From Bacteroidota bacterium (GTDB taxonomy: Bacteria; Bacteroidota; Bacteroidia; Flavobacteriales_F; PHOS-HE28): a DNA stretch of 32,652 bases. The notes below the pieces were generated by a model. The model was not told where the DNA came from and searched no databases. It saw only the letters and a list, made by a program, of their open reading frames with translations. A program made the position numbers and the translations under genes. The DNA is taken from contig JACTMO010000065.1 of assembly GCA_014584605.1 (NCBI GenBank), positions 1 through 32,652 of the forward strand, given 5' to 3'. Shown here one piece after another: positions 1-32,652 of the stretch. Within the stretch, counting starts at the first letter, position 1, and the number at the start of each line of letters is the position of its first letter.

Positions 1-1
1 G

Positions 2-196
2 GATTTCAAGAACGCGATGGCCGAGAAGCGCAAGAACGCTATCGGCGAAGGGCTGCCAATCATTCGTGGCGTGATTGCCACGGAACTCGATAAGGTGCTG
101 CCAACCAAAACAGATGCCGTGATTGATGAGACCGGCAAGCAGCAATGCTCGGCAGTCTTTTTGCGCGTAGCGGCAGCATTGGAGGCTTTGCGATGA
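2..196 (+). CDS. 3' end of an unrecognised gene, cut by the left edge
   Basis: An open frame enters from the left edge and ends at a TGA at 194-196. The visible 64 residues are mixed charged and hydrophobic and end in an alanine- and leucine-rich helix (FLRVAAALEALR). I do not recognise the family. It overlaps the next gene by ATGA, which suggests one translationally coupled operon. Codon use (GAT, AAA, CAA, GAA) and the strong Shine-Dalgarno site for the next gene, inside this gene's end, match the rest of the left segment and not the GC-rich Bacteroidota sequence that starts near 2,225. It is probably a phage or other mobile-element gene, but that is inference from its neighbours. Confidence 0.55.
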   Translation, partial: DFKNAMAEKRKNAIGEGLPIIRGVIATELDKVLPTKTDAVIDETGKQQCSAVFLRVAAALEALR

Positions 197-1167
197 ATCA
201 AGATTTTCTGGCACAGGTTGGCGGTCGCTTAGTGAGTGGAGATTGGCATTTTGGCTGGATTCCGCACGATATGCGAACGCTCGGCCAAAAGAAAGCTGCT
301 GAATCGGCACTCTCGACCATGCCGGAGTTCCGTATTGTCGGCAGCACAAATTACGCGACGGACAAGGTTTGCTTGTTCGACCTGTGGAAACATCCCGATG
401 TTGTCAAGGCATTGGGCTATCCGTTTGAAGGGACGCACCAATTGACTGGCTCTTGTGTCGGAGCTGGCGGAGGCAACGCTTTGGCATCTGTGGCGTTCGC
501 GGATTGCTTGATTCGCAAAGAACCGGAGCGAATCTATCTGCCGTTCTGGTTGCTCCCCTATGGCCGGTCGCGGTATTACTTGGGCGACCGTGGTCCTGGC
601 GAAGGATCAACAGGATCGACTTTCGCCAAAGCGGTCAGGGAAGATGGGTGTTTAGATAACAACGATTCGACGCTCGACCTGCCAAAGCCTAATAACTCGG
701 ATGCCCTAGTCTGGGGCAGTTCGGTCGAAATGAAATGGTCAGACGGTGGGGCCATTGCATCCAAGTATCTAACCGCAAGTCGAAAGAATCTGGTTAGGAC
801 AACTGCCGAGTGCAAGTCTGCCGATGCAGTTCGCGAGGCTATTTGCAATTGGTATCCAGTGACCTGCGCATCAATGTACGCCCATCAACCCAGAGTTGAG
901 AAGGGTGTGCTGATTGGGCGCAAATCCGGCTCATGGTCGCATCAGATGTCGATCCAAGCATGGTGGAATAATCCCGATTTCGGCGAACTCTACTGGCTCA
1001 TGAACCAATGGGGCAAAGATGCCCACGGGATCGACCCGGCAGGTGGCCCGCCGGGGGGCGTGTGGATTACGAAGGCCGATATGGATTGGATATGTCGAAC
1101 GGGCGAAGTGTACGCCTTCAGCCAGCATGACGGATTCCCAGCCCAAACCTTTTCTTGGACGATTTAA
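193..1167 (+). CDS. papain-like cysteine peptidase (C1-fold), phage-like
   Basis: 324 residues. I chose ATG 193 over an upstream in-frame ATG at 145 because GGAGG lies at 181-185 and the start overlaps the previous stop as ATGA. Three motifs in the usual order suggest a C1 papain fold: TGSCVGAGGG with Cys88, where papains have a GSCWAF-like helix start; WSHQMSIQAWW with His250; and WLMNQWG with Asn271, which resembles the classical NSWG. There is no signal peptide, so it would be cytoplasmic or virion-associated. Such peptidases occur in uncultured phages and Planctomycetes-type genomes. The substrate is unknown: maturation of structural proteins or host lysis are both possible. The fold call rests on motif order and spacing, not on a database match. 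Confidence 0.6.
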   Translation: MNQDFLAQVGGRLVSGDWHFGWIPHDMRTLGQKKAAESALSTMPEFRIVGSTNYATDKVCLFDLWKHPDVVKALGYPFEGTHQLTGSCVGAGGGNALASVAFADCLIRKEPERIYLPFWLLPYGRSRYYLGDRGPGEGSTGSTFAKAVREDGCLDNNDSTLDLPKPNNSDALVWGSSVEMKWSDGGAIASKYLTASRKNLVRTTAECKSADAVREAICNWYPVTCASMYAHQPRVEKGVLIGRKSGSWSHQMSIQAWWNNPDFGELYWLMNQWGKDAHGIDPAGGPPGGVWITKADMDWICRTGEVYAFSQHDGFPAQTFSWTI

Positions 1168-1191
1168 CCTTTTTGATTCTGGAGGTCTGCA

Positions 1192-1596
1192 ATGCAATGG
1201 ACGAAAGATGACGTAAAATCGGCAGCAACAACGATTGGCAAACTTGGCGGCTTATTAGCCAAGCTCACGCCGACCCAGGTGGATGATCAAATCATCGCGA
1301 TCATTGCCAAGATCGGCGACAACGATCAGGCATGCGAAGCGGTTGCGGCCATGCTGAATATCTTTTTCAGCAGCATGCCGACGCCGCCCGCACCCGTGCC
1401 GCATGCCGTCGGTTCGATGGAAGCGCAATTCGATTATGGTGCCCTGGATTTCGGCAGCAGGCTGGACCGCATCAAGGAATGGTGTGCGAAACATGGGAAA
1501 GAATTTGGTGCCATTCCCGTGTGGATTTTGCCGCTGTTGCTTTCCGTTCCGTGGGATCGCGTGATTGGGTATTTAATCAGTCTGTTCAGTCGGTAG
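1192..1596 (+). CDS. small hypothetical protein with hydrophobic C-terminus
   Basis: 134 residues, family not recognised. The start at 1192 has a strong Shine-Dalgarno site (CTGGAGG, 6 nt upstream), as in the preceding gene 24 nt away, so the two probably share a transcript. The N-terminal half is predicted helical (residues 1-60). A proline-rich hinge (SMPTPPAPVP) follows, and the last 30 residues form a hydrophobic stretch (IPVWILPLLLSVP, then VIGYLISLFS) that could be one membrane segment. Its position after a peptidase in a phage-like block would suit a holin-like or virion-associated role, but no motif supports that directly. Confidence 0.6.
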   Translation: MQWTKDDVKSAATTIGKLGGLLAKLTPTQVDDQIIAIIAKIGDNDQACEAVAAMLNIFFSSMPTPPAPVPHAVGSMEAQFDYGALDFGSRLDRIKEWCAKHGKEFGAIPVWILPLLLSVPWDRVIGYLISLFSR

Positions 1597-1755
1597 AGAA
1601 TCACAGCACTGGCCCGGCGAAGTCTCTGGATAATTTCAGAAACACGCGGAGTCAAAGAAAGCAATCTGATTGTTTTCAGTGCGACGCATAGCTGGGTTGG
1701 TGCTTGAACTTTCATTTAGGAGTTTGGCGGCGGTTCCTTTTACCGAGAGGTCATC

Positions 1756-3576
1756 ATGCGAATCCTGCATACACTTTTGTTCATGACGCATCTATCAGGC
1801 TTTGTGATGCAGCAGCCCGACCGCGATCGCATGCTCTGGCTTTGGGCGGTCGCGAAAGCCGAAGCTGAAGCTACAAGCAAACCAGAACCGAAGCCCGATC
1901 CAAAGCCCGGACCGGTCGTTGAATCGCTGCCAAAACTCAAGCATGGCGACGTTGGCCGCGTGTTTGTCACGGGAGCCGAGACCGCTCAATCGGTACGGCT
2001 TGGATCGGATGAATACGGCTGGGCCATCCTGACCAGATTGCCAAGTGGCGAATGGCACGCTGACATCAGCCATCTCGATAAGGGCAAGCATTACTACGGC
2101 TGGATTGCGGTAACGGAGAATGGCCGGGAGATCCGTAAACGCATTGAATTTGTGGGCGGCACAAACTATCGAACGGCTGCTCCCAAGATCGAGCAACCAA
2201 CCTTGCAATACGATTATCCGTATGTGACGCCGTCGGGCGCCTTCAGCAAGCCGGTGGGCGGGGGCTTCTTCACCCTCTTCAACAGCGCTTACCAGGCCGA
2301 GTGGCGCACCCCCTTCGGCAGCATGGGCGAGATCACCGGCCTGGCCGACCTGCGCCTGCTCAACACCACCCAGGGCCGCTACGCCTACCTCACCGGCACC
2401 ACGGCGGGGCTGGCGGACCCGGCGCTCTTTCCCCTGGACGTGGTGGACCTGCCCGGCACGGCCGACTATTACCAAGGCACCCCCGGCGGCGGCCAGCGCG
2501 ATGCCTATGTGGCCCGCTTGAACCTGGACACCTACCAGATCGAATGGTGTACCTACTGGGGTGGCAATGGCCGCGAACTGGGGCTTGCCTTGGAGGTGAT
2601 GAGCAGCGAGGCCTTCGGCACCTTCATCTGGGTGGGAGGCACCACCCGCAGCACCAACCTCACCGCCGCCCAGCTGCCCGCCGGTGGACCCTTCGCCTTT
2701 CACCAGGATGTGCCCGGTGGCCAGGGCGATGGCTACCTGCTCAAGTTCGGCCACGGCAACAGCGCCCTGCTCTGGGGTAGCCTCTACGGCGGCGAGGGCC
2801 CCGATGCCGTGCTGGACCTGGAGGTGGACCCGGCCTGCAACGCAGGCGGCACCGGCTGCCGCCTGTACGCCACCGGGGAGACCGGCAGCGCCACCGGCAT
2901 CTGGCACGCCGGGGCGGGCACCCTGTACGATCAGCCCTTGCTAGGCACCTTCGGGGGCGACCGGCGCGATGCCTTCGTGCTGGTGGTGAACGGCGCCACC
3001 CAGGAGCCCATTTGGACCACCTACTGGGGCGGCATCCACGCCGATCGCGGCTGGGGCGTGGCCGCAAGCGTCACCGAGCTCTACCTGGCCGGCGGTGCCA
3101 TCAGCGACCAGTTGAGCTTTCCCCTGCGCGAGTTCGACCCCCTGAGCCCGCTGGACTGGTACGATGGCGACCTCACCAACAACCTGGGCGGTGGATATGG
3201 CTGGATCTCCACCAACAACACCCACTACTACAACCCCATCGACGACTTCTTCGCCATCGACCCGCATCCCGGCCACAGCCACGATGGCTTCATCTGCAGC
3301 TTCGGGCTCTCGCCCAACCTGAGCGTGTCCGAGACAGCCCCTGGGGACCAAGCCCCGTGGTTGATCCCCCTGGAGCCCGGCCGGTGGCGACTTCGGCTGC
3401 CGACAGGTTCGGTGGGCCAGTTGGCCGTGTGGGACGCGCAAGGCCGCTTGGTGCTGATGCAAAGCAATGCCCGTGACGGCCACGTGGTGGACCTGGCCGC
3501 AGCTGCACCAGGCGTGTATCTGGCGCGTTTGGAGGAAGCGAACGGTGCGGTGCGATCGGTTAAGGCCCTTCGGTGA
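1756..3576 (+). CDS. chimeric ORF: secreted Pro-rich protein N-terminus joined to T9SS beta-propeller
   Basis: This 606-residue frame appears to be two unrelated halves. Residues 1 to about 155 start after GAGAGG, carry a signal-like hydrophobic start, a proline-lysine linker (KPEPKPDPKPGP) and a small beta-rich domain, all with left-segment codon use. From about residue 157 the codons become strongly GC3-rich and the sequence becomes an SBBP-type beta-propeller with recurring blades (WCTYWGG, WGSLYGG, WTTYWGG). A T9SS sorting tail follows at residues 533-606 (PGRWRLRLPTG, GQLAVWDAQGRLVLMQ, APGVYLARLEE). The right half should be a surface or secreted protein exported by the Bacteroidota type IX system, with its true signal peptide missing. 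Frame continuity across the join could be chance (one in three). It overlaps the next gene as TGATG. Confidence 0.6.
   Translation: MRILHTLLFMTHLSGFVMQQPDRDRMLWLWAVAKAEAEATSKPEPKPDPKPGPVVESLPKLKHGDVGRVFVTGAETAQSVRLGSDEYGWAILTRLPSGEWHADISHLDKGKHYYGWIAVTENGREIRKRIEFVGGTNYRTAAPKIEQPTLQYDYPYVTPSGAFSKPVGGGFFTLFNSAYQAEWRTPFGSMGEITGLADLRLLNTTQGRYAYLTGTTAGLADPALFPLDVVDLPGTADYYQGTPGGGQRDAYVARLNLDTYQIEWCTYWGGNGRELGLALEVMSSEAFGTFIWVGGTTRSTNLTAAQLPAGGPFAFHQDVPGGQGDGYLLKFGHGNSALLWGSLYGGEGPDAVLDLEVDPACNAGGTGCRLYATGETGSATGIWHAGAGTLYDQPLLGTFGGDRRDAFVLVVNGATQEPIWTTYWGGIHADRGWGVAASVTELYLAGGAISDQLSFPLREFDPLSPLDWYDGDLTNNLGGGYGWISTNNTHYYNPIDDFFAIDPHPGHSHDGFICSFGLSPNLSVSETAPGDQAPWLIPLEPGRWRLRLPTGSVGQLAVWDAQGRLVLMQSNARDGHVVDLAAAAPGVYLARLEEANGAVRSVKALR
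2205..2250. other. probable assembly or recombination junction
   Basis: Base composition, codon choice, Shine-Dalgarno use and protein family all change within about 40 bases. To the left are AT-tolerant codons (CAA, GAT, TAT, AAA); from about 2,235 almost every third base is G or C. The protein turns from a small domain behind a proline linker into a T9SS beta-propeller without its expected signal peptide. No inverted repeat, att-like direct repeat, tRNA or integrase lies at the join. The best reading is a chimeric contig, with a true insertion edge as the alternative. Confidence 0.6.
3352..3576 (+). repeat. direct repeat copy 1, encodes a T9SS sorting tail
   Basis: 225 bp (74 codons plus stop) that aligns without gaps to 4797-5021. 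By hand I count about 14 mismatches (about 94% identity), most at third codon positions, with only two residue changes (Ser to Val and Ala to Val). The similarity stops abruptly upstream of the APWLIPLEPG motif. Confidence 0.9.
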
Positions 3577-5021
3577 TGAGGAGCGCCAGGACCTTGGCGG
3601 TGCTGCTGATGTGCGGCACCGGAGCGGCGGGCATGGGGCAGTACTGGGCACCCTTGCAGCCCTTGGCAAAGCTGCACTCGCAGGTGAATGTGGTTTACGG
3701 GGACAGTGTGTGGGATAAGCTCTTAGTTGGCGGCAATTTCAAGTGGGCGGTGGTGGGGTCTGATTCGATCTACACCGCTGGTGCTGCCATGTGGGATGGA
3801 GCTGCATGGTCAGCGCTACCTGAGCCGGTCGGTCTCTGTGGAAGCGGGAATGGTTGTCACCCGATCTGGGAGTTCATGCGTGTAGACGGTCAACTGCACG
3901 TCAACGGTGCCTTCGTGTTCCTTGATGCGGACTCCATATACACCGAGTCCTTTGCCCGGTGGAACGAGCAGACCAACGGGTGGGAGCGCCTGCCCTGCGT
4001 GAACCCCGGGGTGGGCGGCATGGCCACCCTGGTGCCGCACTTTCCGCAGGACACCATGTACCTCACCGGTTACCGGGGCACCCTGTGCGGCTACGACAGC
4101 AGCTGCGTGTTCGCTTACGTGGGCGATACCATCGTGCCCAGCCCCTACCGGGCGCCGGTGCTGCACCACGGGCCCACCAGCTACGTGGGCTTCGCCTTTA
4201 AGTACCAGGGTGTGCCCTACATCACCGGTCTGTTCTTCGACCCCCTGCAAGGGCAGCACTACAGCTTCATGCGCTGGAACGGCGCGGCCTGGGAGGCTGT
4301 GCCAGGGTGGAGCACCCTGGACCCGATCAAGGACGTGCTGATCAAGGACGGCTGGCTGTATGTGTGCGGGTGGTTCTTCGAGGCGGGCGGAGCGCCGGGC
4401 AACATGGTGGCGCGCTTCAACGGAACGCAGTGGCAGACCTTGGGCAGTGGGCTCCTGGCGGCGCTGCCCGCAAGCACGCAAGGCGTGGCGCTGGACCTGC
4501 ACGCGTGGAACGGCGACCTGTATGTGGCCGGGCAGTTCAACTACGCCGGCGGTGTGCCGGCGGAGAACGCCGCGCGCTGGGACGGCAGCCGCTGGTGCGG
4601 CCTGGGGGGCAGCTATGCCATGCAAACCCCGGGTGGCAAAGCGAACGGGTTCACCGTGTGGCGCGATGAGCTGTACATGTCAGGCGGCTTCGTCACCATC
4701 GACGGCGACACCCTGTGGCACGTGGCGCGGTGGCTGGGCCAGGTGGAGAACTGCAGCGCCCCGGTGGCGGTGATGGAAGCGGCGGAGGATGACGAGGCCC
4801 CCTGGTTGATCCCTCTGGAGCCCGGGCGGTGGCGGCTTCGGCTGCCGACAGGTGTGGTGGGCCAGTTGGCCGTGTGGGACGCGCAAGGCCGCCTGGTGCT
4901 GATGCAAAGCAATGCCCGCGACGGCCACGTGGTGGACCTGGCCGTAGCTGCACCGGGCGTGTATCTGGCGCGTTTGGAGGAAGCGAACGGTGCGGTGCGG
5001 TCGGTAAAGGCCCTGCGATGA
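3576..5021 (+). CDS. T9SS-sorted secreted beta-propeller (kelch-like) protein
   Basis: 481 residues. The ATG at 3576 shares its A with the preceding TGA (TGATG), so the genes are translationally coupled; a GTG one codon earlier is also possible. There is a short signal peptide (RTLAVLLMCGTGAAG). The body has recurring motifs where a tryptophan in a W(D/N)G turn is followed by W and G, such as ARFNGTQWQTLG and ARWDGSRWCGLGG. These suit a beta-propeller like those in Bacteroidota proteins that report narrative strings. The last 74 residues are a T9SS sorting domain nearly identical to that of the preceding gene. Predicted to be secreted or surface-bound; ligand or enzyme activity unknown. Confidence 0.8.
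   Translation: MRSARTLAVLLMCGTGAAGMGQYWAPLQPLAKLHSQVNVVYGDSVWDKLLVGGNFKWAVVGSDSIYTAGAAMWDGAAWSALPEPVGLCGSGNGCHPIWEFMRVDGQLHVNGAFVFLDADSIYTESFARWNEQTNGWERLPCVNPGVGGMATLVPHFPQDTMYLTGYRGTLCGYDSSCVFAYVGDTIVPSPYRAPVLHHGPTSYVGFAFKYQGVPYITGLFFDPLQGQHYSFMRWNGAAWEAVPGWSTLDPIKDVLIKDGWLYVCGWFFEAGGAPGNMVARFNGTQWQTLGSGLLAALPASTQGVALDLHAWNGDLYVAGQFNYAGGVPAENAARWDGSRWCGLGGSYAMQTPGGKANGFTVWRDELYMSGGFVTIDGDTLWHVARWLGQVENCSAPVAVMEAAEDDEAPWLIPLEPGRWRLRLPTGVVGQLAVWDAQGRLVLMQSNARDGHVVDLAVAAPGVYLARLEEANGAVRSVKALR
4797..5021 (+). repeat. direct repeat copy 2, encodes a T9SS sorting tail
   Basis: Partner of 3352-3576, same length, ending at the same stop codon. The two host genes do not resemble each other upstream of the repeat. 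This points to tail-only duplication or ongoing gene conversion rather than whole-gene duplication. Confidence 0.9.
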
Positions 5022-5035
5022 GGCGTTGATCGCCC

Positions 5036-5773
5036 TTACGCTGTCGCCGCCGTGCACACGCTCACCCGCAGGTCGGGCACGCGCAGCAACGTACGGATGC
5101 AGCCTTCCAGGGTGGCGCCGGTGGTGACCACATCATCAATGAGCAGCACATGCGCGCCGGCGAGCGGGCGTGTATCACCGAGCTCGAAGGCCTCCTTCAC
5201 GTTGGTCCAGCGTTCCCAGCGGCCTTTGCGGGTCTGCGTGGTGGTGCGCACCACGCGCATCAGCCCCTGGTCGGGCAGGCACAGAGGCCACAGCTCGCGA
5301 AAGCCGTCCACCAGCACCTGGCTCTGGTTGTAGCCGCGCTGGCGGAGCCGACCAGGGTGCAGCGGTACGGCCAGCACGTGGTCCACCGTGGCAAAGCGGG
5401 GGCTGCTGCGCAGGGCTTCGGCCATCCACCGGCCCAGTTCCAGCCCCACGGCCTGATCCCCCTGATACTTCAACCGGTGCAACATCCGTTGAACACGGCC
5501 CCTGCGGTTGAACTGCAGCAGGGCCGCAGCGGCCTCCACCACCACCTTGCCATGGAAGAGCCGCTCCATCCGGTTGCCCGCCTGCAGGTGCATGCCGGTG
5601 CGCGGCAGGTCATGCATGCAGGGCAGGCACACAGCCTTCTCGTGGGCCATCAACGGACGGTCACAGGCGCTGCAACAGCGCGGCAGGAACAGGTCGGCCG
5701 CATCCAGCAACCAGCGCCCCATCCCCGTCGTCGCCTGGGCGGCCATACCGGTCGAAGTGTTGATAATTGCCAT
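5036..5773 (-). CDS. ComF-family phosphoribosyltransferase-like protein
   Basis: 245 residues from ATG 5773 (inference); ATG 5722 is an alternative that removes a poorly conserved start. The family is homologous to the competence protein ComF and to GntX, and is linked to DNA uptake and processing, though its reaction is not established. Visible features are an N-terminal double-CxxC zinc-ribbon (CCSACDRPL then CLPC), the AVPLHPGRLRQRGYNQS segment, and the type I phosphoribosyltransferase PRPP loop VLLIDDVVTTGATLEGC near the C-terminus. The length matches the usual 220-250. It converges on the T9SS gene at 5021 with a 14-bp gap and is divergent from the coiled-coil gene at 5833. Confidence 0.9.
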   Translation of the reverse strand: MAIINTSTGMAAQATTGMGRWLLDAADLFLPRCCSACDRPLMAHEKAVCLPCMHDLPRTGMHLQAGNRMERLFHGKVVVEAAAALLQFNRRGRVQRMLHRLKYQGDQAVGLELGRWMAEALRSSPRFATVDHVLAVPLHPGRLRQRGYNQSQVLVDGFRELWPLCLPDQGLMRVVRTTTQTRKGRWERWTNVKEAFELGDTRPLAGAHVLLIDDVVTTGATLEGCIRTLLRVPDLRVSVCTAATA

Positions 5774-5832
5774 CGAAAGCCCGGAAGGGCCCGTTGTACG
5801 GGGGTAATTTAGCGGCCCGAGCCCGAACATAC

Positions 5833-6747
5833 ATGGACCAGACCGGAAACAACCCCCAACCCGCCAAGCCCCGTTCCAACGTCGCGCTGCTGGCGTTGGT
5901 GGTGCTGCTGCTCATCAGCAATGTGGTGATGCTGTACCTGCTCATGCAGAGCAAGCGTCAGGAGGAGGCGACCCAGACCGAAGTGGTGAAGGTGTCCAGC
6001 GAGAAGGAGAACGTGACGCGGATGCTGGAGGACATGCTGGCCCAGTACGACACGCTGGAGACCGAGAACGAGCAGCTGCGCGTGGAGATGGACGCCCAGA
6101 AGCAGCAGATCGAGAACCTGCTTGAGCAGGTCAAGAAGGGCAACTACAGCCTGGCCAAGGCGCAGAAGGAGGCCGCCACGCTGCGCAAGATCATGAAGGG
6201 TTATGTGGCCACCATCGACTCCCTGAACCAGGTGAACCTGCAGCTCACCGCCGAAAAGGCCAACCTGACCCAGGAACTGGGCACCGTGCAGGGCCAGAAG
6301 GACGCGCTGGAGCAGCAGACCGCCGAACAGCAGGCCCTCATCGCCAAGGGCTCGGTGCTCACGGCCACCACCATGAGCGCCGGCGCCGTGATGCTGCGCA
6401 ACAACGGCAAGCAGGTGGACACCGACCGGGCCAAGAAGGCCGAGATGGTGAAGTGCTGCTTCACCCTCGGGGAGAACCGCGTGGCGCGCACCGGCGACAA
6501 GACGCTGTACATGCGCATCATCAGCCCGGACGGCCAGGTGCTGCCGGCCAGCGAGGCCAACAACCGCTTCCAGTTCGAAGGCGTGGAGGGCGAGTTCAGT
6601 GTGAAACGGGAGGTGAACTACCAGGGCGTGCCGGTGGATGCCTGCATGTTCTGGACCGCCAGCGGCGAGATGCGCACCGGCCAGTACATCGTGGAGGTGT
6701 ACGAGAGCGGCGGCAAGGTGGGGCGTGCCACCTTCGATCTGAAGTAG
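5833..6747 (+). CDS. membrane-anchored coiled-coil protein
   Basis: 304 residues from ATG 5833; an in-frame ATG at 5767 would overlap the divergent gene's start and adds an unlikely N-terminus. A proline-rich cytoplasmic start precedes one transmembrane helix (about residues 17-38, VALLALVVLLLISNVVMLYL). A long heptad-rich coiled coil spans about 45-170, and a compact beta-rich C-terminal domain lies at about 190-304. Proteins with this layout are common and conserved in Bacteroidota and are often misnamed as chromosome partition proteins. Function is unknown. The C-terminal domain presumably sits in the periplasm (inference). A TAATTTAG sequence at 5805-5812 could be a weak -7 element. Confidence 0.8.
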   Translation: MDQTGNNPQPAKPRSNVALLALVVLLLISNVVMLYLLMQSKRQEEATQTEVVKVSSEKENVTRMLEDMLAQYDTLETENEQLRVEMDAQKQQIENLLEQVKKGNYSLAKAQKEAATLRKIMKGYVATIDSLNQVNLQLTAEKANLTQELGTVQGQKDALEQQTAEQQALIAKGSVLTATTMSAGAVMLRNNGKQVDTDRAKKAEMVKCCFTLGENRVARTGDKTLYMRIISPDGQVLPASEANNRFQFEGVEGEFSVKREVNYQGVPVDACMFWTASGEMRTGQYIVEVYESGGKVGRATFDLK

Positions 6748-6779
6748 ATCACAACGCAGCGCTTGTTCGGGGATCCCAG

Positions 6780-6834
6780 CCACGGGACTTCCCGGCCTCG
6801 GCCGCCCATGCTTGGCCGGGCCATGTACCCGTGG
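6780..6834. terminator. two-tier hairpin between convergent genes
   Basis: An outer 7-bp stem (6780-6786 with 6828-6834, CCACGGG/CCCGTGG) encloses an inner 7-bp stem (6791-6797 with 6814-6820, CCCGGCC/GGCCGGG). It lies between the end of the coiled-coil gene and the end of the barrel gene, and could serve both directions. There is no T-run, so intrinsic termination is uncertain. Confidence 0.4.
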
Positions 6835-6914
6835 GCACCGCTTGCGCGCATCGTTCGGCATCCGATCCGGAGAAGTGGCCTCGTGACCCGTCCCGCAAGG
6901 GATGCCGGACCGGC

Positions 6915-9900
6915 TCAGAAGAACGCGCGTACCTGGGCGCCGCCCACGTGCACCGCAGGGGTGTTCTCGCTCTTGCGCCCGTTGTAGGTGAGGTCCACCT
7001 GGAGGTTGCGGTTCAAGCGCCGTTGGATGTTCAGGCTCCAGGTCCAGTTGGTGCCCGCTTTCAGGCCGCCCAGCATCTCGTTGCCCAGGCTCGTGTTGGG
7101 GTCTCCGTCGTAGCGGATGTCCACCAGGTCCAGGTTCAGTTGGATGCTGCCCTTGCCTGCGGTGTTCCAGCGCGCCTCCAGTCCCAGGTTCTGCACGGTG
7201 GCGGCCTCCCCGCCCAGCTCCTCGCGGTTCAGCTTGTCGGTGTAACGGTAGCTCAGCGCCGCGCGCAGGTCGTTGTTGGGCCGCCAGGTGACCCGGGGCT
7301 TGGTGCCATACTGCCGGATGCTGTACGTGCGGCCGCTCAACAGGTCCGACGCGTTGGCCACCCGGCCCATCTCGCCCTCCAGGTCGGCGGTCCACTGCCG
7401 GGTGATGTTCCAGCGGAGGCGCAGCTGGTTCAGCTCGCGCAGGCGTGATTCGAACCCGTTCAGCAGGAGCGTTTTCGTGCGGTCGCTCTGGAAAGTATGG
7501 TCCACGCTCCACACCGGGCTGGTCCGGTCGTAGAACAACGTGTTGCGCAGCGCGCTCGTGAAGGCGGTGAGCAGCGTGTCCGACGGGTCGATGCGGAAGG
7601 GGTCCAGCGCCTGCCCCAGGTCGGCCGTGCTGGTCTTGCGATCGCTGCGGAAGGAGGCCAGGTCCGAGAACCGGGCGATGAAGCGCCTGAAGCCCGTGTG
7701 CCCGCCCCAGGCCACCGAGGGCCGAAGGTCCAGCGAGGCGCTCAACTGGTTGCTGAAGGTGCGCGCATAGGTGCTGCCGGGCACGAACACCCGCACGTAG
7801 TTGGCCTCGTAGCCGAAGTTGGCCTGCTCGAACTCGTTGAGCTCCTTGATGCCGTTGCCGTTGTAGTCGTTCCAGATGTAGAGGCCCTGCCCGGCGGGCA
7901 CCTCCACGTACAGGAACTCCCGCTGCTGCTCCAGGCCCGAGCCCAGTTCGTAGAACAGGTCCCACACGGCCACCCCCTTGCCCAGGGTGAGGTCGTGGTC
8001 GATGCGCATCAGGTAGGTGTCCTCGGGCCGTTGCGCGGTGAGGGTGCTGTCCACGATGCGCAGCTGGCGGTAGGTGAAGGTGGTGGCCAGGCGATGGCGG
8101 GCGTCGCGGCCCACGCCCAGGCTGGCGGTGCCTGCGGTGGCCACGGTGCTGCGCGCGAGCCCACCATCGCGCAGGCCCTGGTCATGGCGCTGGCCGCCAC
8201 CCACACGGAAGGTGGTGCGCGCCGTGTCGCGGCTCTGGATGAAAAGCTCCCAGTCGTGGAACCGGTAGCTGCCGGCCAGCAGGGTGTTGCCGGTGTCGGC
8301 GTGGAAGCGGTTGCGTTCATGCTCGTCCTGGACACCGATGGTGAACCAGCGCATGCGCCGGGCCAGCCGGGCCTTGTGCCGCAGGAACTCCGTGCGCACC
8401 GGCGCGCTGGTGGTGAGCAGGCTGGCGGTACCGGTGAGGTCGAAGCGGCCGGGATGGAGGTCGCTCTCCAGGTCATGCCGCCAGCCTGCATAGCGGTCCC
8501 GCACCTGGAAGGTGTTGATCACGTAACGCAGGCGGCCGGCCCGGCCCGCCCGCAGGCCCACGCCCAGCCCGGCCAGCAGCTGGTCACCATCGAGCGGCCG
8601 CCCCACGGCGTTCCAGTTGCGCTCGAACTCCACCGCACGGTATCGTTCCACCGGGGTGAAGGAGGTGGTGCGCGCCTCGGTCTCCAGGCCCAGCTCCAGT
8701 GCCCAGGTGCTGTCGACGGCGCTCAGCGGGACCGCCTGGTCCGCCTTCACATGCGCCGCGAAGGCCTGGTCGTCCGCCGCATCCAGGGTGCTGAAGGTGT
8801 TGCGGTCGTACCTTCCGTAGGCCAGTTCGGTGCTCAGCCGCAGGCCGCCACCGGTGCGATGGTCCACGCCCAGGGTCACCACCTGCTGGGAGCGCGGGGC
8901 CACCAGCACGCGCACCGGGGCATGGTCGCCGCGGTGCACCACCGCGCCGTTCACCGTGTCCGGGGCCACCCACCGGTACACGCGCCCGTTGGGGGTGAAC
9001 TCCTGCTGCACGTAGTCCCCCTTTCCCGCGCCGACGGTGGAGAAGGAGATGCGGTGCAGCACGCTGTCCGGCGCGGTGCTGTACACGTACACCGGGCTGT
9101 AGCCCAGCGAGTCCACGGCCTTGTACAGCACCTGGTCGGGGTTGTAGGCCACGGTGTCCACGCCGGGCACCACGGCGGCCAGGGGGTCGTCCCCCGCATC
9201 GGCCAGGGCGTGCTGCTCCTGCTCCGTGAGGTCCTGCTGCAGCGGCTGCCCCTTGTGGTCCTGCTCGCTGAACACGTTGAGCCGCAAGGTCGTCCGGCCG
9301 CGCGTCCAGGTATCGTCCAAGCGGACCAGCGTGCGCATGTAGTTGCGGTCCGAGTATTGGAACTCCACGGTGATGCGCCGGTCCTTGGTGATCAGGCGGC
9401 ACGCGGTGAAGGTGAGCTCGGCGGTGTTGTAGTCGATCACATAGTCGTTCTCCTGGCCGCGCACCAGTTGCTGGCCGTCGATGAACACGCGCTCCGTGCC
9501 CGAAAGGACGACGATGAAGGTCTCGCCGCCATCGCCGCGCAGGCGGTAGGGGCCCTGCACGCCCTCGACCCCCTGTATGACGTTGCGGGCGAACTTGCCC
9601 TTGGAGATCGCGACGGAGGTGCCCAGCGCATTGCTGGCGTGCGCGCCCCGTGCCCGGTGGCTGAAGGAAAGCCCCTTGGATCTCTTAAGGTAGGTGAGGA
9701 AGTGGCTGTTCGGGCGCTGAAGCACGAAGTCGCCGGCGATCAGCTCCCAGTCGTCCTCGAAGAGCTTGATGAACACCTGGTCGAAGTCCTGCAGCTCCAA
9801 GGTGTTGCCCTCGGCCTGGATGGGGATGCTGTTGTCGGTGATGGAGGCCTGCACCTGGATGCGGTCGGTGATGCGCCCGCTCAGCTCCAGGTTCAACGAG

Positions 9901-10418
9901 GAGTTCACCGACAGGTCCTGGTTGTTGCCGAAGAGGATGCCACGCGAGATGCTGCCGCTCTTGTTGAGCCCCGCGTTGCCGAAGAGGTCCTCGCGCTCGG
10001 CGGGTGCCACGTACTTGAAGGGGTCGATGCGGTCGGGGTCGTCGCTCAACAGGCGGCTCCGGTCCTTGTGCCGGCGTTCGGCGGCGAACAGCAGGGGCCA
10101 CACGCGGTAACGGGCCCTGAGGGTATCGCCCGCAGCACCGTTGATCACCCACAGGCGCGCCCGGTAGGGATCGAGGACGAAGGCGCTATCGGGCAGCCGC
10201 ACGGTCCCGCGCCACAGGGACAGGCTGCCCGGTGCGATCCCCAGAGTGTCCAGCGCGATGGTGTCGCCGGTGAGCACCACGGTGCGCAGGCGGCGGTTGT
10301 CGCCGGGGCCCTGGCCCCGGGCCGCCAGCGTGCTCAGCAGGGCCGGCAGCAGGGCCAGGAGCACCGCGGTCCGGGAGCGGGCCAGGTGCGTTGCGGCGAT
10401 GGACAGGTGGGGCCCCAA
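6915..10418 (-). CDS. large outer-membrane beta-barrel protein
   Basis: 1,167 residues from a proposed TTG at 10418. That start gives a clean signal peptide (basic THLARSR, then hydrophobic VLLALLPALLSTLA, cleavage near ARG-Q) and lies 6 nt after a -7 element. ATG 10460 would lie upstream of that element. After the signal come a beta-rich periplasmic part and a conserved stretch with SISRGILFGNNQDLSVNSS, ITDNSIPIQAEGNTLEL and GDFVLQRPNSHFLTYLKR. This resembles large Bacteroidota barrel proteins and, more distantly, the T9SS translocon protein SprA (from memory). Alternating amphipathic strands run to a terminal aromatic residue (RAFF), typical of barrels inserted by BamA. There is no TonB box or plug. 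Function unknown. Confidence 0.75.
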   Translation of the reverse strand: MGPHLSIAATHLARSRTAVLLALLPALLSTLAARGQGPGDNRRLRTVVLTGDTIALDTLGIAPGSLSLWRGTVRLPDSAFVLDPYRARLWVINGAAGDTLRARYRVWPLLFAAERRHKDRSRLLSDDPDRIDPFKYVAPAEREDLFGNAGLNKSGSISRGILFGNNQDLSVNSSLNLELSGRITDRIQVQASITDNSIPIQAEGNTLELQDFDQVFIKLFEDDWELIAGDFVLQRPNSHFLTYLKRSKGLSFSHRARGAHASNALGTSVAISKGKFARNVIQGVEGVQGPYRLRGDGGETFIVVLSGTERVFIDGQQLVRGQENDYVIDYNTAELTFTACRLITKDRRITVEFQYSDRNYMRTLVRLDDTWTRGRTTLRLNVFSEQDHKGQPLQQDLTEQEQHALADAGDDPLAAVVPGVDTVAYNPDQVLYKAVDSLGYSPVYVYSTAPDSVLHRISFSTVGAGKGDYVQQEFTPNGRVYRWVAPDTVNGAVVHRGDHAPVRVLVAPRSQQVVTLGVDHRTGGGLRLSTELAYGRYDRNTFSTLDAADDQAFAAHVKADQAVPLSAVDSTWALELGLETEARTTSFTPVERYRAVEFERNWNAVGRPLDGDQLLAGLGVGLRAGRAGRLRYVINTFQVRDRYAGWRHDLESDLHPGRFDLTGTASLLTTSAPVRTEFLRHKARLARRMRWFTIGVQDEHERNRFHADTGNTLLAGSYRFHDWELFIQSRDTARTTFRVGGGQRHDQGLRDGGLARSTVATAGTASLGVGRDARHRLATTFTYRQLRIVDSTLTAQRPEDTYLMRIDHDLTLGKGVAVWDLFYELGSGLEQQREFLYVEVPAGQGLYIWNDYNGNGIKELNEFEQANFGYEANYVRVFVPGSTYARTFSNQLSASLDLRPSVAWGGHTGFRRFIARFSDLASFRSDRKTSTADLGQALDPFRIDPSDTLLTAFTSALRNTLFYDRTSPVWSVDHTFQSDRTKTLLLNGFESRLRELNQLRLRWNITRQWTADLEGEMGRVANASDLLSGRTYSIRQYGTKPRVTWRPNNDLRAALSYRYTDKLNREELGGEAATVQNLGLEARWNTAGKGSIQLNLDLVDIRYDGDPNTSLGNEMLGGLKAGTNWTWSLNIQRRLNRNLQVDLTYNGRKSENTPAVHVGGAQVRAFF

Positions 10419-10424
10419 GGGCGG

Positions 10425-10432
10425 GAAAATTA
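10425..10432 (-). promoter_or_regulatory. -7 element for the barrel gene
   Basis: TAATTTTC on the minus strand matches the Bacteroidota TAnnTTTG consensus in 7 of 8 positions. It ends 6 nt before the proposed TTG start at 10418, implying a leaderless or near-leaderless transcript. Confidence 0.5.
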
Positions 10433-10519
10433 CCCAGCCCTTCCCCGTCCGCAGCCCCATCAAGATCCGACTGTTGATGAGCGGAGCGGGGCCCGTCAGG
10501 CCGCAGCGGCATGCCCGGG

Positions 10520-10527
10520 TACATTTG
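10520..10527 (+). promoter_or_regulatory. -7 element for the binding-protein gene
   Basis: TACATTTG is a perfect TAnnTTTG match. It lies inside the longest reading frame and ends 4 nt before GTG 10532, which makes GTG a better start than the upstream ATG at 10511. Confidence 0.6.
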
Positions 10528-10531
10528 GCCG

Positions 10532-12265
10532 GTGAGCTTGGAGAACGCACGGACCCTGCGGCTGTTGTGCATCGCGGCGCTGGCGCTGCTCTGCGCTTGT
10601 GGCGGGCCCGAGGGCGACGCGGTGCGTCGGGTGCGCGGTGGCAAGCACTACGGAGGGGTCTTCAACCTCAACGAGGTGGGCGGTGTGCGCAGCATCTTCC
10701 CCCTTCACCTCTCGCAGGCCACCGAGCACCGCATCGCCTCGATGCTCTACCAGGGCCTGGTGCGCTTCGACCCCAAGGACCTGAAGGTGCTGCCCTGCCT
10801 GGCCGAGCGTTGGGAGGTGAACGCCGACGCCACCGCCTTCACGCTGTACCTGCGCAAGGACGTGCTCTTCCATCCGGACCCGGCGTTGCCTTCCGCAGAG
10901 GACCGGCGTTTTGATGCCGAGGACGTGCTGTACTGCTTCCGCGCGCTCTGCACCGCCGACCCCGCCAACCGCGTGTTCTGGTTGTTCCAGGACAAGGTGC
11001 TCGGCGCCAACGAACATCATGCACGCACCGCCGCCGGTAGCGATCGTGAGGCACCGGTCCCCGGCCTGGAGGTGATCGATGCGCACACCTTCCGCATCAC
11101 CCTCACCCATCCCAACGCAGGCTTCCTGCAGGTGCTGGCCCACCAGGGCTGTTGGATCTATCCCCGCCAGCTGGCCGAGGCCTACAAGGACGACCTGAGC
11201 GCGCACGCCATCGGCACCGGCCCGTTCAAGCTGCGGACCTACGCACCCGGCGAGGCCTACGTGCTGGAGCGCGATCCCGAGCACTGGGACCGGGACGAGC
11301 ATGGCAATGCGCTGCCATTCCTGGACGCCGTACGCATCACACTGGACCCCGACAAGAACAGGGAGCTGGAGGCCTTCCTGGCCGGCCGGCTGTCGTGCAT
11401 CACGGATGTGCCGGTGGACCGCACCGGTCTTTTCAAGGACACGCTGGACGCCTCCGGCAGGAAGCGGTTCACGGTGCAGTCGATGCCGGGTTCGGCCGTG
11501 CAGTTCTACGGGTTCAACATCAACGCCAGGCCCTTCACCGACCCGCGCGTGCGGCAGGCCTTCAGCATGGCCATCGACCGGCGATTCCTGGTGGACAGCG
11601 TGCTGGCCGGCCTGGCCGTGCCCGCCGAGCATGGCCTGGTGGCCCCGGGCCTGCCCGGCTATCCGTACGATGCGGTGGCGGGCCACCGCTTCGACCCGGA
11701 AGCGGCACGCGCCCTGCTGGCCGAGGCGGGATCCCCGGGCGGTGCCGGCTTCCCGCAGGTGGTGCTCAACGTGAGCCCGGGCTTTGGCTACATCCAGGTG
11801 GCCGAGGCCGTCCAGGTGATGCTGCAACGCCACCTCGGGGTCCCGCTCATCCTTTCGGTGCTGCCCATGGACCAGCACTACAGCTCCATCGAGAACGGAC
11901 GGGCCCGCTTCTGGCGCGAGGGCTGGGTGGCCGACCTGCCCGACGCCGAGAACTTCCTCTCCCTGCTCTACGGCAAGAACGCCCAGGCCGATACCGCCCT
12001 GCCCACCTTCCTGAACACCACACGCTACCGCGACGTGCATTTCGATTCGCTGTTCGCCGAGGCACAGCGCAATACGGACGGCGCGCGCCGTGCGCAGCTC
12101 TTCGCAGAGGCCGAGAACAAGGCGATGGCCGATGCACCGCTGACCCCCCTGTACCACGAACGCATCATCCGCCTGCTGCGCCCCGATGTGCGCGACATGC
12201 CGCTGAACGCCATGGACCTGCGCGACATGGCGCGCGTGTGGTCCGATCCCGCCTTCAGCCGTTGA
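10532..12265 (+). CDS. ABC transporter substrate-binding lipoprotein, family 5 (peptide/nickel type)
   Basis: 577 residues from GTG 10532; ATG 10511 is in frame but lies upstream of the -7 element. The lipoprotein signal ends LLCAC with Cys23 as the lipidated residue. The body is a typical SBP family 5 domain. It has the early HRIASMLYQGLVRFDP segment, GTGPFKLRTYAPGEAYVLER in the middle, and FNINARPFTDPRVRQAFSMA, the family signature around the hinge. Such proteins capture oligopeptides, nickel chelates or similar solutes for an ABC importer. No permease or ATPase gene is nearby, so the partner must lie elsewhere or the protein acts alone. Its end overlaps the convergent gene at 12255 by 11 bp. 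Confidence 0.88.
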   Translation: MSLENARTLRLLCIAALALLCACGGPEGDAVRRVRGGKHYGGVFNLNEVGGVRSIFPLHLSQATEHRIASMLYQGLVRFDPKDLKVLPCLAERWEVNADATAFTLYLRKDVLFHPDPALPSAEDRRFDAEDVLYCFRALCTADPANRVFWLFQDKVLGANEHHARTAAGSDREAPVPGLEVIDAHTFRITLTHPNAGFLQVLAHQGCWIYPRQLAEAYKDDLSAHAIGTGPFKLRTYAPGEAYVLERDPEHWDRDEHGNALPFLDAVRITLDPDKNRELEAFLAGRLSCITDVPVDRTGLFKDTLDASGRKRFTVQSMPGSAVQFYGFNINARPFTDPRVRQAFSMAIDRRFLVDSVLAGLAVPAEHGLVAPGLPGYPYDAVAGHRFDPEAARALLAEAGSPGGAGFPQVVLNVSPGFGYIQVAEAVQVMLQRHLGVPLILSVLPMDQHYSSIENGRARFWREGWVADLPDAENFLSLLYGKNAQADTALPTFLNTTRYRDVHFDSLFAEAQRNTDGARRAQLFAEAENKAMADAPLTPLYHERIIRLLRPDVRDMPLNAMDLRDMARVWSDPAFSR

Positions 12266-12998
12266 TCCGCTCCACCGGCCTTTCGGCCGTGATGTAGCGA
12301 TGCACCAGCTGCTTGGCCAGCGGCATGAAGGTCTCGATGTGCGGGACCTCCCAGGTGCATTCGAACCCGAAGGTGGCCGGCACCGGCAGCTGTGGACGTG
12401 TGGCGATGAGCTCGGCGCGGATCGCCTCGTAGGGGCGGTGCAGCCCCAAGGCACGGCTGCCCACGTACTGCGTGACCACGCTGCGCCAGTGCAGCTCCTG
12501 GTCCGCATCGCGCAGCAGGGTCACCGAATAGGTGTAGATGCGCGCCTGATGGCCCTGACGCAACAGCAGGTAGCCCGCCCGCGGGTCCAGCGGCTGCACA
12601 CCCACCGGCCCGAACTGGATGTGCTCGCAGATCCGCTCGCGCAGCTCGCCGCCCTGCGCCAGGCGTTCGCGCAGCTCGGGAAGCGCATCGTCGATCACCT
12701 CATCGATCACCCCCAGTGCGCCCTCGGGTGCGGGCAGGGGCGCATAGGTCACGGTGCCCGTGCGGGGGTCGAGCCCTGTGATGTCGCGCGGCATGGTGGA
12801 CCGCAGGTCGTCCGCTCGCTGCTGCAGGAGTTCCAAGCCATCAAGGTGGTCGGCCACGTCCAGCAGATAGGGATACAGCTTGCGCTCGGCGAACCGCAAC
12901 CCCACCTGCTGCAGATAGGCCAGCAACGTGTAGCGCTTCAACTCCCGGTCGATGGCCGGGACCAGGATCCAGTCCTTGGTTAGCTGTGCCTGGGCCAT
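12255..12998 (-). CDS. conserved hypothetical protein
   Basis: 247 residues, family not recognised, though the composition is that of a well-conserved soluble protein. It has no signal peptide or membrane helix. The N-terminal half is helical (KRYTLLAYLQQVGLRFAERKL, shown in part). The middle has an acidic stretch (ALGVIDEVIDDALPEL), and the C-terminal half is mixed alpha/beta with WEVPHIETFMPLAKQL. It is divergent from the OmpA-like gene across a 95-bp region and ends head-on in the binding-protein gene. Its role cannot be inferred from this context. Confidence 0.75.
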   Translation of the reverse strand: MAQAQLTKDWILVPAIDRELKRYTLLAYLQQVGLRFAERKLYPYLLDVADHLDGLELLQQRADDLRSTMPRDITGLDPRTGTVTYAPLPAPEGALGVIDEVIDDALPELRERLAQGGELRERICEHIQFGPVGVQPLDPRAGYLLLRQGHQARIYTYSVTLLRDADQELHWRSVVTQYVGSRALGLHRPYEAIRAELIATRPQLPVPATFGFECTWEVPHIETFMPLAKQLVHRYITAERPVERING

Positions 12999-13064
12999 GC
13001 TGCTCGATGAACGGTGTGTTCACAAAAAAGGTTGCGCCCGGACGGTCGGAAAGCCCCGGGACGG

Positions 13065-13072
13065 GACCTTTG
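13065..13072 (+). promoter_or_regulatory. candidate -7 element for the OmpA-like gene
   Basis: GACCTTTG differs from TAnnTTTG at one position. It leaves a leader of about 15-20 nt before ATG 13094, which also has an AAAGG site at 13082-13086. Confidence 0.4.
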
Positions 13073-13093
13073 CACGATACGAAAGGTACTGCC

Positions 13094-14044
13094 ATGAAGC
13101 TGCATCCCCTCGCTCCGGCCGCCTGTTGTGCGGTCCTGTTGCTCACCGCCTGTGTTCCCCAGCGCAAGTACCAGGAGCTCCAGACCTCCCTGGAGACCAT
13201 GCGGGCCGAGACCGAGGCCGCCCTGGCCAAGGCCCGCGATGCGCAGGCCTCCCTGGACACCCAGTCCACGGCAACGAGCGACCTGCGGCGCCGCGTGAAG
13301 CTCCTGGAGCAGGACACCACCACCCTGGGCACCTCCCTGCGGAAGATGCAGCAGCAGTATGACAAGATCAATGCGCTCAACGACGAGCTGCTGGACAAGT
13401 ACAACAAGCTGCTCGCGGGCGACCGCAGTGAGAACCGCAAGCTGCTCACCGACCTGGAGGCGCTGCGGCTGGACCTGCAGAACAAGGAGGACTCCATCGC
13501 CCGCAGCGGCAAGCGCCTGGCCGAGCGTGAGGCCCGCCTGGCCGAACTGCAGGCCGAGCTCGACCGCAAGGACGCCGCCATGCGCGACCTGAAGGACCGC
13601 GTGAGCCGGGCGCTGACCGGCTTCGAGGGCAAGGGCCTCAGCGTGGAGCAACGCGACGGACGCATCCATGTGAGCCTGGAGAACAAGCTGCTGTTCCCCA
13701 GCGGAAGCGCCACGGTGGACAAGCAGGGCAGGGAGGCCCTGGTGCAGCTGGCCAAGGCCATCGAGGCCGACCGCGACATCAGCATCCTGGTGGAGGGCCA
13801 TACGGACACCGACAAGATCCTGCCGGGCAGCACCTTCAGGGACAACTGGGAGCTGAGCGTGGAGCGGGCCAGCAGCGTGGTGCGCATCCTTCAGGAGAGC
13901 AGCGCCATCGAGCCGCAACGCATCACGGCCGCCGGCCGCAGTGAGTATGTTCCCGTGGATCCCGCGGACAAGGCCAAGAACCGCCGTATCGAGGTGATCC
14001 TCACCCCGGACCTCACCGCCCTGTACAACCTGGTGAAGGACTGA
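13094..14044 (+). CDS. OmpA-family lipoprotein with coiled coil
   Basis: 316 residues from ATG 13094, chosen because it starts directly at a lipoprotein signal (VLLLTAC, Cys20). A long coiled coil follows (about 30-185, many Glu, Lys, Leu and Arg heptads). The C-terminal OmpA/MotB peptidoglycan-binding domain covers about 195-310. It has the entry strand LLFPSGSATVDKQGREAL, VEGHTDTDK, NWELSVERASSVVRIL and the closing KNRRIEVILTP. The protein is expected to tether the outer membrane to peptidoglycan from the periplasm. The layout is common in Bacteroidota. It sits 55 bp before the aromatic-pathway gene but is probably transcribed separately, because that gene has its own -7 element. Confidence 0.92.
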   Translation: MKLHPLAPAACCAVLLLTACVPQRKYQELQTSLETMRAETEAALAKARDAQASLDTQSTATSDLRRRVKLLEQDTTTLGTSLRKMQQQYDKINALNDELLDKYNKLLAGDRSENRKLLTDLEALRLDLQNKEDSIARSGKRLAEREARLAELQAELDRKDAAMRDLKDRVSRALTGFEGKGLSVEQRDGRIHVSLENKLLFPSGSATVDKQGREALVQLAKAIEADRDISILVEGHTDTDKILPGSTFRDNWELSVERASSVVRILQESSAIEPQRITAAGRSEYVPVDPADKAKNRRIEVILTPDLTALYNLVKD

Positions 14045-14087
14045 GCGTCCAGTCGACCTTGTCCGGGGTCCCCTGCGCCCGCCCCGC

Positions 14088-14095
14088 TACTTTTG
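14088..14095 (+). promoter_or_regulatory. -7 element directly before the DAHP synthase start
   Basis: TACTTTTG is a perfect TAnnTTTG match ending 4 nt before ATG 14100. The start codon would then lie at or next to the transcription start. Confidence 0.65.
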
Positions 14096-14099
14096 CAGC

Positions 14100-15257
14100 A
14101 TGAGCCGCGCATGGCCGGAGCTGGACCTGCTTCCCATGGAGCGGTGGGGGTTGGGGACCGAACGTCCCCTGCATATCGCCGGTCCCTGCAGCGCCGAGAG
14201 CGAGGAACAGGTGATGGCCGCGGCGCTCGGCATCCGGCGCCACGCGCCGGGCGTGCGGGTGCTGCGGGCCGGCGCGTGGAAACCGCGGACCCGTCCCGGT
14301 GCTTTCGAGGGGGCCGGCGAACCGGCGCTGCGCTGGCTGTGCTCGGCGGCCCAGGCCACCGGCCTGCTCACGGCCACCGAGGTGGCCACACCCCAGCACG
14401 TGGAGGCCGCCCTCAAGGCCGGTGTGAACATGCTGTGGATCGGCGCCCGCACCACGCCCAATCCCTTCAGCGTGCAAGCCCTCGCCGATGCCCTGGCCGG
14501 TGTGGATGTACCGGTGCTGGTGAAGAACCCCGTCAATCCGGACCTCGATCTGTGGGTGGGTGCCCTGGAACGGCTGAACCGGTGCGGCATCCGGCGCCTG
14601 GTCGCCGTGCACCGCGGTTTCAGCTGGTCGGGCCGCACCGCGTTCCGCAACGCACCGATGTGGGAGTTCCCGATCCGCCTGATGGCGGCCTGCCCGGGCC
14701 TGCCCATGCTCTGCGACCCCAGCCACATCGCCGGCCGTGCCGAACGGCTGGCCGAAGTGGCTCAGCAGGCGCTGGACCTGAACTTCAGCGGGCTGATGAT
14801 CGAAGCGCACCCCGATCCCGCCAACGCCATGAGCGACGGGGAGCAGCAGGTGACACCTGCGGCGCTCGGCACCCTGCTCCAGGGGCTGGTCCACCGGGCC
14901 GCACGACCCGGTCCCGGGTTGCGCGACCTTTTGGACGAACTGCGCGATCAGATCGACCAGCTGGATGCCGACATCGTCCAGAAGCTCGCCGAACGCCTCG
15001 ATATCGCCGAACGCATCGGCTTTTACAAGAAGGAGCACAACGTGGCCATCCTGCAGCCCGAGCGCTGGGAACGCATCATGGCCGCCCAACACGAGGCAGG
15101 CCGCCGGTCCGGCCTCAGCCCGGCCTTCATCGAGGCCTTCATGAACGCCGTGCACCAGGAGAGCATCCGGCGGCAGACCGAGGCCTGGGAGCGCACCGCG
15201 CTGCCCGCCGGTGGGCCCGGAGCGCGCACCGACGATGCCTCCCGTGCGGACCGGTGA
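14100..15257 (+). CDS. bifunctional DAHP synthase / chorismate mutase
   Basis: 385 residues. It condenses phosphoenolpyruvate with erythrose 4-phosphate (first shikimate step) and converts chorismate to prephenate. The N-terminal class I DAHP synthase barrel (about 15-260) shows AGPCSAESEEQ, RAGAWKPRTRPGAFEG, WIGARTTPNPFSVQ, VLVKNPVNPDLDLW, VHRGFS and LCDPSHIAGR. The C-terminal AroQ mutase (about 275-365) shows LRDQIDQLDADIVQKLAER and AERIGFYKKEHNVAILQPER. This order, synthase first and mutase last, is the Bacteroidota arrangement (Prevotella type), in which the mutase domain confers feedback control. The 385 residues slightly exceed the usual 350-370 because of a short C-terminal extension. 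No other aromatic-pathway gene is adjacent. Confidence 0.95.
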   Translation: MSRAWPELDLLPMERWGLGTERPLHIAGPCSAESEEQVMAAALGIRRHAPGVRVLRAGAWKPRTRPGAFEGAGEPALRWLCSAAQATGLLTATEVATPQHVEAALKAGVNMLWIGARTTPNPFSVQALADALAGVDVPVLVKNPVNPDLDLWVGALERLNRCGIRRLVAVHRGFSWSGRTAFRNAPMWEFPIRLMAACPGLPMLCDPSHIAGRAERLAEVAQQALDLNFSGLMIEAHPDPANAMSDGEQQVTPAALGTLLQGLVHRAARPGPGLRDLLDELRDQIDQLDADIVQKLAERLDIAERIGFYKKEHNVAILQPERWERIMAAQHEAGRRSGLSPAFIEAFMNAVHQESIRRQTEAWERTALPAGGPGARTDDASRADR

Positions 15258-15369
15258 CCGGCCGTTCAGACCTGCCCGCGCCCTGTCCTTGATGGAGGTC
15301 TGCCTGCCGTCGGATCCTCCCCGAAGGACCGGGGCAAGGTCCGCATTCGCCCAATTCGCGGCAGTAGAA

Positions 15370-15377
15370 TAGCTTTG
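15370..15377 (+). promoter_or_regulatory. -7 element of the large T9SS gene
   Basis: TAGCTTTG is a perfect TAnnTTTG match and leaves a leader of about 38 nt before ATG 15422. The A-rich leader (AAGGAAAGGAAACC) lacks a clear anti-16S site, as is usual in Bacteroidota. Confidence 0.6.
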
Positions 15378-15421
15378 ATCCACCTGCAAGGAAAGGAAAC
15401 CAACCAACCCGAACCGGAACC

Positions 15422-18235
15422 ATGGTCCATCGTTATGCTTCGGCGGCAGTCCTCCTGCTGTCCATGAGTGGGCTTGTCGCGCAGCCCATGTTCACGAACC
15501 AGTCCGCCCTCCTGTCCCACAACGCCAACAGCGGCGGCTGCATGGCCGTGGTGGACATGGATCTCGACGGGCTGGACGACATCGTGCAGCTCCACATGAG
15601 CAAGCACGTGTACATCCTCTACCAGAACCCCGACCACTCCTTCACCACCTACGACTACGGAACGGTGGACGGCAGCAGTCAATGGGGCTGGGCCATCGCC
15701 GACATGGACCGCAGTGGGCACAAGGACATCATGAGCGGGGTCTCCGTAACGCGCTACCTGCGCATCACCTCGCGCGGTGTGTCGCAGCTGGTGGACCTAA
15801 ACGGACCGACCATCTTCCACCAGAACGTGAGCATCGCCGACATGAACGGTGATGGCTGGGCCGACCTGTACGCGTGCAACGACGTGGGGGCGAGCAACAT
15901 CTGGATCAACGACGGCAGCGGCAACCTGCTGTACAACGCCAACTTCATCGACTGGTCCACGACCCCTGCCTCCGACATGAGCGGCAACTACGGCAGCGTG
16001 TTCACCGACTTTGACGACGACGGGGACATCGACCTGCACATCAGCCACTGCCGCCAGGGCGTGAACAACTCCAACGACCCGCGCCGCTGGGACCGCCTGT
16101 TCGTGAACGACGGCAACAACAACTACAGCGACCAGGCCCTGGCCCACGGCCTGCAGAACCGTGAGCAGGTGTGGACCACCGATTTCGGCGACTACGACAA
16201 CGACGGCGACCTCGACGTGTTCAGCACCACGCACAGCACCACCCTGATGCTGTTCGAGAACGATGGCACCAACAACTACGTGGACGTCACCGCAGGCAGC
16301 GGCCTGGAGAACTACACAGGCTTCTTCCTGCAGGGCCTGTTCCGCGACCTCGACAACGACGGCTGGTTGGACATCATGACCGGATCGGCGGACCACTACT
16401 TCAAGGGCAACGGTGATGGCACCTTCGCCGAGGTCACCGGCCTGTTCCCCGCCGGCAAGAACATGTTGAGCTTCGCCTATGGCGACCTCAACGAGGACGG
16501 TTTCACGGACCTGTACGCCAGCTACGGGAACGCCTACGTGGACGGCGATCCCAGCTTCCCCGACCGCCTCTACCTCAACACCCCCAATGGCAACCACTGG
16601 CTGGACGTGGACCTGAAGGGTGTGGTGAGCAACAAGGAGGCCATCGGTGCCAAGGTCAAGATCTGGGGGCCTTGGGGCATCCAGGTGCGCGAGGTGCGCA
16701 GCGGCGAGAGCTACGGTGTGGTGAACAGCACCACCCTGCATTTCGGTCTGGGCGCCCACACCACCGTGGACAGCCTGGTGGTGCAATGGCCCAGCGGTGA
16801 GGTGGACAGCTACACGAACATCAACGCCGACCAGGGCATCACCTTGCTGGAAGGCACCTGCATCGCCCCGGTGGCCGAGATCAGCACGCCCGGCGACCTG
16901 GTGGTGTGCACCGGTGGTGCCCCGCTCACCCTCACGGCCAACGCGGGCTACCAGTACACCTGGAGCACCAACGCCACCACGCAGAGCATCGATGTCACAG
17001 CGGCCGGCACCTACACGGTGACCATCGACGATGGTACCGGATGCTGGAGCCAGGCCACGGTGATCGTGACCGCCGATCCCGATGAGACCCCTGCGGTGAC
17101 CGTCAACGGGGAGACGACCTTCTGCGAAGGCGGTTCCGTCGAGCTCTCCTGTTCCCCGGCGAGCGATTACCTGTGGAGCAACGGGGCCACCACACAGACC
17201 GTACAGGCCACTGCGGACGGCCCCATCACCGTCACGGTGACCGGGCTGTGCGGCAACTTCACCTCCGCACCGGTGGACCTGGAGGTGATCGACACCCCCG
17301 ATGCGCCGGTGACCACCGGGGCCATCCTCATGGGCCCGGGTACCGCTGACATCCAGGCCACCGGCACCAACATCACCTGGTATGACGTGCCTGCGGGCGG
17401 TACGGCCCTGGGCAGCGGCAACACGTGGACCACCCCGTTCGTCAACAGCACCACCAGCTTCTGGGCCGAGGACCTCAACAGCTTCGGCGGCGGCGTGGTG
17501 AGCGGCGGAAGGGTGGACAACACCACCACCGGACAGTACCACCAGAACGATGGCTTCTATCTGCTGTTCGATGCCTACGAGCGGTTCACCATCAACAGCG
17601 TCAAGGTTTACGCCAACGGCGATGGGCAGCGCACCATCGCGCTGGTGGACATGAGCGACAACAGCACGGTGGCCAGCGTGTCGCCCAACATCTTGAACGG
17701 CACCCAGGTGGTGAGCCTCGGCCTGGAGGTGCCCGCCCCGGGCAACTACGCGTTGCGCTGCGTGGGCACGCCCAACCTGTGGCGCGATGGCCTGGGCAGC
17801 TCGCCGCAATACCCCTATGCCCTCGGCTCCCTGGGCAGCATCACCGGAACGAACATCGGCGGCCAGAACGCGCTGGAGTACTACTACTTCTTCTACGACT
17901 GGGAGGTGGAAGCCTTCGGTGTGGACTGCCCGAGCCCCCGTACCGAGACCTTGGTGACGGTGACCTCCGTGGGCCTGCCCGAGCAAGCCGGCGACGCCCA
18001 TGTGCAACTGGTGCCCAACCCGACCGATGGCGCGGTGGCCGTGAACTTCCCCGCCACCAGCGGCTCCATCGCCGTGGAGGTGACCGACCTCAGCGGACGG
18101 GTGGTGCGCCGCGCCACCGGTGCCGGTGCCAGCGGACGGTTGCAGTTGGAGGTCGGCGACCTGTCCACCGGACAATACCTCGTGCGCCTCAGCACCCACG
18201 AAGGCCAGCATGTGGCACGGCTGACGGTGCGCTGA
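15422..18235 (+). CDS. T9SS-sorted FG-GAP/ASPIC-UnbV repeat surface protein
   Basis: 937 residues. The signal peptide is MVHRYASAAVLLLSMSGLVA, then AQP. Residues 30-360 carry FG-GAP/VCBS repeats with calcium-binding-like acidic loops (DMDLDGLDDI, DFDDDGDIDLH, DYDNDGDLDVF, DLDNDGWLDIM, DLNEDGFTDLY), which fold as an integrin-like beta-propeller. An ASPIC/UnbV domain follows (about 385-475, AIGAKVKIWGPWG, VREVRSGESYG, VVQWPSGEVDSY). Next come Ig/PKD-like modules with TYTVTIDDGTGCWSQA and a second copy, then a beta-sandwich. The T9SS tail (about 855-937) shows VQLVPNPTDGAV and STGQYLVRLST. It is exported and probably anchored at the surface. CRTAC-like layouts of this kind suggest adhesion or glycan contact, but no ligand can be named. 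Confidence 0.9.
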   Translation: MVHRYASAAVLLLSMSGLVAQPMFTNQSALLSHNANSGGCMAVVDMDLDGLDDIVQLHMSKHVYILYQNPDHSFTTYDYGTVDGSSQWGWAIADMDRSGHKDIMSGVSVTRYLRITSRGVSQLVDLNGPTIFHQNVSIADMNGDGWADLYACNDVGASNIWINDGSGNLLYNANFIDWSTTPASDMSGNYGSVFTDFDDDGDIDLHISHCRQGVNNSNDPRRWDRLFVNDGNNNYSDQALAHGLQNREQVWTTDFGDYDNDGDLDVFSTTHSTTLMLFENDGTNNYVDVTAGSGLENYTGFFLQGLFRDLDNDGWLDIMTGSADHYFKGNGDGTFAEVTGLFPAGKNMLSFAYGDLNEDGFTDLYASYGNAYVDGDPSFPDRLYLNTPNGNHWLDVDLKGVVSNKEAIGAKVKIWGPWGIQVREVRSGESYGVVNSTTLHFGLGAHTTVDSLVVQWPSGEVDSYTNINADQGITLLEGTCIAPVAEISTPGDLVVCTGGAPLTLTANAGYQYTWSTNATTQSIDVTAAGTYTVTIDDGTGCWSQATVIVTADPDETPAVTVNGETTFCEGGSVELSCSPASDYLWSNGATTQTVQATADGPITVTVTGLCGNFTSAPVDLEVIDTPDAPVTTGAILMGPGTADIQATGTNITWYDVPAGGTALGSGNTWTTPFVNSTTSFWAEDLNSFGGGVVSGGRVDNTTTGQYHQNDGFYLLFDAYERFTINSVKVYANGDGQRTIALVDMSDNSTVASVSPNILNGTQVVSLGLEVPAPGNYALRCVGTPNLWRDGLGSSPQYPYALGSLGSITGTNIGGQNALEYYYFFYDWEVEAFGVDCPSPRTETLVTVTSVGLPEQAGDAHVQLVPNPTDGAVAVNFPATSGSIAVEVTDLSGRVVRRATGAGASGRLQLEVGDLSTGQYLVRLSTHEGQHVARLTVR

Positions 18236-18253
18236 TCGACGATCCGACCATCG

Positions 18254-18288
18254 CGAGGGGGCTGTCTCGGAACGAGGCGGCCCCCTCG
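18254..18288 (+). terminator. compound hairpin after the T9SS gene
   Basis: A perfect 9-bp stem (18254-18262 with 18280-18288, CGAGGGGGC/GCCCCCTCG) encloses a smaller CTCG-GAA-CGAG hairpin. It starts 18 nt after the stop codon of the large T9SS gene. No T-run follows, so it could be a terminator or an mRNA 3'-end stabiliser. Confidence 0.5.
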
Positions 18289-18392
18289 GCGTTCGGGGCC
18301 CTGGCCCGGATCGGACCGCGGGCCTCCACCCCGTGTTGCTGTGCAGGTCCTTGCGAGAGCCCCGGCCATTTCGGGTGCCGGTGGTTGGAACA

Positions 18393-18400
18393 TACCTTGG
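18393..18400 (+). promoter_or_regulatory. weak -7-like element before tauE
   Basis: TACCTTGG differs from TAnnTTTG at one position and lies about 66 nt before ATG 18467. It is the best candidate in a 231-bp gap that otherwise holds only the compound hairpin. Confidence 0.3.
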
Positions 18401-18466
18401 CCGAACGGGTTGACGATCGCTCTTGCATCGCAGGACCGCACCACCGACCTTGGGCCCCCTACACGG

Positions 18467-19195
18467 ATGAGCACGATCGGCCTCGCACTCCTCATCGCCG
18501 TCATCGCCCTGATGTACGCCTCCGTGGGCCACGGTGGGGCCAGTGGCTACCTGGCGGTGATGGCCCTGATGGGCTATGCGCAGGAGGTCATGCGGCCTTC
18601 CGCCCTGCTGATGAACCTGTTCGTCAGTGCGATCTCCTTCCTGCAGTTCGCCCGGGCGCGCCATTTCCGCTGGAACCTGTTCTGGCCTTTCGCCGTGACC
18701 TCGGTGCCCATGGCCTGGATCGGGGCACGCATCACCATCGACCCGCTGCTCTACAAGCGCATCCTGGCTGTCTGCCTGTTGCTCGCGGCCGCACGGCTTT
18801 TCGGCCTTTTCGGCAAGGCCGACGACCGACGCTCCTCGCTGTCCATTGTTCCGGCCATGGCCATCGGCGCGGTGCTGGGCCTGGCCTCGGGCATCATCGG
18901 CATCGGTGGCGGCATCCTCCTCAGCCCCCTGCTGCTCGTCTTCCGATGGGCGGACGCTCGGGAGACCGCTGCCGTGAGCGCACTCTTCATCTTCGTGAAC
19001 AGCCTGGCAGGCCTGATGAGCGCCATGAGCAACGGCGAGCGGGTATCGTCCGATGTGTTGGTCTGGGTGCTGGCTGCCGTGCTCGGCGGCCTGGTCGGTG
19101 GTCATCTCGGTGCAAGGCGCATCCCCGAGCTCCGGTTGCGGCAGCTGCTCGCCGTGGTGCTGGCCCTGGCCTCCGTCAAGCTCATGCTCCCATGA
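18467..19195 (+). CDS. TauE/SafE-family anion exporter
   Basis: 242 residues, about eight hydrophobic helices. Family members export sulfite, sulfoacetate or related sulfur anions across the inner membrane. The two half-repeats typical of the family are visible: SVGHGGASGYLAVMAL near the N-terminus and GIIGIGGGILLSPLLL in the middle. ATG 18467 starts cleanly at the first helix; earlier in-frame codons add an implausible soluble stretch. It overlaps moeA by ATGA. This places it at the head of a molybdenum-cofactor operon, where it may handle sulfite, or possibly an anion linked to molybdate or cofactor sulfur (inference). Confidence 0.88.
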   Translation: MSTIGLALLIAVIALMYASVGHGGASGYLAVMALMGYAQEVMRPSALLMNLFVSAISFLQFARARHFRWNLFWPFAVTSVPMAWIGARITIDPLLYKRILAVCLLLAAARLFGLFGKADDRRSSLSIVPAMAIGAVLGLASGIIGIGGGILLSPLLLVFRWADARETAAVSALFIFVNSLAGLMSAMSNGERVSSDVLVWVLAAVLGGLVGGHLGARRIPELRLRQLLAVVLALASVKLMLP

Positions 19196-20367
19196 TCCGA
19201 GTGCAGGATGCGCGGACCGCGCTGCTGGAGCGGGTGCGGCCCTTGCCGTCCGAACAGGTTCCGATCGCCCTCGCCGTGGGACGATTCCTCGCGGCCGACG
19301 CCGTGGCCGACGATGCCTTTCCGCGCTTCGACATGAGCGCCGTGGACGGGTACGCCGTGGGCGATGGGCCCGGGCCGTGGCGGCGCATCGGTGCGGTGGC
19401 CGCCGGCGAGGTCCTGCAGGCCCCGCTCGGCGCGGAGGAGTGCGCGCGGATCTTCACCGGGGCACAGGTGCCCGATGGGACCGCGGCCGTGCTGATGCAG
19501 GAGCATTGCCGTGAGGAGGCGGCTCTTGTCCACTGCACAGGCGCCGCGCATCGTCCGGGTGCCAACATCCGGCGCTGTGCCGAAGGATACCGGCCGGGCG
19601 ATGTGCTCGTGCGCCAAGGCGAGCGTCTGGATCCCGCCGCCATCGGGCTGCTGGCCTCTTCCGGCATCGGCACGGTACTGGTGGCGCGCCTCCCGCGCGT
19701 GGCCCTGGTCCGCACCGGTGGTGAGTTCATCGCCGAAGGCGGTCCGACCGCCGGACGCATCCACGGCAGCAACGAGGTGATGCTGCAGGCCGCCGTGCAG
19801 GCCGCCGGAGCGGTAACGACCGGCCCGCCCATCACCATCCACGACCAGGAAGGCCCCATGACCGAGGCGCTTGCCCGGGCCTGTGTGGAGGCCGACCTGG
19901 TGCTCACCACGGGCGGCGTGTCCGTGGGTGACCACGACCTGGTGCGGCCGGTGCTGGAGCGTCTTGGCGCCACCGTTCATTTCCACGGCGTGCGGCAGAA
20001 GCCCGGCAAGCCCATGCTCTTCGCCACCATCGACGCCCTGCCCGTGATCGGCCTGCCCGGCAATCCGCGTGCGGTGCTGGTGCTGTTCGACGTGTACGTG
20101 CGCAGCATCATCCGCGCCTTGCAGGGTGCGTGCGATCCCGGCCCCCGGGAGGAGATGCTGCCGCTGGCCGCCGCCCTGCGCCGCAAAGGCGACCGCGATG
20201 AGTTCAGGGGCGCCCGCGTGCGCGAGGGCAGGGTGGAGCTGCTCCGCGATGAAGGGTCGCACCTGCTGGGAGGCCTGGTGGGCAGCGATGCGCTCTGCCA
20301 CCTGGAGGCCGAACGGACACAGCTGGAGGCCGGGGAGCCCGTGCGAGTGATCCGCCCGTTGCCATGA
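19192..20367 (+). CDS. moeA: molybdopterin molybdenumtransferase MoeA
   Basis: 391 residues, the usual length. MoeA inserts molybdate into adenylylated molybdopterin in the cytoplasm. Characteristic segments are PRFDMSAVDGYAV (about 44-56), RIFTGAQVPDGTAAVLMQE, IRRCAEGYRPGDVL, the MoaB/MogA-like fold motif LTTGGVSVGDHDLV, KPGKPMLFA and GLPGNPRAVLVLF, followed by the C-terminal domain IV. It overlaps tauE upstream and mobA downstream, each by ATGA, so the three are translated from one message. No mogA, moaA-E or molybdate transporter gene is present here, so the rest of the pathway must be encoded elsewhere. Confidence 0.95.
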   Translation: MIRVQDARTALLERVRPLPSEQVPIALAVGRFLAADAVADDAFPRFDMSAVDGYAVGDGPGPWRRIGAVAAGEVLQAPLGAEECARIFTGAQVPDGTAAVLMQEHCREEAALVHCTGAAHRPGANIRRCAEGYRPGDVLVRQGERLDPAAIGLLASSGIGTVLVARLPRVALVRTGGEFIAEGGPTAGRIHGSNEVMLQAAVQAAGAVTTGPPITIHDQEGPMTEALARACVEADLVLTTGGVSVGDHDLVRPVLERLGATVHFHGVRQKPGKPMLFATIDALPVIGLPGNPRAVLVLFDVYVRSIIRALQGACDPGPREEMLPLAAALRRKGDRDEFRGARVREGRVELLRDEGSHLLGGLVGSDALCHLEAERTQLEAGEPVRVIRPLP

Positions 20368-20930
20368 GCGATCGTGCTTGGACCGGCGTGGTGCTCACCG
20401 GTGGCAGGAGCAGCCGCATGGGCACCGACAAGGCGCTGGTCGAGATCGAAGGCGTCACCATGCTGGCACGTGCCATCGGGTTGTTGCGGCCCCATGTGCG
20501 CGAGCTCCTCATCATCGGCGATGTCCAGCGTCACCTCCACCCGCACGCCACCACGCTGCCCGACGACCAACCCGGCCTCGGACCGATCGGCGGCCTGATC
20601 ACCGCCCTGGACCACGGCCGGTACGGCCGCATCATCGCACTGGCCTGCGACATGCCCGGGGTGAACGACCGCCTGGTGCTGCGGATCAAGGAACGCTTCG
20701 ACGGCACGACGGACGCCGTGGTCCCCGTGCATGAAGGGCGCGCCGAACCTCTTGCGGCCGCCTACCACCTGCGCTGCAGGGATCCCTTCGCGCAGGCCGT
20801 TCAAGCGGGCATGCTGAAGCTCACCGCCGCGTTGGACAGGCTGCGCTGGAGCCCGGTGGAAGTACGGCCCGGTCACGACGGATGGCCGGCCGACCTGTTC
20901 CGCAACGTCAACCGGCCGACCGACCTCTGA
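20364..20930 (+). CDS. mobA: molybdenum cofactor guanylyltransferase MobA
   Basis: 188 residues, typical for MobA. It attaches GMP to the molybdenum cofactor, giving the bis-MGD form used by formate dehydrogenases and other DMSO-reductase-family enzymes. The nucleotide-binding signature LTGGRSSRMGTDKAL lies at residues 11-25. PDDQPGLGPIGGL, the metal-binding ALACDMPGV, and a C-terminal NVNRPTDL (NxNxPxD type) complete the fold. It starts within the moeA stop (ATGA). Its presence implies at least one bis-MGD enzyme in the organism, consistent with fdhD at 26599. Confidence 0.95.
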   Translation: MSDRAWTGVVLTGGRSSRMGTDKALVEIEGVTMLARAIGLLRPHVRELLIIGDVQRHLHPHATTLPDDQPGLGPIGGLITALDHGRYGRIIALACDMPGVNDRLVLRIKERFDGTTDAVVPVHEGRAEPLAAAYHLRCRDPFAQAVQAGMLKLTAALDRLRWSPVEVRPGHDGWPADLFRNVNRPTDL

Positions 20931-20978
20931 GGCCTGGCCGCGGTGCGGCACCGCGCCGCGGCACCCGGGGTTGTCCGG

Positions 20979-20986
20979 TACCTTCG
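20979..20986 (+). promoter_or_regulatory. candidate -7 element of the nucleoid-protein gene
   Basis: TACCTTCG matches TAnnTTTG at 7 of 8 positions, with a leader of about 32 nt before ATG 21025. Confidence 0.45.
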
Positions 20987-21024
20987 CCGTCGCGTCGCCG
21001 CCATCAGGCTGCGGCCCGCAACAC

Positions 21025-22047
21025 ATGATCAATGCCAGGGAGGCCATGGTGGAGGAGCTGGTGCTGCACCGGGTGGGCACCGACGGAACCCCCAGCGTGC
21101 TCACCGATGTGAGCGCAGTGCTCCAGGGCCCCGAGGAGCAGGAGTTCCTGCGCCGCCTCTTCCTGCGGCCCTTCACCAGTGCAACGGCCACGCACACCTT
21201 TCGCAGCGGCGAAGGCCGCAACGCGAGCGCCTTGCAGGCCCTGTGTGCCAAAGCCGGGAAAGGCCGCGACCTCGTGGGCGTGTCGCGGGCCATCGCCAAG
21301 CTGCTGATCGACACCGCGGCCGAGCACGAGATGCGCAGCGGCGACCTCTTCATCGTACGGTTCCATGCCGTGGAACTGGCCGGTGCCGTGCACGACGCGC
21401 TGGGCATCCTCAAGTTCGACGACAAGGAGGTGTTCCTCGAGAGCAAGCTCAGCGGCCAGAACATCGGCATGCGGCTGCGGCGCGGGCTTGGGGGTCGGCG
21501 CCCGGACCAGGCCCTGCTGGTGCTCTTCACCCCGCAGGAACCCACCGTGCTGGTGATCGATGGCGATCCTCGAAGCGCTGCCTGGCAGCAGGCCTTCGCC
21601 GGTCTTCGACCCCGGCAGGACCATGTGAACAGCACCAACAACCTGCTGGAGATGACCCGTTCGTTCATCACCGAGCAGCTGCCCCAGGACTACGAGATCC
21701 CCAAGGCCGACCAGATCGACCTGCTGAACCGTTCGGTGCAGTACTTCAAGGACAACACGGAGTTCGAGCGAAGCAGCTTCGCGCGGGAGGTCTTCCAGAA
21801 CGATGAGGTCATCGGCTCCTTCGAGCGCTTCGGCGACCGGTTCAAGGAGGAACGTGCCGTGGAGCTGGACGACCGTTTCGAGATCAGCGCCAACGCGGTG
21901 AAGAAACACGCCCGTGTCTTCAAGAGCGTGCTCAAGCTGGACAAGAACTTCCACATCTACATCCACGGCGACCGCAACAAGATCGAACGCGGTGTGGACG
22001 AGAGCGGGAGGAAATTCTACAAGATCTATTACGAGCAGGAGCTGTAA
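21025..22047 (+). CDS. nucleoid-associated protein, NdpA/YejK family
   Basis: 340 residues, close to the roughly 335 of Escherichia coli YejK. The family binds nucleoid DNA; its exact role is unclear. The ATG at 21025 lies downstream of a -7 element; an in-frame start at 20971 lies upstream of that element and adds an unlikely leader. Sequence features are the N-terminal VEELVLHRVG strand, the central FDDKEVFLESKL and LLVLFTPQEPTVLVID strands, the helix SFITEQLPQDYEIPKADQ, and the C-terminal basic segment KSVLKLDKNFHIYIHGDRNK. There is no signal or membrane helix. It follows mobA by 94 bp and probably forms a separate unit. Confidence 0.85.
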   Translation: MINAREAMVEELVLHRVGTDGTPSVLTDVSAVLQGPEEQEFLRRLFLRPFTSATATHTFRSGEGRNASALQALCAKAGKGRDLVGVSRAIAKLLIDTAAEHEMRSGDLFIVRFHAVELAGAVHDALGILKFDDKEVFLESKLSGQNIGMRLRRGLGGRRPDQALLVLFTPQEPTVLVIDGDPRSAAWQQAFAGLRPRQDHVNSTNNLLEMTRSFITEQLPQDYEIPKADQIDLLNRSVQYFKDNTEFERSSFAREVFQNDEVIGSFERFGDRFKEERAVELDDRFEISANAVKKHARVFKSVLKLDKNFHIYIHGDRNKIERGVDESGRKFYKIYYEQEL

Positions 22048-22140
22048 CCCCCGGAGGGCCATGCGGTCCGACACAGGAGGCGGCGGCCACGGCCTTGCCC
22101 CCGGGCCGGTATGTGCGCATCTTGGTGCCCGCACCCGCCC

Positions 22141-25100
22141 ATGCGCCTGCTGTCGTTGATCACCGGAGCGCTCCTCGCCCTCCCGATGGGAGCGCAGCTG
22201 CTCTTTGACCGCATCACCACGCAGGAGGGCCTGCCGAACCAGGAGGTCCTCGCCCTGTTCGAGGACCGCGATGGCTTCATCTGGGCGGGAACGGGCGATG
22301 GACTGGCCCGCCTGGAGGGCACCCGGATCCGCGTCTTCCACCACGACCACAACGATCCCGGCAGCCTGGCCCACGACCAGGTGATGGGCATCGCGCAGGA
22401 TGCCTCGGGCACCCTGTGGATCGCCACCATGGACGGGCTGGCCCGTTACGACGCCCGCAGCGACACCTTCACCAACCTGCACATCCCCGCCGTGGGCACC
22501 AATGCCCGACAGGCCGATCGCATGCAGCAGGTGCTGCCCCTGGGCGACACCCTGCTCTGGGTGGTCACCGAGGCCGGCCTCTACCGCTACGACATCCGGG
22601 GATCGCGCTTCACCAGCATGCAGGGCCGCCCGCCCGGGGAAGGACCGGCCGGCATGATCAACGCGGGTGGCGCCTTGTTCTGGGATGCGGCCCGCAGCAC
22701 GCTCTGGGCCGGCACGCACAAGGGCCTCGCTTCCTGGGATGCCCGCACCGGGCGCTGGACCGACCATCGCAACACCGACGCCGAGCCCTGGGCGGGGACC
22801 ACCTCCACGAACCTGCCCGTGGTCCGTGGTGACTCGCTCTGGTTCCTGCGGAATGCGCCCTACACGCTCTGTGCCTACGACCTGCGCACCCGGCGGCTCC
22901 ATGTGCAGCCGGATCTGGAGCAGGAGCCGAACCGGTTCACGCTGCGGGCCCACGGCATCGGGCCGGACGGCTCGCACTGGCTCTGCACCTGGACCCACCG
23001 CGTCTTCCACCGGGCACCCCACGGCGCCTGGCACGAGGTCCGTGCGACGGCCGACCGGCCGGACGCTCTGCCGTCCACCCGGGTCAATGCATTGTTGTTC
23101 GTACGCTCGGGCGAGACCTGGTTCGCCACCGCAGGAGGTATCGCCGCCCTGCGCCCGACGGCGCAGAAGGTCGTTCCGCTGTACGAGGAACCCGACGGTC
23201 GCCCGGTCCTCGCGCTGGGAATCCTGGGCGCGGACACCCTGCTGGTGGGCAGTGCCGGAGGCGGCGTGGGGCTGGTGGACCTGCGGACAGGGATCTCCGC
23301 CCACTGCGTGCGGAGCGTGGCGGGTGGCTCTCCGGACGAGCTGGGGCTGGCCAATTTCGTGCGGGCCTTCGGACCTGACTTCCGGGGCATGCCCCTGGTG
23401 TGCACCTCCCGCGGTGTTGCCCTGCTTGATGTGCGCGCCGGTGTGCTGCGGCCGATGCACGCGCTCGCGGAAGCATTCCCAAGGGAGGGGCAAAGCGCTT
23501 TCACCTTCGCCGAGCGCGCCGATGGTGCCTACTGGTTCGGCACCTGGAACCAGGGGCTGTGGAGGCTGGACGAAAGCACGGACGCCTGTGTGCGCATCGA
23601 TACCGCCGAAGGGCCATACGGTGCGCTGCCCTGTCGCATGATGTTGAGCTGGCTCAACGACCGTTCCGGCCGGAGCTGGCTCGGCATGAACGATGGAGGC
23701 GGACTGGCCTGTCTGGAGAACGGGCGCCTTCGCGCGATCACCACGCCGGACGGCGGGCATCCCGGCGGGGTGGTGCGCACCATCGCCGAAGGTCCCGACG
23801 GGAGGATCTGGCTCGGCACCCACGAACGGGGGATCGTGGTGTACGACCCCGGCACCGGCGGCACCCGGTACTTCACGCGCCGCGACGGCCTGCCCGCCAC
23901 GCGGATCAGTGCGCTCCGTTTCACACGCGACGGCACCCTCTGGGCCGCCACCCGCAACGGCTTCGCCAGCATGAGGCCCGGCACCGGGACCTTCCGCCCC
24001 CTTGACCTGCCTGTCGGCCTGCAGGACGACGGGACCTACACGCTGTTGGAACTGGCGGACGGCCGTATCGCCCTGGCGATCGACGACCGTGTGTTGCTGC
24101 TCGACCCGGCCCTCGGGTCGCCGCCCGAGCCCCCGCACCCGGTGTTCACGGCACACCGCATCAACGACCAGCTGGTCCGGGGGGCTCCGCAGGCCCTGGA
24201 GCTGCCGCACGACCGCAAGGCCCTGAGCCTGGAGCTCGGCACGGTAGGCCATCACTTCGGCCAGCCGCCCCAGTTCCGCTACCGCCTTGCGGGGAATGGC
24301 ACGGCATGGAACGAGCTTGGCCGCGCGGCCCGCATCGACCTGTTCGACCTGGCCCCCGGGCGGTACCACATCCAGGTGCAGGCGAGCGCCGACGGCGTGT
24401 ATTGGAGCACCGACATGGCCACGGCGGAGGTCGTGGTGCGGCCGCCCTTCCATGCCACCTGGTGGTTCAGGTCCCTGGCGGTGCTGCTGGCGGTGCTGGT
24501 GGCCACGGCCGCGTTCAAGATCTACCTCGTCGTGCGGCTGCGGCGGCAGCGGGAGGCGTTCGAGCGCGAGCAGGCCGTGCTGGCCGAACGCATGCGGATC
24601 GCCAGCGACATGCACGACGACCTCGGGGCCGGGCTCAGCGCCCTCAAACTGCGCAGTGAGATGGCCTTGCGCATGGAGAAGGACCCCGCCAAGCGCGACC
24701 AGCTCGGGTCGCTGGCCAGGACCGCCGGAGAGCTCATCGGCAGCATGCGCCAGATCATCTGGACCATGAACGCCGATCAGGGAAGCGTGGCCGATCTGTT
24801 CGCCTATGCCGGCAGCTATGCGCGGCAGTACTGCGTGGAGCATCAGGTGGCGCTGTCGGTGGTGACGGGCCCGGAGCCACCCGCCATCCTGCTCAGCGCC
24901 GAGCAGCGCCGCAACGTCTTCCTGGTGGTGAAGGAGTCCCTGCACAACGTCATGAAGCACGCCGCCGCCCACCGGGCCGAGCTCCGGATGCACTGGACCG
25001 ACGGCGCCATGGAGCTGCGCATCACCGACGATGGACCTGGCTGGCCCGCGAACGCCGAGGCCACCGAGGGGAACGGGCTGCGCAACATGCGCAGGCGCAT

Positions 25101-25248
25101 CGACGCGCTCGGCGGCACACTCGTCCTGGGCCGGGGTGAGGACGGGCTTCCCGGAGCCTGCCTGTCCTTCCGCGTTCCGGTGGCCACGCCCCCTAACCTT
25201 CGTTCCATTGACCGGGCACCTCCGTGCAAGGACCTTCGTAACGCATGA
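22141..25248 (+). CDS. hybrid-type sensor histidine kinase (Reg_prop, Y_Y_Y, HisKA_3)
   Basis: 1,035 residues from ATG 22141, which starts the signal peptide MRLLSLITGALLALPMGA; ATG 22111 only adds a polar lead. The periplasmic part has repeated Reg_prop blades (DGFIWAGTGDGLARLEG, SGTLWIATMDGLARYD, GRIWLGTHERG, GTLWAATRNGFA), predicted to form two propellers. A Y_Y_Y domain follows (about 670-765), then one transmembrane helix (about 777-796). The cytoplasmic kinase belongs to the NarL-partner class: DMHDDLGAGLSALKL with phospho-acceptor His825, the N-box KESLHNVMKHA, the G1 box DDGPGW and GNGLRNMRRR. Unlike the Bacteroidetes one-piece hybrids, it lacks a receiver and AraC domain; its regulator is the next gene, overlapping by ATGA. 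The ligand is unknown. Confidence 0.93.
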   Translation: MRLLSLITGALLALPMGAQLLFDRITTQEGLPNQEVLALFEDRDGFIWAGTGDGLARLEGTRIRVFHHDHNDPGSLAHDQVMGIAQDASGTLWIATMDGLARYDARSDTFTNLHIPAVGTNARQADRMQQVLPLGDTLLWVVTEAGLYRYDIRGSRFTSMQGRPPGEGPAGMINAGGALFWDAARSTLWAGTHKGLASWDARTGRWTDHRNTDAEPWAGTTSTNLPVVRGDSLWFLRNAPYTLCAYDLRTRRLHVQPDLEQEPNRFTLRAHGIGPDGSHWLCTWTHRVFHRAPHGAWHEVRATADRPDALPSTRVNALLFVRSGETWFATAGGIAALRPTAQKVVPLYEEPDGRPVLALGILGADTLLVGSAGGGVGLVDLRTGISAHCVRSVAGGSPDELGLANFVRAFGPDFRGMPLVCTSRGVALLDVRAGVLRPMHALAEAFPREGQSAFTFAERADGAYWFGTWNQGLWRLDESTDACVRIDTAEGPYGALPCRMMLSWLNDRSGRSWLGMNDGGGLACLENGRLRAITTPDGGHPGGVVRTIAEGPDGRIWLGTHERGIVVYDPGTGGTRYFTRRDGLPATRISALRFTRDGTLWAATRNGFASMRPGTGTFRPLDLPVGLQDDGTYTLLELADGRIALAIDDRVLLLDPALGSPPEPPHPVFTAHRINDQLVRGAPQALELPHDRKALSLELGTVGHHFGQPPQFRYRLAGNGTAWNELGRAARIDLFDLAPGRYHIQVQASADGVYWSTDMATAEVVVRPPFHATWWFRSLAVLLAVLVATAAFKIYLVVRLRRQREAFEREQAVLAERMRIASDMHDDLGAGLSALKLRSEMALRMEKDPAKRDQLGSLARTAGELIGSMRQIIWTMNADQGSVADLFAYAGSYARQYCVEHQVALSVVTGPEPPAILLSAEQRRNVFLVVKESLHNVMKHAAAHRAELRMHWTDGAMELRITDDGPGWPANAEATEGNGLRNMRRRIDALGGTLVLGRGEDGLPGACLSFRVPVATPPNLRSIDRAPPCKDLRNA

Positions 25249-25880
25249 ACGCTGCCGTGATCCGCACCAGCATCGTGGAGGATGACCCCACCATCCGGGA
25301 GACCCTTCGTGCGCTCTTCAGCTTCGAGGAGGGCTTCGACCTCTTCACCGCGCACAGCACCGCCGAGGACGCCCTGCTGCGCCTGCACGACAGCTGCCCG
25401 GACGTGATGATCATGGACATCAACCTGCCGGGGGCGAGCGGGATCGACCTCGTACGCCAGCTCAGCCGGCGCTGCTGCGGCACGCAGTTCCTGATGTACA
25501 CCGTGCACGACGACGACCATCGCGTGTTCGAGGCCTTGAAGGCCGGTGCCAACGGGTACATCCTGAAGAGCAGCACCCCGGACGAGATCCTGGCGGCCGT
25601 GCGGGAGCTGCACCTCGGCGGCAGCCCCATGAGCGCCCCGGTGGCCCGGCGTGTGGTGGCCCACCTGCGCCCGCAGCAGGCCGGCGCGCTGTCCCAGGCA
25701 GGGCTCACCGAACGCGAGCAGCAGATCCTCGCCCTGCTGGCCGACGGCCTGCTCTACAAGGAGATCGGCGACCGCCTTGGCATCACCGTGGGCACCATCA
25801 AGCAGCATATCCACCGGATGTACGAAAAGCTCCACGTGCAGAACCGCACCGAGGCGGTGAACCGCTACTTCGGCCGCTGA
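25245..25880 (+). CDS. LuxR/NarL-family response regulator
   Basis: 211 residues. The receiver domain (1-125) has acidic residues Glu12, Asp13 and Asp14, phospho-acceptor Asp58 in VMIMDINLPG, Thr86 and Lys108. The C-terminal LuxR-type helix-turn-helix (about 150-205) shows LTEREQQILALLADGLLYKE, GTIKQHIHRMYEKL and QNRTEAV. It starts inside the kinase stop codon (ATGA), so kinase and regulator are co-translated and almost certainly a pair. Targets are unknown. The nearest candidates are the molybdenum genes on either side and the following tag gene, but no shared operator sequence was found by eye. Confidence 0.95.
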   Translation: MNAAVIRTSIVEDDPTIRETLRALFSFEEGFDLFTAHSTAEDALLRLHDSCPDVMIMDINLPGASGIDLVRQLSRRCCGTQFLMYTVHDDDHRVFEALKAGANGYILKSSTPDEILAAVRELHLGGSPMSAPVARRVVAHLRPQQAGALSQAGLTEREQQILALLADGLLYKEIGDRLGITVGTIKQHIHRMYEKLHVQNRTEAVNRYFGR

Positions 25881-25903
25881 ACGCGGCATCCCCGCATTTC
25901 CGA

Positions 25904-25911
25904 TTACTTCG
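25904..25911 (+). promoter_or_regulatory. imperfect -7-like element before tag
   Basis: TTACTTCG has two mismatches to TAnnTTTG. However, like the perfect element at 14088, it lies exactly 4 nt before the ATG, and both share GCAGCATG. Confidence 0.35.
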
Positions 25912-25915
25912 CAGC

Positions 25916-26491
25916 ATGGCGAGCAAGGACCTGGTCCGCTGCACCTGGCCGGGCACCGACCTGCGGATGATCGCGTACCACGACAAGGTGTGGGGCACAC
26001 CGGAACACGACGACCGCAAGCTGTATGCGAAGCTGGTGCTCGATGGTGCCCAGGCCGGCCTGAGCTGGCGGACCATCCTGTACCGCAGCGAAGGCTACCG
26101 ACGGGCCTTCGACGATTGGAACGTGGAGCGGATCGCCCGGTATGGCCGCAAGGATGTGGAACGACTGCTCGCCGATGAAGGCATCATCCGCAACCGCGCC
26201 AAGGTGGAGAGCGCCATCAAGAACGCCCGTGCCTGGCTGGCGGTCATGGAGAAGGGCAAGGGGTCGTTCAACGACTTCCTGTGGAAGCATGTGGAACACC
26301 GCACCATCGTGAACCGCTGGCGGCAGGACCGGGAGGTGCCGGCCAGCACTCCCGTTTCCGATGCCCTGAGCAAGGACCTGCGGAAAGCCGGCTTCAGCTT
26401 CGTGGGCAGCACCATCGTCTACGCCTTCATGCAGGCCTGCGGCCTGGTGGACGATCACCTGGTGGGCTGCTGGCGCAAGGCCGCTTCGTAG
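25916..26491 (+). CDS. tag: DNA-3-methyladenine glycosylase I
   Basis: 191 residues, as expected. Tag removes 3-methyladenine from alkylated DNA to start base excision repair. Zinc ligands corresponding to E. coli Cys4, His17, His175 and Cys179 are Cys9, His22, His181 and Cys185. The base pocket has Tyr21 (IAYHDKVWG) and Trp51 (AGLSW). Asp43 (VLDGAQAGLSW) sits where E. coli has Glu38, a conservative change at a base-recognition residue that may be normal in this subfamily. The rest follows the family (IIRNRAKVESAIKNARAW, FNDFLWKHV, SKDLRKAGFSFVGSTIVYAF). It lies 35 bp after the response regulator and probably has its own promoter. Confidence 0.95.
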   Translation: MASKDLVRCTWPGTDLRMIAYHDKVWGTPEHDDRKLYAKLVLDGAQAGLSWRTILYRSEGYRRAFDDWNVERIARYGRKDVERLLADEGIIRNRAKVESAIKNARAWLAVMEKGKGSFNDFLWKHVEHRTIVNRWRQDREVPASTPVSDALSKDLRKAGFSFVGSTIVYAFMQACGLVDDHLVGCWRKAAS

Positions 26492-26497
26492 TCCCGC

Positions 26498-26505
26498 TAT
26501 ATTTG
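26498..26505 (+). promoter_or_regulatory. -7 element of the fdhD operon
   Basis: TATATTTG is a perfect TAnnTTTG match just after the tag stop. The first ATG downstream, 7 nt away, opens a 29-codon ORF that ends in the fdhD start. Confidence 0.65.
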
Positions 26506-26512
26506 GTCGTAC

Positions 26513-26602
26513 ATGGCCCACGAAGCGTACTTCGCTGCGCCGATGGACAGCAAGGAGGTGAGCCGGCCGTGCCCGGGAACGGTCCATCGCACCCACCCAT
26601 GA
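26513..26602 (+). CDS. possible 29-residue leader ORF coupled to fdhD
   Basis: The ORF opens with ATG 26513, 7 nt after a perfect -7 element, and its TGA (26600-26602) overlaps the fdhD ATG as ATGA, the same junction used by the real genes here. The peptide begins MAHEAYFAAPMDSKEV and ends PGTVHRTHP, with one cysteine. It matches no family I know. It could be a leader peptide for translational coupling, a small functional protein, or a chance frame. It has no signal peptide. Confidence 0.35.
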   Translation: MAHEAYFAAPMDSKEVSRPCPGTVHRTHP

Positions 26603-27432
26603 GCGCGGAAAGAGCATCGGTCTCATCCGTCCGGGTCCACCGGGTGGAGGGCGGGCGGCGAACGGAGGCCGATGACCTGCTGGTCACTGAGGAGCCGCTG
26701 GAGATCCGCCTCGGGCACGGGCCCCTGGACGACCGCCAGGAGATCCGCCTCAGCGTCACCATGCGCACGCCCGGCCACGACGGGGAGCTCGCCCTGGGCT
26801 TCCTGTTCACCGAAGGGCTCATCGCCTCTCCCGACGAGGTGGTGCGCGTGACCGTCTGTGCGAACGTGAAGGAGGAGGAGCGGGGCAACGTGGTGCGTGC
26901 GGAGCTGCGGCCGGACGTCGTGGTGGACCCTTCGCGCTGGCAGCGCAACTTCTACGTCACCAGCAGCTGCGGTGTGTGCGGCAAGAGCAGCATCGAGGCC
27001 GTGCATGTGCTGCGCCAGCAGCCCCTGCGGCCCTGGGGCGTCCTTGACCCTGCGGTGATCACCGCCCTGCCCGGGCGCCTCGGCGACGCACAGACCGTGT
27101 TCCGCCGCACCGGCGGCCTCCACGCGGCCGCGCTCTTCGACCGCCGGGGCGGGCTGGTGCTGCTGCGCGAGGACGTGGGCCGGCATAACGCCGTGGACAA
27201 GATCATCGGCGCGGCGCTGCACGCCCGGATGGACCGTTCTGACCAGATGCTCCTGGTGAGCGGGCGGGCCGGTTTCGAGCTCGTGCAGAAATGCGTGGTG
27301 GCGGGCATCCCCTTGATGGCCGCCGTGGGGGCGCCCTCCTCCCTGGCCCTGCGCCTGGCGCAGGAAAGCGGCCTTACGCTGGTGGGCTTCCTGCGCAGCG
27401 ACAGGTTCAACCTCTATGCAGGCGGCGTATGA
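26599..27432 (+). CDS. fdhD: formate dehydrogenase sulfurtransferase FdhD
   Basis: 277 residues from ATG 26599; the frame is open much further upstream, but that part overlaps tag and is not conserved. FdhD moves sulfur from the desulfurase IscS to the bis-MGD cofactor of formate dehydrogenase, which is needed for activity. The conserved segments are VTEEPLEIRL and MRTPGHDGELALGFLFTEG. Next is the catalytic CxxC loop SSCGVCGKSS with Cys124 and Cys127, followed by FRRTGGLHAAALFD, LREDVGRHNAVDKIIG, LLVSGRAGFELVQK and AVGAPSSLALRLA. It starts inside the stop of a 29-codon ORF and overlaps the GrpB-family gene by ATGA. No formate dehydrogenase gene is in the window. Confidence 0.95.
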   Translation: MSAERASVSSVRVHRVEGGRRTEADDLLVTEEPLEIRLGHGPLDDRQEIRLSVTMRTPGHDGELALGFLFTEGLIASPDEVVRVTVCANVKEEERGNVVRAELRPDVVVDPSRWQRNFYVTSSCGVCGKSSIEAVHVLRQQPLRPWGVLDPAVITALPGRLGDAQTVFRRTGGLHAAALFDRRGGLVLLREDVGRHNAVDKIIGAALHARMDRSDQMLLVSGRAGFELVQKCVVAGIPLMAAVGAPSSLALRLAQESGLTLVGFLRSDRFNLYAGGV

Positions 27433-28016
27433 CCGACCGGACGGACATACACGCCCGGCACATCGCCGAGCTGTCCAGCGAGCCCATCGCCATCGTGCCC
27501 TATTCTGCGGAGTGGCCCGCCCGCTATGCCGCAGAGGAGGCCCGGCTCCGCGCAGTTCTGCCGCCGGACCTCTACACACGCATCGCCCACATCGGGAGCA
27601 CGGCCGTGCCCGGACTCAGCGCCAAGCCCGTCGTCGACATCCAGGTGGAGGTCACCGACCTTCAGCAGGTACGCGCCCGGGTGGTGCCCCTGATGGAGGA
27701 CCTGGGCTACGAGTTCTTGTGGCGCCCCACGATGGGCGAACGGGCGCCTTGCTATGCCTGGTTCATCGGGCGGCATCCCGACGGACGAAGGGCCTTCCAT
27801 GTGCACATGGTGGAACCCGACGAGGCCACCATCGACCGGCTGATCTTCCGCGACCACCTGCGTGCCCATCCCGAGGTGGCGCAAGCGTATGAGGTGCTCA
27901 AGCGCGACCTCGCCGCCGCTCACCCTGCCGACCGTGCGGCCTATACCCGGTCCAAGACCCCTTTCATCGCCGAGATCCTTCGGCGCGCCCGTGCCGCACA
28001 AGCTCCTTTGTCATGA
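27429..28016 (+). CDS. GrpB-family (UPF0157) nucleotidyltransferase-like protein
   Basis: 195 residues. The family adopts a nucleotidyltransferase-like fold and has no settled function. Its signature is present: IVPYSAEWPARYAAEEARL (about 21-39), AHIGSTAVPGLSAKPVVDIQ (about 56-75, holding the HxGSTxVPGLxxKPxxD motif), AFHVHMV and FRDHLRAHPEVAQAYEVLK. The N-terminus is about 15 residues longer than usual. It is coupled to fdhD upstream and to the YciI-like gene downstream by ATGA overlaps; that link is unexplained. Confidence 0.9.
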   Translation: MTDRTDIHARHIAELSSEPIAIVPYSAEWPARYAAEEARLRAVLPPDLYTRIAHIGSTAVPGLSAKPVVDIQVEVTDLQQVRARVVPLMEDLGYEFLWRPTMGERAPCYAWFIGRHPDGRRAFHVHMVEPDEATIDRLIFRDHLRAHPEVAQAYEVLKRDLAAAHPADRAAYTRSKTPFIAEILRRARAAQAPLS

Positions 28017-28420
28017 GCAACGCATCGCTCCTGCTCTTCTTTCTTCCGGGCCTGTCCGGTGCCGTGCATGCCCAGCGCACGTTCGACGTCACCATCGCGG
28101 ACAGCACCTACCACATGAAGCAGTACTGGTTCGTGCTCTACACCACCGGGCCCGACACCACGGCCATGGACAGCACCACATCGGCCGATCTGCTCCAGGC
28201 CCATCTGAACCACCAGGACATGCAGGCGAAGCGCGGTCTCATCGTCATGGCCGGCCCGTTCGACGGGAACGCGGCGGGCTGGCGGGGCCTGCTGTTGTAT
28301 GACTGCGAGACGCGGGAGGAGGTGGAAGGCTATCTCCGCCAGGACCCCTTTGTGAAGGCGGGCCGGCTGAAGTACGAGATCCAGCCGTGGTGGGGTGCGG
28401 TGGGCACACGCCTGCCGTAG
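28013..28420 (+). CDS. exported YciI-like protein
   Basis: 135 residues. A hydrophobic N-terminus ending in AVHAQ looks like a signal peptide. A YciI-type ferredoxin-like domain follows (about 38-125), showing WFVLYTTGP, LLQAHLNHQDMQAKRG, IVMAGPFDG and LRQDPFVKAGRLKYEIQPW. YciI proteins are normally cytoplasmic and about 100 residues long, with a conserved His-Asp pair thought to be catalytic. An exported copy is unusual. The His (AHLNHQ) and the DPF motif are kept. It is the last gene of the fdhD operon, overlapping the GrpB-family gene by ATGA, and a weak hairpin follows. Confidence 0.8.
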   Translation: MSNASLLLFFLPGLSGAVHAQRTFDVTIADSTYHMKQYWFVLYTTGPDTTAMDSTTSADLLQAHLNHQDMQAKRGLIVMAGPFDGNAAGWRGLLLYDCETREEVEGYLRQDPFVKAGRLKYEIQPWWGAVGTRLP

Positions 28421-28455
28421 CCCGTACAGCTTTCGTGCGCAGGTCCGGGGATCCC

Positions 28456-28478
28456 GCGCCGGTCCAACACCGGTTCGC
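28456..28478 (+). terminator. weak hairpin after the YciI-like gene
   Basis: GCG-CCGGT pairs with ACCGG-(TT)-CGC around a CCAAC loop, 36 bp after the stop. It has a two-base bulge and no T-run. The rest of the 219-bp gap up to the minus-strand gene shows only GC-rich imperfect repeats and no gene. Confidence 0.3.
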
Positions 28479-28639
28479 GCCGATGCACCCTGTGCGGCGC
28501 AAGGGCCGGTGCCGCAGTGTTGCGGTCCCAGGGATGCCTTCCTCCCAGGCCATGCGCAACGCGGGGAGGACCCCCATGCCGCAGGTGCTCCGACCGCCCT
28601 GTGGAGGGGCGCTGACCTCAGCAACGAGGCCCTGAGCCT

Positions 28640-28903
28640 TTACCGCCAGTAGTTGTTGGCCGCAGCAACCGTTTGGAAATTGATCGCCACCACCTGGGAG
28701 GCCATCGTGAGGCTGTCCGCGTTCTCCGCATACGCCGGACGCAACCGGTCGCGCACCTCGGCCGACGGCTGGGTGTATTTCACGCCCATGCGTGAGAGCT
28801 TGATCGCCAGCTCGAATCCTTCCTGTGGGGTCTTGGTGATCAATGACGTGAGCCAGGTCTCCATGTGGGTCGGTGGATCGTTGAGGGCATCAAGGTACTT
28901 CAT
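28640..28903 (-). CDS. small hypothetical protein
   Basis: 87 residues from ATG 28903 (a start at 28924 adds seven residues). Soluble and mostly helical, with no signal peptide; not recognised. It begins MKYLDALNDPPTHMETW and has TPQEGFELAIKLSRMGVKY in the middle and SLTMASQVVAINFQTV near the end. Codon use matches neighbours. It is the last of three minus-strand genes, separated from the membrane protein by 49 bp holding a perfect hairpin, so it may be transcribed only partly with them. Confidence 0.55.
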   Translation of the reverse strand: MKYLDALNDPPTHMETWLTSLITKTPQEGFELAIKLSRMGVKYTQPSAEVRDRLRPAYAENADSLTMASQVVAINFQTVAAANNYWR

Positions 28904-28927
28904 CCGGCGCGGGCCGGCGTGCACCTC

Positions 28928-28944
28928 CGCCGCCGGTGGCGGCG
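28928..28944 (-). terminator. short perfect GC hairpin between minus-strand genes
   Basis: CGCCGCC and GGCGGCG pair perfectly around a 3-nt loop, 8 nt beyond the stop of the membrane-protein gene. There is no T-run after it. It may act as an attenuator before the small gene or stabilise the mRNA end. Confidence 0.4.
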
Positions 28945-28952
28945 AACCAGGT

Positions 28953-29363
28953 TCAGTACAGCCCCCGCAGCTTCGCCATCCACCACGGCGCCACCGCCGT
29001 CACAATGGGCACCAGCACCCAGATGCGGCCCTGGGTGAGGTCATAGTCCAGCAACAGTTCGCTCCACGGTTTCTTGAACAGGAAGTGCCCCGCACCGAAC
29101 TCGAACCCGAGCGTGAGCCCGAGCCAGCACAGCCCGATGGCCCAGGCCTGCGGTGCTGTGGCGGGCCCCAGCCAGCGGATGCCGAGCCACGTGGCCAGCA
29201 GGATCAGCCCGCACAGCATCAGGGTGCTGATCGCGAGGCCCGCCGTGAGGCCCGTGTACGGGATGATGAACTTCACCCGCACCGTGCCGTTCGCAATGGC
29301 GAGCAGCATCAGCAGGAACCAGAAGAGCAGGGCTTTCCACCACATGGCGGTCGTTTTCCGCAA
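28953..29363 (-). CDS. small integral membrane protein, four helices
   Basis: 136 residues, family not recognised. Four hydrophobic segments are evident: about 9-25 (ALLFWFLLMLLAIA), 33-60 (YTGLTAGLAISTLMLCGLI), 70-90 (WAIGLCWLGLTLGFEF) and 110-128 (VLVPIVTAVAPWWM). An alternative start at 29345 (MWWKALLFW) would give the same membrane part. It shares strand with the T9SS gene 71 bp upstream and may be co-transcribed. No transport or catalytic motif is seen. Confidence 0.7.
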   Translation of the reverse strand: MRKTTAMWWKALLFWFLLMLLAIANGTVRVKFIIPYTGLTAGLAISTLMLCGLILLATWLGIRWLGPATAPQAWAIGLCWLGLTLGFEFGAGHFLFKKPWSELLLDYDLTQGRIWVLVPIVTAVAPWWMAKLRGLY

Positions 29364-29434
29364 GATGGCGATGCCGCACGGCGCGGGGAATGTCGAAGGT
29401 CAGGCCGCGGACCGGCGGCATGCATCGCCGCTGT

Positions 29435-30079
29435 TCACGGGAGCACGAACCGCAGCACGGCCCCGGCGCCCTGTGCATCCCATCGGGCGAGGTATGGACC
29501 CGCTTTCAGCCCGGAGAGGGAGAGCACGCCGTTCGTCGTGGTGCTCCGCAGCACGGCGCGGCCGGTGGCGTCGAGCACCCGGATGCCGGCCGTTCCACCC
29601 GTGGGAACCACCAATGCCTGTCGTGTGGGATCGTACCACATCAGCGGCTGCGCATCGTGGGCTGCGATCCCGGAGCTGCCGAAGAAGGTGATCGCGGCGC
29701 AACTCCCCTGGCTGTTGCCCGGCATGCAGCTGAGCACCGCGCCGGCCTCGTACTTCACGTGGTTGGCGTAACCGCTACCGCAGAAGCTGACGAACGCTCC
29801 GCTCTTCGCAAGCACCAGGTTGCCGGTGCCGTTCGCGTTGAGCGCGCCGCCATCCTCCACCATGACCAGGCAGTAGGCCCCCGTAAGGTCCAGGCTGCCC
29901 CCGGAGGCCACGTGGTAGCACTGCCCGCTGCCCGAAAGGGTCTGCGAACCCGTCACCTCGATGGTGTTCACATCCAGGGTGGCCGAGCAGATGGTGGTGT
30001 CGTTGACAGGGCATTGCGCGGACAGCCGGTGCCCTGCGATGAGCAGCAGCGCGAGGGTGGGGTACAGGCGGGGTTTCAT
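29435..30079 (-). CDS. small T9SS-sorted secreted protein
   Basis: 214 residues from ATG 30079, which opens a signal peptide (YPTLALLLIAGHRLSAQ). A cysteine-rich domain of short repetitive beta strands follows (about 20-135: TLSGSGQCYHVASGGSLDL and ANGTGNLVLAKSGAFVSF), suggesting a small right-handed beta-helix. The last 75 residues are a T9SS sorting tail (GIRVLDATGRAVLRST, LKAGPYLARWD, VLRFVLP). Predicted to be exported. This tail does not share the near-identity of the pair at 3352 and 4797. A -7-like element lies about 55-65 nt upstream. Confidence 0.8.
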   Translation of the reverse strand: MKPRLYPTLALLLIAGHRLSAQCPVNDTTICSATLDVNTIEVTGSQTLSGSGQCYHVASGGSLDLTGAYCLVMVEDGGALNANGTGNLVLAKSGAFVSFCGSGYANHVKYEAGAVLSCMPGNSQGSCAAITFFGSSGIAAHDAQPLMWYDPTRQALVVPTGGTAGIRVLDATGRAVLRSTTTNGVLSLSGLKAGPYLARWDAQGAGAVLRFVLP

Positions 30080-30138
30080 GGGCTCCTGGTTGCCGACCTG
30101 TGCGCGACCGATCGGCCTGCACCGGCGTGTTCCTTGTA

Positions 30139-30146
30139 CGAAGCTA
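30139..30146 (-). promoter_or_regulatory. candidate -7 element of the small T9SS gene
   Basis: TAGCTTCG on the minus strand matches TAnnTTTG at 7 of 8 positions, with a leader of about 50-55 nt to ATG 30079. The rest of the 260-bp gap to mcrC holds a G-rich stretch and the hairpin at 30262. Confidence 0.4.
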
Positions 30147-30261
30147 CGAGCGCTGTGTGGCGCGGCGCAAGTGCGCGTGGAAACGGGAGGCTTGTGGTGC
30201 GGGGCAGGGGGGCCTTGGGGATGGGGGCCGGGATGGGGTGGGCGATGGATCAAGGACAGAT

Positions 30262-30286
30262 GGAACGCTTCATCAAGAAGCATTCC
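30262..30286 (-). terminator. terminator of the mcrBC operon
   Basis: GGAACGCTTC pairs with GAAGCATTCC over 10 positions with one mismatch and a 5-nt loop, 53 nt beyond the mcrC stop. On the minus strand a moderately T-rich stretch (ATCTGTCCTT) follows. It also marks the approximate left border of the lower-GC island. Confidence 0.5.
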
Positions 30287-30339
30287 GGGGGAGCTTCGGG
30301 GAGGTGATGGCGTGATCTGCCGGTCAGCCCAGAGCGACG

Positions 30340-31566
30340 CTAGGTCTGAGCCAGACACTCGGCGAAGAAGGTTGACACTTGCCCCTCATCAATTGCACCC
30401 CTGTCGTCAAATGGCAACAAGAATTTGACCTCACAGCCATGGTCGGTTTGATGCCAGCCTTCCTTGTGGTTGACATAGCGGCCGCGCACAGAGCGTGACT
30501 TGCCGGGATAGAGCAGCACGCTCCGTTCACAAACGAACCGGATGTTGTAGGTGAACATCTGCCGTAGATCCTCGATCGATGGTTCATCGTCGTCAGGCAC
30601 CTTCCACTTGGTGTCACCAATGAGCCGTATGCGACCGCCTTGCATGAACACGAGATCGGGTCGCACTGTTCGCTTCTCCCAGAGAGCTTCCTCCTCCTGC
30701 TCTTCAATGGTCCAACCTTCGGGGCACCTCTTGGCCAGCAAGCGATGAATGAACCGTTCCCAGAGTTTTTCCATGTCGAACAGGATGCTCAGAACATTCT
30801 CACCACCCGAGCGCAGGTCAGGATTGTAGTTCAGAATGATCAAACGAGCCAAACGAAGGGCCCCGTCGTACACGGCTGTCTTTCGATCAAGGTGTACGCG
30901 GTCGAAGGTGGAAGCATCGATGCCTCGGGTTTGCACGTGCTCAAAAGCCCATTTCACATCCTGGGCGCCGCCGACGATCACCGCGTTCGTACATGTGCGT
31001 TCCACGATGTCCAACGCCTTCTTCAGAATGCTGTGGAGCAAGTGGTCCGTGTCATAGGCTTGATGCACCACGGCGAAACGTTCACGATGCACGATGTTCG
31101 CTCTCAAATGATCCGGGAAGTCGAGCCGACCTTTGAGCGCGTGTTGAACAGAGTGCTTCGGATGGTATCGTTTGACCAGCCCGGCATGCACTAAAGACCG
31201 CACTTCCTTAACGTACGCATCCAGGAAGAGGTCCATAAGGTTCGTACGGCGCAATGCGAGGTCCGCTTTGTCCACCGTGTGCAGCTTCAGACCATTTGCG
31301 ACGCGAAGCATGGTGAGTAGAGCGTTGTGCCAGCGGTCGTAGTTCTCATCGGCGCGATCCGCCTTGGGCAGGATCTCGACCACCAAGTTCCCCACCTGCA
31401 CTACGCCGACGAACTGCTTGCATCGCAGGCGCCGATGCTCTGTCTCGAAGAAGCGGTTCCTATTGCGTTGATTCCATAACACGAGGGCAGTGAATTCCGC
31501 TTCGGACAAGCTGGGCTTGCCGATCTCGATCAACTCCCGCTCGTACCGTCTGATCAGCCTAGTCAT
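30340..31566 (-). CDS. mcrC: McrC, nuclease subunit of an McrBC restriction system
   Basis: 408 residues from ATG 31566, which overlaps the mcrB end by 8 bp (ATGACTAG). McrC is the nuclease partner that joins the McrB GTPase ring to cut modified, usually 5-methylcytosine-containing, DNA. The N-terminal beta-rich part (FVGVVQVGNLVVEILPKA) is typical. The C-terminal PD-(D/E)xK nuclease shows RPDLVF with Asp304 and GDTKWK with Asp318 and Lys320, preceded by FDMEKLWERFIHRLL, a family hallmark. The active site looks intact. GC content is visibly lower than that of the flanking genes, as expected for a transferred defence island. A longer start at 31587 is possible but gains nothing. Confidence 0.94.
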   Translation of the reverse strand: MTRLIRRYERELIEIGKPSLSEAEFTALVLWNQRNRNRFFETEHRRLRCKQFVGVVQVGNLVVEILPKADRADENYDRWHNALLTMLRVANGLKLHTVDKADLALRRTNLMDLFLDAYVKEVRSLVHAGLVKRYHPKHSVQHALKGRLDFPDHLRANIVHRERFAVVHQAYDTDHLLHSILKKALDIVERTCTNAVIVGGAQDVKWAFEHVQTRGIDASTFDRVHLDRKTAVYDGALRLARLIILNYNPDLRSGGENVLSILFDMEKLWERFIHRLLAKRCPEGWTIEEQEEEALWEKRTVRPDLVFMQGGRIRLIGDTKWKVPDDDEPSIEDLRQMFTYNIRFVCERSVLLYPGKSRSVRGRYVNHKEGWHQTDHGCEVKFLLPFDDRGAIDEGQVSTFFAECLAQT

Positions 31567-32652
31567 AGAGCTCCGCGAAAGCATCAAGACCTACATCCAT
31601 GGGGTCGGAAACATCGAACACATCCTTGCCTGCATCGTCGATGTCGAACTTGCCGTAGAGCTTATGCGTGCTCGCTTCGCGCTTCTTCACCCAATGAGGA
31701 CCAAGAACAGCACCCAGCTTGCGCGGGTCGCCGTAGAAGTACTCCTGCAACAATGGCAGCACCTTGTTCTTGAAGACCAGACGTAGTTCCCATTCCGGAT
31801 CGGCGGCGGCATGGATGTCCATGAAGTAGCTGTGGCCGATGTGATGGTCCTTGTCCAGTAAGCGCTCGATCCTACCATTGATAGCGGCCAACAAGGGTTG
31901 CAACTTCACGGCGAAGCCATCGGGTTGTTGCACGAGCTCCGGACGGCTGGGCATCTCCACGAAGCTAAAGCGGCGGCGCAGTGCGGTGTCCAGTGCTTCC
32001 ACACTACGGTCGGCGGTGTTCATGGTGCCGACCAGGAACAGATTTGAGGGTACACCGAACTCGCGATCCTTGCTGTACGGCAGTTTCACCGATAGCTGCT
32101 CAGGAGCACCTATTCGCTTTTCTGGTTCAAGGAGTGTAATGAGTTCGCCAAAGATCCCAGAGACATTTCCACGGTTGATCTCATCAATTACGAGCACGTA
32201 GCGCTGTTGTTCCACGGCTTGGTTTCTTGGTGGTGAGAGCTCCTTCATCCGCGATACAACTCCTGGGTAGTAGACACCCAGGCCGCCCGACTTTGGCTCC
32301 ATTCGACCATAGTAGATCTCTTGTAACGTCCGCCTGCTCAAGGTATGCTGCTCGCCACCGCTGGCTTTCTTGAACCGGATGGAACTTTCAGTAAAGCCGA
32401 TGATCTTGAACTCGTAACCGGGTGTCTTTGTCGGGAAAGTCATCATCGGGTCTTCCTCCCACTTGTCATTCAGTTTGTCGAGTGCCTCAGTGAACGGCAC
32501 CAAGCCGGTAATGGGCTGCGATGATCCCAAGTAATTGTCCAAAGCTGCATCACACTGTAAGCACCCCCATTTTAGGCGCAGTGGTTTGTAAAGGTACTTC
32601 TGAGTGTGGTGGTGTTGTGGATGTCCTGTTGAACTGTGGGGAAGTCCGCGCG
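31559..32652 (-). CDS. mcrB: McrB, AAA+ GTPase subunit, 5'-truncated by the window edge
   Basis: The frame runs open from the right edge to TAG at 31559. No stop occurs upstream of a TTG at 32542, so that TTG need not be the start. McrB hydrolyses GTP and drives the McrC nuclease. Visible motifs are the Walker B (YVLVIDEINRGNVSGIFGEL, about 32,150-32,200), sensor 1 (FLVGTMNTADRS) and the arginine cluster (ALDTALRRRFSF). Before them lies a roughly 100-residue insert with SGGEQHTLSRRTLQEIY, a variation I recall from other McrB-type ATPases. The Walker A loop, the signature GTPase region and the DNA-binding N-terminus are not visible and should lie beyond the edge. The last 70 or so bases before the edge do not look family-like. 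Confidence 0.85.
   Translation of the reverse strand, partial: RGLPHSSTGHPQHHHTQKYLYKPLRLKWGCLQCDAALDNYLGSSQPITGLVPFTEALDKLNDKWEEDPMMTFPTKTPGYEFKIIGFTESSIRFKKASGGEQHTLSRRTLQEIYYGRMEPKSGGLGVYYPGVVSRMKELSPPRNQAVEQQRYVLVIDEINRGNVSGIFGELITLLEPEKRIGAPEQLSVKLPYSKDREFGVPSNLFLVGTMNTADRSVEALDTALRRRFSFVEMPSRPELVQQPDGFAVKLQPLLAAINGRIERLLDKDHHIGHSYFMDIHAAADPEWELRLVFKNKVLPLLQEYFYGDPRKLGAVLGPHWVKKREASTHKLYGKFDIDDAGKDVFDVSDPMDVGLDAFAELYD

Follow-up and report, generated by a model that had tools for sequence, protein, structure and literature searches.

The DNA analysed here (the window) is a complete contig of 32,652 b, C5 of bin G000 (G000:C5), and it raises the question of whether a single open frame close to its start encodes a real protein. 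The ORF 1756-3576 on the + strand (606 codons, 606 aa) runs through an abrupt change in composition, and an earlier note had proposed that it joins in frame a phage-like segment and a Bacteroidota T9SS gene. The bin is made up of 89 contigs and is 99.91% complete with 0.09% contamination. Since the window spans the entire contig, the foreign DNA lies at one of its ends. The two halves of the frame are unrelated, they differ in their best relatives and in their composition, and both properties switch at one point at this contig end. We consider it probable that contig C5 has a chimeric, misassembled end and that the 606-residue frame is an artefact. The features of the region are listed in Table 1.

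Table 1. Features at the start of contig C5 (positions in the window).
Feature	Position	Strand	Remarks
Foreign phage-like segment	1..2212	+	Contig end; GC ~0.54 vs host ~0.66-0.69
3' end of a gene cut by the contig end	2..196	+	Open at contig start
Papain-like cysteine-protease-like protein, 324 aa	193..1167	+	35-36% identity to L018/L019/L020
134-aa protein, hydrophobic C-terminal stretch	1192..1596	+	ORF; holin-like by eye only
Start (5' part) of a foreign gene; encodes N-terminal ~153 aa with a proline-rich linker	1756..2214	+	Without own stop codon
Junction, probably chimeric	2205..2245	.	Homology 2212-2217, codon usage 2218-2245; without inverted repeats
C-terminal half of DUF7948/SBBP-type T9SS cargo gene ("subfamily B")	2212..3576	+	N-terminal ~495 positions missing
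Adjacent T9SS cargo gene, Kelch/DUF5122-like propeller	3573..5021	+	Start may be ATG at 3576

The GC content is ~0.53-0.56 over positions 1-2250 and 0.68-0.69 from 2251 on. Similarly, GC3 is 0.596 in codons 1756-2210, compared with 0.871 in codons 2227-3573 and 0.894 in the other genes of C5. A two-state codon-usage model improved on an all-host model by 70.8 log units and on an all-left model by 135.7, and placed the switch with maximum likelihood at 2236 (2218-2245 within 2 log units). Homology to proteins of the same genus begins abruptly at D153/Y154, i.e., at nt 2212-2217. Taken together, the start of homology and the codon switch place the junction at ~2212-2220, which confirms, along with GC, the earlier claim of a switch within 2195-2260 crossed by a single open frame of 606 residues. 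Extending the T9SS homology upstream to ~2113, on the basis of a VGG...RT similarity, was ruled out, as residues 1-152 have no positive profile score and the codons there are left-like.

The right half was searched separately, with 449 residues against 58 genomes. Full-coverage matches were obtained, mostly in frames of about 933-1034 residues, and the family turned out to be widespread in the Bacteroidota genus to which the bin belongs, in agreement with the T9SS origin previously assigned to this side. Against a family profile built from 10 secreted proteins of the same genus (953 positions), residues ~150-606 fitted positions 494-952/953 with E ~1e-101, a homology over ~450 aa, while residues 1-152 alone gave no match (-4.8 bits, E 0.8). 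The N-terminal half of subfamily B, with its signal peptide and DUF7948, is not present in the left 152 aa. None of the homologues carries both halves in one gene: all those with a complete N half (10/10) possess a different one, with 480-578 residues preceding the first homologous column. These extra residues indicate that residues 153-606 represent the C-terminal half of the product of a longer gene, the initial ~1.5 kb of which is absent here. In comparison with DUF7948/SBBP-type T9SS cargo proteins of the genus (e.g., G008:C16, G010:C1), the right half is alike up to and including the TIGR04183-like end, whereas the N-terminal ~495 positions are here unrelated sequence. The tail, which the earlier note had found convincing, is recognisable as a type A sorting domain (TIGR04183, E 1.5e-4), but its 21.7 bits remain just under the curated cut-off of 23. 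Also, the GC contents of the two halves of the homologous genes are mostly within 0.05 of each other; these genes are thus near-uniform in GC and the 606-aa frame is not, which we counted in favor of a chimera.

These data bear directly on the idea of a native gene, either a real fusion or a divergent T9SS N-terminus of unusual composition, expressed as 606 aa. Such a gene would account for a frame that stays open across the join and for the short VGG...RT similarity just upstream of it. However, the first 152 residues score negatively with the family profile, codon usage changes together with homology, the genes upstream are foreign as well, and this N half is found in no homologue. A native fusion gene is therefore nearly excluded.

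The bin was then searched with the N half of a homologue. One good candidate was obtained, a truncated DUF7948 gene (E 2e-34) at the very end of contig C72 of the same bin and in the correct direction (L034:13688-14848, a 398-codon frame). It was rejected as the missing half because it terminates at a stop codon of its own, 58 b short of the contig end, because its GC is ~0.55 compared with 0.68, and because it falls in the tree outside subfamily B, the group that includes all true homologues (100/100). The end of C72 is possibly another broken contig end. The search of the 99.9%-complete bin thus recovered no matching N-terminal half of the T9SS gene; such a half should have been detectable, since even this distant paralogue scored E 2e-34.

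The left segment (1-2212) has no match elsewhere in the bin. Under a tetranucleotide model of the host, only 4/265 pieces of the genome itself score lower than this segment, and phage contig G068 gives a better fit to its tetranucleotides than the host does. When phages, plasmids and viral contigs were searched for relatives of its genes, the sole find was a phage relative for the papain-like gene; the product of 2..196 had no curated family match, and no relatives were found for the 1192..1596 protein or for the part at 1756..2214. The relative of the papain-like gene (L018:4977-5909) occurs on two viral contigs and on one genome contig; the genome contig and one of the viral contigs are a single record. 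No other distinct relative turned up in the viral and genome collections. The putative catalytic residues C88, H250 and N271 are invariant between the two proteins in a 2-row alignment, a PDB search gave a weak match to dionain-1 (E 0.09), and there was no Pfam match. Judged from its sequence, the product looks like a papain-like (C1) cysteine protease, with a putative triad. The larger contig carrying the relative encodes a terminase large subunit (TerL; phrog_979, E 2e-74) and a major head protein (phrog_29, E 5e-15), and is thus a true phage; the phage-like character attributed to the left side is upheld by this separate search, in which the only relative lies on that contig. The phage contig IMGVR_UViG_2710723518_000006 (= MGYJ01000055.1) resembles the left segment in bearing a relative (35%) of the papain-like protein, but no relative of the gene starting at 1756 was found there and its GC is 0.59, compared with ~0.54. 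Within the genus, the 193-1167 gene is missing from 44 other genomes, with the exception of one match at E 6e-4 limited to 113 residues inside a 4279-residue frame, and a further 394 genomes sampled from the phylum lack it too.

A foreign segment of phage-like nature may also reflect a real mobile-element event, in which the T9SS gene was interrupted or partly deleted by a phage, or by an element derived from one, and the assembly broke inside the element. Contig breaks in this bin often coincide with low-GC DNA, and contigs left out of the bin could carry both the missing N half and the remainder of the phage. Also, the genome G024 is rearranged in the neighboring gene (IS30-like fragment, residue 151), and because of this rearrangement the locus may be a hotspot. 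Nevertheless, no integrase, transposase or inverted repeat was seen at the join, no tRNA was found on C5 (the test for integrase, att repeat and tRNA covered the one boundary of C5), and the phage gene is cut too, not the host gene alone. After a simple phage insertion the T9SS N-terminal half should survive elsewhere, but it was not recovered from the bin. The terminase of the reference phage likewise has no relative in the bin, where the wider terminase family is represented by one weak match (132 positions, phrog_2) in C66. We thus regard a real event of this kind as unlikely. That phage DNA replaced the 5' half of the cargo gene to give an in-frame fusion, putatively exported by the T9SS, appears very improbable.

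The right-half gene and its neighbor at 3573..5021 are paired also in G008 and G010. The ends of these two T9SS genes (window 3346-3576 vs 4791-5021) are 93% identical in DNA over 231 bases and their bodies are unlike, a pattern that we attribute to a sorting tail recently duplicated or homogenised by gene conversion. In the closest relative (G024:C51, L021:8802-10386), an in-frame fusion at residue ~151 links the second T9SS gene to the N-terminal portion of an IS30-like transposase (HTH_38); the breakpoint corresponds to window 4022. This fusion reflects either an IS-mediated deletion or a second chimera at almost the position of the one considered here. This sister genome was set aside as an intact reference, as the gene is not beside its neighbor there and the next gene carries the IS30-like fragment.

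Other contig ends of the bin were also considered. Falls in GC at contig ends are common in G000, and the start of C5 ranks 2 among 83 contig ends for GC drop. Some of the low-GC ends are probably real mobile DNA. The end of G000:C15 (L113), with GC 0.35 over the last 250 bases and 0.45 over the last 1 kb for a genome of ~0.67, is a further foreign or mobile contig end. At the opposite end of C5 (window 30300-32652), where GC goes down to ~0.55, we observed McrC and a McrB-like AAA gene; the McrB-like gene abuts the contig end and may be incomplete. Among the contigs sampled, the starts of G000:C32 and C39 (L087, L094) share an exact 77-base overlap in reverse complement, which suggests a short-read de Bruijn assembly with k=77.

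Contigs with chimeric ends have been reported from a mock community (PMC8172020), and it is well established that MAGs can contain chimeras as well as local assembly errors (PMC7111523). The start of C5 resembles these chimeric ends of short-read metagenome contigs in its foreign sequence at one end, its abrupt switch of composition and homology, and its truncated genes on either side; a difference is that no repeat common to both sides, through which a k=77 assembly could have joined them, could be shown at the break. We infer that an assembly error, and not a real insertion, produced the join. In a misassembly, a short phage fragment originating from a different replicon of the sample would have been joined by the assembler to host sequence at ~2212-2220. 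The join would cut the phage gene starting at 1756, which would lose its 3' end, as well as the T9SS cargo gene, which would lose its 5' ~1.5 kb. The two truncated genes would then share a frame by chance, so that gene callers report one 606-aa protein; as this is a 1-in-3 event for two randomly joined coding sequences, the open frame needs no explanation. No new biological mechanism is needed for the observations on C5, and it is probable that the 606-residue protein, as the earlier note had suspected, never exists.

As an artefact, this locus would be a matter of annotation hygiene: in a very clean MAG (99.9% complete, 0.09% contamination), the open frame at a contig end would nonetheless yield a plausible but false fusion protein. 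A chimeric contig end of this type is invisible to marker-gene statistics. We advise cutting the first ~2.2 kb off contig C5 and leaving the 606-residue product unannotated. If the join were true, it would represent an unusual gene fusion between phage and host.
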